Shown: positions 1 through 64,000 of the stretch, one piece after another
Layout of the letters: each line of letters starts with the position of its first letter
Numbering within the stretch: the stretch's first letter is position 1
Assembly: GCF_023156505.1 (NCBI RefSeq)
Contig: NZ_JALNMJ010000004.1
Coordinates: forward strand, 248,001-312,000
Direction of reading: 5' to 3'
Length of the DNA stretch: 64,000 nt
From: Roseibium sediminicola
GTDB taxonomy: Bacteria; Pseudomonadota; Alphaproteobacteria; Rhizobiales; Stappiaceae
Program-made: the position numbers and the translations under genes
Notes under the pieces: model-generated
The model's input: the letters and a program-made list of their open reading frames with translations, nothing else
Databases searched by the model: none
Told to the model about the DNA's origin: nothing

Positions 1-1
1 C

Positions 2-124
2 TATGCACGCGTAGACATCGAAAAGGCGATTGCCAAAGGCGACTCCGAGTGCCGCGTGACCGTGCATCTCGCCCCTGCCCCGGAACATGACGAGGGCAGC
101 AAAGAGTTTTTCAAGGTCCGCTGA
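2..124 (+). CDS. C-terminal fragment of an unidentified protein (5' end outside window)
   Basis: An open frame enters from the left edge and stops at TGA 122-124. It gives 40 residues that begin YARVDIEKAI and end KEFFKVR. The tail is acidic and charged, with one Cys followed by TVHLAP. The stop lies two bases before the GTG start of the diguanylate cyclase gene, so the two are probably translated from one transcript. Too little is present to name the family. The juxtaposition with a c-di-GMP synthase suggests a sensor or regulatory partner, but that is inference only. Confidence 0.6.
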   Translation, partial: YARVDIEKAIAKGDSECRVTVHLAPAPEHDEGSKEFFKVR

Positions 125-126
125 TC

Positions 127-1098
127 GTGCCGAAATCCTACGCGATCATTTCCGCAATTATCCAGGCAATCCCCAGCCCCATCATTATCCTCGACCAGAC
201 GGGACGGATCGTGCTTGCAAATGCAAGCGCGCGTGAAAGCGCGGGGCTCCAGGAAAACCGGCTGCTTTTCGACCTGGTGCCCAATGCCGAGCCAGCGAAG
301 AATTTCTTCCAATTGTGCCGGTCGGCAACCATGCCGGTGCCCGCCCGCTTGAAATTGACGTCCGGATTCGATTGCGTTGCATTCGGTCACCGACTCGCCG
401 TCACGGAAACGGGAATCGACGGGGCGGTGATGATCCGCTTTGACGAAAGCATGAACTTGTCGGCGAAATTCGCGAGTCTCAATGACGACATATCGTCGTT
501 GAACAGCAAGATCAGGCATTTCGGACGTGAAAACTCGCAGCTGGAAAATCTGGCATTAACCGACCCGCTGACAGAGGTCTATAATCGCCGAGGTTTCGAC
601 CGGGAACTGGAGAGAGAATTCAGCAGGGCCAACCGGTATGGTCACGCTTTTTGTATTACCCTGATTGATCTCGACCATTTCAAATCCTTCAACGACACCC
701 ACGGCCACCAGCTTGGCGACAAGGTTCTTGTTCATTTTGCGCATCGATGCCTGGAGCATCTGCGGCAGACGGACATCATTTGCCGTGTCGGCGGTGAGGA
801 GTTTGCCCTGATCCTGCCGGAGACCTCGCTCGATCAGGCTACCGTTGTCGTCAACAGAATGCTTGATCTGATCAATGCGACGCCGCTTTATGCCAACGGC
901 GAGCATTATGCTTACACCGCCAGCGCCGGACTGGCGCAACAGCAACCGGACGACACTCCCGAAAGCCTTTATATGCGGACCGACCAGAACCTTTATGCCG
1001 CAAAAAATCAGGGCCGGGCCTGCCTGGTCCATGATCCGTCCAGCTCGCAGTTTGAAACATCCTGGAGCGCCGAAGCGCAGCCGCAGGCAGCCGACTGA
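127..1098 (+). CDS. PAS-GGDEF diguanylate cyclase with intact I-site
   Basis: Predicted cytoplasmic diguanylate cyclase of 323 aa that makes c-di-GMP from two GTP. Residues about 8-105 look like a PAS sensor domain (PSPIIILDQTGRIVLAN is a typical PAS start). A short helical linker (about 110-142) leads into the GGDEF domain, which starts near LTDPLTEVYNRRGF. The active-site signature is GGEEF at 222-226. The product-inhibition motif RQTD (213-216) sits exactly five residues upstream, so feedback inhibition is expected. There is no transmembrane segment or signal peptide. The GTG start follows the previous stop by two bases, which implies co-translation with the truncated gene at the window edge. 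The PAS ligand cannot be read from sequence. Confidence 0.9.
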   Translation: MPKSYAIISAIIQAIPSPIIILDQTGRIVLANASARESAGLQENRLLFDLVPNAEPAKNFFQLCRSATMPVPARLKLTSGFDCVAFGHRLAVTETGIDGAVMIRFDESMNLSAKFASLNDDISSLNSKIRHFGRENSQLENLALTDPLTEVYNRRGFDRELEREFSRANRYGHAFCITLIDLDHFKSFNDTHGHQLGDKVLVHFAHRCLEHLRQTDIICRVGGEEFALILPETSLDQATVVVNRMLDLINATPLYANGEHYAYTASAGLAQQQPDDTPESLYMRTDQNLYAAKNQGRACLVHDPSSSQFETSWSAEAQPQAAD

Positions 1099-1499
1099 CA
1101 CGGAAGCCGTGACCCCAGCCAATGGTGGATGGTCTCCCATTGGGTCTCGACATCGGCTATTCCGTCCGCGGATCGCCGTAATTCCTGGGAACCAATGCCT
1201 CACCGCTCTAACCAGGCAATCGCCAGGTAATTTTTCGTATTTTAATTCAGATACTTATACAGATTTTCCAGCTCTTCCCGTTGTTACAAATCTGTAAAGC
1301 TCCCGCCACAATTGGACGACAAGGTGCGCCCTGCAATGCATGCCGCATCATGGAGCCCCCGCCTGATCCAGGTACGGGCGCTCTCTGTAACCTTGTTGTT
1401 TTTTACAAAGGGCCGATCCGTGATCGGGGTCACAGGGAATGTGTGCTGATTGAGGCACGCTGATTGCATTGTTTCGAAGGCACGATCAAGGATAGTCAG
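1099..1499. other. 401-bp intergenic region, no gene seen
   Basis: No convincing open frame or RNA gene was found here. The stretch 1231-1300 is visibly AT-richer than its surroundings and contains an 8-bp inverted repeat, ACAGATTT at 1259-1266 and AAATCTGT at 1288-1295. It could be a regulator site or part of the promoter for the globin-like gene that starts at 1500. There is no T-run terminator after the diguanylate cyclase. Confidence 0.4.
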
Positions 1500-1904
1500 A
1501 TGACACTCTATATGAAGCTCGGCGGTCGCAAGGCGATCATGCGGGCCATGCCGCATCTGCTGGCGCGGCTTGAGCAGGATCCGTGTTTCACACCCGGCTC
1601 GTTTCGACAGGAGTTCGAGCGCTCGGACGATCTCAGTGAATTCCTGATTTTTCTCTCCGGCGGCGCGCCGTTTTATGACGGCAAACCCATCTGCGAGCTG
1701 TTGTCTCCCATCTGCACCTGCGCAGACGTCTATGAACGTTTTGTGGACCACCTGGTTTTTGTACTGTTCAACGGCAGGCCGACGGCGGACGACGAGTCCC
1801 ATCTGCGCCAGCTGATGGGCCGATTGCGACCGCATGTGCTCGACCCTAAACCGGTCGCGCCGGTCAAGGTCTATTCGGTCGAACCGGAAATGCTGCGCGC
1901 CTGA
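1500..1904 (+). CDS. Group I truncated-globin-like protein lacking the proximal heme His
   Basis: A 134-aa protein of the truncated hemoglobin fold. MTLYMKLGGRKAI matches the LYEKLGG start of group I truncated globins, and GGAPFYDG (54-61) matches the E-F region. In classical members the F8 His that ligates heme iron is the tenth residue counting from the Tyr of YDG; here that residue is Leu68, and no His is adjacent. The B10 Tyr position also appears to be Leu. Cys-rich SPICTC follows. The protein may therefore bind no heme, or bind it differently. The ATG at 1500 has AAGGA about 7 bases upstream; an in-frame TTG at 1464 has no such site. A bidirectional terminator follows. Function is unknown. 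Confidence 0.7.
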   Translation: MTLYMKLGGRKAIMRAMPHLLARLEQDPCFTPGSFRQEFERSDDLSEFLIFLSGGAPFYDGKPICELLSPICTCADVYERFVDHLVFVLFNGRPTADDESHLRQLMGRLRPHVLDPKPVAPVKVYSVEPEMLRA

Positions 1905-1921
1905 GACAGCACTTCCCAACA

Positions 1922-1950
1922 AAAAACGCCGGCCTGGGGCCGGCGTTTTT
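1922..1950. terminator. Bidirectional intrinsic terminator between globin-like gene and clpP paralogue
   Basis: Arms CGCCGGCC (1927-1934) and GGCCGGCG (1938-1945) pair around a 3-base loop. They are flanked by an A-run on the left and a T-run on the right, so the structure can terminate transcription from both sides. It lies between convergent genes. Confidence 0.9.
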
Positions 1951-1971
1951 CAATCACATCCGCTCAAACGC

Positions 1972-2586
1972 TTAGCCAAGTTCGTCGACGCTGGTGACCA
2001 CTTTGCCGACAAGGCCGTATTCGATGCCCTCATCCGGGCCCATCCAGTAATCGCGATCGGTGTCTTTCTCGATCCTCTCGATCGGCTGTCCGGTCGCATC
2101 CGAGAAAATCTTGTTGAGACGGTCACGCATCTTGATGATTTCCTTGGCCTGGATCTCGATATCCGTGGCCATGCCGCCGGCGCCGCCGGACGGTTGATGC
2201 AGCAAGAAGCGCGTGTTCGGCGTGCAAAAGCGCTTGTCCTTCGGCACCGACACATAGATCAGCGCACCGGCGCTGGCGACCCAGCCCATGCCCAGGATGC
2301 GGACTTCCGGCGAAATGAACTTGATGGTGTCATGGATCATGTCACCGGATTCCACATGTCCGCCTGGAGAGGACACGATGACGGTGATCGGATCGTTGGA
2401 GACCTGCGCCAGCGCGAGCAGGCGCGCACAGACGTCGCGGGCCATGTCCTGGGTCACCGGGCCGGTGATCAGAACCGTGCGCGCTTCGAACAGATGCTTG
2501 TCGACCTGGATCGACGGCTGGCTCTTGGTTTTTTCGTCCTCGTCATCGTCGAGGCGTGCAGGCACCGTGGTCGAATAGTTTTTCAT
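1972..2586 (-). CDS. clpP: ClpP-family serine protease paralogue
   Basis: A 204-aa proteolytic subunit of the Clp family (S14), which forms barrels that degrade unfolded substrates fed by a ClpX/ClpA-type ATPase. The catalytic triad is intact: Ser105 in VASAG, His130 in LLHQP and Asp179 in DTDRDYW. The 25- and 49-residue spacings equal those of E. coli ClpP. The N-terminus carries an unusual acidic/basic stretch, [11 protein letters not shown] (13-23), in place of a short propeptide. The ATG at 2586 gives the family's usual length; an upstream in-frame ATG at 2661 would add 25 residues of poor quality. No clpX, tig or lon gene is adjacent, so this is probably one of the several ClpP copies typical of alphaproteobacteria. 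Confidence 0.88.
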
Positions 2587-2762
2587 GCGCAGGATAAAGC
2601 TCCCTTGGCTGTGTTGGGCCGGGTGGACCGGCAGTTTCTCCCGGCTGGCGGAGGCCTCCACCGCACCGGATTTGAATCATGTGTAAGCGAAGTGACGGAC
2701 GCTCGCAAATCCTGAGGCTCTGATTAGCGCGAAAAGAGTTATCAGATTGGCAACGCGGCCCG

Positions 2763-3614
2763 TCAGTCACCCTGCTGCGAGGGATTGGTCATAGATTTTT
2801 CCTTCCGTCCGACAAGCAGGTGCCAGACCAGCATCATGGCGAACGGCAGAGACGGCCAGACGAACCAGAGCGTCGACAGGCCCGATGTCAGCAGGTTGAG
2901 GACAAAGAAGAACCCGATCAGGAAAACGCAGCTGCGCACCTTGCGTGGCTGGGCCCGCAACCACCGGCGTGCCTGCTCAAAACCATTGGCGAGCACCTGG
3001 GTGTCCCGGTCCCAGTCCGGGTGTGAGGCGGTTTCGGCAGCTTTGTCCGAGGCATCTTGACCGCTGGCTTCGCTTTCCTGCGGCGCATTCCGGCCGCCGA
3101 GACGCACGGCATAGGTTTCAACAGGATCGGTGACATTCTTCACATGCTGCGGCCCGAGCGGATCGAAGCCGAGTGCCATCTTGGTCTTGACCTGGTCATA
3201 GACCGATTGGGACAGCATGATGCCGCCCTTCGGCGCGATTTCCTGGAGCCGCGCGGCAACATTGACGCCGTCGCCATAGATATCATCGCCCTCGACCATG
3301 ATGTCGCCGAGATTGATGCCGATCCGGAATTCCATCCGGTTCAGGTCGGGCAGCTCGGAATTCCTCAAGGACAGTTCGTTCTGGATATCGACGGCGCATT
3401 GCACGGCTTCCGTCACTGAAGAAAATTCAATGATGACGGCATCGCCCCAGGTGTTGACGATCCTGCCGTTATGGCCCTCGGTCAGGGAGGACATCACCGA
3501 CCGGTAGGCCTTGAGCCGGTCGAGGGTTCCATCTTCATCCCGCTCCATGAGCTTGGAATATTGTGCCACGTCCGCGCACATGATCGCCGCGAGACGTCGC
3601 TTGACCCGTTGCAT
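2763..3614 (-). CDS. Class III nucleotide cyclase with C-terminal two-helix membrane hairpin
   Basis: A 283-aa protein. Residues about 5-175 form a class III adenylate/guanylate cyclase homology domain: IMCADVAQYS carries metal ligand Asp15, WGDAV carries Asp58, and IYGDGVNVAARL is the third signature. Position 54, where many family members have the purine-contacting Lys of KTxGD, is Asn, a variant that leaves substrate choice open. A charged linker (about 178-225) leads to two hydrophobic helices near 232-250 and 254-270, so the cyclase is anchored by its C-terminus. This is opposite to the common arrangement. It is an apparently single-gene unit on the minus strand upstream of the ClpP paralogue, with about 175 bp between them. 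Confidence 0.85.
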   Translation of the reverse strand: MQRVKRRLAAIMCADVAQYSKLMERDEDGTLDRLKAYRSVMSSLTEGHNGRIVNTWGDAVIIEFSSVTEAVQCAVDIQNELSLRNSELPDLNRMEFRIGINLGDIMVEGDDIYGDGVNVAARLQEIAPKGGIMLSQSVYDQVKTKMALGFDPLGPQHVKNVTDPVETYAVRLGGRNAPQESEASGQDASDKAAETASHPDWDRDTQVLANGFEQARRWLRAQPRKVRSCVFLIGFFFVLNLLTSGLSTLWFVWPSLPFAMMLVWHLLVGRKEKSMTNPSQQGD

Positions 3615-3731
3615 GCTCTTACCCCTGGTTGCTCACACGTAGGAATGGGAAGGCACGGCATAAATTGCAAGAACAAATCGGTGGATTTCGGCAAGTTCGC
3701 GGTGGGAGCCTACCAAAAACCGGCAAAGAGC

Positions 3732-4136
3732 TTAACGGACTTCGGCAAGCTGACGCAGGGCTTCCAGCGCCGCCTCCGCATGTTCTTCGGGCACAAACAC
3801 GTGATCGTGGAAATAGGCGGCGACCACATTGGCGGAAATGCCCTTGTCGGCCAGCGCTGTGGCAACCGCTGCCGTCAAGCCGACGGCCTCCAGAGACGAA
3901 TGCACGGTCAAGGTGATGCGGCGAAACCATTCCGCGTCGCCGAGCCCCAGTTCGCGGGCCCGTTCGACCGGCAGGATCGCCGTCAGCCCCTCGGTCTCGG
4001 CGAAAAGGCCGATCGGCTCGTAATCGGCCAGCTCCACAAGGGACTTCGTCGCAAAGGTGCAGAAAACATAGGGCTCCGGGTCGAGCATTGGCCTCATTTG
4101 CGCAATCAAGACAGTCAGATCTGTTTCCCCGGTCAT
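3732..4136 (-). CDS. ACT-domain protein
   Basis: A 134-aa protein of the small ACT-domain family found next to amino-acid or acetyltransferase genes; ACT domains bind amino acids or other small ligands. The C-terminal half (TLTVHSSLEAVGLTAAV, GISANVVAAYFHDHVFVP) has the beta-alpha-beta-beta-alpha-beta pattern. No catalytic motif is visible. I chose the ATG at 4136 (MTGETDLTVL) because GGGA lies about 6 bases upstream. ATGs at 4142, 4148 and 4151 are also in frame, and the one at 4151 overlaps the stop of the upstream GNAT gene (TGATG), which would give translational coupling. Either way the pair is an operon. Confidence 0.75.
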   Translation of the reverse strand: MTGETDLTVLIAQMRPMLDPEPYVFCTFATKSLVELADYEPIGLFAETEGLTAILPVERARELGLGDAEWFRRITLTVHSSLEAVGLTAAVATALADKGISANVVAAYFHDHVFVPEEHAEAALEALRQLAEVR

Positions 4137-4150
4137 CCGCATTCCCATCA

Positions 4151-4738
4151 TCAAAGAGTTTTGCGCATCAACGGGCGTTTTGGACTGCGCCTGGCAATCA
4201 CTTCGAACCCGCTGCGCCGGAAGACGGTGGCAATGCCGACAAAACCCTCTCCCCATTGGAGAGGCTTATCCGATTCGATTGGACAAGCGTCCAGAAAGGC
4301 CGCTCCCTGCCTCCGCGCATGAGCGGTCCCGGCCTCAAGAAGCTGTTCCATCAGCCCGCCTTTCCGGTATCCGCCGCGGGTATAAAAACACGTGATGGCG
4401 TGGGTAGCACGGATCATGTCTTCCGTGTCCGTCTCAAGCGGCCTTGAGGTCTTGCCCAGTTGAAAGCGGACATAACGGGTGCGCGGTCCGCCCGCGACCC
4501 AACCGATGGCGAGGTCGCCGGAATAGGCTAGCAGGCCCGGTGCCGGCCCGTCGTCAACCTTCTCCTTCAAGGCGTCGCGCCGCTCTGCCCGCGTGAGCCC
4601 CTGCCAGTCCCTGGCCCGTAGAAACGGCCACATGCACCAGCAGCCGGAACTGGCGCCGCGCTCAGAGCCGAACAGGTCGACCAGATCGTGCCAGCGGTCC
4701 GGCGTTACAGCGTGAAAAACAATCGAGCCTTCGGACAT
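4151..4738 (-). CDS. GNAT-family N-acetyltransferase
   Basis: A 195-aa acetyl-CoA-dependent acyltransferase. CFYTRGGYRKGGLMEQLLEAG is the GNAT beta4-alpha3 region in which the pyrophosphate of CoA would bind (R/G-rich RKGG). A later segment, FLDACPIESD, resembles the beta5 strand. The substrate cannot be told; the N-terminal SGCWCMWPF segment is characteristic of a poorly studied GNAT subgroup. The start at 4738 has AAGGAG seven bases upstream; an in-frame ATG at 4759 lacks a site. It is translationally linked with the downstream ACT gene. Confidence 0.85.
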   Translation of the reverse strand: MSEGSIVFHAVTPDRWHDLVDLFGSERGASSGCWCMWPFLRARDWQGLTRAERRDALKEKVDDGPAPGLLAYSGDLAIGWVAGGPRTRYVRFQLGKTSRPLETDTEDMIRATHAITCFYTRGGYRKGGLMEQLLEAGTAHARRQGAAFLDACPIESDKPLQWGEGFVGIATVFRRSGFEVIARRSPKRPLMRKTL

Positions 4739-4788
4739 GCGACGCTCCTTTAGTAACACTAAATGTAAATTTTCTTAGAGCAAAGTTT

Positions 4789-5007
4789 TTATATCACTTC
4801 TTTTAGCATTTTTTGCACAAGCCTAAAAAAACTGTAAAAACCTATTGGACTGACAATCAAAATACACCCACCCCACAAGTAAAGGTTATATGGATACGAC
4901 AAATACATTGATAACAGCAATGGAATAAACAAAAATATAAAAATACAACAAAGCCTGACCACATGTTTATCTGACCAAAACACAGATCGTTTCGAGTATG
5001 TTCTCAA
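4789..5007 (-). CDS. Small two-helix membrane protein in AT-rich DNA
   Basis: A 72-aa unrecognised protein. A basic N-terminus (MRTYSKRSVF) is followed by two long hydrophobic stretches, about 19-37 and 43-62, which predict a membrane hairpin. The base composition is unlike the neighbours: 4801-4860 has only 18 G/C bases in 60, which suggests recent acquisition. The start is TTG at 5007, supported by an excellent AAAGGAG seven bases upstream; no ATG alternative is needed. No family is assigned and the function is unknown. Confidence 0.55.
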   Translation of the reverse strand: MRTYSKRSVFWSDKHVVRLCCIFIFLFIPLLLSMYLSYPYNLYLWGGCILIVSPIGFYSFFRLVQKMLKEVI

Positions 5008-5178
5008 AGATTAAGCTCCTTTCTATACGCGCGCGGGAAGCGCCCTGAACAGGTAACGTTCCAACCCCATTAGGCCTGGTCATAAAATCACGCGCCCCCT
5101 CCTAGCCGTCAATGACAGCGCTGCCAATTGTCCGTTGCGTTTCGGCTTGAACCAGCGCTCAAGTACGCTCACGATTCC

Positions 5179-5412
5179 CTATGAATCATTTGCGTTTTTC
5201 CAACCACGATTTTGATCTTCGCCTTTCCGGTGCACAAACCGGCTGACAACATTGAACGCCATTCCAACTGTCATCACCCCCCAAACCCAGAATGATAAAC
5301 GCTTGTAAAAGGAAGCATCATCATGGAACTCAATCAATAACGCGACGCACAAGATGATTAGTACGAACGCGTCGATATAACGGCTCCAAGCGCCAAGGGT
5401 CCGCCCAATCAC
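5179..5412 (-). CDS. Small two-helix membrane protein coupled to the agmatinase gene
   Basis: A 77-aa unrecognised protein with hydrophobic segments about 12-28 and 38-56 and a charged, hydrophilic tail (HRKGEDQNRGWKNANDS). The GTG start at 5412 overlaps the TGA of the upstream agmatinase-family gene by two bases. It is preceded by AGGAG at seven bases, which lies inside the agmatinase coding end. That arrangement is good evidence of a real, translationally coupled gene. The function is unknown; membrane association of the hydrolase or of its transporter is only a guess. Confidence 0.6.
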   Translation of the reverse strand: MIGRTLGAWSRYIDAFVLIILCVALLIEFHDDASFYKRLSFWVWGVMTVGMAFNVVSRFVHRKGEDQNRGWKNANDS

Positions 5413-6401
5413 GCGCTGGCTCCTGAAGTCTGCGCTTCGCCTTGTACGCAGCAAAGAGCCATGTTGCACAGGATTTCGAACATGATCGACACGCCAAGAA
5501 AAGCGGTGCCCCCGCTGGTATCGAAGGGCGGCGAGACCTCGACCAGATCCGCTCCAACGATGTTCACCCCGTCGAGCATCCGGGCAACCTGCAGCGCCTG
5601 GTGGGAATTCGGTCCGCCGACCTCCGGTGTCCCCGTGCCGGGCGCGAAGGCTGGGTCGACGAAATCGATGTCGTAGGACACATAGGTTTCACCTGTCCCC
5701 GCAATTTCCTTGGCCTCGGCCATCACATCTTCGACGCCGCGCGCATGAAACTCCTCGATCGGAATTACGCGAATGCCGACACTGTCGGCAAAGTCCCGGT
5801 CTTCATTGTCGTAGGCCGTGCCGCGAATGCCGATCTGGACCACCCGCTTCGGATCCAGAAGTCCTTCCTCCACCGCCCGCCGGAATGGTGTGCCATGGGT
5901 GTAGAGCATGCCGCCGAAATAGCTCTTGTAGAGATCGGTATGGCTGTCGAAATGGATCATGCCGAGCGGCCGATCCTTCGCCAATGACCGCAGGATCGGC
6001 AGCGAGCACAGATGGTCTCCACCGGCGGAAAGCGGCCGGATGCCGGCGGCGACAACACGATCGTAGAATGCGGTCATGCGGGTCAGGCTGTCGTCGACGC
6101 TGGCCGGGTTGGGCCCGACATCGCCAAGATCGACGCAATTGACCAGTTCGAACGGCCGGATGCCGGTCGCCCCGTTCTGTGCCCTTATCATGGTCGACAT
6201 GTCACGCAGCTGGCGCGGTCCGTGGCGCGGACCAGGCCGATTGGTGGTGCCGCCGTCCCAAGGCGTGCCGATCAATCCGATCCGGACGTCCTTCAGCCTC
6301 GGATCGTCGAGAGCGACATGCGGCAGGCGCATGAAAGTCGGCACGCCGGCGAAACGGGGCAGTTCGAAACCGGAGACCGGATGAAAGAAGGTGTCTGACA
6401 T
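5409..6401 (-). CDS. speB: Agmatinase/ureohydrolase family enzyme
   Basis: A 330-aa binuclear-manganese ureohydrolase. The metal ligands are all present: His130 in SAGGDH, Asp152/His154/Asp156 in FDSHTD, and Asp244/Asp246 in SYDIDFVDP. The family hydrolyses guanidino compounds to urea plus an amine: agmatine to putrescine, guanidinobutyrate, or guanidinopropionate. GTGTPEVGG is typical of the agmatinase clade, but it does not exclude guanidinobutyrase. A typical 300-330 aa cytosolic enzyme. The ATG at 6401 has AAGGA seven bases upstream. It is cotranscribed with the small membrane protein that starts at 5412. No arginine decarboxylase is nearby to settle the substrate. Confidence 0.88.
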   Translation of the reverse strand: MSDTFFHPVSGFELPRFAGVPTFMRLPHVALDDPRLKDVRIGLIGTPWDGGTTNRPGPRHGPRQLRDMSTMIRAQNGATGIRPFELVNCVDLGDVGPNPASVDDSLTRMTAFYDRVVAAGIRPLSAGGDHLCSLPILRSLAKDRPLGMIHFDSHTDLYKSYFGGMLYTHGTPFRRAVEEGLLDPKRVVQIGIRGTAYDNEDRDFADSVGIRVIPIEEFHARGVEDVMAEAKEIAGTGETYVSYDIDFVDPAFAPGTGTPEVGGPNSHQALQVARMLDGVNIVGADLVEVSPPFDTSGGTAFLGVSIMFEILCNMALCCVQGEAQTSGASA

Positions 6402-6584
6402 GCAAAGATCCTTGCTGCGGGCAGATCGGAAAGATTTCCCAATTAAACAGAAATTTGGGCCGAGTGTTGTCGTAGATCATTGCCATTTTCGCGCTGTTGT
6501 CACACCCAATGAGAATGGCCTGGCAAGTTTGAGAGTGGGGGAAAAGGTAAAGGTTTTGCCCTTTGTCGGTTCTATCGCAAGCAG

Positions 6585-6875
6585 TTAAAGCGCTCCTCGG
6601 TCTTTCGATGATTTCTCGTTAGTCTGATCGACTTCTGAGTTCATGTTGAAGCGCTTGATGAACCTGATCAAGTAGACAAGAACAAAAAACACTCCCAGCA
6701 TCACCATCAATACTTCGACTTTATCGAGGTATTTTGACTCGGCACCAAGCAACTTAAAAACAATGTACACGGCACAGCACACGCCAAAACCTATTAGTTC
6801 TCTTTTCCCTACAGGCCTATACCTCACACGGTGCGCTTTAATTGCTTCCGCAAGCTTGTTCGTCAAATTGTCCAA
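6585..6875 (-). CDS. Small two-helix membrane protein
   Basis: A 96-aa unrecognised protein. A basic amphipathic N-terminus (about 1-26) precedes two hydrophobic helices, near 28-45 and 53-72, followed by a polar tail (SEVDQTNEKSSKDRG). The two-helix plan resembles the other two small proteins at 4789-5007 and 5179-5412, but no residue identity is obvious. The surrounding DNA is less GC-rich than the enzyme genes on either side. The function is unknown. Confidence 0.55.
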   Translation of the reverse strand: MDNLTNKLAEAIKAHRVRYRPVGKRELIGFGVCCAVYIVFKLLGAESKYLDKVEVLMVMLGVFFVLVYLIRFIKRFNMNSEVDQTNEKSSKDRGAL

Positions 6876-6959
6876 CGCCTTGGCTCATTCTTCTCTGCGA
6901 TCGCTTCGACTGGCGCCCCATTCAAGCCGCCCGGTAGGAAGATTTCAATCTGTCTTACG

Positions 6960-7649
6960 TCACCACGGAACCGGCTTGCCGAGGTGATCGAAAAAACCTC
7001 CGCTTTGCTCCGGCGCGAGCCCGTCCAGGACGGTCAGCAGCCTTTCCGCCGCCACATCAGGTTCCTGAACCTCCAGCCCCGACTTCGCAAATCCCTCCGT
7101 CAGGCGCGTGCGCACCGTACCAGGATGGAGGGCCACACAGACGGCCTCCGGCCTCTTGCGCGCCAATTCCACCGCGGCGGTGCGCACCAGCTGATTGAGA
7201 GCCGCCTTGGAGGCCCTGTAGGCGTACCACCCGCCCAGCCGGTTATCGCTGATGGAGCCGACCCGGGCCGATAGGGTCGCGAAGACGCAGCGCCCCTCCT
7301 TCGGCAACAGCGGCAGGAAGTGTTTCAAGAGCAAAGCCGGTCCGATGGCATTGACGGCAAAGGACCGGGCAAGCAGATCCGGGCTGAGGTCCCGCCAGCT
7401 TTTTTCCGGCCGCGCCCCGTCCAGCGTCAGCGCACCTGTCGCGTCGAAGACCAATCTGAGCTCACCTGAAAGAGCAGCAACGTGCTCCGCGCAGGCCCGA
7501 ATGCTGTCTTCGTTCAGGAGATCCAGCGCCGGATCCGTGGACCGGCTGAAACCGATCACCCGCTCATAGCCTCCCGAGCGCTGCAGCGCCTCGCGGATGG
7601 CCGATCCGATCCCGCCACTCGCCCCGATAACAACGGCAATATCCTGCAT
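6960..7649 (-). CDS. Short-chain dehydrogenase/reductase
   Basis: A 229-aa NAD(P)-dependent oxidoreductase of the classical SDR family. The Rossmann cofactor loop is GASGGIG (9-15), the Asn of NAIGP orients the active site, and YRASK holds the catalytic Tyr and Lys. It resembles the CsgA/C-factor-like subgroup. It is the last gene of a minus-strand run starting with the LiuR-like regulator, 62 bp after the cupin gene. That hints at a role in the same acyl or branched-chain metabolism, but its substrate is unknown. Confidence 0.88.
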   Translation of the reverse strand: MQDIAVVIGASGGIGSAIREALQRSGGYERVIGFSRSTDPALDLLNEDSIRACAEHVAALSGELRLVFDATGALTLDGARPEKSWRDLSPDLLARSFAVNAIGPALLLKHFLPLLPKEGRCVFATLSARVGSISDNRLGGWYAYRASKAALNQLVRTAAVELARKRPEAVCVALHPGTVRTRLTEGFAKSGLEVQEPDVAAERLLTVLDGLAPEQSGGFFDHLGKPVPW

Positions 7650-7711
7650 GTGTTCCCTTTCCTGTTCCGGAAGGGATACGCATCCTCACCGCTTCGGGAT
7701 TTCTGTGTCTC

Positions 7712-8095
7712 TCAGATCGTCGGCTGCCAGAACCCGTCGACATAGTCGGCTTCATCGTCGCCCGGCCAGGGCGGCATGGAAATGCAGATGAATTTCAGCG
7801 GTTCCGTTCCAACATTCCTGTATTGGAAGGCTGTCGCCACGGGAATGTCGATGGAAACCCCGGCGACCAGGTCGACAATGCTCTCTTCGGCCCCGTCGGA
7901 GCGCCAGATTTCACCAGCGCCTTCGAGCACGTGCCAGAATTCAGACACGGTTCTGTGCCGGGTGGCCCGGTTGATCTGGCCCGGCGGAACGGTGGAATGG
8001 ATCATGTTGCCGGTCGGCCCGTCCATGATGAAACGGATCTCGGCCCCTGCCGGAGAGCGCGCGTCCGGCTGCTCCGGCAGTGTCGTCTGTTTCAT
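7712..8095 (-). CDS. Single-domain cupin
   Basis: A 127-aa cupin-fold protein. The first cupin motif region is TRHRTVSEFWHVLEGAGEIW and the second lies around DIPVATAFQYRN. Two to three metal-binding positions (His, Glu, His) of motif 1 are present, but motif 2 lacks an obvious His, so an enzymatic role is uncertain and a ligand-binding role is possible. It sits 19 bp downstream of isovaleryl-CoA dehydrogenase in the putative liu-type operon. Confidence 0.8.
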   Translation of the reverse strand: MKQTTLPEQPDARSPAGAEIRFIMDGPTGNMIHSTVPPGQINRATRHRTVSEFWHVLEGAGEIWRSDGAEESIVDLVAGVSIDIPVATAFQYRNVGTEPLKFICISMPPWPGDDEADYVDGFWQPTI

Positions 8096-8114
8096 AAGGA
8101 CCTCGTCTCGCCCG

Positions 8115-9287
8115 TCAGGCCGTCTTGTTGAAGATTTCGCGGCCGATCAGCATGCGGCGGATTTCAGATGTGCCCGCGCCGATCTCGTAGAGCTTGGCGT
8201 CGCGCAGCAGCCGGCCGGTCGGATATTCGTTGATGTAGCCGTTGCCGCCAAGCAGCTGGATCGCATCGAGCGCCATCTTGGTGGCGTTCTCCGCCGCGTA
8301 GAGAATGGCGCCGGCGGCGTCTTCGCGCGTGGTTTCGCCGCGGTCGCAGGCCTTCGCCACGGCATAGACATAGGCCTTGGAGGCGTTCATCGAGACATAC
8401 ATGTCCGCGACCTTGCCCTGAACCAGCTGGAACGTGCCGATCGGCTGACCGAACTGCTCACGCTCGTGGACATAGGGAATGACCACATCCATGGCCGCCT
8501 GCATGATGCCGACGGCGCCGGCCGCCAGCACCGCACGCTCGTAGTCGAGACCGGACATCAGCACGTTGACGCCCTTGTCGACCTCACCGAGCACGTTCTC
8601 CTCCGGCACTTCGCAGTCCTGGAACACCAGTTCGCCGGTTTCCGATCCGCGCATGCCGAGCTTGTCCAGCTTCTGGGCCACGGAGAAGCCCTTGAAGCCT
8701 TTCTCGACCAGGAACGCCGTGATGCCCTTGGGGCCGGCTTCCGCGTCGGTCTTGGCATAGATGATCATCGTGTCGGCGGATGGGCCGTTGGTGATCCACA
8801 TCTTCGAGCCGTTGAGGATGTAGCGGTCGCCCTTCTTGTCGGCGCGCAGCTTCATCGAGACGACGTCGGAGCCGGCGCCCGGCTCCGACATGGCCAGCGC
8901 GCCCAGGTGTTCCCCGGTGACCAGCTTTTCCAGATAGCGCTTCTTCTGGTCGTCGTTGCCCCAGCGGCGCATCTGATTGACGCAGAGGTTTGAATGCGCG
9001 CCGTAGCTGAGGCCGATCGAGGCCGATGCCCGGCTGACCTCTTCCATGGCGATGCAATGCTCAAGATAGCCGAGGCCGGAACCGCCCCATTCCTCTTCCA
9101 CGGTGATGCCGTGCAGACCAAGCTCGCCCATTTCGGGCCAGAGCTCGCGCGGGAACCAGTCTTCGCGGTCGATCTTTTCCGCAAGCGGCGCGATCCGGTC
9201 CTGGCTGTAGGAGCGGACCGTGTCACGCAGCATGTCGGCGGTTTCGCCAAGATCGAAGTTGAAGGATGGAAAATCGTTGCGGATCAT
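8115..9287 (-). CDS. ivd: Isovaleryl-CoA dehydrogenase
   Basis: A 390-aa FAD flavoprotein of the acyl-CoA dehydrogenase family. It oxidises isovaleryl-CoA to 3-methylcrotonyl-CoA in leucine breakdown and passes electrons to ETF. The diagnostic feature is the catalytic base: Glu250 in [12 protein letters not shown], the position used by isovaleryl-CoA dehydrogenases. The C-terminal site used by medium-chain enzymes reads [10 protein letters not shown], with no Glu. FAD and substrate signatures [11 protein letters not shown] and QLLGGNGY are intact. The neighbouring LiuR-like MerR regulator supports the assignment. The other leucine-pathway genes (methylcrotonyl-CoA carboxylase and others) are not in this window. 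Confidence 0.93.
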
Positions 9288-9311
9288 TTTGAGAACCTCC
9301 CTGGCCCCGGA

Positions 9312-9761
9312 TTATTTGGGGCGGTCGTATCGGACAAATTCACTCAAGACGCCGATCCGGTCATAAAGCAGCCGGGCACGGGCGTTGTGGTCATGGGTGT
9401 GCCAGTAGACATTGCCGCTCGCCGTCGGCTCGGCGTCGGCAGCAGCATAAACGGCCTCGATCAGCTTGCGCCCGGCACCGCCGCCGCGCAGGTCCAAGCT
9501 GACAAACAGGTCTTCCAGGTAGCAGGTGGCTTCGCTCGACCACGTGCTGTCATGAAAGAGATAGTGGACAAATCCGACAAGCTTGCCGTCTTGTTCGGCG
9601 ACTTGCGCCCGGTGCCCCTCGGCGGACAGAAGCCGCTCAAACAGGGTTTCGGTGACCTCTTCCGCAAGTTCCTGCTCGTAAAAACTGAGATAGGAAAGCC
9701 AGAGGCCCAGCCAGGCCGCTTTGTCCGCGCGCTCCAGCGCCCTGACGGTAATGTTTGTCAT
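9312..9761 (-). CDS. GNAT-family N-acetyltransferase
   Basis: A 149-aa acetyltransferase. The acetyl-CoA site is around LFVSLDLRGGGAGRKLIEAV (an R/Q-x-x-G-x-G/A-like RGGGAGR), and NARARLLYDRIG is the usual C-terminal segment. It lies 4 bp downstream of the thioesterase gene and 24 bp upstream of ivd, so it is almost certainly in the same transcript. The substrate is unknown. Confidence 0.87.
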   Translation of the reverse strand: MTNITVRALERADKAAWLGLWLSYLSFYEQELAEEVTETLFERLLSAEGHRAQVAEQDGKLVGFVHYLFHDSTWSSEATCYLEDLFVSLDLRGGGAGRKLIEAVYAAADAEPTASGNVYWHTHDHNARARLLYDRIGVLSEFVRYDRPK

Positions 9762-9765
9762 TGTG

Positions 9766-10209
9766 TCAGTCCTTCACCCCGGAGACGCTCATCAGCGTGA
9801 ACAGGCCGGTGGCGACATGCACCTGTGTGCCGTCGTCAAGGCCATAGACATCCGCCCTGGCAATGGTCAGTGTGCGGCCCGGCTTGACCACCCTGCCCCG
9901 CGCCAGCAGCACAGGCTGGTTGGCCGGATTGAGGAGATTGATCTTGTATTCGCTGGTCAGCACGCCGAAGCCGGGCGCGAACAGACTCAACGCGGCATAA
10001 CCGGCAGCGCTGTCAGCGATGGACGACGTCGCACCGGCATGAAAATAGCCGTGCTGCTGGGTCAGCTCCGGCGCCATCTTGAGTTCAAGATCCACCGCTC
10101 CAGGCGACAGATGCGCGATCTGCGCTCCCAGATGCACCATGAATTTCTGAGCGGCAAAGCTTGACCGGATCCGTTCGTTCCAATCCGGGTCGCGTGGCGA
10201 CAAATCCAT
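9766..10209 (-). CDS. PaaI-family hotdog thioesterase
   Basis: A 147-aa single hotdog-domain protein of the PaaI family, which hydrolyses acyl-CoA thioesters. The motif QHGYFHAGATSSIADSAAG contains the conserved HG...HAG segment and the catalytic acidic Asp in the alpha helix. Such enzymes are often tetramers that relieve dead-end acyl-CoA accumulation. Its start overlaps the stop of the LiuR-like gene by one base, indicating translational coupling. Confidence 0.88.
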   Translation of the reverse strand: MDLSPRDPDWNERIRSSFAAQKFMVHLGAQIAHLSPGAVDLELKMAPELTQQHGYFHAGATSSIADSAAGYAALSLFAPGFGVLTSEYKINLLNPANQPVLLARGRVVKPGRTLTIARADVYGLDDGTQVHVATGLFTLMSVSGVKD

Positions 10210-10610
10210 CAGGCCTTCTCCGATTTCGAGCCGGTCGAAAGCTCGGCCATGCGGTCATGCGCACCGGCCTCGACTTCGTCCAGCTCCAGCAATGTCAGTT
10301 CGATATCGCGTTGTTTTTCCAGGAGTTCCGCGCGGCGGGCGGCAATTCTGTCGAGCAACAGGCGCAGCTGACCGGTTTCCCCCGGTGCGCTGCCGTACAT
10401 CTCGATCATTTCCTTGATTTCGTTCAGGGAAAAGCCCAGCCGTTTGCCGCGCAGGATCAGCTTGATGCGGGTGCGGTCCCCCGGCGTATAAAGCCGCTGC
10501 CGGCCCCGGCGTGTCGGTGACACCAGCCCCTGCGCCTCGTAGAATCGAAGCGTCCTTGTGGTGATATCGAATTCCTGGGTCAGCTGGGTGATGGTGTAAT
10601 AGCGCTGCAT
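10209..10610 (-). CDS. liuR: MerR-family regulator, LiuR-like
   Basis: A 133-aa MerR-type activator/repressor. The N-terminal winged helix-turn-helix (YTITQLTQEFDITTRTLRFYE) and the second helix pair (RRGRQRLYTPGDRTRIKLI) are clear, followed by a dimerisation coiled coil (about 85-120). It lacks the Cys metal-binding residues of metal-sensing MerRs. LiuR regulators control branched-chain amino-acid and acyl-CoA degradation genes. This one heads the operon containing isovaleryl-CoA dehydrogenase and is preceded by a near-palindromic site of the LiuR type, which supports autoregulation. The effector is unknown. Confidence 0.82.
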   Translation of the reverse strand: MQRYYTITQLTQEFDITTRTLRFYEAQGLVSPTRRGRQRLYTPGDRTRIKLILRGKRLGFSLNEIKEMIEMYGSAPGETGQLRLLLDRIAARRAELLEKQRDIELTLLELDEVEAGAHDRMAELSTGSKSEKA

Positions 10611-10643
10611 GCCCGCTCCTTGTTGGGCGCACAGTTCAGGGTT

Positions 10644-10659
10644 TTTACGTTAAAGTCAA
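10644..10659. promoter_or_regulatory. Putative LiuR operator / MerR-type promoter
   Basis: TTTACGTTAAAGTCAA is an imperfect 16-bp palindrome (12 of 16 positions symmetric) about 34 bp upstream of the liuR-like start. It resembles the LiuR motif with TTTACGT half-sites. On the minus strand it reads TTGACTTTAACGTAAA, which supplies a -35 element TTGACT; the -10 is weak, as expected for a MerR-activated promoter. Confidence 0.55.
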
Positions 10660-10699
10660 CAGGTCTGTTTTTCGTATTATATAACAGTAATTTGACTAA

Positions 10700-11410
10700 T
10701 TAGGATTTCAGTTTTTCCAGTACCGTATCGGACTGAAGAACATTGAGATCCACATCGCTCTCGACACCCTTGACCCTGCCCCGGTCATGATACTGCCAGA
10801 TCACCCAGTCGCTGGCATAGTCCGGCTGATGCCAGATCGAGCGCGCCCACAGACGCCGGTTCAAGCCGCTGCCCTTGAGATAGGCCTCGTAGAAGTCGCC
10901 TGGCGCATAAAAGATGACCTGTTTGCCATGTGCCTGCTCGACCAGCGTGGTGAAGGCGCTGATCTCTTTCAACACCTCTTCCACGGGCGGTCTGCGGGCA
11001 CAATTGCTGGTCAATTCCAGGTCGAGCACCGGCGCCAGCATATCGCTGTCTTTCGGCAAGACGCCCAGGAAGTTTTCGGCCTGCTTCCGACCCGGCTGGC
11101 ACAGGCTGAAATAATGATAGGCACCGCGCGCCAGACCGGCGCTGCCGGCCCCCGCCCAGTTGCGGGCAAAGGCGCTGTCCTTGAAGTCGCCGCCCTCGCT
11201 CGCCTTCATATAGACAAAGGCGACGTCGTCCGCGGCAACCTGCGGCCAATCGATATCGCCCAGATGATGTGACACGTCGATGCCGCGCACGGTGAAATCG
11301 TCCCGGTCCGGTTCCCAATTCATGAAGAAAAATGCCGCTCCGACAATCGATATCAACCCGCCGACCACAACATAGAACAAGGTCCGCAGGATTGCTTGCA
11401 AGACATTCAT
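10700..11410 (-). CDS. Membrane-anchored GH25 lysozyme-like muramidase
   Basis: A 236-aa glycoside hydrolase family 25 protein that cleaves the N-acetylmuramyl beta-1,4 bond of peptidoglycan. The N-terminal helix (about 4-28) is an uncleaved signal anchor placing the enzyme in the periplasm. The catalytic domain begins at GIDVSHHLGDIDW with the family's first Asp. VLDLEL holds the acidic pair, and VIWQYHDRG is the C-terminal signature. An ATG at 11410 was chosen over a TTG at 11431. It is followed on the same strand by the liuR operon, but an 89-bp gap with its own operator suggests separate transcription. Confidence 0.88.
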   Translation of the reverse strand: MNVLQAILRTLFYVVVGGLISIVGAAFFFMNWEPDRDDFTVRGIDVSHHLGDIDWPQVAADDVAFVYMKASEGGDFKDSAFARNWAGAGSAGLARGAYHYFSLCQPGRKQAENFLGVLPKDSDMLAPVLDLELTSNCARRPPVEEVLKEISAFTTLVEQAHGKQVIFYAPGDFYEAYLKGSGLNRRLWARSIWHQPDYASDWVIWQYHDRGRVKGVESDVDLNVLQSDTVLEKLKS

Positions 11411-11464
11411 TCCACCACCCCAAAGTCCCAAATCCGGTCAGAGACTGCCCCAAAACGGTTAAAA

Positions 11465-11887
11465 TCACGTCAGAAAATTCGGCCAGAGTGGCGCCGCAGC
11501 CAACTCCAGGACATTGCCGTCCGGATCGTTGAAATAAAGGCTTGTACCGCCCGCCGGCCAGGTCACCTCACTGGTCACGGCCACGTTCCGACTGGCCAGA
11601 TAGTCTCGCCAGGCATCCAGTTGATCGGCCGGAATCCGGAAAGCGAAATGGCTGCGCCCGGTGGTGTCATGGCCCGGCACGACGCCGCCTTCGGTCGCGA
11701 CATCCTCGCCGGTATGACCGCGATGGAAGACCAGCAATGCCTGAGCGGGACCGGCGTCATAGGCAAAGAGCCGCTCCCCCGCCACCATGCGCTTCAGGCC
11801 GAGAATTTCTGAGTAAAAAACATGCGCCGCGTCCATGTCATCGACATAGACCGCCGTTTCCAGGATTCCATCCAGTTTGGGTCGCAT
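11465..11887 (-). CDS. VOC-superfamily (glyoxalase/bleomycin-resistance-like) protein
   Basis: A 140-aa protein of the vicinal oxygen chelate fold with two beta-alpha-beta-beta-beta modules: ETAVYVDDMDAAHVFYSEILG and SHFAFRIPADQLDAW. Putative metal ligands include His of RSHFAF and the Glu of GNVLELA. Family members are dioxygenases, isomerases or antibiotic-binding proteins; the activity here cannot be predicted. It lies upstream of the GH25 gene on the same strand. Confidence 0.85.
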   Translation of the reverse strand: MRPKLDGILETAVYVDDMDAAHVFYSEILGLKRMVAGERLFAYDAGPAQALLVFHRGHTGEDVATEGGVVPGHDTTGRSHFAFRIPADQLDAWRDYLASRNVAVTSEVTWPAGGTSLYFNDPDGNVLELAAAPLWPNFLT

Positions 11888-11957
11888 ATCCCTTCCCGCT
11901 CACGCGCTTCACCGAAGCTCCGCACTCAGCATAGCGGGACTGGCGGGTCTGTCGAGG

Positions 11958-12248
11958 CTATGCCGCAGTTGGAAACCCTTGAGCCGTCATGACAGGACTG
12001 AACTCCGTAATTGAGTAGTCGGCGACGCCCTCAGCCTTGAACGGATCCTGTTCGACAACCCGTTCGATCGCCTCCCGGCTTTCCCCTTGGGCGAGGATGA
12101 TGCCGCCATTGCGCGGCACTTTCGGACCTGACGCCAGGAACACACCAATAGCATAGTGCTGCTTCAGGAAGTCCCGGTGCGCTTCCAGCAGTCGGTCGAT
12201 CTCGGACAGGTCTGCGCGATAGGTCAGGTCAATCACGAAAAGGTTCAT
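11958..12248 (-). CDS. YciI-family protein
   Basis: A 96-aa ferredoxin-like fold protein of the YciI family (MNLFVIDLTYRADLSEIDRLLEAHR; FLASGPKVPRNGGIILAQG). The conserved His of AHRDFL and the Asp of EQDPF are the family's putative active-site residues. The biochemical role is not established for the family. The start at 12248 gives the normal length; an upstream in-frame ATG at 12323 would run into the ohr coding end. Confidence 0.87.
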   Translation of the reverse strand: MNLFVIDLTYRADLSEIDRLLEAHRDFLKQHYAIGVFLASGPKVPRNGGIILAQGESREAIERVVEQDPFKAEGVADYSITEFSPVMTAQGFPTAA

Positions 12249-12315
12249 CGGACATCTGCTCCGGTTGAATATGAAAAGCGCCGGCCCGGTCAAGGGGACC
12301 GGGCCGGCGCCCCAA

Positions 12316-12741
12316 TCAGACAACGGTCAACTGAACGTCGATATTGTTGCGGGTGGCGTTGGAATAGGGGCAGACCTGGTGGGCCTTGGCAACGAGGTCC
12401 TCGGCGACGGCCTTGTCGAGACCAGGCAGAGCGACCTCAAGCACGACGGTCAGACCGAAGCCACCTTCGGCACGCGGACCGATACCGACCGTCGAGGTGA
12501 CCGTCGTGTCGGCGGGAACCGCGATCTTTTCCTGACCGCCGACGAATTTCATCGCGCCGATGAAGCAGGCCGCATAGCCGGCGGCAAACAGCTCTTCCGG
12601 ATTGTTGCCGGCACCGCCCGCCCCGCCGAGCTCCTTCGGCGTCGACAGGGTCACCTTGAAGGAACCGCTGAGGGTTTCCGCGGCGCCGTCGCGGCCACCG
12701 GTTGCCTTGGCGCGGGTTTCATACAGCACATCTACAGCCAT
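12316..12741 (-). CDS. ohr: Organic hydroperoxide resistance protein Ohr
   Basis: A 141-aa thiol peroxidase that reduces fatty-acid and other organic hydroperoxides using lipoylated partners. The redox pair Cys59 (YAACF) and Cys124 (QVCPYSNATR) is intact, as are the activating Arg17 and Glu50. The ATG at 12741 (MAVDVLYET) has GGAGA about 7 bases upstream. It is transcribed divergently from ohrR, and the 150-bp gap holds two palindromic operators. This is the textbook peroxide-induced arrangement. Confidence 0.95.
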   Translation of the reverse strand: MAVDVLYETRAKATGGRDGAAETLSGSFKVTLSTPKELGGAGGAGNNPEELFAAGYAACFIGAMKFVGGQEKIAVPADTTVTSTVGIGPRAEGGFGLTVVLEVALPGLDKAVAEDLVAKAHQVCPYSNATRNNIDVQLTVV

Positions 12742-12799
12742 CTGGTCTCTCCATATCTCTCTGCAGTCAGTCACAAAATCCACTTTTATCGCTCAAGAT

Positions 12800-12817
12800 T
12801 ATATCGTGCACGATATA
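12800..12817. promoter_or_regulatory. OhrR operator 1 (perfect 18-bp palindrome)
   Basis: TATATCGTGCACGATATA is a perfect inverted repeat, 59 bp upstream of the ohr start codon. A second related site lies 64 bp away, centre to centre, toward ohrR. Such palindromes are the usual binding sites for OhrR dimers. The position suits repression of ohr. Confidence 0.8.
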
Positions 12818-12864
12818 GTTACCCACATATAGACGCTGATGACGAAGGTCAACAGGTTGCGACC

Positions 12865-12880
12865 ATATCGCGCGCGATTT
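12865..12880. promoter_or_regulatory. OhrR operator 2 (imperfect palindrome)
   Basis: ATATCGCGCGCGATTT shares the ATATCG...CGAT arms with operator 1, with a perfect 12-bp core at 12867-12878. It ends 11 bp before the ohrR start codon, so it probably serves autorepression of ohrR. Confidence 0.65.
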
Positions 12881-12891
12881 ATAAAGTGCAC

Positions 12892-13629
12892 ATGAACGAG
12901 ACGACCAGCCAGATGTCCCTTCTTGACGCGATCGGAATGCCCGCGCCCGAAGAGACCAAGAAACCGAAAAAAGACAAGCCGGCAAAGCCTGCAAAGTCCG
13001 AGAAAAAAGCACGCAAAAAGGCGGCTGAAGCGTCAGAGCCCGTGGCGGCTTCGACTGACACTGCCATGCCTGAGCCGGCCGCGACGGAAGTCGTTGCAAA
13101 CACGCCCGCCCCAATCCCAGCCCCTGCGGAAGCGGTGGAGGCAATAGAGCCTTTGGAGGCGGAAGCACCGGATGGTCCCATCGCCGCCAACGATGCCTTG
13201 CCGCTCGACCAGTATCTGTGTTTTGCGCTCTATTCCGCCAATCACGCGATGCACGGCGTCTACAAGGCGCTGCTCAAGGAAGCCGGGCTGACCTATCCGC
13301 AGTTTCTGGCAATGACCGTTCTGTGGGAAAACAACAACGTCCCGGTCGGCACGATCACCGCGAAACTGCAGCTCGACACCAACACGCTGACACCGCTCCT
13401 GAAGCGCCTCGAGGCGATGGGCCTGGTGACCCGTACGCGCAATCCGAAGGACGAGCGTCAGGTCATTTTGAAGCTGACCCGCAAGGGCCGTGCGCTCCAG
13501 AAAAAGACGGAGCATTTCAGCTCCTGCATCCTGTCTTCCACCGGTCTCAAGCTGGAAGAAGTCATGGATCTGCAGTCGAAGATCATGCGGCTGCGCGACA
13601 ATTTGCGCGAAGCCGGCGTGGACGTTTAG
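12892..13629 (+). CDS. ohrR: MarR-family organic peroxide sensor OhrR with long N-terminal extension
   Basis: A 245-aa MarR-family repressor. The OhrR core begins near residue 100: LPLDQYLCFALYS contains peroxidatic Cys110, followed by the winged helix (VPVGTITAKLQLDTNTLTPL, NPKDERQVILKLT). A second Cys212, 102 residues later, makes it look like the two-Cys type that forms a disulfide. Ordinary OhrRs have the first Cys at about residue 15-22. This one carries about 90 extra residues rich in Ala, Pro, Lys and Glu, with no fold predicted by eye. The ATG at 12892 follows operator 2 directly. The reading frame continues upstream to 12265, but that part crosses ohr antisense and the operators, so it is not coding. 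Confidence 0.9.
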   Translation: MNETTSQMSLLDAIGMPAPEETKKPKKDKPAKPAKSEKKARKKAAEASEPVAASTDTAMPEPAATEVVANTPAPIPAPAEAVEAIEPLEAEAPDGPIAANDALPLDQYLCFALYSANHAMHGVYKALLKEAGLTYPQFLAMTVLWENNNVPVGTITAKLQLDTNTLTPLLKRLEAMGLVTRTRNPKDERQVILKLTRKGRALQKKTEHFSSCILSSTGLKLEEVMDLQSKIMRLRDNLREAGVDV

Positions 13630-13658
13630 GCCCTCACCTCGCTTTCCAAAAGCCGTGA

Positions 13659-14276
13659 TCAAGCAACCGCCGGGCGCAACAGTGCCTGGCGGATGGTCCG
13701 CTTCAGGACCTCAAGCGCCCGCTCCTCGGACCAGCTGCAATCGCGTGTCAGCAGGCCCCAGCTCTGGACGCTGAAGGACGCCCACAGATAGTCCGCCGCT
13801 TCCTTGGCGGACCAATCCGCCTGCAGGGCTCCGTCCCGCTCCAGCGATCCGGTCAGGATCAGCAACCAGTCCCGCAGCTCGCTCATCCGGTCTTCCCAGG
13901 CAGCCGACGCATCCGCATCGGTGCTGCGCAGGCGGATCAGGTCCGAGGCCACGGGATAGATTTCCTCAACGAACCGGATCCAGACCTCGATAGACGCTTC
14001 CAGCCTTTTCGCCGGATTGACGGTTTCAAAGGCCTCGTCGAACCGTGCCTTGATGTCCAGCCGCTCGTCGGCGCGCCGGACCAGACCCAGGATCAAACCG
14101 CCCCTGGAGCCGAAATGATCATAGACCGACTGACGGCTGATCCCCGCCGCCTTCGCGATCTCCGCCAGCGACACCTCGGCGCCGCGCACCGAAATCAGAT
14201 CCCAGGCGCTGTCCAATATCTCCGCGCGGGTCCGCGCCACCCTGTCAACACTTGACACGTGTAAAGTCACTCCCAT
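13659..14276 (-). CDS. TetR-family repressor
   Basis: A TetR-type regulator of about 205 aa. The N-terminal helix-turn-helix is RAEILDSAWDLISVRGAEVSLAEIAKAAGISRQSVYDHFGSRGGL; the C-terminal ligand domain is generic. It is divergent from a DUF1330 gene, and two copies of a 16-bp near-palindrome lie in the overlap. The start is uncertain: ATG 14276 and 14285 lie within or beside the operators, while GTG 14240 (just before ARTRAEIL) would leave both operators upstream of the gene. None has a good ribosome site. Confidence 0.85.
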   Translation of the reverse strand: MGVTLHVSSVDRVARTRAEILDSAWDLISVRGAEVSLAEIAKAAGISRQSVYDHFGSRGGLILGLVRRADERLDIKARFDEAFETVNPAKRLEASIEVWIRFVEEIYPVASDLIRLRSTDADASAAWEDRMSELRDWLLILTGSLERDGALQADWSAKEAADYLWASFSVQSWGLLTRDCSWSEERALEVLKRTIRQALLRPAVA

Positions 14277-14294
14277 ATTTGACATGTGTAAAGT
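14252..14294. promoter_or_regulatory. Twin TetR operator boxes with sigma70-like promoter
   Basis: TTGACACGTGTAAAGT (14252-14267) and TTGACATGTGTAAAGT (14279-14294) differ by one base and lie 27 bp apart. Each is a near-palindrome around ACACGTGT or ACATGTGT. The first supplies a -35 TTGACA; with 16 bp spacing the -10 is CATATT, pointing at the DUF1330 gene. Binding of the divergent TetR would block both genes. Confidence 0.65.
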
Positions 14295-14308
14295 TAAGGA
14301 GAACGCAC

Positions 14309-14752
14309 ATGAACGTCAACGAGCAGGTTAACCAGTTCACCGCGTGGTACGGCCCGGGCACCGACGGCAGCAGTCCGACTGTGGACCAGTGGGCGCAGAT
14401 CCTCGGCCGGCCGGCGGACAAGCCGGTCACCTTGATCAATTTCTTCAAGTTGCGGGACAAGGCGGACTATCCACAGGGAACCGGAGAGACCTCCGGCCAG
14501 GACGCCTTTGCGAGCTACGCGTCCGTCAGCATTCCGGCGATGCAACGCGCCGGTGGACGCTTTCTCCATGTCGGTCCGTTCCAGGGCATGTTCCTGGGAG
14601 AGACAGAGGACTGGGACGTCGTCGCTATCGGCACCTATCCGAACCTGGGGGCCCTGACTGCGCTTTATTCGGACGAAAGCTATCGTGGCGCCTTTCACCA
14701 CCGCACGGCTGCCTGTGAACGGCAGAAGGTGCTGGTCTCGGGCGAGCAATAA
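14309..14752 (+). CDS. DUF1330-family protein
   Basis: A 147-aa protein matching the DUF1330 dimeric alpha-beta barrel pattern: VTLINFFKLRDKA, DAFASYASVSIPAMQRAGGRFL, DVVAIGTYPN, and a final YRGAFHHRTAA. The biochemical activity of the family is unknown. The ATG at 14309 has AAGGAG seven bases upstream. It is controlled, by context, by the divergent TetR regulator through the two operator boxes, so it may answer to a small-molecule inducer. Confidence 0.85.
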   Translation: MNVNEQVNQFTAWYGPGTDGSSPTVDQWAQILGRPADKPVTLINFFKLRDKADYPQGTGETSGQDAFASYASVSIPAMQRAGGRFLHVGPFQGMFLGETEDWDVVAIGTYPNLGALTALYSDESYRGAFHHRTAACERQKVLVSGEQ

Positions 14753-14755
14753 TCC

Positions 14756-16171
14756 TTAAAGCGGCAGGCCGAACCAGAGCGCGGCGATGCCGAGAAAGGC
14801 GAAAAAGCCGACCACGTCGGTCACCGTCGTCACGAAAACGCTTGAGGCGATCGCCGGGTCGACATTGACCCGGTCGAGCACGATCGGGATCAGGAGGCCG
14901 GACAGGCCCGCAAACAGCATGTTGATCACGATAGCCCCGCCAATCACGATGCCAAGACCCGGACTGGCGAACCACAGCCAGGCCGTGATCCCGATGAGCA
15001 CCGCCAGGGCAACGCCATTGAGCATGCTCACCAGGACCTCACGGTTGAGCACGCGCAGCATGTTGCGCGTGCTCAGCTCCTGGGTGGCGATACCGCGCAC
15101 GGCGACCGTCATGGTCTGGGTGCCGGCATTGCCGCCCATGGAGGCCACAATAGGCATCAGCACGGCCAGCGCCACCATCGCCTCGATCGTGTCCTCGAAC
15201 AGCGCGATCACCACGGAGGCGAGAATCGCCGTGCCGAGATTGACCACCAGCCAGGTGAATCGGGACCGCGCGATGGTGAGGACGCTGTCGGAGATTTCTT
15301 CGTCGCCCACCCCGGCAAGCGCGCGGATGTCCTCTTCCGCTTCTTCCTGGATGACGTCGACGATGTCATCGACGGTCAGCACGCCGACGAGACGCTCGTT
15401 CTCGTCGACGACGGCGGCGGAGACGAGGTTGTAGCGCTCGAACCGGCGCGCGGTCTCTTCCTGGTCTTCCGTTGCCAGCACCGCCTGGCGGGTCTCCTCC
15501 ATGATGGAGGTGACCTTCTCCTGGCGTTTGGTGCGCAGGATCTTGTCCAGATGCACCGCGCCGAGCAGCTTGAAGGTCGGGTCAACCACGTAGATTTCGT
15601 AAAAACTGTCCGGAAGGTCGCGCGCCTCGCGCATGTAGTCGATGGTCTGGCCGACCGTCCAGAAAGGCGCAACGGCGATAAACTCGCTCTGCATCCGCCG
15701 GCCGGCGCTGTCTTCCGGGTAATCCAGCGCTTTCTGCAGCTGCGCCCGGTCGGCATAAGGCAGCTCTTCCAGGATCGCCGCCTGGTCGTCCTCGTCCAGG
15801 TCTTCCAGAATGTAGACGGCGTCATCGGAATCGAGGTCTTCCAGGCCTTCGGCAATGACCTCGTTCGGCAGATCCTCCAGCAGCTGCAGACGGACCGCTT
15901 CGTCGATTTCCGTCAGCGCGGTGTAATCGAAATCATCGCCGAGCAGATGGATAAACGCGGCCCGTTCATCCGCGTCGAGCGTTTCCAGAAGGTCGCCGGT
16001 GTCGGCTTCGTGCAGATCCGCCGCCAGTTCGCGCAGGCTGAACTGGTCCTTTGCCCGGATCGCCGTCTCGACGGCGGCAATGAAGTCCGGGTTGAGGTGC
16101 TCTTCTTCGTCGCGAACCGGAATCTGCGGTTCGGGAGGCGCGGTCATATCAAGCTCAGCAGCTTCGCTCAT
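14756..16171 (-). CDS. mgtE: Magnesium transporter MgtE (copy 1)
   Basis: A 471-aa channel-type Mg2+ transporter. The acidic N domain (about 30-140, helical repeats such as LEDLDSDDAVYILEDLDEDD) and two CBS domains (about 145-275) form the cytosolic Mg2+ sensor. Five transmembrane helices follow (about 315-470), with the pore signature MPIVASMGGNAGTQT. The C-terminal helix pair has NVDPAIASSVFVTTVTDV. Gating is by Mg2+ binding to the cytosolic domains. It converges on the DUF1330 gene, with 3 bp between the stops. A second, more divergent copy is at 39916-41340. Confidence 0.93.
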   Translation of the reverse strand: MSEAAELDMTAPPEPQIPVRDEEEHLNPDFIAAVETAIRAKDQFSLRELAADLHEADTGDLLETLDADERAAFIHLLGDDFDYTALTEIDEAVRLQLLEDLPNEVIAEGLEDLDSDDAVYILEDLDEDDQAAILEELPYADRAQLQKALDYPEDSAGRRMQSEFIAVAPFWTVGQTIDYMREARDLPDSFYEIYVVDPTFKLLGAVHLDKILRTKRQEKVTSIMEETRQAVLATEDQEETARRFERYNLVSAAVVDENERLVGVLTVDDIVDVIQEEAEEDIRALAGVGDEEISDSVLTIARSRFTWLVVNLGTAILASVVIALFEDTIEAMVALAVLMPIVASMGGNAGTQTMTVAVRGIATQELSTRNMLRVLNREVLVSMLNGVALAVLIGITAWLWFASPGLGIVIGGAIVINMLFAGLSGLLIPIVLDRVNVDPAIASSVFVTTVTDVVGFFAFLGIAALWFGLPL

Positions 16172-16356
16172 CCGGCACCTCCTCCTTGCGCGTTGACCTC
16201 ATCCGGCACCTCGGCACCAGCCCTTTCGTTCAGAACTAGCGTTTGCGAAGGAAAAGCGCCACCGGAAAAGCGAAACCGGTCCACAGACTTAAGCGGAAGG
16301 ACGCGTTTGCGATACCTCTCCAGCCACCGCCGCCCGGCGCGCGCGCCAGCGGAGGC

Positions 16357-16713
16357 TCAAAAGCCCTTGCAGCCTTTGTCTCTTGCGCTTTGCCGCAACT
16401 GATCCAGGTAGTCTTCCACCTTCGCCGGCAAAATGGACTCGTCATCCGAAATGCAGCGCGGCGCGCGTCGAAATGCCCGCCGGGCCCGCTCGGTCTTGAG
16501 GCACACTCTACCCTCCGCCAGAACCTCCTGCTCGGTGTACCAGAGCTGTTGGCAGGTCATCGCGCCGAAACGACCGGGATTGACGGTAAGGGTCTGGGCA
16601 AAGGCCGCCGCACTGCCCAAAAGCAGCAGAAACCCCGCGACCGCAAACGGAAGAGATCGGCTGTGACACAACCTGTCGCTTGAACCATTCGTGTCACGCG
16701 AAGTCATCGACAT
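16357..16713 (-). CDS. Secreted YARHG-domain protein
   Basis: A 118-aa protein with an N-terminal signal sequence (hydrophobic FAVAGFLLLLGSAAAFA, cleavage after AFA). A YARHG-type domain follows: MTCQQLWYTEQEVLAEGRVCLKTERARRAF matches the pattern of an aromatic residue, Ala-Glu-x-Gly, then F/L-K-T. Two Cys in this region are commonly disulfide-paired in the family. Its role is unknown; these are usually small periplasmic proteins. Its start overlaps the end of the preceding membrane-protein gene by 20 bp. Confidence 0.75.
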   Translation of the reverse strand: MSMTSRDTNGSSDRLCHSRSLPFAVAGFLLLLGSAAAFAQTLTVNPGRFGAMTCQQLWYTEQEVLAEGRVCLKTERARRAFRRAPRCISDDESILPAKVEDYLDQLRQSARDKGCKGF

Positions 16714-17182
16714 CCACTGTGCTGGCTGCCGGCCCAGCCAGTCTGGCTATGCCGAAGAGAATGGCCAGCGTGACCCCTGAACGCAGGATCGAGAGGCCAT
16801 ACCCCGTCAAAACGACGGGTAGAAGGTGTCCGGGGATATGTGACTGGATAATCCCATAGGACAGAAGGAGTGATACAAGATCCAGAATGGCATACGCCAA
16901 ATACACCTTCCAGGCCGAGCCCGGCTTCAAGTAGACCATTGCCAGGACGACCACCAGGACAAGGCACTCCGAGGTCGAGAGCAGAACCGCCCAGACTTCG
17001 AGTGTTATCAGCTGCTGCAGCACGAACCGGAGCATTAGGGAGGGGTTCGACGGAATGGCAAACCAGAATTCCTTCACCGAATAGGCCGTGAAGACAAGCT
17101 GAAGCAACACGAGAGCCGTCGCCGCAAACGCGGCGCCGGCAAAAGCAGCTTTTTTCAGGCGCGAACGATAAAATGAAGGCAC
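16694..17182 (-). CDS. Four-helix membrane protein of unknown function
   Basis: A 162-aa protein with a basic N-terminus and four predicted transmembrane helices (about 12-34, 60-82, 92-112 and 120-146). No motif or family is recognised. Its 3' end overlaps the YARHG-domain gene, so the two are likely cotranscribed and may work together in the envelope. Confidence 0.7.
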   Translation of the reverse strand: MPSFYRSRLKKAAFAGAAFAATALVLLQLVFTAYSVKEFWFAIPSNPSLMLRFVLQQLITLEVWAVLLSTSECLVLVVVLAMVYLKPGSAWKVYLAYAILDLVSLLLSYGIIQSHIPGHLLPVVLTGYGLSILRSGVTLAILFGIARLAGPAASTVDVDDFA

Positions 17183-17323
17183 AGGTCACCCGGTTTGGTT
17201 TTCAAGAAGATACAGGCTGGGCAAATGCGGCATCATTAAGAGAGCTGGCACCGGCTCCTGACAGAAACGCCACAAGCGCTTCCCTTTTGCCGCCTCTCCC
17301 AACTTGCATACAAACCACGAACC

Positions 17324-17905
17324 TCAGTCCCGCGCGCATTCCGGTGGACGCGTGTCCATTGTCCAGTCGGCGACCCTGGTCTTTGGCAGCTTTGTCTTGA
17401 ATTTCCTGTCGTTGTGGACACCGCTGCCGGTGAGCAGATTGACATCGCACTGGCCGGCGCCGTCCGGATCGAGCGTGTCGTAGTAGCTGAAAGTGTACCC
17501 GGCGATGAGGAATTCGCCGCCGCGATAGGCAATCGTCAGCACCTGCTCCCAACGGTCCCGGCCGATGGCGGAATTCTCCGAATAGAGTTTCAGCGATCCG
17601 TGTTCGTTGATCTCCAGCCACGGTTCCTGGCCATACATACCGCCCTTCCAGACGATATTTCTGGCATGCACCGTCTCGACCCAGCCCTCGCCCGCGTCGG
17701 TGAAGATATAGAGATCTCCCCCGTCCTCCGTTTCGGACAGCACCGCCCGATAACGATAGATGTCGCCATCGACCGGCACAGTGGCCGATCCGGCCACGGA
17801 TTGCGGGGGGATCAGGGTCTCCTGAGCGCTCGCCGCGACACAGGAAACCATTGCGCCAATCGCCAGAAAAACACTCGCGGACAGGACATGTCGAGGCATC
17901 ATCAT
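17324..17905 (-). CDS. Secreted protein of unknown function
   Basis: A 193-aa protein with a clear signal peptide (residues 1-28, cleavage after ASA). The mature part is rich in beta-type alternation and aromatic residues (GDIYRYRAVLSE, GDLYIFTDAGEGWVETVHARNIVWKGGMYGQEPWLEI) and has two Cys, QCDV and the final ECARD, that may pair. No enzyme motif is visible. The start is within a run of three Met codons (17905, 17902, 17899). Confidence 0.7.
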   Translation of the reverse strand: MMMPRHVLSASVFLAIGAMVSCVAASAQETLIPPQSVAGSATVPVDGDIYRYRAVLSETEDGGDLYIFTDAGEGWVETVHARNIVWKGGMYGQEPWLEINEHGSLKLYSENSAIGRDRWEQVLTIAYRGGEFLIAGYTFSYYDTLDPDGAGQCDVNLLTGSGVHNDRKFKTKLPKTRVADWTMDTRPPECARD

Positions 17906-18105
17906 GAAGGATCTCCGGAGCTTGTTGGCAGAAACCGAATGGTTTCAGGCAATTGCGTCAACAAGGAGAAAAGCACATCGGATCGCCTGCCGACAGTCCC
18001 CAAGGCCTTCCGATAGGCATATTCCGACGGCTTCAGGAGGAGACGACAAGAATCAAAAAGGCCACCCGAGGGCAGCCTTTGATGCAACTTCCGTTGCCGT
18101 TCGAA

Positions 18106-18192
18106 TGGTGCGGTCGAGAAGACTCGAACTTCCACGGGTTTTACCCCACAGCGACCTCAACGCTGCGCGTCTACCAATTCCGCCACGACCGC
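18106..18192 (-). tRNA. tRNA-Leu(GAG)
   Basis: Minus-strand class II tRNA of 87 nt including encoded CCA. The 5' acceptor arm GCGGTCG pairs with CGACCGC. The anticodon stem CAGCG/CGCTG encloses the loop TTGAGGT, giving anticodon GAG (reads CUC/CUU). A long variable arm with GTGGGG and CCC blocks and the T-loop GTTCGAGTC are present. Confidence 0.96.
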
Positions 18193-18324
18193 ATATTCGA
18201 TTGTTCCCGGCGCCTGTCAGCGTCGAGGCGCTCCATGTAGCAAAAGGAATTTGGGGGCGCAAGTGCCCTTCTTGCAATAATTCACAGGCGCGCGATTTTT
18301 CTTTGCGCGGGCAGGTTTGGCCCG

Positions 18325-18591
18325 TTACAGCGGCCCGTCCGTGCGCATCGGCCGGATCTCCGGCGGCCGCATCAGCACTTCGGTGATCGAGATGCCGATC
18401 CGCTCGCCAAGCAGCACCACCTGCCCCTTGGCAACCAGCGTCTGGTTGGCATAGATCTTCACGTCGTCGTCCTCGGACACGTCCAGATCGATCACCGCGC
18501 CACGGCCCATGCGCAGCAGCTGGTGCACCGGCATTTCGTTTTCCCCGAGCACGACGGAAATATCGACTTTGATCTCATCGAAGGTGGTCAT
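18325..18591 (-). CDS. fliN: Stand-alone FliN-type SpoA-domain flagellar switch protein
   Basis: An 88-aa protein consisting of one SpoA domain: VVLGENEMPVHQLLRMGRGAVIDLD and NQTLVAKGQVVLLGERIGISITEV are the FliN/SpoA signatures. FliN forms the lower ring of the flagellar C-ring with FliM and is essential for motor assembly and switching. It is of normal to short length for FliN. No other flagellar gene is visible in the window, so the gene is separated from any flagellar cluster, or it is an extra FliN copy or an injectisome-type SpoA protein. Confidence 0.85.
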   Translation of the reverse strand: MTTFDEIKVDISVVLGENEMPVHQLLRMGRGAVIDLDVSEDDDVKIYANQTLVAKGQVVLLGERIGISITEVLMRPPEIRPMRTDGPL

Positions 18592-18696
18592 AAGACGCGC
18601 AGATCCTTAAATAGGGCGAACGACGCAAGCGCCGCCGACGCTTAACCATACCACGGTACGGCCAGCCAGCTCAAAAAACAAAGAACTGTCATCCAC

Positions 18697-19404
18697 ATGT
18701 CACCCACCGATCGAGACGCCCTTTCCTTGAGTTTTCTGCCAATTTCAGGCTCCGCGCCGGTGGAATGGCGGATTACGGACGAACTGGTCGACTATGACAG
18801 GGCCTTGGCCGAAATGGACGAACGGGTGCAGGGAATCATTGCCGGCGAGGCCAACGAGCAGGTCTGGCTGCTGGAACACCCCCCGCTTTATACGGCCGGG
18901 ACCAGCGCCAATGACGCCGATCTGGTAGCGCCCGGCCGGTTTCCGGTCTACCGCACCGGCCGTGGCGGTCAGCACACCTATCACGGTCCCGGCCAGCGGG
19001 TTGCCTATGTGATGCTCGACCTCAAACGCCGCCAGCAGGATGTGCGGGCCTTTGTCTCCGCCCTGGAAGCCTGGCTGATCGCGACGCTCTGGTCCTATCA
19101 CATTCGCGGAGAACGCCGCGAAGACCGGGTCGGCGTCTGGGTGCGCCGGCCGGACCGTGGCGCGACTGTGGAGGACAAGATCGCCGCCATCGGCATCCGG
19201 CTGCGCAAATGGGTCACCTTCCACGGCATCAGTCTGAATGTGGAGCCGGATCTGGAGCACTTTTCCGGCATCGTGCCCTGCGGCATCACCGAGCACGGTG
19301 TCACCAGCCTGGTCGATCTCGGCATTCCGGTGACGATGGCTGAAAATGACAGTGTCCTGCGCGCCGAGTTCGAGAAAATCTTCGGACCGACGGTCTCGCG
19401 CTGA
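18697..19404 (+). CDS. lipB: Octanoyl-[ACP]:protein octanoyltransferase LipB
   Basis: A 235-aa cytosolic enzyme that moves octanoyl groups from acyl-carrier protein to the lipoyl domains of dehydrogenase complexes, the first step of lipoate synthesis. Family motifs are [19 protein letters not shown], Lys161 in [14 protein letters not shown] and the acyl-thioester Cys195 in VPCGI. Full length. Lipoate is also the reductant cofactor source for Ohr, coded elsewhere in the window, but no operon link exists. Confidence 0.95.
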
Positions 19405-19607
19405 CCGTTTCCATTGGGGCAGTTCCGTGCCGTTTCCCTTTTCGATTCGCGGCCACCCCAAGAAACGTCATCGTCATTTCTGTCAGTAATTTACATAATA
19501 CTTGAAATTCCAGCTCTTTCTTACGTCCGACCGAGCCGAATTTAGTATTCCTTCACCCGATTGCGTCAAAAACGTCACAAACTTTCTCAATTTCGGGAAC
19601 GAAGTTT

Positions 19608-21566
19608 GTGACCCAGTCTCGCACCTCCCGCTCTTCCAAGAGCGTCATCACCAAGATCCTGCTGGCGGCCGCCGCCGTCATCGTCGCGATTTTCGCAGGC
19701 TTCGGCCTGTTCAACGACACCTTGCAACGCAACGCCAAGACCGACGAGGTCCGCGACTACATGGCGGGTGTCGGCAAGTCGGAAGTCAACATCGTCCGCA
19801 ACTGGTTCGAAGCCCGCATATTGCTGGTCGAGACCACGGCCGAACGCGTCGCCAAGGCTGGCGAGGTCACCCCCGAATTCTTCGACCTGAAAACCCTGAC
19901 CGACAATTTCAGCGCCACCTATTACGGTGTCGCCGCCGACGGCGCCTTCAACATGTGGCCGCCGGCCGATCTTCCCGAAGGCTATGACCCGCGCAAACGG
20001 CCCTGGTACCAGGATGCCGTCGCCAAGGGTGGCTCGACGATTACCGACCCCTATCAGGATGCCTCCACCGGCAACCTGATCGTGACCGCGGCCACCCCGG
20101 TCAAGGCCGGCGGCACGGTTGCCGGCGTTGTCGGCGGCGACTTCGACATCACCACCCTGGCGGAGATGCTGGCGAGTTCCGATATGGGCGGCCTGGGGTA
20201 TGTCTTTGTCACCGATTCTGAAGGCACGATCCTGATCCACCCGGACAGCGCGCTGATTTCCAAACCCCTGAACGAGCTGTTCCCGGACGGTGGCGTGAAA
20301 GTCTCCAGCGAACCGCAATACGCCTCCAATGCAAACGGCGACCGGATCATCCAGTTCGTAGCGGTTACCGGTCTTCCGGTCGACTGGCAAATCGGCCTTT
20401 CCGTCGATGAGTCCGCGGCTTATGCCAGCCTGACCAGCTTCCGCTATTCGGCGATCATCGCGACCGTAATCGCAACCGTCCTGATGCTTGTCATTCTGGG
20501 CACTTTGTTCCAGACGCTGTTGGCACGCCCCCTCGCCTCGGTCACCGGTTCGATGGCACAGATCGCAGAAGGGGATCTCGACGCCCCCGTCCAGGGCCTG
20601 GAGCGCAACGACGAGATCGGCTCGATCGCCAACGCGGTTGAAGTCTTCAAGACAAATGGCAAGGCTCAACGCCAGCTCGAAGCGGAACGTGAAGCCGAGC
20701 AGGAAGCCAAGCAGCGCCGCGCTGCTGCCGTCGACGATCTGCTCGGCGGTTTCAACCAGGAAATCCGCAGCGTGCTGGAGACCGTTTCCAACGCCACCGA
20801 AGAACTGGAGCGCACCGCGCGCGAACTCGCCGACACTTCCGAGAAGAGCTCGACCGACGCGGAAGCCGCCGCTCGCACCACCGGCGACACCGCGGCCAAT
20901 GTCCGCTCCGTCGCCGCGGCTTCTGAGGAACTGACCTCGTCGATCGCCGAAATCGCCCGCCGGGTCGAGGACCAGGCCGGCATTTCCGACAAGGCGTCCT
21001 CGGCTGCATCGGAGACCGATCAGACGGTGCAGAGCCTGGTGGCAACCACCGACCGGATCAGCCAGATTGTCAGCCTGATCAACGATATCGCAGCCCAGAC
21101 CAACCTCCTGGCACTGAACGCCACCATCGAGGCGGCGCGTGCCGGGGAAGCCGGCAGGGGCTTTGCGGTTGTGGCCTCCGAAGTGAAGTCACTCGCCACC
21201 CAGACCGCCCAGGCCACGGAAGAGATCGCGACCCAGATCCAGGCCATGCAGACGGTGTCCAATCAGGCGGCCGACGCCATCAAGGACATCGCCAACGTGA
21301 TCGCGGAAATGTCGGAGATCTCCAAGGACATCTCGGTCTCCGTCGAACAGCAGAGCCTGGCGACCAACGAGATCTCGAAAAACGTCAACGAGGTCTCCAC
21401 CGGCACCGACTCGATTTCCGAGACCATCATCCAGGTCTCCAGCGGTGCCCAGTCCACCGGCCGTAACGCCGCCGATGTGCTGTCGACCGCCGAGTCGCTG
21501 TCCACCGAGGCCTCGGACCTGCGCAGCAAGGTCGAACGCTTCTTCGAAGGCATCCGCGCCGCATAA
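19608..21566 (+). CDS. dCache chemoreceptor with complete amino-acid-binding motif
   Basis: A 652-aa methyl-accepting chemotaxis protein. TM1 is about 14-36, the periplasmic dCache_1 domain about 40-275, TM2 about 287-308, then HAMP (about 310-365) and the kinase-control hairpin (tip near EIARR...[37 protein letters not shown]). The membrane-distal dCache pocket has Tyr126, Arg131, Trp133, Tyr134, Tyr149, Asp151 and Asp178. The spacing matches the amino-acid motif of the PctA receptor exactly (Y-x4-R-x-WY, then Y-x-D and a distant D). It is therefore predicted to sense amino acids. There is no CheR-docking pentapeptide at the C-terminus. The start is GTG at 19608. A strong terminator follows. 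Confidence 0.93.
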
Positions 21567-21590
21567 GCTAATAGGCAGTTCCAACGAAGG

Positions 21591-21619
21591 AAGGCGGGCT
21601 CAAAAGCCCGCCTTTTTTC
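21591..21619 (+). terminator. Intrinsic terminator after the chemoreceptor gene
   Basis: The 10-bp arms AAGGCGGGCT (21591-21600) and AGCCCGCCTT (21605-21614) surround loop CAAA and are followed by TTTTC. It lies 25 bp after the stop codon. Confidence 0.93.
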
Positions 21620-21624
21620 TTGCG

Positions 21625-21914
21625 AACCCCATCCCCATCGTCATGCCATGGCTCGGCCATGGCCCCCATGCCGTTTCACCCCCCTCCAGCACGGACGTGC
21701 CATCTGGTGAGGTCACGGCATGGATTGCCGGATCAAGTCCGGCAATGACGAAGGCTGGAAGCAAGCAAACGGCTCGCATTTTCTCGCCAAACCCATCCCC
21801 CATCGTCATGCCATGGCTCGACCATGGCATCCATGCCGTTTCAACCCCTCCGGCACGGACGTGCCATCTGGTGAAGTCACGGCATGGATTGCCGGATCAA
21901 GTCCGGCAATGACG
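21625..21914. repeat. Two direct copies of a 126-bp palindrome-rich intergenic element
   Basis: Copy 1 (21625-21750) and copy 2 (21789-21914) are nearly identical and repeat with a 164-bp period. Each holds a hairpin built on CCATGG...CCATGG near its left end and a second with 9-bp arms ATTGCCGGA/TCCGGCAAT and loop TCAAG near its right end (21724-21746 and 21888-21910). Translated, they give the SSPAMT- and CRIKSGNDE-like peptides known from rhizobial palindromic repeats. They are not coding; they are probably REP-like elements. Confidence 0.85.
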
Positions 21915-21943
21915 AGGGAATATCAGAGTTGGTAGCAATGCGG

Positions 21944-22804
21944 TTACGCTGTCAGTTCCCTTAGGAACGCCCGCAGCCGATCCATGCCCTCCGGCGTCCA
22001 GCCGAGCGCCCGCAGCTTCTCTGTCGTCATGATGCCGGGCATGTTCACGGCCTCCTCCGGAAGCTTGCCGGTCACGCCAGAAATCTCGGAATAGGCCGCC
22101 AACAGATCTCGCCGGTCGAGCAGCAGATCCGACACGTTGAAGACCTCAAAGGGCTCAGGCTCATCCCGCGTAAACAGCAAGGACACTGCCGCCGCCAGAT
22201 CTTCGCCATGAACCTCTGTTGCCCGCCGGGGCGTGATCTTGTCGCCGCGCGCAAAGTCTTCGAACAGGGACGACCACTTGTGTTCCTGCAAACCCGGCGG
22301 CAGGCCGTAGACGCCGGTCGCGCGCAGCACGGAACCACGAAAGACCCTGTCGCTCAGTTCCGCGAGAACCTGTTCGCCCGCCATCTTGACCTCTCCATAA
22401 AGCGATTCCGGCTGTGGGTCGTCCGTTTCCTGGAGCATCTCACCGCGACGGTGGTCGCCATACACCGCCCGGCTGGAGAGAAACACCGCCCGCCGGCATC
22501 CTGCCTTTTTGGCGGATTCGAACAGGCGCTGCGTGCCATCGACATTGACGCGTCTGAAAGTCTCCGGATCGTCGCCCTCCCCGCCCCGGAAGCGGCCGGG
22601 TTCATGCAGCAGCGCGCAATGGACCAGCGCATCGGCTTCGGCAAGCTGCGGTTCAGGGGCCGACAGATCGAAGGGATGAAACGCGGCCGCAAAGCCGCCG
22701 ACCGGCCGGCGGCCCAGAACCGTAACCCCATGGCCCTCTCCAATCAGCCGCGCCAGAATGAACCGGCCAACGCTGCCGCTTGCCCCGGTCAGCAGGACAC
22801 GCAT
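21944..22804 (-). CDS. sqdC: SqdC-like NAD-dependent epimerase/reductase family protein
   Basis: A 286-aa extended short-chain dehydrogenase with the Rossmann motif LLTGASGSVGRFI and the active-site SSRAVYG. The catalytic YGEVK, which aligns with YxxxK, indicates a functional enzyme. In Rhodobacter and Sinorhizobium the third gene of the sulfolipid operon, sqdC, encodes a protein of this type whose exact reaction is unclear. The ATG at 22804 lies one base after the stop of sqdD; upstream in-frame starts would overlap sqdD heavily. Naming depends on the operon, not on a specific motif. Confidence 0.78.
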   Translation of the reverse strand: MRVLLTGASGSVGRFILARLIGEGHGVTVLGRRPVGGFAAAFHPFDLSAPEPQLAEADALVHCALLHEPGRFRGGEGDDPETFRRVNVDGTQRLFESAKKAGCRRAVFLSSRAVYGDHRRGEMLQETDDPQPESLYGEVKMAGEQVLAELSDRVFRGSVLRATGVYGLPPGLQEHKWSSLFEDFARGDKITPRRATEVHGEDLAAAVSLLFTRDEPEPFEVFNVSDLLLDRRDLLAAYSEISGVTGKLPEEAVNMPGIMTTEKLRALGWTPEGMDRLRAFLRELTA

Positions 22805-22805
22805 C

Positions 22806-23672
22806 TCAGGACGCCCTGAGCGCCGCCGCGTCGACAGGCCGCGGCAGCACGGAAATATCTTCTGGAATGCCGTCGCCGGTGGCAAAGGCCTGCCATAGAT
22901 CAATCAGCGGCCGCAGTCGGTCCACCTTGTCATGGCTGGTCTGCCAGGGTTTTTCATACTGGTAATGCAGCACGTGGACCTGGTCCCAGTCCCAGAGGTC
23001 CGGCAGGTTGAACCAGACATATTGCAGCATGTTGTAGAAGACCGGCAGGCCATGCCAGTCGGGAAAGAAACTTTCCAGGAAGGTCTGGTCGGTGCGCCGC
23101 CAGAACGCCTCCGGCTGATCGAGCCGCTCCAGCATTGCCGCGAAGGTGGCTTCGCTCGGGACGGCGGTGAAGACGCCGCTGTTCATCCGGTGAAAGTCCT
23201 TGAGACTTTCATAGACATTGGGCGCCGCGCAGAATTCCGGATAGCCGAACAGCTTGTCGATATTCTTAAGCACCAGTGCATCTGCGTCGATGAAGACGAC
23301 CTTGTCATACTCGGTGAGCTGCCACAGGCGCAGCTTGACGAAATTGTCCAGGGGCGTGTGGAACACCGGCTTGCCGCCCTTGGTGAAGGGGGCCGCCTTG
23401 TGCAGGCGGCCACGCTCGTGGCGTTCGTTGAAGGCGTCCGAGGTCGGCAGACGGTCGCAGCGGCCGAGGCGCGGCTCGAAAGCCTTCAGGACGGCAAGAT
23501 CGTCCTCGTCGACCCCCGGCGTACAGAGCACTACCAGATCGGCGGATGTGCCACTGCGGCGGAGCGAGCGCAGCAGCGCGGTGGCGCCGAGCACATAGTC
23601 CCGGTTGGTCACCAGCGTCACATAGGCGGTCCGGCTTCCGGGCGCCCTGTCGAAATCTGGAGCATCTTGCAT
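22806..23672 (-). CDS. sqdD: SqdD-like GT8 (glycogenin-type) sulfoquinovosyltransferase
   Basis: A 288-aa glycosyltransferase family 8 protein. The metal-binding DxD is Asp129-Ala-Asp131 in DKVVFIDADALVL, and the nucleotide-binding region starts at YVTLVTNRDYVLGA. The glycogenin-like SqdD proteins of alphaproteobacterial sulfolipid operons transfer sulfoquinovose from UDP-sulfoquinovose to diacylglycerol. It lies 9 bp downstream of sqdB and 1 bp before sqdC, so it is the middle gene of the operon. It has no transmembrane segment and is probably membrane-associated through its lipid substrate. Confidence 0.87.
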   Translation of the reverse strand: MQDAPDFDRAPGSRTAYVTLVTNRDYVLGATALLRSLRRSGTSADLVVLCTPGVDEDDLAVLKAFEPRLGRCDRLPTSDAFNERHERGRLHKAAPFTKGGKPVFHTPLDNFVKLRLWQLTEYDKVVFIDADALVLKNIDKLFGYPEFCAAPNVYESLKDFHRMNSGVFTAVPSEATFAAMLERLDQPEAFWRRTDQTFLESFFPDWHGLPVFYNMLQYVWFNLPDLWDWDQVHVLHYQYEKPWQTSHDKVDRLRPLIDLWQAFATGDGIPEDISVLPRPVDAAALRAS

Positions 23673-23681
23673 CGTCCCGCC

Positions 23682-24902
23682 TCAGGAAACGGATTTCAAA
23701 CGCGGATGCTCCGGATCGTGCTCGATCTCTTCGGCGATTTCCTTGGTCCAGGCCGAAACGGCTGGCACGCGGCTGCGATCGACCCGGTAGGCATAGGTCT
23801 TTGCGACATCCACCACTTCGCTGAGCAGACCGTCTTCCAGCGTGGTCGGGTTGAGGCCAAGTTCCAGGAACTGCTTGTTTTCAACAACCAGGTCGTTCTC
23901 GGCGGCTTCCTTGCGCGGGTTCGGCAGATAGGCGACCTTCGCGCCGGTGAGTTTTGAAATCAGCTCCGCCAGATCGCGCACCCGGTGGGTTTCAGTCATC
24001 TGGTTGAACACCTTGACCCGGTCGCCCTTCTGCGGTGCGTTCTTCAGCGCCAGCTCAATGCAGCGCACCGAATCCTGGATGTGAATGAAGGCACGGGTCT
24101 GCCCGCCCGTGCCATGCACAGTTAGCGGATAACCGATGGCCGCCTGGATGAGGAACCGGTTCAGCACGGTGCCATAGTCGCCGTCATAGTCGAAGCGGTT
24201 GATCAGCTGCTTGTGGCGCAAGGTCTGCTCCGTATGCGTGCCCCAGACGATGCCCTGATGCAGGTCGGTGATCCTCAGGCCGTCATTCTTGGCGTAGAAC
24301 TGGAACAGCAGCTGATCCAGGCACTTGGTCATGTGATAGATCGAACCGGGATTGGCCGGATAGAGGATTTCCTGAGAAGCCTTCTCGCCGCCGAGCGTCT
24401 CCACGTCGACGGAAAGATACCCCTCCGGGATTGCCGCGCCGACGCTGGAATAGCCATAGACGCCCATGGTGCCCAGATGCACCAGATGCGCGTCCAGATC
24501 CAGCTCCACCATGGCGTTCAGCAGGTGGTGCGTGGCGCTGACATTGTTGTTGACGGTGTAGTTCTTGTGCTGGTCCGACTTCATCGAATAAGGCGCGGCG
24601 CGCTGTTCAGCGAAATGGATGATCGCATCGGGGCGGTTGTCCGCCAGCCAGGCCTTGAAGACCTCGTAGTTCTTGGCAATGTCGATCAGGTGAAAATGGA
24701 TCGTGTTGCCTGATTCCTGCTTCCAGATCCGGGTGCGCTCCTGGATCGAATCCATCGGCGTGAGCGACTGCACACCGAGTTCGGCATCGATCCACCGGCG
24801 GCTCAGATTGTCGATGACATGAACTTCATGTCCCTGATCCGACAGATGCAAGGACGTGGGCCAGCCGACAAAACCATCACCGCCAAGTATCGCAATCTTC
24901 AC
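23682..24902 (-). CDS. sqdB: UDP-sulfoquinovose synthase SqdB
   Basis: A 406-aa NAD-dependent enzyme that makes UDP-sulfoquinovose from UDP-glucose and sulfite, the head-group donor for sulfoquinovosyl diacylglycerol. The Rossmann motif is GGDGFVGWP (7-15). The active site has Thr145 and Met146 in HLGTMGVYG and the Tyr189/Lys193 pair in IYHMTK, as in plant SQD1. WKQESG and HQGIVWGTHT are further SqdB-specific stretches. First gene of a three-gene operon. Sulfolipid substitutes for acidic phospholipid under phosphate limitation, but no convincing Pho box was seen upstream. Confidence 0.95.
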   Translation of the reverse strand: MKIAILGGDGFVGWPTSLHLSDQGHEVHVIDNLSRRWIDAELGVQSLTPMDSIQERTRIWKQESGNTIHFHLIDIAKNYEVFKAWLADNRPDAIIHFAEQRAAPYSMKSDQHKNYTVNNNVSATHHLLNAMVELDLDAHLVHLGTMGVYGYSSVGAAIPEGYLSVDVETLGGEKASQEILYPANPGSIYHMTKCLDQLLFQFYAKNDGLRITDLHQGIVWGTHTEQTLRHKQLINRFDYDGDYGTVLNRFLIQAAIGYPLTVHGTGGQTRAFIHIQDSVRCIELALKNAPQKGDRVKVFNQMTETHRVRDLAELISKLTGAKVAYLPNPRKEAAENDLVVENKQFLELGLNPTTLEDGLLSEVVDVAKTYAYRVDRSRVPAVSAWTKEIAEEIEHDPEHPRLKSVS

Positions 24903-25050
24903 TGAAAATCTCCCCGGGTTGTCCGTATCGAAACGTCTCGCCGTTCCGATTGTTCCATTTGAAAGACCAGATCATTGCGATATTTCCGTGACAACTCAAT
25001 ATCGAACTTCACGATTGATATACGAGAGACGATTGGTCACGGGAAACCGG

Positions 25051-25341
25051 TCAGGTGGTCGACCGGATTTCGAAGGCGCCGGAGGCGGGATCGACGGGAT
25101 CCAGATTGCTGACGGTGTTGACCCGGGCGAGCGAAGGCCCCTGCCAGAGCGCGTCCAGCATATCGACGACCGTGTCCGAGGGGCCGGAAAAGACCGCTTC
25201 GACAGACCCGTTGGCAAGGTTCCGCACCCAGCCGGAAAGCGCCCGCGCCTCCGCCTCGCCGGCGCACCAGGCCCGATAGCCGACGCCTTGCACCCGGCCT
25301 TCAACAAGCACATGAACGGTCAATGGATCTGCTGTCATCAA
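25051..25341 (-). CDS. acyP: Acylphosphatase
   Basis: A 96-aa acylphosphatase that hydrolyses the carboxyl-phosphate bond of acylphosphates. The phosphate-binding loop VEGRVQGVGYRAW contains the catalytic Arg, and GWVRNLANGSVEAVFSG contains the catalytic Asn. Full length, cytosolic. It is located between sqdB and the RibN gene on the same strand, with 148 bp before sqdB, so it is not clearly part of either unit. Confidence 0.95.
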   Translation of the reverse strand: MMTADPLTVHVLVEGRVQGVGYRAWCAGEAEARALSGWVRNLANGSVEAVFSGPSDTVVDMLDALWQGPSLARVNTVSNLDPVDPASGAFEIRSTT

Positions 25342-25392
25342 GCACCCCCGGTCCTTCCCTGAGGCAAGCTTAGAGTGCTTCGGAAAAGGTTT

Positions 25393-26292
25393 CTAGACTT
25401 TCGCGAGTGTCTCCCTGCGCGATGCCCGTTTCTGTTCGTCCAGCATGACGATCAGCGACGCCCCAACAATCACCAGCGCACCCGGCCAGAAGGCTCCACT
25501 TGGCGCAAAGCCAAAGGCGAAGAAACCAACGGCGATGTTGAGCGGCAATTTCAGATGGTCGAAGGGCTGGACGAAGGCCGCGTCCGCCTTCTGATAAGCC
25601 AGCGTCAGCAGGTAATTCGCAATCACCGTCAGCACAGCCGCCCCGGCCAGAAGCCACAGCGCCGGGCCGGAGGGCATGATGCCGCCGTCGCCCAGCGCCA
25701 AAAGCGCATTGACCGGCGTCAGCAGCAATAGCAGGTAGACGGTGATGGAATCGGCTTCTTCGGTCGCGGTGAGTTTCTTGGTGACCAGCGACGTCCCGGC
25801 CCAGAACGCCGCTGCGCCAACCGGAAGCAGCGCGGCCCAGCTGAAGGCTTCCGTCCAGGGCTCCAGGATCACCATGCCGCCGGCAAAGCCGGCAATCGTC
25901 GCCAGCCAGCGCACCGGGCCGACCCGTTCGCCGAAAAACAGCTTCGCACCAATGATCACGAAAAACGGCGAGGTCATCACCAGGGCGATCGCCTGCCAGA
26001 TCTGGACCAGCGACAGCCCGGCAACCCAGAGCTGGATTCCGACAACCGCAAGACCGCCACGCAGGAGATGCCAGCCGAGATGCCGTGTTTTCAGAGCGGA
26101 AAGGCCGCGCCGCAGGACAAACGGCAAGGCAACGAGGAGGCCAAGCGCATACTGCCAGAAAGCGGCCGAAGTCGACGGCACGCCCAGCTGCATGGTCGAG
26201 GCCTGCAGGGCACCGTTGACAAGGGCGAAGGACGCCCCTGCCCCGATCATGGCTAGGGCGGCAAAAAGGGATTTCCGGGAATTGGCCGACAT
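25393..26292 (-). CDS. ribN: RibN-type EamA/DMT riboflavin transporter
   Basis: A 299-aa inner-membrane transporter of the drug/metabolite superfamily, with ten predicted helices in two EamA halves. The sequence alone would only say DMT family. An FMN riboswitch lies immediately upstream on the same strand, which strongly indicates the RibN riboflavin importer described in alphaproteobacteria. The ATG at 26292 (MSANSRKSLF) has AAAGGA about 7 bases upstream; an in-frame GTG at 26358 lies within the leader and is unlikely. Expression should fall when FMN is plentiful. Confidence 0.9.
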   Translation of the reverse strand: MSANSRKSLFAALAMIGAGASFALVNGALQASTMQLGVPSTSAAFWQYALGLLVALPFVLRRGLSALKTRHLGWHLLRGGLAVVGIQLWVAGLSLVQIWQAIALVMTSPFFVIIGAKLFFGERVGPVRWLATIAGFAGGMVILEPWTEAFSWAALLPVGAAAFWAGTSLVTKKLTATEEADSITVYLLLLLTPVNALLALGDGGIMPSGPALWLLAGAAVLTVIANYLLTLAYQKADAAFVQPFDHLKLPLNIAVGFFAFGFAPSGAFWPGALVIVGASLIVMLDEQKRASRRETLAKV

Positions 26293-26384
26293 GGCGCTGT
26301 CCTTTCCGAGTTCGGTTCCGTTTCCAATCAGAACAGTCTCAAAAAGACACGCGACCACAGGCCCCGGCTAAGGTTCTGCAGCCA

Positions 26385-26527
26385 AGTTCTCTCTCATCCG
26401 GACTGTCACCGTCGGCTCCGGCTTCTCACCGGATCTGCTGACCCTTGCAGGTGTCCTTGCAAGGCGCTCGCGGGCTCCAGGTCTCCCTGATACCGCCGGT
26501 GGGGAATTGCACCCCGCCCCGAGAACT
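26385..26527 (-). ncRNA. FMN riboswitch (RFN element) controlling ribN
   Basis: Minus-strand aptamer with all RFN landmarks in order: closing helix AGTTCTC (26521-26527) with GAGAACT (26385-26391); the GGGGCGGGGTG block; ATTCCCCACCGGCGGTA; AGCCCGCGAGCG; GGTCAGCAGATCCGGTGAGA; GCCGGAGCCGACGGT; and ACAGTCCGGATGAGAGA. It lies 92 bp upstream of the ribN start codon. I see no clear downstream terminator stem, so control may be at translation. Confidence 0.96.
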
Positions 26528-26595
26528 GTTCTCAAAAAAATTCAGTATTACTGAAAAAGCGGGAAGGCAATGAAAAACTGCCCGCTCTGAGACCG

Positions 26596-27963
26596 TCAGT
26601 CCGAACACACCCTGTTCCGGCCGGCCTCCTTCGCCCGATAAAGGGCGGCGTCGGCGCGCGCGATGGCCTGGTTGACGGTTTCGCCTTTGCCAACCGTTGC
26701 CACACCGATGCTCACGCGCAGCGGAATGTCCTGCCCTTCATGCAGATGCGGCGTGGCTTCGACCTTGTCGCGAATGGCTTCGGCGATTGTCAGCGCCAGG
26801 TCGGGTGCGCAGTCTTCCAGTAGACAGTAGAATTCCTCGCCACCGGCCCGCGCAAAGATGTGAGGCTGCGCAAGAACTTTGTCGAGCAACCTGACGAGAT
26901 GGCGCAGGGCGGCATCACCGCACGCGTGGCCATGACGGTCATTGACCTGCTTGAAGTGATCAATGTCGATCACAAGAACGGACAGAGGCCTGGACGGGAC
27001 TTGAGCGCGCTCCCATGCCGCGGTTGCAAGTTCAAAGAACCGCCGCCGGTTATAGGCCTCCGTCAGATCGTCCCGCTCGGCCGCTCTCGTCAGCTTTTCT
27101 TCAAGTTTTTTGCGCTCCGTGATATCGAGCATGGCTCCGGCAAGCCCGTTTACCTCACCGCTTGCCGCATCCCTTGTGACCGCCTTGTGAAAGGTCACCG
27201 TCCGGTATTCGCCCGTCGCGAAACGCACCTCCGCATCGTAGATCTGGACACCACCCTCACGCATCAGGGCCTCGTCGGCCTCCTCATAGACCTTTGCCAG
27301 TTCCTCCGGAGCCACGTCATAGACGCTCGAGCCGCGGACCTTCGCCGCCGGCAGTCCGATGAAGCCCTCAAAGGCCTTGTTGCAACCGCTGTAGATACCG
27401 GCCCTGTTCTTGAAAAAGATCGGCGACGGCAGGTTGTCGATGGCGGCCTGCAGCTTGTCCCGTTCAACGGCGATGTCGTGACACCGTTGCCGCAGCGCTT
27501 CCCGTACCCTGCTGAACCTGGTTGCCCGCATCAGCGCGAGCGCGAGCTGTGTCCGGTCCTTGAAGGAAACGACTTCATCTGCTCCGGCGGCGAGCAAAGC
27601 CATTTGCCGATCGCCTGCCAGAACAGCATCGACAACGGCGATCACATACCGGTCGCCGTCGAGCAGCGACGGGTTATCCTGGAGAAAGGCTTCCACATTT
27701 TGGACGACCAGAAGGCAGATCCGGGAGCAGGAAAATCCCTTTGGCCCATTAGGGTCAATGCGTTCGAGTTGATAGCCCTCGGGCATGACCGGCAAGGTCT
27801 TCCCGGCTTCTGCGTAATAGCTGACGACAACCGCCGTATCGCGCGGTTCCGCTGTTTTATCGGACTCCGTCTCAAACATGACAAACCAGGACCTGTTCTC
27901 GTCTGCCCTCTGTTTAAGCAACAGCGATAAATCTGACGTTAAGACAGCTAAATAAAGCCTCAT
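26596..27963 (-). CDS. Degenerate-REC/PAS/GGDEF diguanylate cyclase without I-site
   Basis: A 455-aa signalling protein. Residues about 45-165 resemble a degenerate response-regulator receiver (GADEVVSFKDRTQLALALMRA is like the C-terminal part), with no obvious phosphoacceptor Asp. A PAS domain (about 170-290, ending in MLDITERKKLEEKL) and a GGDEF domain follow. The catalytic signature is GGEEF, but the inhibition site five residues upstream reads AQPH in place of RxxD, so product inhibition is not expected. The start is uncertain between 27963 and the ATG at 27879 (MFETES); neither has a strong ribosome site. It is the next gene upstream of the ribN leader on the same strand. Confidence 0.87.
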   Translation of the reverse strand: MRLYLAVLTSDLSLLLKQRADENRSWFVMFETESDKTAEPRDTAVVVSYYAEAGKTLPVMPEGYQLERIDPNGPKGFSCSRICLLVVQNVEAFLQDNPSLLDGDRYVIAVVDAVLAGDRQMALLAAGADEVVSFKDRTQLALALMRATRFSRVREALRQRCHDIAVERDKLQAAIDNLPSPIFFKNRAGIYSGCNKAFEGFIGLPAAKVRGSSVYDVAPEELAKVYEEADEALMREGGVQIYDAEVRFATGEYRTVTFHKAVTRDAASGEVNGLAGAMLDITERKKLEEKLTRAAERDDLTEAYNRRRFFELATAAWERAQVPSRPLSVLVIDIDHFKQVNDRHGHACGDAALRHLVRLLDKVLAQPHIFARAGGEEFYCLLEDCAPDLALTIAEAIRDKVEATPHLHEGQDIPLRVSIGVATVGKGETVNQAIARADAALYRAKEAGRNRVCSD

Positions 27964-27987
27964 CGTCCCAAGCGTCGCACAGGCGCT

Positions 27988-28665
27988 CTAAGGACGCGCC
28001 ACCAGGCTTTGACAGGCCGTCTGCAGAAACTCTGCGATCTCCATGGGCGTTTCCGCAATCAAAACAGGCTGCTCCGCTTCGAGTTCTTCGCGGCTGCCAT
28101 AGCCCCACAGCACACCGATCCCGGCAACCTCGTTGACATTGGCACCGATGAGATCGTGTTTGCGGTCGCCGATCATGACCGTCTCACCGGCTTGCAGCGC
28201 CTCTTGCCTCAAAATATGAGCAATCAGCTCCGCCTTTGCCGACCGGGCCCCGTCCAGCTCCGAGCCATAAACGGTTCCGAAATACGGCCGCAGTCCGAAA
28301 TGCTCGATGATCGTGCCCGCATAGGCATGGGGCTTGGACGTGCAGACATGCAGCCGCAGCCCGCTCTCTAAAAGGTCTGCCAGCAGCTCGGGAATGCCAT
28401 CGATCAGCGTGTTCTCGTAAAGACCGGTCTTCGTGTAGCGCTCCCGATAGAAGCCGACCGCACGGTCGAGCTCTTTTTTCTCCTCCGTGGCCAATAGAAC
28501 ACGAAAGCTTTCCCAGAGCGGCGGTCCGATGCACCAGCGCAGGTCCTCGGCTGCAACAGCGGAAACGCCCATCTTTTCCAGAGCGTATTGGATGGAGCGG
28601 GTGATGCCTTCGAAAGGATCGGTCAGCGTTCCGTCCAGATCGAACAATACGGTCGTGAATGACAA
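27988..28665 (-). CDS. HAD-superfamily hydrolase (phosphoglycolate-phosphatase-like)
   Basis: A 225-aa haloacid dehalogenase-type phosphatase, subfamily IA. Motif I is VLFDLDGTLTD (nucleophile Asp), motif II VCTSKP, motif III the Lys of RSAKAELI, and motif IV MIGDRKHDLIGA. The cap domain is the usual four-helix insert. The substrate is unknown; the length and cap fit phosphoglycolate or sugar-phosphate phosphatases. It lies 24 bp upstream of the diguanylate cyclase gene. Confidence 0.9.
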   Translation of the reverse strand: MSFTTVLFDLDGTLTDPFEGITRSIQYALEKMGVSAVAAEDLRWCIGPPLWESFRVLLATEEKKELDRAVGFYRERYTKTGLYENTLIDGIPELLADLLESGLRLHVCTSKPHAYAGTIIEHFGLRPYFGTVYGSELDGARSAKAELIAHILRQEALQAGETVMIGDRKHDLIGANVNEVAGIGVLWGYGSREELEAEQPVLIAETPMEIAEFLQTACQSLVARP

Positions 28666-28682
28666 ACCATTCCCTCCAGGCC

Positions 28683-28721
28683 AAAAAACAAACGGCCCGC
28701 ACCTTCAGGTAACGGGCCGCC
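28683..28721 (-). terminator. Intrinsic terminator after pccA
   Basis: On the minus strand, CGGCCCG and CGGGCCG arms (28713-28719 and 28693-28699) enclose a 13-base loop and are followed by TTTGTTTTTT. It lies between the stop of pccA and the HAD gene. Confidence 0.85.
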
Positions 28722-28757
28722 GCACTATCGATGGTTCCAGACCACTGTCAATCCGGC

Positions 28758-30770
28758 TCAGGAAAACTCCATGATCACGGCGTCGACCGCGAGACTGTCG
28801 CCCGGCTTGGCCTTGATGGCGGTCACCGTGCAGTCCCGCTCGGCGCGCAGCACGTTTTCCATCTTCATGGCTTCGACAACGGCAAGCTGCTCGCCTGCCT
28901 TGACCTCCTGGCCCTCGCTGACCGCAATCGACACGACCAGACCCGGCATCGGGCAGAGAAGCATCTTTGAGGTATCCGGCGGCAGTTTTTCAGGCATCAG
29001 CTGGTCAAGCTCGGCAATCCGCGGCGTCATCACCTTGGCAACGACGGAATAGCCCTGCCAGTCGAGCCGGTAACCACCCCTCACCTTGCGCACCTGAACC
29101 GTGACGGTTCGGGACCCGACCTTGCCGGACCACATCGGATCGCCCGGTGCCCAATCGGCCTCCACATTCATGACCGGACCATCGCCGATGGCCACGTCTA
29201 TTTCGACCGGTGTGCCGGGATAACCCGCTGCCAGCCGGATCGGCACATAGGTCTTGTCCAGCTTGATGACCCAGTCCTCGCGGATCGCACCGGAGTGCGG
29301 CCGCAGACGTCCCGGCAGGTGGTCAAGCCGCTCGCGCTCGAGCGCGCCCATGGACAGGGTCACCGCGGCAAGAACCGCATAGGCTTCGGCGTCCGGGACC
29401 GCCGGTGCGAAGCCGTCCGGATATTCGTCGGCAATGAAGCTGGTGGCCAGATCGCCGGAACGCCAGCGCGGATGGTTCATCAGCGCGGTCAGGAAGGGCA
29501 CATTGTGCTGAATGCCGTCGACATAGAAGGCGTCCAGGGCCGAACTCATGGCATCAATCGCCTCCGCCCGCGTCGGTGCGTGGGTGATCAGCTTGGCGAT
29601 CATCGGGTCGTAGAACATCGAGATTTCCGAGCCCTCGACCACGCCGGTATCGTTACGCACGGTCACCGCATCGGTTGTCATTTCCTCCGGCGGCCGGTAA
29701 CGCACCAGCCGGCCGATGGAAGGCAGGAAATTCCGGTAGGGATCTTCCGCATAGATGCGGCTTTCCACGGACCAGCCGTTCAGCTTGACGTCACCCTGCT
29801 TCAGCTGCAGCTGTTCGCCTGCGGCCACGCGGATCATCTGCTCCACCAGGTCGACCCCGGTGATCAGCTCGGTGACCGGGTGTTCCACCTGCAGGCGGGT
29901 GTTCATTTCCAGGAAGAAAAAGCTCTTGTCCTGCCCGGCGACGAACTCGACGGTGCCGGCGCTGTCATAGTCGACGGCCTTGGCCAGCGCGACCGCCTGT
30001 TCTCCCATCAGCCGGCGGGTTTCCTCATCGAGCAGCGGCGACGGCGCTTCCTCGATGACTTTCTGGTTGCGGCGCTGGATCGAGCATTCACGCTCGCCGA
30101 GATAGATCGCGTTGCCGTGCTTGTCGCCCAGCACCTGGATCTCGATATGGCGCGGGTTCTCGATGAACTTCTCGATGAACACCCGGTCGTCGCCGAACGA
30201 GGACGCGGCTTCGGACTTGGAGCGGGCATAACCGTCACGGACTTCATCGGCATTCCAGGCAATGCGCATCCCCTTGCCGCCGCCGCCTGCCGAGGCCTTG
30301 ATCATGACCGGATAGCCGATGTCCTCGGCGATCTCGACCGCCTGGTCCGGCGTCTCGATCACACCGAGATAGCCGGGTACCGTGCTGACATTGGCGTCGT
30401 TGGCGAATTTCTTTGATTCGATCTTGTCGCCCATGGCCTCGATGGCGCGCGGATTCGGACCGATCCAGACAATGCCCTCCTTGGCCAATGCTTCCGGGAA
30501 GCTGGCCCGTTCGGACAAGAAGCCATAGCCCGGATGAACCGCTTCGGCGCCGGTTTCCTTGCACGCGGCGATGATCTTGTCGGCGATGAGGTAAGACTCG
30601 GCGGCTGCCGCCGGACCGATATGCACTGCCTCATCCGCCATTTCGACATGAAGCGCCTCTCGGTCGGCGTCGGAATAGACGGCGACCGTCTTGATGCCCA
30701 TGCGGCGCGCGGTCTTGATGACCCGGCACGCAATCTCACCACGGTTGGCGACAAGTATTTTCGAGAACAT
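28758..30770 (-). CDS. pccA: Propionyl-CoA carboxylase alpha (biotin-carboxylase/biotin-carrier) subunit
   Basis: A 670-aa protein. The biotin carboxylase domain (about 1-450) has the ATP-grasp motif KASAGGGGKGMRI and the bicarbonate/biotin signatures YLGERECSIQRR and FLEMNTRLQVEHPVTE. A linker region (about 500-600) precedes the biotinyl domain with biotinylated Lys636 in EAMKMEN. It carboxylates biotin with ATP and bicarbonate; the beta subunit at 32582-34114 then carboxylates propionyl-CoA to methylmalonyl-CoA. Pairing with pccB nearby and the MFSKILVANRG start support PCC over methylcrotonyl-CoA carboxylase. Confidence 0.93.
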   Translation of the reverse strand: MFSKILVANRGEIACRVIKTARRMGIKTVAVYSDADREALHVEMADEAVHIGPAAAAESYLIADKIIAACKETGAEAVHPGYGFLSERASFPEALAKEGIVWIGPNPRAIEAMGDKIESKKFANDANVSTVPGYLGVIETPDQAVEIAEDIGYPVMIKASAGGGGKGMRIAWNADEVRDGYARSKSEAASSFGDDRVFIEKFIENPRHIEIQVLGDKHGNAIYLGERECSIQRRNQKVIEEAPSPLLDEETRRLMGEQAVALAKAVDYDSAGTVEFVAGQDKSFFFLEMNTRLQVEHPVTELITGVDLVEQMIRVAAGEQLQLKQGDVKLNGWSVESRIYAEDPYRNFLPSIGRLVRYRPPEEMTTDAVTVRNDTGVVEGSEISMFYDPMIAKLITHAPTRAEAIDAMSSALDAFYVDGIQHNVPFLTALMNHPRWRSGDLATSFIADEYPDGFAPAVPDAEAYAVLAAVTLSMGALERERLDHLPGRLRPHSGAIREDWVIKLDKTYVPIRLAAGYPGTPVEIDVAIGDGPVMNVEADWAPGDPMWSGKVGSRTVTVQVRKVRGGYRLDWQGYSVVAKVMTPRIAELDQLMPEKLPPDTSKMLLCPMPGLVVSIAVSEGQEVKAGEQLAVVEAMKMENVLRAERDCTVTAIKAKPGDSLAVDAVIMEFS

Positions 30771-30973
30771 GAATTTCCACCCGGCTGGATCGTTTTGCTT
30801 TTTGTAGGCCTCCCCTCAGGGCCGCGCAACTTATCCAAAGGGCGAGACGTCTTTTTGCCGATTCGGCACGACTCTTGCCCGATCATCCCCTTATTGACGG
30901 AAAGAGAGAGGCAAAACCGGCGGCAACTCTGCCGTTTATCTGAATATTAAGAAAGCTATTGCAGGAATTACGG

Positions 30974-31471
30974 ATGAAAAAGGGGAAGAGCCGCATGATA
31001 AGTCGCTTCACAAGTGTGTTTCTTGCTGGCGCAATGCTGTCGACCGCAAGCCTTGCGGACACGATCGGCAAATGGAACCGTGGCGAGATCAACGGTTTTA
31101 CACGCTACTGGACCGGCAACAAAGAGGGCGCAAGTTTTGTGGTTTGGTGCCATCCGGAGCGGAAGGTCAACGGCACCTTGCTGCATATCGAGATCGGCGG
31201 ACATACCCCAACCCCGAACACCCGGATCAAGCTGATCATGGATCAGGAGATTCTGGAACTGCCCGTCAACGCACAGGGCTACATAGACAGCGGCTGCGCG
31301 ACCTGTTCCGACAGTTTCGGCTATGTCTGGCACAAGCTGCGCGCGTCTCACACCCTGGCGGTCAAATTTCACGACAACCGCTATGCTGGCTTTTCCTTGA
31401 GAGGTGCGCGGCAAATCCTGCCAGGTCCCGTCTGTCCGACTGACTGGCAGAAAAAGAACCCGAACAGTTAG
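30974..31471 (+). CDS. Secreted Cys-containing protein, paralogue A of a tandem pair
   Basis: A 165-aa protein with a signal peptide (about 1-27, cleavage after SLA). It shares a clear pattern with the next gene: GKWxxxxxxGxxRYWTxNxxGAxFxxWC, GYI...C..CSD, YxWHxLRxS, then RYAGFSLxGxRxI and a final VC. Four Cys are conserved between the two, suggesting disulfides in the periplasm. No family is recognised. The ATG at 30974 has AGGA about 7 bases upstream. It is transcribed opposite to the pcc genes. Confidence 0.75.
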   Translation: MKKGKSRMISRFTSVFLAGAMLSTASLADTIGKWNRGEINGFTRYWTGNKEGASFVVWCHPERKVNGTLLHIEIGGHTPTPNTRIKLIMDQEILELPVNAQGYIDSGCATCSDSFGYVWHKLRASHTLAVKFHDNRYAGFSLRGARQILPGPVCPTDWQKKNPNS

Positions 31472-31584
31472 CGCCCTCGCTGTTTCTTCCGGCCGAACCC
31501 GGCAGCGACCGATAAAAGTTCAAATTTTAAGTATTTCTTAGAGACACCCTGCAATTCTGTCATTGACAGATTTGGGTAGGGCAA

Positions 31585-32052
31585 ATGCTGAAGGTTTCTC
31601 TATTTTTCGCGGCGCTATTGATCGCGGCGTCCCCCTTGCAAGCTGCTGAACAGGGCAAGTGGCACAACGATTCCGCCCATGGGTACGAGCGCTATTGGAC
31701 CGTGAACTCAACGGGTGCGCGCTTTACCATCTGGTGCCCACCCAACCACGATGCGCGCGGCGCGCTGATCGGCATCGATATCAAGGGGCAGCGTCCTTCA
31801 CCGGACTCGCTGGTCAGGGTCGAACTGGACCACAAGCTGGTGAAGTTCAAGGTCGGTCCCGACGGCTATATCCGCAACGATTGCCCTGCTTGCAGCGATA
31901 ACCTGACCTATTTCTGGCACCGCCTGCGCTCTTCCGTGAGATTCAAGGTCCAGTTCGAGGACCGGCGCTACGCCGGCTTTTCGCTCAAGGGCGTTCGCGA
32001 AGTCACACCGCACTCGGTCTGCGCAAGCCAGCTGGCTCATAACAGCCAATAA
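31585..32052 (+). CDS. Secreted Cys-containing protein, paralogue B of a tandem pair
   Basis: A 155-aa protein with a signal peptide (residues 1-20, cleavage after LQA). It is homologous along its length to the gene 113 bp upstream: AEQGKWHNDSAHGYERYWT against DTIGKWNRGEINGFTRYWT, DCPACSDNLTYFWHRLR against GCATCSDSFGYVWHKLR, and RRYAGFSLKGVRE against NRYAGFSLRGARQ. The four Cys are kept while the rest has diverged, which points to an old duplication with a maintained fold. The function is unknown. Confidence 0.75.
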   Translation: MLKVSLFFAALLIAASPLQAAEQGKWHNDSAHGYERYWTVNSTGARFTIWCPPNHDARGALIGIDIKGQRPSPDSLVRVELDHKLVKFKVGPDGYIRNDCPACSDNLTYFWHRLRSSVRFKVQFEDRRYAGFSLKGVREVTPHSVCASQLAHNSQ

Positions 32053-32223
32053 TCGGGATTTTCCGGTCCAATCCCGCGTTCAAGTGCTCCGGGTCACAAT
32101 TCCGCGTGCCCAATCATCGCATACTGGCGCTCATGATTTCCCCACGGGTAATATCATGCCTGGAAGCCTGGCTGCTCTTGGCCGGAGTTCCGGACAGATG
32201 ACCCGACGGACCAGGAGGCATCG

Positions 32224-32538
32224 ATGCGAAAATTTCACTTTCTATCAGCGGCGTTCGTTCTGGCGGGCCTTGCCATGACGACGGCCGCGGAAGCACGGCC
32301 CGACTTGCGCCGCATGACCTGTGCCCAGGCGCAGCAAATGGTGGCACAGCATGGCGCCGTCGTGTTCACAACGGGTCAGCACACCTATTCGATGTTCGTT
32401 TCGAACCTGAGCTACTGCGACCGCAACCAGGTGCTGTTCACCCAATACGGCCAGACCCGCGACGCCCGCCGGTGCCCGGTTGCCTATGAATGCCGGGAAC
32501 CGCTGTTCCCGCGCGGCGGCTTCAACCGCTGGGATTGA
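32224..32538 (+). CDS. Small secreted Cys protein of unknown function
   Basis: A 104-aa protein with a signal peptide (about 1-23, cleavage after AEA). The mature part has four Cys (MTCAQAQ, LSYCDRN, RRCPVAYEC) and a hydrophobic/aromatic middle (VVFTTGQHTYSMFVSNLSY). It is unrelated to the tandem pair upstream. It converges on pccB, 43 bp from that gene's stop. No family name is recognised by me. Confidence 0.7.
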   Translation: MRKFHFLSAAFVLAGLAMTTAAEARPDLRRMTCAQAQQMVAQHGAVVFTTGQHTYSMFVSNLSYCDRNQVLFTQYGQTRDARRCPVAYECREPLFPRGGFNRWD

Positions 32539-32581
32539 CCCCACGAGGGTCAGTTCCAGCGGTAATGGGCCGTGTAATCGT

Positions 32582-34114
32582 TCAAAGAGGGATGTTGTCG
32601 TGCTTTTTCCAGGGCGTCTCCGCCGTCTTGGAGCGCAGCAGCGCCAGTGCCTTGGCGACCCGGCGGCGGGTTGAATGCGGCCGGATGACATCGTCGATAT
32701 AGCCGCGTTCCGCCGCCACGAAGGGATTGGCGAACCGGTCCTCGTAATCCTTGGTGCGCTTGGCGATCTTGTCCTTGTCGGCAAGTTCCGAGCGGTACAG
32801 GATCTCGACCGCGCCCTTGGCGCCCATCACCGCGATCTCGGCCGACGGCCAGGCATAGTTGATGTCGCCGCGGATGTGCTTCGAGCTCATCACGTCATAG
32901 GCGCCGCCATAGGCCTTGCGGGTGATCACGGTGATTTTCGGCACCGTCGCTTCCGCGTAGGCGAACAGCAGTTTGGCGCCGTGCTTGATCAGGCCGCCAT
33001 ATTCCTGCGCGGTGCCCGGCAGAAAGCCCGGAACGTCGACATAGGTCACGATCGGAATGCCGAAACAGTCGCAGAAGCGCACGAACCGCGCCGCCTTGCG
33101 GCTGGCATCGGAATCCAGAACCCCGGCCAGAACCATCGGCTGGTTGGCGACGATGCCCACCGTGCGTCCCTCGATGCGGCCGAAACCGGTGAGGATGTTG
33201 CCGGCGAAACTGCCCTGGATCTCGTAGAAGTCGCCTTCGTCGACGGTCTTCAAGACAAGCTCCTTCATGTCGTAGGGCTTGTTCGGATTGTCCGGGATCA
33301 GCGTGTCGAGGCTGGTGTCGATCCGCTCCGGATCATCGTAGTTGGTCAGTTCGGGCAGATCCGCCTGATTGTTCATCGGCAGGAAGTCGATCAGCCGCCG
33401 CATCTCCTGCAGGGCTTCCACGTCGTTGTCGAAGGCGCCGTCCGCGATGGAGGATTTGGTTGTGTGGATCGAGGCGCCGCCGAGTTCTTCCGCCGTCACC
33501 GTCTCATTGGTCACGGTCTTGACCACGTCCGGACCGGTGACGAACATATAGGACGTGTCGCGGACCATGAAGATGAAGTCGGTCATGGCCGGTGAATAGA
33601 CGTCGCCGCCCGCGCAGGGCCCCATGATCAGCGAAATCTGCGGAATGACGCCGGAGGCCAGCACATTGCGCTGGAACACTTCGCCATAGCCACCCAACGC
33701 CGCAACGCCTTCCTGGATGCGGGCGCCGCCCGCGTCGAACAGGCCGATGATCGGAGCCCGGTTCTGCAGGGCCATGTCCTGAAGCTTGGTGATCTTTTCC
33801 GCGTGGGTCTCAGACAGGGATCCGCCGAAGACGGTGAAGTCCTTGGAAAAGACGTAAACGGTTCGGCCATTGACCGTGCCCCAGCCGGTCACAACCCCGT
33901 CGCCCGGGATGTGCTGCTCCTCCATGCCGAAATCGGTGCAGCGATGCTGCTTGAACATGTCGAACTCTTCGAAGGAGCCCTCGTCCAGGAGAATCTCTAT
34001 GCGTTCGCGCGCCGTCAGCTTGCCTTTGCTGTGCTGTGCATCGATACGGCGCTGCCCGCCACCCAGCCGGGCCGTCTCCCGGCGCTGTTCCAATTCGGCC
34101 AGAACTTCTTTCAT
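32582..34114 (-). CDS. pccB: Propionyl-CoA carboxylase beta (carboxyltransferase) subunit
   Basis: A 510-aa carboxyltransferase that transfers the carboxyl group from biotin to propionyl-CoA, feeding the methylmalonyl-CoA route to succinyl-CoA. The two crotonase-like halves carry the oxyanion-hole glycines ([39 protein letters not shown]) and the acyl-CoA motif [17 protein letters not shown]. The ATG at 34114 has GGAGG about 6 bases upstream. The open frame extends to 34489, but that part has no homologous look. It lies 1.8 kb from pccA on the same strand, with three opposite-strand genes between. Confidence 0.93.
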
Positions 34115-34462
34115 CCGGTCCTCCCAATATTCACTTGCTGAGGGCGTACCATGATCGCTCAAAAGTGCATAGTCAGCACATGGGCTTAAGGGAAAGCCTG
34201 TCGAGGGCACGGCGCTCGAACCGCATTCCCCGAAGGGCGCTGGTGGAGAACGCTCAATAAGGTGATCCCCATCACATTCCCGCCGATTTCCGTCCGTTGG
34301 GCCCCGGGTTCGCTTTGCCTCCCAAGCATTCTGACGTAGCGTGATCTCATTAGCCATTAGGACGATTTCGTCGCGGCACACAGGCCCGTTCCAGCAGTCC
34401 GCCCTGTCGATCGGGACATGACACTGCAAGCCGGGACCGCATTCTTCTGTCGGAGTACAAGC
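34115..34462. other. 348-bp divergent intergenic region, no gene seen
   Basis: It lies between the starts of pccB (minus) and the OmpA-fold gene (plus), so it should hold both promoters. I found no RNA gene, repeat or obvious operator in it. Confidence 0.4.
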
Positions 34463-35413
34463 ATGTCCGAAAAGTTCGTGATTGAACATTGTGACGGCGC
34501 GATCACCCTCGCCCGTCTTCAGTTTTTTGATATCAGCCAGTCAAATCTCAAGGAAGAACACAAGGCCTGGCTCAGGCGCCATGTCATTCCTCTGCTGCAA
34601 GGCAATGGCAGCATCAGCGTGGTCGGCCTGTCCAGCAGAAGCGGCAAGGCCGCCTACAACAAGGCCCTGTCCAAGAAGCGGGCCGTTGCCGTTCAGCTGT
34701 TCCTTGAAGAAACAATGCAGAAGAGTTTTCCGTTCGACCTGGTCGACGGGCTCGGGGAATCGCTGGCAGAGGAGATGGGGCAGGAAGACGGCGTCGAGGA
34801 CGGCCAGTTCCGGGCGGTCATGATCTATGTGCATTCCATACCGACACCGCCCAACCCCAAGGTCATCAAGACCCCGAAAAAGATGAAGCCGAAACCCAAA
34901 AAGGCATCGACCCTGTGGGTTGGTATCGGCGAAAGCCACTCGGGCGATCTTGTCGCCGTCGGACGCTACAACTGGAATGGCCGGCTCTACCGGGCAAGCG
35001 CGGACGATGGCGGTTTCGTCGACTATGTCGACCTGATGGCCGACGGCTGGAAACTCGGCGGCGGCCTCGGCGGCAGTGTCGGCGCGATTGTCGTCGTTGC
35101 CCATGGCGTGCAATCCCCGCACGAGTTCAACAAGAAGGGCGAATGGTCCGACTGGGATCTCGACCTCGCCATCGGCGGCAAGCTCGGCGATGTCCTGAAA
35201 GGCCTGAAGGGCATCGGCAAGATCGTCACCACCATGGAAAAATACGAGGAACTCAGCCATGCGGCGATCGAGATCACCAAGAACAAGGGCTTCGTGAAGA
35301 AAGGCCTCTACACCATTCCGATGCTCGGCGTCGGTGCCGGGCTCCACGTGTGGACCGGCCGCAAATACGGCGACGTCACTGTGATTTCGACCGGCAGAAC
35401 CAAAATGAGATAA
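34463..35413 (+). CDS. Signal-less OmpA-fold protein with unrecognised C-terminal domain
   Basis: A 316-aa protein with three parts. Residues about 10-125 follow the OmpA/MotB peptidoglycan-binding pattern: a central [31 protein letters not shown] aligns with the family's I-x-V-x-G-x-T/S, then N-x-x-LS-x-x-RA-x-x-V. Residues 127-148 are a Pro/Lys linker. Residues about 149-316 form an unrecognised domain with a Gly-rich hydrophobic segment (195-213) and a Trp/Asp stretch, [14 protein letters not shown]. There is no signal peptide or transmembrane anchor, which is odd for an OmpA-like protein. The ATG at 34463 has GGAG 8 bases upstream. It might be a secreted effector or a cytoplasmic scaffold; neither is shown. 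Confidence 0.72.
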
Positions 35414-35801
35414 CACCGCCCGTTTTCACCCGGCAACATGCGCCGGCACGGTTCGGACAAACTGAAAAACGTGCCGGCGCTGCACATCGAGTGTGCACTC
35501 TCAAACAAACCGTTCAAAAAAAGTGCCGCTAGGTACGCCTTTGGTGCCGACGGGCACTTTGCCGCCTGTCAGCTGATGTCAGGAAGCACTTCGCGAGTGG
35601 ACGGGGTACCAAAAGGCAGGCTAACGCTCACGGATGGCGGGTATCGAGAACGTCGCACAAGTGGAGGAAACGTCGGGGTTTTGCCTCCTTTTCCACTTAT
35701 CCGCCTAATTTGTAGGCACCCCCGCCGCGACATTGCTCTTTGACACACTTCAGAATTTTGCCATGATTGCTCAAGAAGGTAGCAGTGGCAAAGGGGAGGC
35801 A
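35414..35801. other. 388-bp intergenic region with a long hairpin
   Basis: It holds an 11-bp perfect inverted repeat, GCGCCGGCACG (35440-35450) and CGTGCCGGCGC (35470-35480) with a 19-base loop and no T-run, 27 bp after the OmpA-fold gene. A sigma70-like promoter for the Anbu operon lies near its right end. No gene was seen. Confidence 0.6.
35740..35767 (+). promoter_or_regulatory. Putative sigma70 promoter of the Anbu operon
   Basis: TTGACA at 35740-35745 and CATGAT at 35762-35767 with a 16-bp spacer. The predicted start is near 35774, about 28 bases before the ATP-grasp start codon. Confidence 0.4.
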
Positions 35802-37226
35802 ATGTCGGACGAACGCACGTATTTCAACGAAATGCTCGACGAGGCAGGTGCGCCGCGCCAGTGTTATTCCCGCCTTGCCAAGTGGCTAGAAGACAAGCCC
35901 GCCAATTTCCTGTCGCGCAAGAGCAAGGACGCCGAAACCATCTTCCGCAGGCTGGGCATCACCTTTGCGGTCTATGGCGCGGATGAAGCCACCGAACGCC
36001 TCATTCCCTTCGATCCGATCCCGCGCATCATCTCCGCAGCCGAGTGGCGGCGCCTGTCGGCCGGCATCGACCAGCGTGTGCGCGCTTTGAATGCGTTTCT
36101 GCACGACATCTATCATCGTCAGGAAATCCTCAGGGCCGGCCGGATCCCGGCGGATCTTATTTTGCAGAACGAGGCCTTCCTGCCGGAAATGGCCGGCTTT
36201 ACACCGGCACGCAAGGTCTATTCCCACATCATCGGCACCGATCTGGTCCGGGTGTCGGAGAATGAGTTCTACGTCCTGGAAGACAACACCCGCACGCCCT
36301 CCGGGGTCTCCTACATGATGGAGAACCGCGAGACGATGATGCGGCTGTTCCCGGAACTGTTCCAGACCCACCATGTGGCAAATGTCGAGCAATATCCGGA
36401 AAACCTGCTTCAGACGCTGGAGAGCGTCGCGCCGGATCCGTCCAAATCCAGTCAGACCATCGTCGTTCTGACGCCGGGGATCTACAATTCGGCCTATTTC
36501 GAACATGCTTTCCTGGCCGATTCGATGGGCGTGGAACTGGTCGAGGGCCGCGATCTCTTCGTCGATGCCGGCCATGTCTACATGCGCACGACACGGGAGC
36601 CGCAGCAGGTCGACGTGATCTACCGGCGCATCGACGACGCTTTCCTGGATCCCCTCACCTTCAATCCGGACAGCATGCTCGGCGTCCCGGGCCTCTTCGA
36701 TGCCTACCGCGCCGGCAATGTCACCATCTGCAACGCGCCTGGCACCGGTATTGCCGACGACAAGGCGATTTACGCCTATGTGCCCGACATAATCGAGTTC
36801 TACACCGGTCAGAAGCCGATCCTGAACAACGTGCCGACCTGGAACTGCTCGCGGCCCGACGATCTGGCCTATGTGCTAGACAATCTGGAAGACATCGTCG
36901 TCAAGGAAGTGCACGGCTCCGGCGGCTACGGCATGCTGATCGGCCCGACCGCCTCGAAACGCGAGATCGTCGAGTTCCGGAAAGTTCTGGAGACCAACCC
37001 GACCAACTACATTGCCCAGCCCACGCTGGCTCTGTCCGCCTGCCCGACCCACGTTGCTTCGGGCGTCGCGCCGCGCCATGTCGATCTCAGACCCTTTGTC
37101 CTGATTGGCGACCAGGTGCGTATCACCCCGGGTGGCCTCACCCGGGTCGCCCTCAAAAAAGGCTCGCTCGTCGTCAATTCCAGCCAGGGTGGCGGCACAA
37201 AAGACACCTGGGTTCTGGAGGACTGA
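35802..37226 (+). CDS. Circularly permuted ATP-grasp protein (Anbu operon)
   Basis: A 474-aa member of the circularly permuted ATP-grasp type 2 family. Recognisable blocks are RRLGITFAVYG, RIPADLILQNEAFLPEM, YVLEDNTRTPSGVSYMMENR, VLTPGIYNSAYFEHAFLADSMGVELVEGRDL and VVKEVHGSGGYGMLIGP (an ATP-grasp Lys/Gly loop). ATP-grasp enzymes join a carboxylate and an amine or thiol via an acylphosphate, so peptide-like ligation is predicted. It always clusters with the next three genes. The ATG at 35802 is directly behind GGGGAGG; 23 extra upstream codons are unlikely. Confidence 0.9.
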   Translation: MSDERTYFNEMLDEAGAPRQCYSRLAKWLEDKPANFLSRKSKDAETIFRRLGITFAVYGADEATERLIPFDPIPRIISAAEWRRLSAGIDQRVRALNAFLHDIYHRQEILRAGRIPADLILQNEAFLPEMAGFTPARKVYSHIIGTDLVRVSENEFYVLEDNTRTPSGVSYMMENRETMMRLFPELFQTHHVANVEQYPENLLQTLESVAPDPSKSSQTIVVLTPGIYNSAYFEHAFLADSMGVELVEGRDLFVDAGHVYMRTTREPQQVDVIYRRIDDAFLDPLTFNPDSMLGVPGLFDAYRAGNVTICNAPGTGIADDKAIYAYVPDIIEFYTGQKPILNNVPTWNCSRPDDLAYVLDNLEDIVVKEVHGSGGYGMLIGPTASKREIVEFRKVLETNPTNYIAQPTLALSACPTHVASGVAPRHVDLRPFVLIGDQVRITPGGLTRVALKKGSLVVNSSQGGGTKDTWVLED

Positions 37227-37233
37227 AAAACAG

Positions 37234-38184
37234 ATGCTTGGAAGAACCGCCTCTTCGCTGTTTTGGATGTCCCGCTACTATGAACGCGCGCAGAACCTGG
37301 CGCGCCTGCTCGAAGTGGCCTATCGCGGCGCCATCATGTCCCATTCCGGCCAGGAGCATGGCTCCCACTGGACGTTTGCCCTGGCAAGCGCGGGCTGTGA
37401 AAGCGACTACAACGAGAAGTACGACGAACTGCACATCCGCCATGTGACGGCCTACATGATCTTCTCCAAGGACAATCCCACCAGTATCCGGTCCTGCCTG
37501 GAACTGGCGCGCAACAATGCGCGCGCCGTGCGCACCGGGATCACCGCGGAGCTCTGGGAGGCCATCAACACGACCTGGATCGAGTTTTCCGAAACAAATC
37601 CGCAATCGATCACCCAGGACAAGCTGCCGGATTTTCTCGCCTGGGTGAACCAGCGTGCCCATCTCTTCCGCGGAGCGCTGCTCAACACGATCCTGCGCGA
37701 CGACGGCTATTTCTTCAGCCAGATGGGCAATTTCGTTGAGCGTGCCGACAACACGGCGCGGATCCTCGACACCCAGTATTGGGCCCTGCTGCCGGACAAT
37801 GACATTGTCGACGACGGCTCGGCGGAGCGCTACCAGTGGTCCGCCATTCTCAGGGCGCTCTCGGGCCGGCGCAGCTACCGCTTCGCCTATCCCAATTCGC
37901 GCCTGAAAGCCTTCAACATAGCCGAATTCCTGATCCTGAGAACGGAAATGCCGCGCTCTCTGGCCCATTGTTACGACTGGATCGCGGAAACCGCGGAGGA
38001 TCTTGCCCAGTTCTACGGATCGCGCGAGCCGAGCCTGGACCTGGCGGCCGCCCTGTTCCGCGAGCTGTCTGACAAGCAGATGCACGAGATCTACCGCCAG
38101 GGCCTGCACGAATTCCTCACCGACTTCATTGGCAAGAACAACCAGTTCGCCCACCAGCTGAGTGAAGATTACAATTTCTCCTGA
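37234..38184 (+). CDS. Alpha-E domain protein (DUF403, Anbu operon)
   Basis: A 316-aa all-helical alpha-E protein. The signature start LGRTASSLFWMSRYYERAQNLARLLEV is followed by repeated helices (LELARNNARAVRTGITAELWEAINT; GNFVERADNTARILDTQYW; LRTEMPRSLAHCYDWIAE). The biochemical role is not known; it may work with the ATP-grasp enzyme. It begins 8 bp after that gene's stop. Confidence 0.9.
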   Translation: MLGRTASSLFWMSRYYERAQNLARLLEVAYRGAIMSHSGQEHGSHWTFALASAGCESDYNEKYDELHIRHVTAYMIFSKDNPTSIRSCLELARNNARAVRTGITAELWEAINTTWIEFSETNPQSITQDKLPDFLAWVNQRAHLFRGALLNTILRDDGYFFSQMGNFVERADNTARILDTQYWALLPDNDIVDDGSAERYQWSAILRALSGRRSYRFAYPNSRLKAFNIAEFLILRTEMPRSLAHCYDWIAETAEDLAQFYGSREPSLDLAAALFRELSDKQMHEIYRQGLHEFLTDFIGKNNQFAHQLSEDYNFS

Positions 38185-38208
38185 CCTTTCAACCCGACCC
38201 GGTGCCAC

Positions 38209-39033
38209 ATGCGACTGACCGTCCGACACACGACCCGCTATCGCTACGAGACCCCGTTGGCCAATGCCATGCAGCAACTGCGGCTGACGCCGGAAAACGG
38301 GCCTGCACAGACCATCGTCAACTGGGCCATCGAAGCCCCGGGCATTGAACGCGCTACCACCTACAAGGACGCCTTCGGCAACCAGGTGCACATGGTCTCG
38401 CGCAGCGAACCCGTCGAGGACGTGGAAATCACCGCCACTGGCATCGTCGACACGACCGATACCAGCGGTGTGCTGGGCCATGAGCCGGACGCCGGCGCGC
38501 CGGACCGGATCTACACGCGTGTCACGCCGCTGACGCAATCCAACCAGGCGATCCGCAAACTGGCGGTGCTGGCCGATGTCCATGACAAGATCGCCGGCTT
38601 TCACGCGCTCATGCACGCCATCCGCGACAAGGTCGAGTACAAGATAGGTGTCACCGAGACCCATGCCCCGGCCGCTTCGGTGCTGGCTGCCGGTGAAGGC
38701 GTCTGCCAGGACCACGCCCATATTTTCATCGCCGCGGCCCGCTCGCTCGGCATCCCGGCCCGCTATGTTTCCGGCTATCTGCTCTTGGAAGACGAACAGG
38801 CTTCGGAAGCCCATCACGCCTGGGCGGAGGTCATGATCAACGGTCTTGGCTGGACCGGCTTCGACATATCCAACACAATGTGCCCTACAGACCGCTATAT
38901 TCGCTTGACGGTGGGCCTGGATTCCCGTTCTGCTGCCCCAATCAGGGGGATCCGCTTCGGCGGTCTGGAGGAAAACCTGCAGGTTGAAGTCGACGTGGCC
39001 CAGGCCGCGCTCCAGCAGCAACAGCAGCAGTGA
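38209..39033 (+). CDS. Transglutaminase-like cysteine peptidase (Anbu operon)
   Basis: A 274-aa protein with an N-terminal beta domain (MRLTVRHTTRYRYETPLANAMQQLRLTPEN) and a transglutaminase-like catalytic core. The triad is Cys166 in GEGVCQDHA, His203 in HHAWAEV and Asp219 in GWTGFDISN. Such enzymes cut or form amide/isopeptide bonds. It lies 24 bp after the alpha-E gene. In the Anbu operon it is predicted to process whatever the ATP-grasp protein makes. Confidence 0.92.
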   Translation: MRLTVRHTTRYRYETPLANAMQQLRLTPENGPAQTIVNWAIEAPGIERATTYKDAFGNQVHMVSRSEPVEDVEITATGIVDTTDTSGVLGHEPDAGAPDRIYTRVTPLTQSNQAIRKLAVLADVHDKIAGFHALMHAIRDKVEYKIGVTETHAPAASVLAAGEGVCQDHAHIFIAAARSLGIPARYVSGYLLLEDEQASEAHHAWAEVMINGLGWTGFDISNTMCPTDRYIRLTVGLDSRSAAPIRGIRFGGLEENLQVEVDVAQAALQQQQQQ

Positions 39034-39106
39034 GTGTCATTCTCCGGACGGCGGAAGCGGTTCCCTCGCTTGTGAGCGCAACGAACGGTGCCTGAAGGGC
39101 TTGTGA

Positions 39107-39838
39107 ATGACCTATTGTGTCGGCTTGAAACTGGATCGCGGACTGGTCTTCGCCGCGGATACGCGCACCAATGCCGGCGTCGACAACATTTCCACGTTCA
39201 AGAAGCTGCATGTCTGGGAAGAACCCGGTGAGCGCGTTATCACGCTGCTTTCCGCCGGCAATCTGGCCGTGACCCAGGCCGTGATTTCCCTGCTGACCGA
39301 ACACATTTCGTCCGTCGAGGACAATCGCGCCACATTGATGACCGCCAAGACCATGTTCCAGGTCGCCCGCCTGGTGGGCAGCGCCGTGCGCGAGGTCAAG
39401 GCGATCGACGGCGAGGCGCTGGCCACCAGCGCCGAGAACTTCTTCGTCACCTTCATCCTGGGCGGCCAGATCAAGGGCGAGGCACCGCGCATGTTCCAGG
39501 TCTATGCCGCAGGCAACTTCATCGAGGTCTGCGAGGACACGCCCTACCTGCAGATCGGCGAGCACAAATACGGCAAACCCATTCTGGACCGGGTCACGCG
39601 CTCCGACATGCGCCTCGGCGAAGCCGCCAAACTGGTGCTCTTGTCCTTCGACAGCACTTTGCGCTCCAACCTGTCTGTCGGCATGCCCATCGACATGCTG
39701 CTTTACAACACCGACAGCTATTCCACCGGCCGTCAGGTAAGAATCGAACAGGACGATCCCTATTTCCAGAAACTGTCCCGCGGCTGGTCCGACAAACTGC
39801 GCGAGGCCTTTGCCGATATTGACGAATTCGAGGTCTGA
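39107..39838 (+). CDS. Anbu proteasome-like peptidase
   Basis: A 243-aa Ntn-hydrolase of the Anbu (ancestral beta subunit) type, related to proteasome beta subunits and HslV. The nucleophile is probably Thr2 (MTYCVGLKL), exposed when Met is removed. GLVFAADTRTNAGVDNI holds the conserved Asp and Lys/Arg region, and SDMRLGEAAKLVLLSFDSTLRSN the C-terminal signature. Anbu proteins form open helical or ring assemblies. The gene ends the four-gene operon. Its natural substrate is not known. Confidence 0.92.
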   Translation: MTYCVGLKLDRGLVFAADTRTNAGVDNISTFKKLHVWEEPGERVITLLSAGNLAVTQAVISLLTEHISSVEDNRATLMTAKTMFQVARLVGSAVREVKAIDGEALATSAENFFVTFILGGQIKGEAPRMFQVYAAGNFIEVCEDTPYLQIGEHKYGKPILDRVTRSDMRLGEAAKLVLLSFDSTLRSNLSVGMPIDMLLYNTDSYSTGRQVRIEQDDPYFQKLSRGWSDKLREAFADIDEFEV

Positions 39839-39915
39839 TCGGCCCACCGCTCTGTCAGCCAACCGTCACAAATCGGCATTAGAAGCGAACGGATCGAACC
39901 GGAAGGTGATTTCCC

Positions 39916-41340
39916 ATGACCAGTTCCAGCGCTGTCGCCGAGCTTGATGCCGTTTCCTGGACCCGCGAGCCCGCCCAGGAACCGTTGGAGGAGAACGACG
40001 CAGCCCTGAAAGCTGTCCGCGATCTGATCAAGGCCGGCGAGCGCAACCAGCTTGTCGAGCTGCTCAAGCGCTGGGATCCGGTCGATGTCATGCAGTTGCT
40101 GACTCGGCTACGCCTCAAACATGCGCGCAAATTATTCCAGTGGCTGCCGGCCAATCCGTCGATCAAGGTGGTCGCCGAGCTGCGCCCGGAATTCCGCTCG
40201 ATCTTGATGGAGGAATCCACGCTTGAGCAGTTTCACGACATTCTGGACGGGCTCGACCCGGAAGACGCCGTCGAAATCCTGAACGAATTTCCGGACGACG
40301 TCGCCGACGAACTGATCGCCCGACTGAAGGACATCGACGAAATCGGCACACGCGGCGGTTATGCGGATGATACCGCCGGCCGGGTGATGGCCCGGAAATT
40401 CGTTGCTTTGCCGGAACATTGCACCACCGGCGAAGCCGTGGCCCAGATGCGTGCGGAAGCAGACCGTATCCGCAAGATCTTCACGGTCTATGTCACCGAT
40501 GACGAGGGCAAGCTCACAGGCACCGTCGAGGTCGGCAGGCTGCTGCTTGCTCCCGCGGACACGCCCTTGCGGGACATCGTCAACAGGGATGTTTTGACGG
40601 TGTCCGCCGACACGGACCAGGAAGAAGTGCTGCGCCTTGCGCGCAAGCGCGACATGCGTACGGTGCCAGTGGTGAGCTCCGAAGGTCACCTGATCGGCCG
40701 GGTCACGCCGAAGCAGCTCACCCGGATCGCCTCGGACGAGGCCAACGAGGACATGCTGCTGATGAGCGGTGTGTCCGGGGAATCGCGGGCGGACGACACG
40801 GTCTTGAGAATTGTCCGGCGGCGCCTGCCCTGGCTCCTCGCCGGCCTCGTCGGCGCCAGTGTCGCCGCGACCGTTGTCGGTTCCTATGAGGACCAGCTCG
40901 CCGAAGCGGCCATTCTGGCCGCATTCATCCCGGTCACGATGTCCATGGCCGGCAATGCCGGCCTTCAGGCGTCGGCCGTCGCCGTCCAGGGCATCGCCAC
41001 AGGGGCGCTCTGGACCGGGGACATCTTCTTTCGCCTGATGAAGGAACTGGCGGCCGCTCTCTTCAACGGCGCCATTGCCGGCACGATCCTGGGCAGCCTG
41101 GTGCTGATTGCCTCTTTCGTGGTGCCCCTGGAAGCCCCTGAGCGCCTGGCGCTGGCCACCTCCCTGTCGCTCCTGTGCGTCACCACCCTTGCCGCCATGG
41201 TCGGTGCCACCGTGCCCATTATCCTGGACAAGATCGGCATCGACCCGGCCATGGCCATCGGCGTCTTCATCACCTCGTCCAACGACGTCCTCGGCGTGCT
41301 CATCTTCTTCCTGATGGCAACGACGTTTTATCTGGGGTGA
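39916..41340 (+). CDS. mgtE: MgtE-family magnesium transporter (copy 2)
   Basis: A 474-aa MgtE protein with an N domain (about 35-165), two CBS domains (about 170-300; MRTVPVVSSEGHLIGRVTPKQL) and five transmembrane helices (about 325-470). The pore segment reads IPVTMSMAGNAGLQASAVAVQG, where copy 1 has the more canonical MGGNAGTQT. The ends DKIGIDPAMAIGVFITSSNDVLGV are typical. The changed selectivity-region residues may mean a different ion preference or gating; this is inference. It follows the Anbu gene by 77 bp, but no functional tie is known. Confidence 0.9.
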   Translation: MTSSSAVAELDAVSWTREPAQEPLEENDAALKAVRDLIKAGERNQLVELLKRWDPVDVMQLLTRLRLKHARKLFQWLPANPSIKVVAELRPEFRSILMEESTLEQFHDILDGLDPEDAVEILNEFPDDVADELIARLKDIDEIGTRGGYADDTAGRVMARKFVALPEHCTTGEAVAQMRAEADRIRKIFTVYVTDDEGKLTGTVEVGRLLLAPADTPLRDIVNRDVLTVSADTDQEEVLRLARKRDMRTVPVVSSEGHLIGRVTPKQLTRIASDEANEDMLLMSGVSGESRADDTVLRIVRRRLPWLLAGLVGASVAATVVGSYEDQLAEAAILAAFIPVTMSMAGNAGLQASAVAVQGIATGALWTGDIFFRLMKELAAALFNGAIAGTILGSLVLIASFVVPLEAPERLALATSLSLLCVTTLAAMVGATVPIILDKIGIDPAMAIGVFITSSNDVLGVLIFFLMATTFYLG

Positions 41341-41347
41341 GGAACAC

Positions 41348-42121
41348 TCACCCTTCCCGAAGGATCAACGCGGCCGCGTCAAACTCGGTCCGCTTGTAGG
41401 CGCGGATCTGGGCTGCCTCGGCGTCCTCGCCCCAGCGATCGATGTTGAAGTCTTCTTCCACATGGGCGGCCGTCCAGACTGTGTCCATGTCGAGCAGTTC
41501 TTCTTTCAAGGCCAGCGCGAGCAGCGCGGAACCGGTCAGGCTGGTGACCGTGTGCAGCGCCGCCAGACGCAGCGGGGTCTCTCCCGCGATCCGGGCGCGA
41601 TAGGAAGCCAGCAAGGTCTCGGATTGCGGCGCGTGGATAAGACCCTCGATCAACACAAAGCGGCCGCCGAGCAACTCACCCGCCCATTCCACCACCGGAT
41701 CCCACAGGCGCCGCTGGGTCTCTACCAGGCTTTCAGGGTCGTCGGCGCGATAGCAGAGCGCATCATTGCCGGCAAATTTGGTGACATCGTCGGCCACTTC
41801 GTCGAACCGGACACTGACGGCGTCCTGTGCCGAGTTCGCGATCCGGGTCAGCGGCATGTTCGCCGGATTGATGAGTTTTTCCTGCGCGGCCCATTCCGCG
41901 GCCACGGCGGCGCCAAGCACGGCGTTGGGCAGCAGCAGCAGCGATTTGCCCGGTGTCTTGACCGGCCGTCCGTCCAGATGAATGGCAAAGCCGCCTTGGG
42001 CGGCGGCATGCGCGGCTTCCTTGTAGAAGCGCTTGGGCAGCTCGCGCCGGGACAGTTCCCGCGCACGCTGTTCCGGATCCTTGGCGGCATCTTCCTGCAA
42101 CACTTCAAGAAAATCACGCAT
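41348..42121 (-). CDS. ATP12-family F1-ATPase assembly chaperone
   Basis: A 257-aa protein of the ATP12 family, which in mitochondria and alphaproteobacteria binds the F1 alpha subunit during ATP synthase assembly. Characteristic blocks are LPKRFYKEA, GGFAIHLDGRPVKTPG, MPLTRIANSAQDAV and VWTAAHVEEDFNIDRWGEDAEA. Its start codon overlaps the stop of the HAD gene (TGATG), so the two are translationally coupled. It ends 8 bp from the convergent MgtE stop. Confidence 0.92.
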   Translation of the reverse strand: MRDFLEVLQEDAAKDPEQRARELSRRELPKRFYKEAAHAAAQGGFAIHLDGRPVKTPGKSLLLLPNAVLGAAVAAEWAAQEKLINPANMPLTRIANSAQDAVSVRFDEVADDVTKFAGNDALCYRADDPESLVETQRRLWDPVVEWAGELLGGRFVLIEGLIHAPQSETLLASYRARIAGETPLRLAALHTVTSLTGSALLALALKEELLDMDTVWTAAHVEEDFNIDRWGEDAEAAQIRAYKRTEFDAAALILREG

Positions 42122-42801
42122 CAGATTGTTTCCTTGTCGAATTTCAAAATTTCAGAGAGAGCAACATCCAGATCGGAAAACGCCTGAATGATCCGGTCAG
42201 CGCCATTTTCAACCAGTCTGGAATGGTCATGATAGCCCCATGTGACCCCAATCGCCTGGGCACCTGCCGCCTTGGCCATGGCCATGTCGAAGCCGGTATC
42301 GCCGATCACCAGCGTGCGCCCCGGCTCCACTCCGGTTTCCGCCATGGCCTGCAGCACCATGTCCGGATGCGGTTTCGACGGCGATGTGTCAGCGGTCTGG
42401 ATGGTGGCGAAGCGGCCGTGAAGGTCATGCTTGTCCAGCATGTGCCGGACACCGCGCAGGGCCTTGCCGGTGGCGATGCCGAGCAGCAGCTCGTCCCGGC
42501 GATGCAGCCGGTCGATCGCTTCGCGCGCACCGGGATAGAGCGGGTCGAGGTCCAGCCCCTGCTCCCGCCGTGCGATCTTCGACTGGCGATAGGCTGCCGC
42601 CATCGCGGGAACCTTGTCCGTGTGCGCGGAACCAACCAGATCCAGAAACGCCTCTTCAAGCGACCGGCCGACAATGGACAAAGCCGTTTGCCTGTCCGGC
42701 ATCGTCAGGCCGACCGCCGCAAACCCCACTTCAAGCCCATGCAGGATCGTGTTCTGGCTGTCCACCAGCGTGCCGTCGACGTCAAACAGGATCAGATACA
42801 T
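42121..42801 (-). CDS. HAD-superfamily phosphatase
   Basis: A 226-aa haloacid dehalogenase phosphatase, subfamily IA. Motif I is LILFDVDGTLVDSQ, motif II GIATGKA, motif III the Lys of SPSKPHPDM and motif IV VIGDTGFDMAMAKAAG. The cap domain is alpha-helical. The substrate is unknown; it resembles phosphoglycolate phosphatases. The ATG at 42801 has AAGG seven bases upstream; the frame reaches 42945 but that part is not supported. It is coupled to ATP12. Confidence 0.9.
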   Translation of the reverse strand: MYLILFDVDGTLVDSQNTILHGLEVGFAAVGLTMPDRQTALSIVGRSLEEAFLDLVGSAHTDKVPAMAAAYRQSKIARREQGLDLDPLYPGAREAIDRLHRRDELLLGIATGKALRGVRHMLDKHDLHGRFATIQTADTSPSKPHPDMVLQAMAETGVEPGRTLVIGDTGFDMAMAKAAGAQAIGVTWGYHDHSRLVENGADRIIQAFSDLDVALSEILKFDKETI

Positions 42802-43218
42802 GGGAAGACCTTCGTGAAAGGCTGTTGCGGCCCGCATGTGCCGGGTTTTGGTCCGGGCGTCAAGACCCGTCCCGGAAAGGCCCGGAACGACGCAAGGTGA
42901 GTTTCGAAAGACTGATGCCGACCCAGTAAAATTACCAATAGGCAAAGTCTTCCCATATTAACCAATGATTAACCGCCAATCTTTGGATATCGCCTATTTT
43001 GGGCAGGCGCCCGAAAATTGCCTCTTTATCTTGAGAAACGGATTGCACGATCCGGCGCTTAAGGTTCGGTTAACCACGTTTCTAAACGCACTGGTTACCT
43101 TAACGGGCAATAATCATAAGCGCGGGTGGGCATGATCGTTTGGGGCAAGCTTGTCACCAAATCATACGGATTGAAACACGCGGCCATGTGAGGACGCGCG
43201 AAAGAATGGTTTGTCTGA
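42802..43218. other. 417-bp divergent intergenic region, no gene seen
   Basis: It lies between the HAD gene (minus) and the DUF2778 gene (plus). It is relatively AT-rich from about 42930 to 43130, as expected of promoters. I see no repeat, RNA gene or convincing operator. Confidence 0.4.
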
Positions 43219-44436
43219 ATGCTAGGGATTAAACGGGACATCGGGCGCGTCGGAAACAAGGTTTCCCGAAAGAGCGACCGGACCTTTTATGCGGTGCTCG
43301 CGGGGGCAACCCTTCTCATCTCAGGGTTTGCGGCGACGGTGACCGGTCTCGGCACCTCCCTGTCGACGGCGCATTTATCCGCTGAAGATGGCGCGGCGCC
43401 GAACTTGACACTGTCTCAGGTCGAACCAAATGCTGCTTCGCCAGACCAGGCAACCCTGGCAACCGGCATTGCCGTCAGCCTTGGCGTCGCTTTCCTGCCC
43501 GCGCGCAACAAACCCGCGGCTGAGACCGAGATCGACCTTCAGCAAGAACTGGCCCAGGCAAGAGCTCGCGAAGCCTCGGCGCGCCAGAACGCCAAGACAC
43601 AACTGGCCGCAAAACTCGCCAGACTGAAACTTGCCCGCACGCTGCTGGCCGCCCAGGCGCGTTCCAAGGCAGCGCAGACGTCCGTCACCGTGGCCGCGCT
43701 GCAGGCAACCGGCACGTCCGCTGAGGCTACCGCCGACGTGATCGCCAAACCGGCCGAAATCGTCGTCGCAAGCCTTTCAGCGTCTGTTCCCGTAAAGCCT
43801 GGCGCAATCCTGCCACCGACGCCCGACGTCAAACCGGAGCCGCCGCGCCGCAGCAAGCCTGAGACCGCAACAAGGCCCTCCCCTGAACCGGAGCAAGACG
43901 CCTCACCGGTCCTCGCCTATGCGCGTCCGGGCAATCCGCAGGATGACGAAAACGGTGTCTTCGGCGGTCTCGGAAAGCTGTTCGGCGGCACCAAGGGCAT
44001 GCCGGGGCCGTCCAGCAAAGTCGCCGTCTATGACATCAGCGCCGCCACCGTGCACATGCCGGATGGCACCAAGCTGGAAGCCCATTCGGGCATCGGCCAC
44101 CGGATGGACAACCCGAAATACGCCCATGTGCGGATGGCCGGCCCGACTCCGCCGAACATCTATCGCCTGCGCATGCGCGAAAGCCTCTTCCACGGCGTCG
44201 AAGCCATCCGCATGCTGCCGACAGACCGCGCCGCCATGAAGGGCCGGGACGGCATGCTGACCCACACGCGCCTGCTGCGCCGCTCCATCGGCTCTCATGG
44301 CTGTGTCGCCTTCAAGGACTACAACAAGTTCCTGAACGCCTTCAAACGCGGCAAGGTCAAGACCATGATCGTGGTGCCGTCGATCGAAAAACTGCCGACC
44401 TATCTGGCGAAACTGGAACGCGGCGCCGGGGCGTAA
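43219..44436 (+). CDS. Membrane-anchored DUF2778 (Tlde1-like L,D-transpeptidase fold) protein
   Basis: A 405-aa protein. A single hydrophobic helix near 23-45 anchors it. A long Ala/Lys/Pro-rich periplasmic linker with a coiled-coil look (about 95-245) follows. The C-terminal domain (about 265-395) is DUF2778: VYDISAATVHMPDG, LEAHSGIGHRMDNPKYAHVR, GPTPPNIYRLRMRESLFHGVEAIRM, and the active site RRSIGSHGCVAF with His360 and Cys362. The fold is shared with L,D-transpeptidases and the Tlde1 effector, so peptidoglycan peptide exchange or cleavage is likely. No secretion-system gene is adjacent, so a housekeeping wall role is favoured. Confidence 0.85.
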   Translation: MLGIKRDIGRVGNKVSRKSDRTFYAVLAGATLLISGFAATVTGLGTSLSTAHLSAEDGAAPNLTLSQVEPNAASPDQATLATGIAVSLGVAFLPARNKPAAETEIDLQQELAQARAREASARQNAKTQLAAKLARLKLARTLLAAQARSKAAQTSVTVAALQATGTSAEATADVIAKPAEIVVASLSASVPVKPGAILPPTPDVKPEPPRRSKPETATRPSPEPEQDASPVLAYARPGNPQDDENGVFGGLGKLFGGTKGMPGPSSKVAVYDISAATVHMPDGTKLEAHSGIGHRMDNPKYAHVRMAGPTPPNIYRLRMRESLFHGVEAIRMLPTDRAAMKGRDGMLTHTRLLRRSIGSHGCVAFKDYNKFLNAFKRGKVKTMIVVPSIEKLPTYLAKLERGAGA

Positions 44437-44461
44437 CGCCAGAAGCTCCGGTTTACTCAAC

Positions 44462-44511
44462 AAGCCTCCGTGATAGACTTGGATCATCCGACCAGGCTGT
44501 CACGGAGGCTT
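44462..44511 (+). promoter_or_regulatory. 12-bp perfect hairpin that buries the Shine-Dalgarno of the next gene
   Basis: AAGCCTCCGTGA (44462-44473) is exactly complementary to TCACGGAGGCTT (44500-44511) with a 26-base loop, 26 bp after the DUF2778 stop. The right arm contains the GGAGG (44504-44508) used by the GTG at 44514 and is followed by TTTT. It can act as a terminator of the upstream gene, as a ribosome-site mask for the downstream one, or both. Confidence 0.75.
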
Positions 44512-44513
44512 TT

Positions 44514-45122
44514 GTGCGTTTTTCAAGCTGTTTCAACTCTGCTGCTGCCCTCGTCACATCTCTGCTGATCAGCGTTTTGGGGGCAAAAGCTGCATCAAAA
44601 GACTGCAAATCCGACATCCAAGCCCTCATGAAGGCTGGCGAAATCGCCAAAAACTACCTGCTTGTGGCGGAACTGAGCATGGGCGGCCAAGTGGTTCAAA
44701 ACAGCGAGCAATATTATCGTGACTACAGCCACTTCTATCAAATCATCAAACAGACAGGGCTGCACTGGCTGGTCCTGGACGATCAGGAATACACCTCGAG
44801 CGACGGCAAAAACTGGACGGCCAGTCAGACACGCGATCCGGACTGGCTCGCCGAAACCCTGAAACGCAACGCGGAAACACGTGCGTCCATCAAGGACGTT
44901 GACTGCGGCAGCGAAAAGCTTGGCGACAAGACCTTCACTACCTACAGCTATGTTCAGGAAACGACGGCACCTGTCGAATCGATTTCCACCGTGACGCTAT
45001 GGGTCGATCCGGACACTTCCCTGCCCGCAAAACGCCACACGAAAACAATGACCGGCGGACAGGAGATCGAGACATCTGTCCGCTATGAATGGCTCGATAC
45101 GCTTGAATTGCCGACACCTTGA
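44514..45122 (+). CDS. Secreted protein of unknown function
   Basis: A 202-aa protein with a signal peptide (about 1-26, cleavage after AKA). The mature part shows a beta-rich pattern (YLLVAELSMGGQVVQNSEQYY; WLVLDDQEYTSSDGKNWTAS; SISTVTLWVDPDTSLPAKRHTKTMTGGQEIETSVRYEWLD) that reminds me of lipoprotein-carrier or periplasmic outer-membrane-assembly beta-sheet proteins, but I cannot assign a family. Two Cys, near 31 and 125 of the precursor, may pair. The GTG start at 44514 has GGAGG five bases away, buried in a strong hairpin. Confidence 0.72.
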   Translation: MRFSSCFNSAAALVTSLLISVLGAKAASKDCKSDIQALMKAGEIAKNYLLVAELSMGGQVVQNSEQYYRDYSHFYQIIKQTGLHWLVLDDQEYTSSDGKNWTASQTRDPDWLAETLKRNAETRASIKDVDCGSEKLGDKTFTTYSYVQETTAPVESISTVTLWVDPDTSLPAKRHTKTMTGGQEIETSVRYEWLDTLELPTP

Positions 45123-45194
45123 CCCTTGTTCTCGACATTGCCGCCAACCGGCGCTAAATGAAGTCTCCGAACTCATTTCTTCCCGGATCTCTTC

Positions 45195-45365
45195 TTGACC
45201 AAAATCCTGATCTTCTTTCTGTTTCTGGTCGCCGCGATCCAGGTGATAAAGCCGATTGGCTGGCCGGGGCTGAAACAGCGCAAGGACGCCTGGAAGCTGG
45301 TCGCCGGCGTCGTTGTCATTACCTTCGCCTCGGTGGTCCTGACCGCCCTGTTCCAGGGGCTTTGA
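45195..45365 (+). CDS. Very small two-helix membrane protein (56 aa)
   Basis: An open frame from TTG 45195 to TGA 45365 gives 56 residues starting MTKILIFFLFLVAAIQVI and ending TALFQGL. Hydrophobic segments lie at about 3-18 and 35-52, with a basic loop (GLKQRKDAWK) between. The downstream kinase gene starts 33 bp later. The ribosome site is weak. Small proteins of this shape are common in this order, but I cannot name one with certainty. Confidence 0.55.
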   Translation: MTKILIFFLFLVAAIQVIKPIGWPGLKQRKDAWKLVAGVVVITFASVVLTALFQGL

Positions 45366-45398
45366 GCGCCTTTCTCCAGTCTTTCACGGTCAGATTCC

Positions 45399-45899
45399 AT
45401 GTCCGAGAAAATCTCTCCCGTCCTTCATCTGCTCTGCGGCAAGGTCGCCTCCGGCAAATCGACCCTGGCCGACAGGCTCGCCTGTGAACCGAACACGGTT
45501 CTGCTGCGCGAGGATGCCCTGTTGTCCGGCCTTTATGGCGAGGACATGCAAACGCTCAAGGATTTCGTGGAGTATTCGGGCCGGCTCAGACGCACGATCG
45601 CGCCGCATATCGTGGCGCTGCTGAAAACCGGCACCGCCGTGGTGCTCGACTTCCAGGCCAACACGAAAGACGCCAGGGCCTGGATGAAGGGGCTTTTCGA
45701 ACAGGCGGAATGCGATCACCGGCTCCACGTTCTCGACGTGCCGGACGAAATCTGCAAAGCGCGGCTGAAACAGCGCAACGCCTCGGGCAAACACGAATTC
45801 TCGGTAACGGAAGAGCAGTTCGACCGGATCAGCAACCATTTCCAGCGCCCGACGGAAGACGAGGGCTTTGTCCTCGAGATCCATCGGATTGAAAGTTAG
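45399..45899 (+). CDS. P-loop kinase-like ATPase
   Basis: A 166-aa protein with a Walker A loop GKVASGKST (14-22) and a zeta-toxin/AAA_33-like layout. Arg/Asp-containing motifs (LLREDALLSGLYGEDM; AVVLDFQANTKDAR) and a lid-like segment (CKARLKQRNASGKHEF) follow. It probably phosphorylates a small molecule or nucleotide. No antitoxin gene is adjacent. It ends 3 bp from the convergent RluC-like gene. Confidence 0.85.
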   Translation: MSEKISPVLHLLCGKVASGKSTLADRLACEPNTVLLREDALLSGLYGEDMQTLKDFVEYSGRLRRTIAPHIVALLKTGTAVVLDFQANTKDARAWMKGLFEQAECDHRLHVLDVPDEICKARLKQRNASGKHEFSVTEEQFDRISNHFQRPTEDEGFVLEIHRIES

Positions 45900-45902
45900 C
45901 CG

Positions 45903-46922
45903 TCAGCGCTTGTTGAGCGAATCGTCCGGGTCGTCGACTTCCGGATCGTAATCGGTCGCGTCGAAGCCAAGCAGGTTCCAGGTCTGCTGCATATGCGGCG
46001 GTAGCGGCGCGGAGACATCGATCTGACCGTGACCGGACGGGTGCGGGATCACGATCCGGCGGGCCAGCAGATGCAGCCTGTTCTGGATTCCGCCCGGCAG
46101 CTCCCAGTTCTCGATGTTGAAATACTTGTCGTCGCCGATGATCGGATGGCCGATATGGGCGGCATGGGCTCTCAGCTGGTGCGTGCGGCCGGTGACCGGC
46201 TTCATGGTCACCCAGGAGAGCTTCTGGCCGGATTTTTCAAACACCGAATAGAGCGACACGGCGTGCTGGGCATCGTCGTCGCCCTGACGGGCGACCTGCA
46301 TGCGCTCCTCGCCCTCGTTGCGGGCCAGAAAGGTCGAGATCCGGCCCTGAAACGGCTTCGGAACGCCGGCAAGCATCGCCCAATAGATCTTGCGTGTGTT
46401 GCGGTGGCGGAAGGCCTTGGTCAGCTCTTGCGCCGCCTGGCGCGTGCGCGCCACCAGGATGATGCCGGAGGTTTCCCGGTCGAGACGGTGCACCAGACGC
46501 GGCTTGTTGCCCTTGCGGTCCGTATAAGCCTCGAGCATGCCGTCCAGATGGCGCTTCAGGCCGGAACCGCCCTGGACGGCCAGGCCGGCGGGCTTGTTCA
46601 GCACCATCACGTGATTGTCCTCGAAAAGCAGCATGTCCTCGATGGCCTTGCGGTCGTCGGCAATCAGCTTGGTCGATTTCGGCCGGGCATTCTTCTTGTC
46701 GTCCGCTGGCAGCTCAACACCGAGCGGTGGGATGCGGATCGTCTGACCCTTGGCAATGCGGGTGTTGCTTTCCGCGCGCTTGCCGTCGACCCGCACCTGA
46801 CCGGTGCGCAGGAGTTTTTGCAGACGGCCGAAGCCGAGTCCCGGATAATGGGCCTTGAACCAACGGTCGAGGCGCATGCCCGCCTCGTCGGCGGTCACTT
46901 GTTTCTGTTCAATCGCGGACAT
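45903..46922 (-). CDS. rluC: RluC/RluD-type pseudouridine synthase
   Basis: A 339-aa enzyme that isomerises uridine to pseudouridine in 23S rRNA. The N-terminal S4 RNA-binding domain is about 14-65 (MRLDRWFKAHYPGLGFGRLQKLLRTGQVRV). The catalytic domain carries Asp148 in VHRLDRETSG, and VTGRTHQLRAHAAHIGHPIIGDDKY is the other family motif. The ATG at 46922 (MSAIEQKQVT) is preferred over 46994. The target uridines cannot be told. Confidence 0.92.
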   Translation of the reverse strand: MSAIEQKQVTADEAGMRLDRWFKAHYPGLGFGRLQKLLRTGQVRVDGKRAESNTRIAKGQTIRIPPLGVELPADDKKNARPKSTKLIADDRKAIEDMLLFEDNHVMVLNKPAGLAVQGGSGLKRHLDGMLEAYTDRKGNKPRLVHRLDRETSGIILVARTRQAAQELTKAFRHRNTRKIYWAMLAGVPKPFQGRISTFLARNEGEERMQVARQGDDDAQHAVSLYSVFEKSGQKLSWVTMKPVTGRTHQLRAHAAHIGHPIIGDDKYFNIENWELPGGIQNRLHLLARRIVIPHPSGHGQIDVSAPLPPHMQQTWNLLGFDATDYDPEVDDPDDSLNKR

Positions 46923-47042
46923 CTTAATCTCAATTTCTGCTGCAGGCGTCGTCGCGCCGCGCATCTCCAGCGCCGCCGCGTATCCGCGGGGCAAAACGTT
47001 CCGCTGCGTATAGGCGGAATCGCGCCGGAAGGGAAGAAATTC

Positions 47043-47426
47043 TTATGTCGCGACCTGGCGCATGATCATCAGCCCGGCAAACACAGCCAGGATCGACAGG
47101 GCGACGGACATCAGAATGTAGACGAGCGCGAGATGGGTGTCGCCCCGCTCCCACAGCACCGAGGTGTCGAGGGAAAAGGCCGAGAAAGTGGTGAAACCGC
47201 CGAGAAAACCGGTGGCCACGAAATAGCGCAGATCCTGAAGGTTGCCGGTCTCATGCTTGACCAGCCAGCCGACGAACAGCCCCATCACCAGTGAACCGAC
47301 CACATTGACGGTCAATGTTCCGACCGGAAAACCCGGGCCGAACAGGCGCAGCGTCATCATGGAGACCAGATGCCGACCGCCTGCCCCCAGCCCGCCGCCC
47401 AGCATGACCAGAAGGAGATGTTTCAA
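47043..47426 (-). CDS. crcB: CrcB/Fluc fluoride channel
   Basis: A 127-aa four-helix inner-membrane protein. Dimeric Fluc channels expel fluoride. Signatures are GGGLGAGGRHLVS, GTLTVNVVGSLVMGL (with the pore Asn) and TGFLGGFTTFSAFSLD (the Phe track). It begins only 11 bp after the stop of a desaturase gene, so it appears cotranscribed. No fluoride riboswitch was seen upstream. Confidence 0.93.
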   Translation of the reverse strand: MKHLLLVMLGGGLGAGGRHLVSMMTLRLFGPGFPVGTLTVNVVGSLVMGLFVGWLVKHETGNLQDLRYFVATGFLGGFTTFSAFSLDTSVLWERGDTHLALVYILMSVALSILAVFAGLMIMRQVAT

Positions 47427-47437
47427 ACGCGAGCCCC

Positions 47438-48226
47438 TTATTCCCCGGGTGCCGCGGGTTTCTGTTCGCCCGCCTGTCCCATCTGTTCGAACACCTTGAC
47501 CTGTTCATCGTATTTCGGGTCGATCGTGCCGCAGACCCGGTCCCAGAACGAGAAGAAATTGGCGAAATTGTACTTGAACCGGGAATGATGCTGGTCGTGG
47601 AAGGTGACGCAGACCATTGGCGAGGGCATGCGCGACATGGGCGAGGCCCAGAACTCGAAGCCCGAATGGCCAATCGTGCCGTTGAAATGGTCCCAGAGGC
47701 GATGAACGATCAGCACAGGGATCGGGATCGGCAGGATGATCACCGCCCACAGGTAATAGCTCTGCATCACGAAAGCATCGAAGAGGTCGTCGGAATAAGT
47801 GCTCCATACCGTCGGCGCGACCGAACGGTGATGCTCGGCGTGGAACCGGTAGAGCCATTTGGTGTGCATCAGCCGGTGGCCCCAGTAGAACCAGGTGTCG
47901 AAGGCGATGATGGAGACGACGAACATCAAGATCGCCGACCACCAGGTCAGCTCCAGCGGCGCCACCAGCGTCCAGCCCTTCATCGACAGGAAGATGCCGA
48001 CGGCAAGGCAGCCGGCCGTTACGGTAAGCGAAGAAACGCTGGCGCGGATTTCCTTCCACATGCGTTTCTCGCCGCGCCGGTGCTGCTGGATCCGCCGCTC
48101 CGGATGGCGGTTCTGGATCTGCACCAGCACCCAGCCGGTCGCGAAATAGAGGAACACGTTCACGCCATAACACGCCGCGTAGATCGGCAGAAACTCAAGC
48201 AATACTGTCAGCGCATGATCGAACAT
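47438..48226 (-). CDS. Sterol-desaturase/fatty-acid-hydroxylase family protein (tandem copy 1)
   Basis: A 262-aa integral-membrane di-iron oxygenase. The eight-histidine signature is complete: GHRLMH, HAEHHRS, GHSGFE and HDQHHS. Hydrophobic helices are near 15-35, 65-85, 90-110 and 165-185. Family members hydroxylate or desaturate lipids. It is the last of three tandem homologues on the minus strand and is followed by crcB. The substrate is unknown. Confidence 0.9.
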   Translation of the reverse strand: MFDHALTVLLEFLPIYAACYGVNVFLYFATGWVLVQIQNRHPERRIQQHRRGEKRMWKEIRASVSSLTVTAGCLAVGIFLSMKGWTLVAPLELTWWSAILMFVVSIIAFDTWFYWGHRLMHTKWLYRFHAEHHRSVAPTVWSTYSDDLFDAFVMQSYYLWAVIILPIPIPVLIVHRLWDHFNGTIGHSGFEFWASPMSRMPSPMVCVTFHDQHHSRFKYNFANFFSFWDRVCGTIDPKYDEQVKVFEQMGQAGEQKPAAPGE

Positions 48227-48282
48227 ATCTTGTCTTACATCCAGTTGGTCGGTTGGCTGACACGGCGCGGTCGCGTGCGGGC

Positions 48283-49065
48283 TTACCCGGTTGCCTTTAC
48301 CTTGGTCTCTTCATTGTCCGGGATCTCGCCGGTCTCTTCCATCGATTGCACAAGCGCATCGTATTTCGGATGCACGGTGCCGCAGACCCGGTCCCAGAAT
48401 GAAAAGAAGTTACCGTAATTGTAGTGGAACTGCGAATGATGCAGATCATGGAAGGTCGTGCAGATCAGCGGTGACGGGAAACGCGAGGATTTCGACGCGA
48501 AATATTCGAAGCCCGAATGGCCGACCATCCCGGAAATCTGGTCGAACAGCCGCAGCGCGAACACGCTGAGCGCGGGCACCGGCAGCACGAACCAGACCAG
48601 GAAATAGAAGAAATGCTCGATCAGAGTGTCCACCGTGGTCGATGAATCGTTGCTCCAGACCGTCGGCGCGATCGAACGGTGATGCGGAACATGATACTTG
48701 TAGAGCGACGGCCAGTGCAGGATCCGGTGACCCCAATAGAACCAGGCATCGAACAACACGAAGCAGACGGCGAACATCAGCGGGAAGGACCACCAGGACA
48801 GCGCAAGCGGCGCCACCAGCGTCCAGCCCTGCGTCTGCGCGAAAAAACCCGCCGACATCAGCACCGATGACGTCGCCAGCGCCTGCATCGAGGCCTTGAT
48901 TTCTTCCGCCTGGCGTTTCAGCCCGTCGCGGTGCTTCTGGATGCGCCGCTCCGGATGGCGGGCATTGATCGCCAGCATTGTGAAGCCGGTCGCGAAATAG
49001 AGCACCACCATCGCCAGATAGGTCAGCGCGAAAATCGTGAGATAATCGACCAGCAACGCCATCAC
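48283..49065 (-). CDS. Sterol-desaturase/fatty-acid-hydroxylase family protein (tandem copy 2)
   Basis: A 260-aa homologue with the same histidine boxes: GHRILH, HVPHHRS, GHSGFE and HDLHHS, and the shared FFSFWDRVCGT signature near the end. Its start overlaps the stop of copy 3 by 4 bp (ATGA), while copy 1 begins 56 bp later. The three are alike enough in order and motifs to be duplicates that have since diverged. It is predicted to bind two irons and use O2 on a membrane lipid. Confidence 0.9.
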   Translation of the reverse strand: MMALLVDYLTIFALTYLAMVVLYFATGFTMLAINARHPERRIQKHRDGLKRQAEEIKASMQALATSSVLMSAGFFAQTQGWTLVAPLALSWWSFPLMFAVCFVLFDAWFYWGHRILHWPSLYKYHVPHHRSIAPTVWSNDSSTTVDTLIEHFFYFLVWFVLPVPALSVFALRLFDQISGMVGHSGFEYFASKSSRFPSPLICTTFHDLHHSQFHYNYGNFFSFWDRVCGTVHPKYDALVQSMEETGEIPDNEETKVKATG

Positions 49066-49844
49066 GCCTGATCCCGCTTACCGGCGGCATAGAGCTCTTC
49101 GAAGCCTTCGACCCGCTCGTCATAGGTCGGATGGATGGTGCCGCAGAACCGGTCCCAGAAGGAGAAGTAGTTGGCGTAATTGTAGACGAAATACTGGTGG
49201 TGCTGGTCGTGGTAGAGCGTGCACAGCAGCGGCCAGGGTTTGCGCGCGCTCGGGCTTGCGAAATGCTCATAGCCGCAATGGCCGACCGCAGCCGAGATCT
49301 GGTCGAACAGGCGATGTCCCAGGAACACGAGCGCCGGCATCGGCACGACGAACAGCACCAGGGCATAATAGGAATGCGCAAACAGCGTGTCGACGCTGGA
49401 GCCGGCATCGTTCGACCAGACCGTCGGCGTCACCGTCATGTGATGCGGCTTGTGGAACCTGTAGAACATCTTGGTGTGCAGGATCCGGTGGCCCCAGTAG
49501 AACCAGGTGTCATGCAGCATCAGCGAAATCACGAAGAACAGCGGCACGGACCACCAGGACAGCGCGACAGGCGCAAACAGGGTCCAGCCCTTCATCTGGG
49601 CATAAAGGCCGATCGACAGGCAGACGCTGGTGATCATCAGCTGCTTCATCGAGGAGCGGATGTCGCGCAAGGCGTCGTGGGTCGGCTCCCGCTTCTGGAT
49701 CTTGCGGTCCGGGTGGCGCTTGTTCAGCAGCGTCATCACAGTTCCGGTCGTGAACAGCACGACAAGGCTGGTCGCATAGAGCCCGACAACCATGGCCAGA
49801 AACGCCATGGGACCCGTTCCGAAACTGCCGACAAAAAATTCCAT
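49062..49844 (-). CDS. Sterol-desaturase/fatty-acid-hydroxylase family protein (tandem copy 3)
   Basis: A 260-aa homologue with GHRILH, HKPHHMT, GHCGYE and HDQHHQ histidine boxes, plus the FFSFWDR-like YFSFWDRFCGT. It differs from the other two in MTVTPTVW, CGYEHF and its loops, so it is the most divergent copy. It is the first gene of the run, coupled to copy 2. The patatin gene is 101 bp upstream on the same strand. Confidence 0.9.
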   Translation of the reverse strand: MEFFVGSFGTGPMAFLAMVVGLYATSLVVLFTTGTVMTLLNKRHPDRKIQKREPTHDALRDIRSSMKQLMITSVCLSIGLYAQMKGWTLFAPVALSWWSVPLFFVISLMLHDTWFYWGHRILHTKMFYRFHKPHHMTVTPTVWSNDAGSSVDTLFAHSYYALVLFVVPMPALVFLGHRLFDQISAAVGHCGYEHFASPSARKPWPLLCTLYHDQHHQYFVYNYANYFSFWDRFCGTIHPTYDERVEGFEELYAAGKRDQA

Positions 49845-49945
49845 TTACCTGACTATCCGCTCATGCAACGCGTGTTGGTATTGTGCGTAGCGAAACAACG
49901 GTCCACACGTCAAGGAAACACTTGCCAATTTCCCGGTTCGCCGGG

Positions 49946-52339
49946 CTAGACTTCCGCCGCAACATGGGCAAAATCCGGAAAGATGGACCGGATCAGTGTG
50001 TCGATCCGCTCGATTTCCTCCGGAATATCAGTCAGTTTCTCGCGTTCCTCCTCCAGGACCGCCAAAAAGATCCGTGCCCGCGCCTGGTTGACCTGCTGCT
50101 GCGGCAAAGTGCCCTCACCGGCCGCCGACAGCACGATGCTGACCAGCCTGTCGGCCGCGTTCAGCCGGCCCCAGAGGTAGTCATGCTCCCGCCAGCCCCG
50201 GTTGAAGAAAGCGCCGAATGTGTTCAGAGACTTGCCCTTGAGGTCGAAACCTTCGGTGTAGAGACTGGCAGCGTCCGTCGGACTGATCCGGTCGACCAGG
50301 ATTTCCGTTACTTCCGAGAAGTCATTCCGCTGCAGGACGGGAAAAGTGATCAAGTCGAAAAAGCCGAAGCCGATATAGGAGCGCAACAGCGCCATATGCC
50401 GGCCCCTGTCCAGGAAATTGCGTGCTGTGTCGGAAAACAGCTCGTCCTGAAACCGGTCGAGATCGGCAAGGCCCATTATCTGCGTGAATGACTTCAGAAG
50501 CGGCGCTACGTGATCTCCGGCGGAGCTGGAACCGGCCTGAAGATCGCTCACGAAGCGTTTGGCGTGCTCGCGGCTGGCACCGCCGAAAAACCGCTCGCTC
50601 CACCGCCAGCCGAGGTGATCGATCTGCTCGTAGAGCAAGGCTTTCATATGATCGAGCGCTTCCGTATTCGGAGGTGGCAGGCCGGAGGCCTTCTGGTAGT
50701 GGTAAAACCCGTTCAGCTTGCGGATCGCGAAGCGCAGACGGCGGATGCGATAGTCGACATCAAGGCCGCGTAGCAGGGCCACGATATCGGGATCCGTGCG
50801 GCCAAGAACATCCTTGCTTGCGGCCGTCATGCGGTTGAAACGGTCGGAAATCAGCCCGAGCAGTGCCTCTTCCTGGCCACGCGCATGTTCCAGGCCGCTG
50901 AGGCGGGCCGTCAGCTGTGCCAGCCGATCCGCCAGGGAATGCAGTTTCAGCGACTGGTAGTTCAAGAAGGCAAACCCGGCCTGCTCGAAGGCGGCCACTG
51001 TTGCCTGTTTACGGCATTTCGACAGGAGATCGGGCGTTACAAGCCGCCGCTTGGGCAGCAGGCTGGAAACCGCCTGGTCGACCATCGGCCCGGCGCTGTC
51101 GATCAGCTGCGACAGCCAGCGGCTGCGACGGTTGTTTTGTTCCAGTTCCTTCAGGTCGTCGCCGATCGGTTCATTGCGCGGAATATGAGCAAGCGAGGCC
51201 AGAATGACCCGGAAAAACCCTGGCAGCTCCGAGACGGCGCCGTCCTGCTCGGTCGGTTCCACCGGCGCCGGATCCACATAGATGAGCCTGCGGGCCACTT
51301 CCCGGGTGGCCGGACGGTCCTGGATGACGTCGATAACCGGTGCAAACGGCTTGTTCATGACCACGCTGCCATCGACAAAACAATGCTGGCTGATCGTTTC
51401 GGCGGTCAGACCGAAGCCCCGCTCGAGAAAAGCGTCCCGATTGCGCCAGGACAGGTTTTGACTGGCCAGCACACGTTCCATCTCGGCCACCGTTGCCGGC
51501 GGAAACGCGCCAGGAAAGGATGACGTCGCCCGGGCGGCAAACACCAGATCCGGAATGCTCCGGGCGTCGAACTGGCTATCGACATATCCAGGCATGCGAT
51601 GTGCTGCGTGAAAATTCAGGATCCGTCGGTGATCCCATTCTTCGACATAGTCCGGATCGTCCAGATGGATGCGGCGCTTGACGCCGTTATAGTCCGTAAT
51701 GGTGACGAACAGGTCCAGCGTCTGACCTCTGGGGATCAGGCTCCGGCCGGGTTTCGCCTCCCGCTCCATCTTCTGACAGGCATCGAGCATCCAGCCGATG
51801 AAACGCTCCCCGGAAAACGGCGGCGAGAACCAGCGCGCTTGCATGAACAGCCGCAGTTTCTCGCGCGTCTCCGCGCTTTCGATCTGTTTGTCGAGCCGAG
51901 ACGAGATCAACTGGTCCAGCACCGGCGAGATCGAGATCTTCAGGTAACGCGACAGACCGGACTGGGGCCTGGCCAGGCGGGTAACGTCGGCGTTTTCCAG
52001 CCACATCTCGCTGTGGCTGTCGAGCGGCAGGTCATGGGTGATGGCGCGGGCCAGCATGATGCCGTTGACCCCGCCCGCCGACGCGCCGGCGATCGCGTCG
52101 ACAACCACCCTTATGTCGGCCACAGAAGACAGGAGATCGAGGAGATCGCGATAGGCGCTTTGAACCGGAGGCAGCTCGCCGACGTCCTGGTCCGGCGCCG
52201 TTTTGGTGGCTTTCCGGTCGAGACGGAAACTGGACGCCCGAACGAGGCTGAGAATTTCCCGGCTGACCCCATGCATGTAGATGGCGAGCGATACCCCGCC
52301 ATAAAACACCAGCGCAAGTCTGAGTTCGATTTCCTTCAT
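49946..52339 (-). CDS. DUF3376 patatin-like phospholipase
   Basis: A 797-aa protein. The patatin domain (about 5-340) has the oxyanion segment YGGVSLAIYMHG, the nucleophile Ser87 in GASAGG and the dyad Asp323 in VDGSVVMNKPF. The catalytic dyad is therefore intact and lipid acyl hydrolase activity is likely. The C-terminal half (about 350-797) matches the all-helical DUF3376 region of large actinobacterial and proteobacterial patatins and has no known function. There is no signal peptide; it is likely cytosolic or membrane-peripheral. Confidence 0.88.
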   Translation of the reverse strand: MKEIELRLALVFYGGVSLAIYMHGVSREILSLVRASSFRLDRKATKTAPDQDVGELPPVQSAYRDLLDLLSSVADIRVVVDAIAGASAGGVNGIMLARAITHDLPLDSHSEMWLENADVTRLARPQSGLSRYLKISISPVLDQLISSRLDKQIESAETREKLRLFMQARWFSPPFSGERFIGWMLDACQKMEREAKPGRSLIPRGQTLDLFVTITDYNGVKRRIHLDDPDYVEEWDHRRILNFHAAHRMPGYVDSQFDARSIPDLVFAARATSSFPGAFPPATVAEMERVLASQNLSWRNRDAFLERGFGLTAETISQHCFVDGSVVMNKPFAPVIDVIQDRPATREVARRLIYVDPAPVEPTEQDGAVSELPGFFRVILASLAHIPRNEPIGDDLKELEQNNRRSRWLSQLIDSAGPMVDQAVSSLLPKRRLVTPDLLSKCRKQATVAAFEQAGFAFLNYQSLKLHSLADRLAQLTARLSGLEHARGQEEALLGLISDRFNRMTAASKDVLGRTDPDIVALLRGLDVDYRIRRLRFAIRKLNGFYHYQKASGLPPPNTEALDHMKALLYEQIDHLGWRWSERFFGGASREHAKRFVSDLQAGSSSAGDHVAPLLKSFTQIMGLADLDRFQDELFSDTARNFLDRGRHMALLRSYIGFGFFDLITFPVLQRNDFSEVTEILVDRISPTDAASLYTEGFDLKGKSLNTFGAFFNRGWREHDYLWGRLNAADRLVSIVLSAAGEGTLPQQQVNQARARIFLAVLEEEREKLTDIPEEIERIDTLIRSIFPDFAHVAAEV

Positions 52340-52470
52340 GAGATCACCGCGGCGGCCATGTGGGGATTCTAGCGTGAAAAAATGGCAACTGTCTTTATCT
52401 GGCTATTAAAATGGAGCACCAAAATGGCAAGGAACCACTGCAGGATTTTTCCAGTTCGAGCAAGGGATCT

Positions 52471-52531
52471 GGAAAAGTGTAAACCGTCCGTCGCAACCCC
52501 GTCCGATTGACAAAATCGGTTACACTTTTCC
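52471..52531. promoter_or_regulatory. Long inverted repeat in the divergent patatin/cyclase promoter region
   Basis: GGAAAAGTGTAAACCG (52471-52486) is mirrored by CGGTTACACTTTTCC (52517-52531), matching except for one bulged A. The 274-bp gap separates the starts of the patatin (minus) and adenylate-cyclase (plus) genes. The pair could be one operator or two half-operators of a dimeric regulator. Confidence 0.5.
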
Positions 52532-52613
52532 CATGTCCACCGGCAATATTCCGCTAAGATAGCTTCAATATAAGCAGGTGATTCTGGAATTTTGAAAACT
52601 CGAGATCAGACAA

Positions 52614-53651
52614 ATGGTTCTGGTCACTGTCACGCGGACTGAAATGGCGAAGAGCATCAAGAAAACCGCACAGGGCTCTGCAGCAAACATAAACGCTGTG
52701 GAAGATTCCGTTCTGCGCGAACTGCGGGACGAGAACGAAACGCTGCGCGCCGAACTTGAAGACCTGCGGGTGCTCTACGAAGCAACCATCGAACATGGCG
52801 AAGCTGTCGAGGACCAGCTTGCGGACCAGTCCATCAAGCTCGAGAACCTGTCGAAGCAGCTCGCCAAATATCTGTCGCCCCAGGTGTATCGGTCGATCTT
52901 CGAGGGCCGCCAGGAAGTCAAGATCGCCGCGACGCGCAAGAAGCTGACCGTATTCTTTTCCGACATCGCGGATTTCACCGAAACGGCGGACCGGCTGGAA
53001 TCGGAGGAACTGACCTCGATCCTCAATCAGTATCTGACGGAGATGTCGAACATCGCGCTCAAGCATGGCGCGACCATCGACAAATATGTCGGCGACGCCA
53101 TCCTGATTTTCTTCGGCGATCCGGAAACCAGGGGTGTGACCGAGGACGCGCTCGCCTGCGTGCGCATGGCCGTCGAAATGCAGGAGCGGATGAAGCAACT
53201 CCAGGGCGTCTGGCAGGAATCGGGCATCTCGAAACCGCTCAAATGCCGCATGGGCATCCACACCGACTATTGCACCGTCGGCAATTTCGGCAGCGACGAC
53301 CGTCTCGACTACACGATCATCGGCCGGGGTGTGAACACCGCTTCCCGGCTGGAGAGCCTGGCAACGCCTGGCTCAGTGCTGATTTCCTTCGAGACCTATT
53401 CCCAGGTCAAGGACCACGTCAAATGCGCCGAAAACGGCGAAGTCACCGTCAAGGGTATTGCCTATCCGGTGACGACCTATGAAGTCATCGGCCTGAAAGA
53501 GGTTGCGCCTGCCGAGGACAACCCGGATCTGGCGCAGATGTCAGAGCAGCTGGCCAACCTGCCCGAATCCATGAGCCAGGAAGACCGCAACAAGCTCGTG
53601 TCCTCGCTCAGGAACGCCTTGAAACGCCTCACGCCGTCCGATCTTGACTAA
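52614..53651 (+). CDS. Class III adenylate/guanylate cyclase with N-terminal coiled coil
   Basis: A 345-aa cytosolic cyclase. Residues about 30-85 form a charged coiled coil (LRELRDENETLRAELEDLRVLYEATIEHGEAVEDQL), and the cyclase domain is about 108-290: FFSDIADFTETAD with metal Asp117, DKYVGDAILIFFGDP with Lys157 and Asp161, and YTIIGRGVNTASRLES. All key residues for catalysis are present. The C-terminal tail is acidic. The start is uncertain between 52614 and the ATG at 52644 (MAKSIKK); neither has a strong ribosome site. Confidence 0.88.
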   Translation: MVLVTVTRTEMAKSIKKTAQGSAANINAVEDSVLRELRDENETLRAELEDLRVLYEATIEHGEAVEDQLADQSIKLENLSKQLAKYLSPQVYRSIFEGRQEVKIAATRKKLTVFFSDIADFTETADRLESEELTSILNQYLTEMSNIALKHGATIDKYVGDAILIFFGDPETRGVTEDALACVRMAVEMQERMKQLQGVWQESGISKPLKCRMGIHTDYCTVGNFGSDDRLDYTIIGRGVNTASRLESLATPGSVLISFETYSQVKDHVKCAENGEVTVKGIAYPVTTYEVIGLKEVAPAEDNPDLAQMSEQLANLPESMSQEDRNKLVSSLRNALKRLTPSDLD

Positions 53652-53793
53652 TGCATTTCGAGAAATGTTTGAAACAAACATTGCCGACTATTGCGTTCGA
53701 GGCAGAGCCGAGAAGCAGCCAATGTCGGCTCACACTTTTCTCGAGAAGCTATAGGTTCCGTCCACAGATCGTTTCTTAAATCCGCCCACGGCC

Positions 53794-55098
53794 TCAGCCC
53801 CGCTCCTTGCGCAGCTTGTCCCAATAGTCCAGACGCTTGCGGAGTTCGCGCTCGAAGCCGCGTTGCGGCGGATCGTAGTAGCTCTTGCGGCCCATCTTTT
53901 CCGGAAAATAGTCCTGCCCGGAAAATCCGTCCGGCGCGTCGTGATCGTACTGATAGCCGGTGCCGTAGCCTTCTTCCTTCATCAGCTTGGTCGGCGCGTT
54001 CAGAATATGCTTGGGCGGCAACAGCGATCCACTGGACTTGGCATCGCGCATGGCGGCCTTGTAGGCCACATAGGCGCCGTTGGATTTGGGCGCCGTCGCC
54101 AGATAGATCACCGCCTGCGCCAGCGCCAGTTCACCTTCCGGCGAGCCGAGCATCTGATAGGCGTCACGAGATGCATTGGCCTGGACGAGGGCATTCGGAT
54201 CGGCAAGGCCGATATCTTCTACCGCCATACGGATGAGACGGCGGGCCAGATACATCGGATCCTCGCCGCCATCGAGCATGCGGCAGAACCAGTAGAGCGC
54301 CGCGTCCGGGTCCGATCCGCGCACGGATTTGTGCAGGGCCGAAATCAGATTGTAATGGCCGTCAGCGCTCTTGTCATAGATAGGCGCCCGCCGTTGCACG
54401 ATCTCCTGCAGGCGCTCCGCGTCGAAAACCTCGTTCTCTTCCGCCGCGCGCCAGACGTCCTCGGCAAGGGTCAGCGATGACCGGCCGTCGCCGTCGGCCA
54501 TGCGGATCAACACCTGGCGCGCCTCGGCATCGAGCGGCAGTTTCCTGCCTTCTTCGACTTCGGCACGGCTGAGCAGCTTCTCGATCGCCTCCAGGGAGAG
54601 TGACTGGAAGGTCATCACATGAGAGCGCGACAAAAGCGCGGCGTTGAGCTCGAAGGACGGATTTTCGGTGGTCGCGCCCACCAGCGTGATCGTGCCGTCT
54701 TCCATCACGGGCAGGAAACTGTCCTGCTGGGCCCGGTTGAAGCGGTGGATCTCGTCGACAAAGAGCAGAGTCGAGCGCCCGCTCATACGCCGGACCCTTG
54801 CCGCCTCGAACACCTTCTTAAGGTCGGCAACCCCGGAGAAGATCGCTGAAATCTGCTCGAAGGCCAGATCCGTCTCCGTTGCCAGCAGACGCGCGATGGT
54901 GGTCTTGCCGGTCCCGGGCGGCCCCCAAAAGATCAGCGAGCCGAGCGTGCGGGTTTTCAGCATCCGCGTCAGCGTGCCGTCCGGCCCGAGCAGGTGATCC
55001 TGCCCGACCACATCGGCAAGGCGCGCCGGCCGCATTCGGTCCGCAAGCGGGCGTGGACCGGTCTGGCTCACTCCGGAGGTTTCGAAGAGGTCACTCAC
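53794..55098 (-). CDS. rarA: Replication-associated recombination protein RarA
   Basis: A 434-aa AAA+ ATPase related to clamp loaders that acts at stalled replication forks. Walker A is GPPGTGKTT, Walker B LLFVDEIHRFN, sensor 1 GATTENP, and the C-terminal MgsA domain follows (SGSLLPPKHILNAPTKLMKEEGYG). Full length. It is 6 bp downstream of the Do-family protease stop on the same strand and probably shares its transcript. Confidence 0.94.
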   Translation of the reverse strand: MSDLFETSGVSQTGPRPLADRMRPARLADVVGQDHLLGPDGTLTRMLKTRTLGSLIFWGPPGTGKTTIARLLATETDLAFEQISAIFSGVADLKKVFEAARVRRMSGRSTLLFVDEIHRFNRAQQDSFLPVMEDGTITLVGATTENPSFELNAALLSRSHVMTFQSLSLEAIEKLLSRAEVEEGRKLPLDAEARQVLIRMADGDGRSSLTLAEDVWRAAEENEVFDAERLQEIVQRRAPIYDKSADGHYNLISALHKSVRGSDPDAALYWFCRMLDGGEDPMYLARRLIRMAVEDIGLADPNALVQANASRDAYQMLGSPEGELALAQAVIYLATAPKSNGAYVAYKAAMRDAKSSGSLLPPKHILNAPTKLMKEEGYGTGYQYDHDAPDGFSGQDYFPEKMGRKSYYDPPQRGFERELRKRLDYWDKLRKERG

Positions 55099-55104
55099 CT
55101 GCCC

Positions 55105-56559
55105 CTACCCGCGCAGGATGATCTGGGACACCTTGCCGTCCCTCTCAATATCGAGCTGCCAGACCCGGGGCGGTTTTTTGGTGATCGTTTCAAGCATACT
55201 GGTCGATTCGATCGTTTTCTGGTTGATCCCGCGAATGATATCGCCCGGGCGCAAGCCGACACGGTCGGCGGCGCTGCCGCGCCGCACATCGGCAACCACG
55301 ACACCTTCAAACAGGCCTTCCAGCCCGAGTTCTTCCGAAACCGCAGGCGACAGGTTCATCACCGTCGCGCCCTCGAACGGGGAATACTCGACCAGTTCGC
55401 GCGTGTCCCGCGGCACGGTTTCCGGCGCGGGCAGCAGGGAGACGGTGACGACTTCTTCCTTGCCGCCGCGCAGGACCAGAAACTCGGTCTTCTCACCGAT
55501 CATCTTGGTGGCGAACCGGTAGCCGAAGGAATTCGGATCGGTCACTTCCTTGCCGTCGACCGCGACGATGAGATCGCTGACCATGAGACCTGACTGATGG
55601 GCGGGCGAGCCTTCGAAGACGGTGGTTACCAGAACGCCCTGCGGCCGGTCGAGCGACAGCGCTTCGGCGATCTCGGCATTGACCAGCTGCACGGTCGCTC
55701 CCAGCCACGGACGCTGGACCTTGCCGCCCTGGTCCGCGGCCCTTGCCACAAACCTGGCCATATGCGCCGGAATGGCAAAACCGATACCGTTGGAACCGCC
55801 GGAGCGGGAAAAGATCGCGGTGTTGATTCCGACCAGCTTGCCGGTCATGTCGACCAGCGCGCCGCCGGAATTGCCCGGATTGATCGCCGCGTCCGTCTGG
55901 ATGAAGAACTGGAAATCGGTCACCCCGACCTGGGTGCGAGCGGTTGCCGAAACAATACCCTGGGTGACGGTCTGGCCGACACCGAACGGGTTGCCGATCG
56001 CCAGGACGATGTCGCCGACTTCCAAATTGTCGGAATCGGCAAAGGCGACATGCTCGAACGGCCCCTCGCCCCGGATCTTCAGGACGGCAAGATCCGTGCG
56101 TTCGTCCATGAGCACGATATCGGCGTCGAATTCACGCCGGTCATTGAGCGCGACCCGAACCTCGTCCGCGTCCTTGATCACGTGATGGTTGGTGATCACG
56201 GTGCCGTCGGCCGAGATGATCACGCCGGATCCAAGCGAGGATTCCACGCGTTGCCGCGGCTGGTTGAAGCCGCCGCCCTGTTGGCCGAAAAAGCGCCGGA
56301 AGAACGGATCGTCGAAGAACGGCGACACGCGTTGCCGCTGAACCACCTTACGGCTGGCATAGACATTGACCACAGCTGGCGCGACGGTCTTCACGATCGG
56401 CGCGAAGGACAGCTTGATCTGCGCCTCGTTCTTGGGAACCAGCCGCAAATCCGCAGCAGACGGCTGGGCGGTCTGCGCGCTTACCTGGGAAATGCCGATC
56501 AGGCTCGCCAGGACCACAGCGGCCAGGGAACGCGATGTGCCGAAAGTTGCGAAACGCAT
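55105..56559 (-). CDS. degQ: Do-family periplasmic serine protease (DegP/DegQ-like)
   Basis: A 484-aa protein with a signal peptide (about 1-29, MRFATFGTSRSLAAVVLASL). The protease domain has His126 in TNHHV, Asp156 in ERTDLAVL and Ser231 in NPGNSGGAL. Two PDZ domains follow (about 285-375 and 395-480; GVLVTTVFEGSPAHQSGL and GVVVADVRRGSAADRVGL). It acts in periplasmic protein quality control. The ATG at 56559 is preferred over two upstream Met codons because it starts the signal peptide. Confidence 0.93.
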   Translation of the reverse strand: MRFATFGTSRSLAAVVLASLIGISQVSAQTAQPSAADLRLVPKNEAQIKLSFAPIVKTVAPAVVNVYASRKVVQRQRVSPFFDDPFFRRFFGQQGGGFNQPRQRVESSLGSGVIISADGTVITNHHVIKDADEVRVALNDRREFDADIVLMDERTDLAVLKIRGEGPFEHVAFADSDNLEVGDIVLAIGNPFGVGQTVTQGIVSATARTQVGVTDFQFFIQTDAAINPGNSGGALVDMTGKLVGINTAIFSRSGGSNGIGFAIPAHMARFVARAADQGGKVQRPWLGATVQLVNAEIAEALSLDRPQGVLVTTVFEGSPAHQSGLMVSDLIVAVDGKEVTDPNSFGYRFATKMIGEKTEFLVLRGGKEEVVTVSLLPAPETVPRDTRELVEYSPFEGATVMNLSPAVSEELGLEGLFEGVVVADVRRGSAADRVGLRPGDIIRGINQKTIESTSMLETITKKPPRVWQLDIERDGKVSQIILRG

Positions 56560-56655
56560 GGCAGGTGCCTCTTCTTCGATTCTTCTCATCACCAAGGGCG
56601 ATACATGGCAGATAGGGAGGAATAGAGGCAAATACAAAAGCAGGATTAAACGACA

Positions 56656-56683
56656 AAAGGCCGCCGGTAACCCGGCGGCCTTT
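56656..56683. terminator. Terminator-like hairpin between the chemoreceptor and Do-protease genes
   Basis: AAAGGCCGCCGG (56656-56667) and CCGGCGGCCTTT (56672-56683) form a 12-bp perfect stem with loop TAAC, just after the stop of the chemoreceptor on the minus strand. A short T-rich stretch follows. Confidence 0.85.
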
Positions 56684-56705
56684 GAATTTTTGAACCGTTA
56701 CCGGT

Positions 56706-58883
56706 TCAGGCCGAGCGGACCTGCGCCAGGAAGCTGCGAACTTCCTTGTCGAGCTCATCCGCCTGGCTGGCCATGTCGGCAGCTTCCTCGGAGAAGTTCT
56801 GCGCCGCCATGTTGGTGTCGTTGGAAAGCGCCGACACGTTGCGGATGTCCTCGGTCACCTTGGAGGTGCCGCCGGCCGCCCGCTGGGTGTTTTCGGCAAT
56901 GCCCTGAGTGGCATAGCTCTGCTCCGTGACAGCAGCGGCAACTTCGCTGACCGACTGGGTGATTTCGTCGATCGTCTTCTGGATGTCGCCAATGGCTCCG
57001 ACCGCATCGTCGGTCGCGCCGCGGATCGCGTCGATCTGCTGCTGGATTTCGCCGGTGGCCTTGCCGGTCTGGGACGCCAGGTCCTTGACCTCGGAGGCAA
57101 CCACCGCGAAGCCCTTGCCGGCTTCCCCGGCCCGCGCCGCCTCGATGGTGGCGTTCAGGGCCAGAAGGTTGGTCTGGTCGGCAATGTCGGAGATCAGCGT
57201 GACCACTTCACCGATGCGGTTGGCCGCCTCGGCAAGCGACTTGACCGTGTCGTTGGTGGTCTCGGCGCGCTTGGTGGCTTCTGCCGCAACGGCCGAGGAG
57301 CGTTCGATCAGGGTGGAGATTTCCTGGATCGAGCTCGACAGCTGGTCGGAAGCGGCAGCAATGGATTCCACTTCCGCCAGGGTTTCTTCCGACATGGTCG
57401 CCGCGTTGGAGGACGTTTCGCCTGCAGTGTCCGTCATGCTGCGCATGTTGTTGGCGGATTCGCGCAACTTGGCCGCGGACTGTGCCACCTTGTCCACGAC
57501 GGTGCCGACCGTCGCTTCGAAGTCGCCTGCAAGGCTGGCCAGCATTTCCTGGCGCTGTTCGGCCTGGCGCTGCGTTTCTTCTGCTTCTTCCGCCGCACGC
57601 CGTTCATTGTCTTCGGCCGCGTTCTGCCGGATCTGCAGAACCGCCCGACCGATATCGCCGATCTCGTCCTTGCGGCTCGCAGCCTTGATTTCCGCGCCAA
57701 GATCGCCTGAGGCAATCGCGTTCAATGCCCCCACCAGCGTCGTCAGAGGCCGGGTGATGGAGCGGGAGAACAGCAATGCGATCACGGCAGCGATGGCAAT
57801 GGTGGCAAGCGACCACATGAACATCTGGTCGCGCATGTTGGTCACTGCGGAAAGGGTCTCATCGACGCTCTTCTCGGCGACAATGGCCCAATTCCGCCCC
57901 TGGAAGGACAGCGACCGTGCCACAACGAGATTGTCGACGCCGTTCTGACCGGTCACGATGCCGGCGGCATCCGTGCCGGCCGCTGCCGTCAGAGCCGGAC
58001 CTTCGGAGATCTGACGGACCAATGCGGTCGGTTCGCCCGCCAGCGGCATGTCGCTCAGCAAGGTACCTTTTTCATTGACCACATAGACCTGGCCCGTCTC
58101 GCCCATATCGGCGCGGCTTGCGACGATATTGTCAAGAAAGTGCGAATCGAACCGGACAACGGCAACACCGCTGAAACTGACGGTCCCAAAGGAATTCATG
58201 AACACAGGGGAAGCAAGGAACAGGGAGCCCGCATCGTCGGCAGGTCCATAGGCCTGGAAATCGCTGGCAACAACCTGACCGACCTCGAGGTCCTTCGCCT
58301 TGTTGAACACTTCTTCCAGAGCGGTGCCTTCCGCGGGGCTGCCCTCACCGAACTTGGACAGAAACTCCTTACCCTTGGTAACGGAATAGAGAATGAGACC
58401 GGAAGGATCGATCAGGTAGATGTCGGAATATCCGCCGCTCTTCCAGACATTGAAAAGTGCCGGGTGCGCTTCGGTGTGGCGCCAGGCATACATTGTCTTT
58501 TGTTCTTTACCGGTCACCTGCGCGCGCTCTTCAGGGCTCGTAGGCGCCTGGAACAGGCCCAGGATTTCGTCCTTCTCCTTGGCCAGGTTCATGGTCGCGT
58601 TGCCAAGATTGCTCAGCGGATCCGAAACGCTGGAGGCCAGGTTGACCACCTCGTCCTGGGCCGCGCTCAACACCGAGTTCAAGAGCGCCGATCTGGCGGC
58701 GACCACCATGTCGAGTTCGGCCTTGGCGGCCTTCTCCAGGCCATCGCGGCCGGTCATGTATCCGATCACGCCGACAGCCGCGCAAGCCGCAACGGTTACG
58801 ACGATCATAAGTGCCGGAATGACAAAGGAAAGACGAAGAGAAGGTGTCCGCTTCTTCGTGCCTGAGTTCATTTTGCCTATCAC
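56706..58883 (-). CDS. dCache-type methyl-accepting chemotaxis protein
   Basis: A 725-aa transmembrane chemoreceptor. TM1 is about 19-42, a large periplasmic Cache region about 45-345, TM2 about 355-378, then HAMP and the cytoplasmic signalling domain with hairpin [41 protein letters not shown]. Its Cache domain lacks the Y-x4-R-x-WY amino-acid motif of the receptor at 19608-21566, so it senses something else. The start may be 58883 or the ATG at 58871. It has a terminator behind it. Confidence 0.93.
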
Positions 58884-59018
58884 TGTAAATTCTCCCCAGC
58901 CTCTTCCGCTTCTCCACGAGGCAGGCTTTCAGGTTAGGCAGTTTTCCTTAAATCATTGATAATTGACGGTCTCACTATCCGGCACGGATTACTTAAGGTG
59001 ATGGGCGCATGCACAAAC

Positions 59019-59047
59019 AAAAAAGGCGGGCAACTTGCCCGCCTTTT
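59019..59047 (-). terminator. Terminator of the rplO-rplQ ribosomal run
   Basis: AAAAGGCGGGCAA (59021-59033) pairs with TTGCCCGCCTTTT (59035-59047) on either side of one base. On the minus strand a T-run follows. It lies 24 bp after the rplQ stop. Confidence 0.93.
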
Positions 59048-59070
59048 CCGCTTGCCTGATAAGACAAAAC

Positions 59071-59496
59071 TTACGCTGCGTTTTCAGCTGCTTCTTCAGC
59101 CTCGGCGCGTGCACGGTCTTCAGCACCACGTGCTTCCGGATCGCGATCGACCAGCTCGATGACTGCCATCGGAGCGTTGTCGCCGTAGCGGAAACCGGCT
59201 TTGAGAACGCGGGAATAACCGCCGCTGCGGTCCTTGTAGCGCTCGCCGAGGGTGTCGAACAGCTTCGCAACCATGGCCGTATCGCGAATCTGCGAGATGG
59301 CCTGGCGGCGTGCATGGAGATCACCGCGTTTGCCCAGGGTGATGAGCTTGTCGATGATCGGCTTCATTTCTTTGGCCTTCGGCAGGGTCGTGACGATCTG
59401 TTCGTGCTTGATCAGCGACGCTGCCATGTTCGCGAACATAGCCTTACGGTGGCTAGAGGTCCGGTTGAGCTTGCGGCCGGATTTACCGTGGCGCAT
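59071..59496 (-). CDS. rplQ: Ribosomal protein L17
   Basis: A 141-aa 50S subunit protein. [20 protein letters not shown] is the universal L17 start, and the C-terminal tail is an Ala/Glu-rich extension ([12 protein letters not shown]) seen in many alphaproteobacteria. Last gene of the ribosomal run, 86 bp after rpoA. Confidence 0.97.
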
Positions 59497-59581
59497 GGCC
59501 CTCTCCTTTTCCTGTCAGGCAGTCTGCTCATATCCTTGAAGAGCACTTGCCCGGTTGATCCTCTAGGGACGCGTACGCCCC

Positions 59582-60604
59582 TTAATACTGATGGTCTTCG
59601 TAACGCTTGGCGAGATCGTCGATGTTCTCTGGCGGCCAGTTGGCGACTTCCATGCCGAGATGGAGACCCATCTGGGCGAGAACTTCCTTGATCTCGTTGA
59701 GCGACTTGCGGCCGAAATTCGGGGTCCGCAGCATTTCCGCTTCGGTCTTCTGAATGAGATCGCCAATATACACGATATTGTCGTTCTTCAGGCAGTTAGC
59801 AGACCGGACAGACAGTTCCAGTTCGTCGACCTTCTTGAGAAGGGCCGGGTTGAACGCGAGTTCCGGGACAGTGTCCTCGGCGACTTCACGCTGCGGCTCT
59901 TCGAAGTTGACGAAGATGGACAGCTGATCCTGCAGAATGCGCGCTGCGAAAGCCACAGCATCATCCGGCTTGACGGAACCATCGGTTTCGACAGTCAGGG
60001 TCAGCTTATCGTAGTCAAGAACCTGGCCTTCACGGGTGTTTTCCACCTTGTAGGAGACCTTCTTGACCGGGGAGTACAGGCTGTCGACCGGGATCAGGCC
60101 GATCGGCGCATCTTCCGGACGGTTCCGGTCGGAAGAATGGTAGCCCTTGCCGGTGTTGACGGTGAATTCCATACGGATTTCAGCGCCCTCGTCCAGCGTG
60201 CAGAGCACCAGATCCGGGTTGAGAACCTCGACGTCGCCGACGGTCTGGATGTCACCAGCGGTCACAACACCCGGACCCTGCTTGCGCACGACCATGCGCT
60301 TCGGGCCTTCGCCTTCCATGCGGATGGCGATTTCCTTGATGTTGAGCACGATGTCGGTGACATCTTCCCGGACACCCGGGATCGACGAGAACTCATGGAG
60401 AACGCCGTCGATCTGAACAGCAGTCACCGCCGCGCCCTGAAGCGAAGACAGCAGAATGCGGCGCAGGGCGTTGCCCAGTGTCAGCCCGTAGCCACGCTCG
60501 AGCGGCTCGGCAACAACGGTCGCCAAGAAGCGCGGGTCGTCGCCCGGCTTGATCTCGAGTTTGGTCGGCTTGATCAGTTCTTGCCAGTTTTTCTGAATGG
60601 TCAC
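59582..60604 (-). CDS. rpoA: RNA polymerase alpha subunit
   Basis: A 340-aa subunit with the N-terminal assembly domain (about 1-230, [26 protein letters not shown]) and the C-terminal DNA/activator-binding domain (about 250-325, [23 protein letters not shown]). Full length for the family. Confidence 0.98.
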
Positions 60605-60692
60605 GTTTTCGTCCCTTCGGCTATCCCGCCCGGCAGCAAGGCCAGGCCATTCTTTGCCATTTGGAGAAACAGGTACCTAAAGCTGGGAAGCC

Positions 60693-61082
60693 TTAGACGC
60701 GGCGACGCTTACGCGGACGGCAGCCATTGTGCGGAATCGGCGTCACGTCGCGGATGGACGTGATGAGGAAACCGGCGGCCTGCAGGGCGCGCAGAGCAGA
60801 TTCACGGCCAGAACCCGGACCACGTACTTCGACTTCCAGAGTACGCATGCCGTGTTCGGCAGCTTTCTTCGCGGCGTCTTCAGCAGCAACCTGAGCAGCA
60901 TACGGCGTGGACTTACGGGAGCCCTTGAAGCCGAGTGCGCCGGCGGACGACCAGGAGATCGTGTTGCCCTGTGCGTCGGTAATCGTGATCATGGTGTTAT
61001 TGAACGTGGAGTTCACATGCGCAACGCCAGAAGAGATGTTCTTGCGCTCGCGGCGACGCACGCGCGTCGTGTCTTTAGCCAT
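60693..61082 (-). CDS. rpsK: Ribosomal protein S11
   Basis: A 129-aa 30S subunit protein. [42 protein letters not shown] and the end [13 protein letters not shown] are invariant S11 features. It sits between rpsM and rpoA in the standard order. Confidence 0.98.
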
Positions 61083-61153
61083 TCTTTTGTCCTTTTATTG
61101 ATCTCGTCACTGCCGTAATGCCGGCAGCTCCACCACCAATCGCGGAGCGATGA

Positions 61154-61522
61154 TTATTTCTTCTTACCTGCGATCGGTTTCGCCGGACCCTTGCGGGTAC
61201 GTGCGTTCGTGTGCGTCCGCTGACCGCGAACCGGCAGGCCGCGACGGTGACGCAGGCCGCGGTAGCAGCCAAGGTCCATCAGACGCTTGATGTTCATCGC
61301 GGTGTCGCGGCGAAGGTCACCTTCAACCATGTAGTCACGGTCGATGGTTTCGCGGATGGACAGAACTTCTGCGTCGGAGAGTTCGTTCACACGGCGGGCA
61401 GCATCGATGTTGTTCTTTTCGATGATTTCCTGGGCAAATTTCTTGCCGATGCCGTGAATATACTGAAGCGCGATGACTACGCGCTTGTTCGTCGGGATGT
61501 TAACGCCAGCAATACGTGCCAC
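61154..61522 (-). CDS. rpsM: Ribosomal protein S13
   Basis: A 122-aa 30S head protein ([44 protein letters not shown]). The start is GTG at 61522, with GGAG seven bases upstream, giving the normal 122-residue length. An in-frame ATG at 61534 and a longer open stretch to 61654 are not needed. Confidence 0.96.
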
Positions 61523-61701
61523 GTTCGTCTCCATGTTAAGCGGCAAACCTGGTGGCCTGACCGCAGTGGGTAAAGCCCGCGTCCGGTGGAGTCCGGCCCT
61601 TGCGGGTACGAAAATGCCGGGTTGGCCCCGGCACAGAGAATGCCGGTCCCACATGCATGGAACCGGCTAAACTTTCAGCTAGAGCGCGTCGTGTAACGGC
61701 T

Positions 61702-62298
61702 CTAAACCTTTTCGTCAAGTCCTTGCAGAACGGAATCTATGGACGCCGTAACGTCTTCGATGGACTGCATACCGTCGATGACCGAGAGCAGGCCCGTCTT
61801 CTCGTAATACGGGACCACAACGGCAGTATCGCGGTTATATGCTTCAAGGCGTTGCTTGAAAACTTCCGGGTCGTCATCCTTTCGCACCGGCTGTCCGGCA
61901 GCCTTGGCATCTTCCGCCCGCTTGATGATGCGATCGACGAGCTTGGTCTGGTCGACTCTCAGTTCAAGAACCGCGTTCAGCTTGAGGCTGTTGGCGCCCA
62001 GCATCTGGTCCAGAGCTTCCGCCTGGGCCAGCGTGCGCGGGAAACCGTCGAGAATGAAGCCCTTCTTGGCGTCGTCTTCGGCGATCCGGTCCCGGATGAT
62101 GCCGACCACGATCTCGTCGGAGACGAGACCGCCGGCATCCATGACTTCCTTGGCTTTGAGGCCTACCGGGGTCTGGGCGGCCACCGCGGCCCGCAGCATG
62201 TCTCCGGTGGAGAGCTGCGGGATACCGTATTTCGCAACAAGATGCGCGGCCTGTGTCCCCTTCCCCGCTCCTGGCGGTCCTACCAGAATTAGCCTCAT
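61702..62298 (-). CDS. adk: Adenylate kinase
   Basis: A 198-aa enzyme of the short, non-zinc type that interconverts AMP, ADP and ATP. P-loop [13 protein letters not shown] site [11 protein letters not shown] and lid [13 protein letters not shown] are present. Its start overlaps the secY stop by 4 bp. Confidence 0.97.
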
Positions 62299-63626
62299 CG
62301 ACGTCTCCCCCTGAGTTTCGATTTTTTCACCAGTCCTTCATACTGATGCGCAAGCAGGTGGCCCTGGATCTGGGATACGGTATCCATTGTCACGCTCACG
62401 ACAATCAGCAGTGAAGTTCCTCCGAAATAGAACGGAACGCCCGTCGCCGAAATGAGGAATTCGGGTAATAGACAAACGACGGTGATATAGATCGCACCCA
62501 CCACCGTAATGCGCGTGAGCACGTAGTCAATATACTGCGCCGTGCGCTCACCCGGCCGGATGCCCGGAATGAAGCCGCCGTGTTTCTTCAGATTGTCCGC
62601 CGTGTCGGCCGGATTGAAGACAATCGCCGTGTAGAAGAAACAGAAGAAGACGATCAGCGCGGCATAGACCACCATGAACAACGGCTGCCCGTGACCGAGC
62701 GCGGCAGTGACATAGGTCAGCCACTCATTGCCCGTTCCCTGACCGAAACCGGAGAGCGTTGCCGGAACCAGCAGCAGCGACGACGCGAAGATCGGCGGGA
62801 TGACGCCGGCCGTGTTGAGCTTCAACGGCAGGAACGAGGTGTTGCCCTCGAACATGCGGTTGCCCATCTGGCGCTTCGGGTACTGGATCAGCAACCGCCG
62901 CTGAGCGCGTTCCATGAACACGATCAGACCGATCACCACCACCGACAGCAGAATGACGGCCAGAATGATCCAGGTCGCCAGCGATCCCTGACGTCCCAGT
63001 TCCAGCGTCTGAACGATCGCCGACGGCAGACCGGCGACGATGCCGGCAAAGATGATCAGCGAAATGCCGTTGCCGATGCCGCGCGAGGTGATCTGTTCAC
63101 CCAGCCACATCAGGAACATGGTGCCGCCGACCAGTGTGATCACGGTCGAGGCGCGGAAGAACCAGCCCGGATCGGAGACCACATTGCTCGCGCCTTCGAG
63201 GCCGACGGCAATGCCGTAGGCCTGGAACGCCGCCAGAATCACGGTTCCGTAGCGGGTATATTGGTTGATGACCTTCCGGCCCTGCTCGCCCTCCTTTTTC
63301 ATCTGCTCCAGCGACGGCACCACGGTGGTCATCAGCTGCATGATGATGGAGGCTGAAATATACGGCATGATGCCGAGGGCGAAAATTGCCATACGCTCGA
63401 CCGCGCCGCCGGAGAACATGTTGAACATGCCGACGATGCCGGACTGGGCCTGGGAAAAGGCCTGCGCGAAGGCTTCGGGATTGATGCCGGGCAGCGGAAT
63501 GTAAGTGCCCAGTCGATAAACCAAAAGCGCCCCCAGTGTGAACCAGATGCGCTTTTTGAGTTCTTCAGCCTTGGCGAAAGCTGAGAAATTGAGATTTGAC
63601 GCCAGTTGCTCGGCGGCGGATGCCAT
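62295..63626 (-). CDS. secY: Protein translocase subunit SecY
   Basis: A 443-aa ten-helix inner-membrane channel subunit. Signatures are [39 protein letters not shown] and the C-terminal end [14 protein letters not shown]. It follows rplO and overlaps adk. Confidence 0.98.
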
Positions 63627-63673
63627 GCCCTACTCCGGAATGCTTGCCCAGGAAATGGGTGAAGCCCAGGCTG

Positions 63674-64000
63674 TTAAGCCTGAGCTCCCAGAACGGCTAC
63701 TTTGCCGCCTGCTTTTTCGATCGCTGCGACAGCGCCCTTGGAGGCACCGGCAACTTCGAAGGTCACTGCAGCGGTGAGTTCACCGTTGGCAACGATGCGC
63801 ACACCGTCGCGGACCCGCTTGACTACGCCTGCAGCCTTCAGCGCCTCGACGGTGACCGTCTCGGATGCGTTCAGCTTGCCTGCATCGATCGCCTTCTGAA
63901 CACGGCCGACGGACACGGTGGTGTAGTCCTTGGCAAAAATGTTCGTGAAGCCGCGCTTCGGCAGACGGCGGTGAAGCGGCATCTGACCGCCTTCAAAGCC
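63674..64000 (-). CDS. rplO: Ribosomal protein L15 (5' end outside window)
   Basis: The C-terminal 108 residues of L15, continuing across the right edge ([20 protein letters not shown] is the universal signature). The N-terminal Gly/Lys-rich part is missing only because of the window boundary. Confidence 0.96.

Follow-up and report, generated by a model that had tools for sequence, protein, structure and literature searches.

Two paralogous genes between pccA and pccB

The window, by which we mean the entire 64,000-nucleotide stretch of DNA analyzed here, comes from Roseibium, a genus of the Stappiaceae (order Hyphomicrobiales) according to a taxonomy look-up, and carries two adjacent genes, A and B, between pccA and pccB (Table 1). 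The initial annotation described these genes as tandem paralogs in this position, transcribed against the pcc genes and sharing conserved sequence blocks with four common cysteines. We confirm the positions and the opposing strands, and both proteins contain the blocks and the four Cys. A (165 residues) and B (155 residues) share 39% identity and 61% positives over 145 aligned residues (E = 1e-45). The description of both as secreted is likewise upheld, in that their N-termini resemble signal peptides by eye, in a region of low model confidence. The likelier start of gene A is an in-frame ATG at position 30995 rather than 30974; GGGGAAG lies immediately upstream of this ATG, and most other alignment rows, with starts set by a script rule, begin at or show a Met in this position.

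Neither A nor B has a significant match in Pfam, NCBIfam, or PADLOC, and the third exported-looking protein of the interval, P3, has none in Pfam or NCBIfam. Sequence searches of the PDB with A, B, or the family profiles as query returned nothing significant, no Rfam family falls within 28700–34600, and no promoter-like site was found within 30700–32620. The nine named relatives of the A locus come from Roseibium, Labrenzia, a Stappia, and one alphaproteobacterium. Just past pccB, at 34418–35413 (+), is a gene for an OmpA-domain protein (8e-7), which is present in 7 of 47 other positive loci.

Table 1. Features of the pccA–pccB interval and its flanks, in positions of the window
Feature	Coordinates	Strand	Remarks
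Gene A, exported-looking four-Cys protein, ancestral-type copy	30974..31471	+	Clade A, 27 rows, support 100/99
Gene B, duplicate, exported-looking four-Cys protein (C51, C100, C103, C146)	31585..32052	+	Clade B, 15 rows, support 100/98
Codon of B Cys51	31735..31737	+	Invariant in aligned superfamily members; putative partner of Cys146
Codons of B C100-x-x-C103	31882..31893	+	Lost together in 4/63 family rows; putative local disulfide
P3, small exported-looking Cys protein, 104 residues	32224..32538	+	Remains between pccA and pccB in loci lacking A and B
pccA, propionyl-CoA carboxylase alpha, flank	28758..30770	-	
pccB, propionyl-CoA carboxylase beta, flank	32582..~34108	-	Start from homolog length; ORF opens at 34489

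Distribution of the family and its chromosomal address

By profile search, the family turns up in 48 of 87 Stappiaceae genomes, spread over six of the seven genera. The window's genus contributes 37 of these matches (45 genomes searched, eight of them lacking the family) and the other genera 11 (42 genomes searched). Two matches are present in 16 of the 45 genus genomes, with B intact in 15 and represented by a truncated frame in one. A search with B itself matches 31 of 61 genomes; these all belong to the 37 of the same genus, and none is among the 24 genomes from other families of the order. In the broader samples, at least 9 of 347 genomes of the order match, seven of the nine being Stappiaceae and one of the two outsiders a 36-residue partial match; at least 3 of 385 match in the class sample, the window's own genome included, and at least 8 of 398 in the phylum sample, including the own genome and one from the Stappiaceae, with L208, L210, and L211 among the partial matches. 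Synteny of pccA, the pair, and pccB across the Hyphomicrobiales, as envisaged in the initial annotation, does not survive these counts (none of the 24 genomes from other families, and two matches outside the Stappiaceae in the order sample). Nor is the pair itself a conserved unit, since B is intact in just 15 of the 45 genus genomes.

For the comparison of loci, a single stretch was taken from every other positive Stappiaceae genome (47), which together with the window makes 48. No more than 1 kb separates the gene from pccA in 44 of these 48 genomes, and the pcc locus is the Stappiaceae address for the family. In G062, pccA is ~10 kb from the gene, and three genomes, all of genus g31, carry the gene at a site other than pcc, with folB following it; in two of these three, the preceding gene resembles lipB as read from sequence. 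Among the 39 negative Stappiaceae genomes, the 17 pcc loci that were fetched retain pcc without an A/B gene, and P3 is found between pccA and pccB in 16 of these 17 A-negative loci. In L171, five tblastn hits to P3 fall within the same pccA–pccB interval. Twenty pccA-adjacent stretches from other families of the order, one of them ending at a contig end, contain no A, B, or P3 at E 1e-3. The notion of a fixed metabolic locus therefore stands within the Stappiaceae and fails for the three genomes of one genus with the gene beside folB away from pcc and for the 17 loci with pcc alone.

Duplication and linkage to folB

In a tree of 63 family rows, the A and B sequences form separate clades (Table 1), and the gene of G032 stands beside B (97/93); branches outside these two clades are poorly separated, and the G062 row is a very long branch. 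Sequences were labeled A, B, or S by differences in score, and G091, labeled A yet positioned outside the A clade, is counted as outside. Four positions are fixed differently in A versus B at ≥90%. Of the 27 A-clade genomes, 15 have an intact B, which, the G032 gene excepted, never occurs without A. A and B are duplicates within one Roseibium lineage.

Outside the A and B clades, 20 of 21 rows have the gene adjoining folB (dihydroneopterin aldolase, named from a reading of the sequence), including three with pcc elsewhere; G091 has no folB beside the gene. The order is gene then folB in 19 of the 21, and in G032, sister to the B clade, folB comes first. Conversely, none of the 27 A-clade genomes (26 fetched loci and the window) has folB at the site, and a folB search within the 64-kb window found none (best E 1.1). 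In five genomes without A (L158, L159, L164, L168, and L171), folB is located between pccA and P3. Taken together, the survey of loci presents pcc as the address, folB as the older neighbor, P3 as the steadier resident, and the A–B pair as the variable part. In the simplest story, the ancestral gene would have traveled with folB and undergone an old duplication in one Roseibium lineage, perhaps around folB; departure of folB from the site would then have made A and B neighbors, and B would have been lost repeatedly. A duplication enclosing folB is suggested on the basis of one genome, G032.

Purifying selection and the pattern of conserved cysteines

Nei–Gojobori dN/dS ratios, calculated with the first 24 codons excluded, have a median of 0.10 for A (34 of 378 pairs usable, dS 0.05–1.2) and 0.06 for B (12 of 105 pairs usable). 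Such low ratios (~0.1) reveal A and B to be real genes under purifying selection. All four Cys are present in 44 of 45 distinct sequences of the genus, the exception being the A protein of G006 (G006-A), which lacks C100 and C103; in the DNA of G006-A the differences are densely clustered and may stem from a sequencing artefact or a local frameshift. The four Cys are invariant across the 38 rows of alignment A1 because this alignment omits G006-A, along with some near-identical rows. In the set of 63 family rows, all four Cys are kept in 59, and the other four rows (G016, G062, G091, and G006-A) lack both C100 and C103; no row has lost just one of these two, and none has lost C51 or C146. The CxxC motif is also missing from the aligned Advenella plasmid member and from the four aligned phage members, and C51 and C146 are invariant in the superfamily alignments of phage, plasmid, and genome members. 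Loss of the two CxxC cysteines together, with C51 and C146 retained, suggests C51–C146 and C100–C103 as the disulfide pairs.

Kinship with phrog_3429 and with phage and plasmid proteins

The initial annotation could name no family for the two proteins; this is superseded by profile–profile comparison, by which A and B join phrog_3429 and can be placed, on sequence grounds, as a chromosomal branch of an undescribed family of putative secreted proteins that includes plasmid and phage proteins. An hhalign comparison of 38 Stappiaceae rows with seven others (four phage, one plasmid, and two genome members, no row being common to both alignments) gives a probability of 99.0, E 5.8e-18, and a score of 109.7 over 136 columns, relative to 10.1 for the reversed control and at most 22.0 in 60 column shuffles. 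With signal peptides removed, the probability is 98.4 and the score 86.8 over 118 columns (60 shuffles, ≤21.4), and an unrelated exported family (P3, 44 rows) scores 24.5 over 13 columns. W29, G36, C54, and C148 are invariant in the seven phage, plasmid, and genome members, with the matching W, G, and two Cys found in A and B. The L078 row of alignments A3 and A4 lacks its last 15 residues and includes upstream residues.

The phrog_3429 model matches 18 of 34 members at E ≤1, best of all L026 at 4.6e-6 over residues 6–57 only, with longer matches to L015 (2.6e-4) and L022 (7.7e-4). Direct comparison with the window proteins is weak for B (0.071) and gives no match for A; a search of the window's genome with this model at E 0.001 does not find A or B, and the bridge sequence L154 has no match to it at E 0.1. 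The model matches 3 of 398 phylum genomes, the own genome not among them, and none of 14 control genomes. Intermediates connect these sequences. A search from B reaches a plasmid protein of Methylobacterium (2e-12, residues 24–148), which in turn matches phrog_3429 at 1.2e-6; the G236 protein, from another family of the order, leads to plasmid proteins of Advenella and Methylobacterium, the latter leads to Plesiomonas, and the Plesiomonas and G950 proteins lead to jumbo phages and a Punavirus, four phage members having been examined. Searches of phages with B and with the Advenella protein returned no match at E 0.01.

The phage members derive from jumbo phages of Serratia, Erwinia, and Klebsiella and from an E. 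coli Punavirus, and a Salmonella phage member is found at E 0.3 by sequence and at 3e-10 with phrog_3429. The Punavirus gene is present in 84 of 5,426 E. coli genomes, and 82 of these 84 places are on plasmids. Plasmid members come from Advenella, Methylobacterium, and Plesiomonas, the last with WYL, CbtA, and RadC genes nearby. An HTH/WYL-type regulator is encoded upstream of both the Plesiomonas (L213, 5199–6411) and the G950 (L209, 50–1956) members, and the gene upstream of the E. coli Punavirus member (L217, 3296–4471) weakly resembles a PTP-like phytase (E 7.4e-6, 26.6 bits versus a cut-off of 27). A second phage family, phrog_23186 (67 residues), matches 9 of the 34 members at E ≤1 (best 4e-4), and one phage member matches DUF1176 at E 0.0012, below the cut-off. 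E. coli IrmA, suggested by the Plesiomonas context, was not among the PDB matches listed for a profile or for two of the members and was dropped. A literature search returned no mention of phrog 3429 and nothing related on Labrenzia, folB, and pcc.

Predicted fold and comparison with IalB and MotY

AlphaFold2 models of B (pLDDT 84.7) and A (pLDDT 89.7) are of good confidence from around residue 25 (B) and residue 31 (A) onward and have a predicted topology of six strands, a long helix, two strands, and a short helix, to which A adds one extra short helix. The B model aligns with IalB (3dtd, Z 9.0) and MotY (8z5n, Z 8.3; 2zf8, Z 7.5), the next row being at 4.3; the A model aligns with MotY (Z 8.7), IalB (Z 8.0), and MotY (Z 7.8), the next row being at 4.2. 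IalB had been written down as a guess before the fold search. Best Z values of 7–8 are typical for models with no clear Foldseek match according to the aligner's own note, so that values of 8–9 are modestly above what is common; the gap to the next rows is nonetheless wide. The initial annotation had recommended structure prediction for learning whether the two proteins form one fold; both models resemble IalB and MotY. Foldseek against the PDB gives nothing at E 1e-3 or better, with IalB and MotY not among the best 50 rows. The A model also matches a "putative adhesin" of a Serratia phage (E 1.8e-6, TM 0.54), the same protein that the sequence of a plasmid member matches at 4e-3.

Sequence profiles stop short of IalB. 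Six family alignments score 12.5–18.3 against an IalB profile by hhalign, within the shuffled range (40 shuffles, maximum 22.5); this profile was built from 57 of 62 fetched loci, five having been dropped at contig ends or for want of a readable frame. An earlier IalB comparison using Stappiaceae sequences alone (33 rows, one a wrong-strand translation) gave no homology. The IalB family model PF06776 (cut-off 22.1 bits) matches none of 38 members at E ≤1 and, in the own genome, identifies four other places, not A or B. Given the lack of a Foldseek match, the commonness of such best Z values, and these profile results, we term the domain IalB/MotY-N-like rather than a member of IalB. IalB and MotY both act in the envelope; because their functions are not the same, the fold points to no particular target.

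Proposed role

A and B are a real, constrained, duplicated gene pair and a chromosomal branch of an uncharacterized phage and plasmid family. Our main reading, to which we assign a probability of about 0.5, sees in them single-domain binding modules of the periplasm, from a family common to plasmids and phages, with B a dispensable duplicate. A Sec-type signal would export both proteins, and each would adopt an IalB/MotY-N-like fold of strands around one long helix, in which a C51–C146 disulfide may join strand 3 to the C-terminus and a C100–C103 disulfide may form just before the helix. By analogy with the MotY N-domain on the flagellar basal body, A and B could dock onto a component of the envelope, A probably retaining the old role and B serving as an optional, specialized copy. 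An enzymatic role appears unlikely, since conservation across the superfamily is limited to a W, a G, two Cys, and a handful of other positions, and the setting in propionate metabolism looks incidental.

Carriage by phages and plasmids makes envelope guarding the main rival. A and B might be a domesticated phage or plasmid protection protein, a periplasmic guard of the envelope against competing phages or lytic enzymes, acting by superinfection exclusion or as an inhibitor, that was fixed and then duplicated in the Stappiaceae. The superfamily members in jumbo phages, the Salmonella phage, the Punavirus, and plasmids speak for this origin, whereas PADLOC has no match for seven superfamily proteins (A, B, and five others), the four fetched phage stretches show mostly neighbors of unknown function, and the Stappiaceae gene keeps one neighborhood under purifying selection; we judge it unlikely. 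A broader account, in which a phage or plasmid family that modifies or guards the envelope was captured, fixed beside folB, and duplicated within a single family of marine bacteria to give a two-protein envelope module with the fold of IalB and the MotY docking domain, uniting all three as a superfamily, strikes us as rather doubtful.

The neighborhood itself might instead suggest that A and B work together with propionyl-CoA carboxylase or with folate synthesis, for instance as an envelope sensor under joint regulation with pcc or folB. Proximity to pccA (≤1 kb in 44 of 48) and adjacency to folB (20 of 21 rows outside the A/B clades) invite this reading, which we nevertheless regard as very improbable: the gene is on the strand opposite to pcc, the 17 fetched negative genomes retain pcc without it, in three genomes it sits apart from pcc, and folB, which acts in the cytosol, is gone from the site across the whole A clade. 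A role in host or surface interaction like that of Bartonella IalB, by a secreted or surface-exposed protein in association with algae or marine animals, is suggested by the resemblance of the A and B models to the IalB fold and by a review that proposes much of IalB to be secreted in the face of conflicting reports of its location (PMC6299047). This role is quite improbable in our estimation, because sequence profiles do not join IalB to the family, four IalB-family genes reside elsewhere in the genome, and the phage and plasmid members point to a more general role in the envelope.

The window genes matter for a family that spans alpha-, beta-, and gammaproteobacteria, jumbo phages, and a P1-like phage group, and whose scanned members lack a Pfam or NCBIfam match above cut-off. 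They form a chromosomal branch of it in which the gene has been gained, lost, and duplicated in nature, and this opens its role to study by simple deletions. Should the fold link hold, IalB-domain proteins gain small single-domain relatives.

Comparison with known systems

IalB (PF06776; 3dtd from Bartonella henselae) aligns with the models of B and A over 115 and 111 residues, respectively, at the Z values given above; members of its family are small exported proteins with paired cysteines, as A and B appear to be, and their cysteines differ from those of A and B in position along the chain. One IalB-domain protein, RgsG of Sinorhizobium, is described as periplasmic and essential, with a location at the growing cell pole and a molecular function that is unknown, and the mechanism of IalB-domain proteins is described there as unknown as well (PMC7327166). 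The MotY N-domain (2zf8 and 8z5n) aligns with A and B at Z 7.5–8.7 over 117–123 residues and is involved in binding to the flagellar basal body; the second, peptidoglycan-binding domain of MotY is missing in A and B (PMC3872333). Finally, phrog_3429 (158 residues) is similar to A and B in length, in a signal-like N-terminus, in the N-terminal W and the G, and in a Cys at the end of strand 3 and another near the C-terminus, and it differs in that the four aligned phage members are without CxxC. Unlike the phrog_3429 members, the Stappiaceae copies are chromosomal, keep to one neighborhood, and are duplicated.
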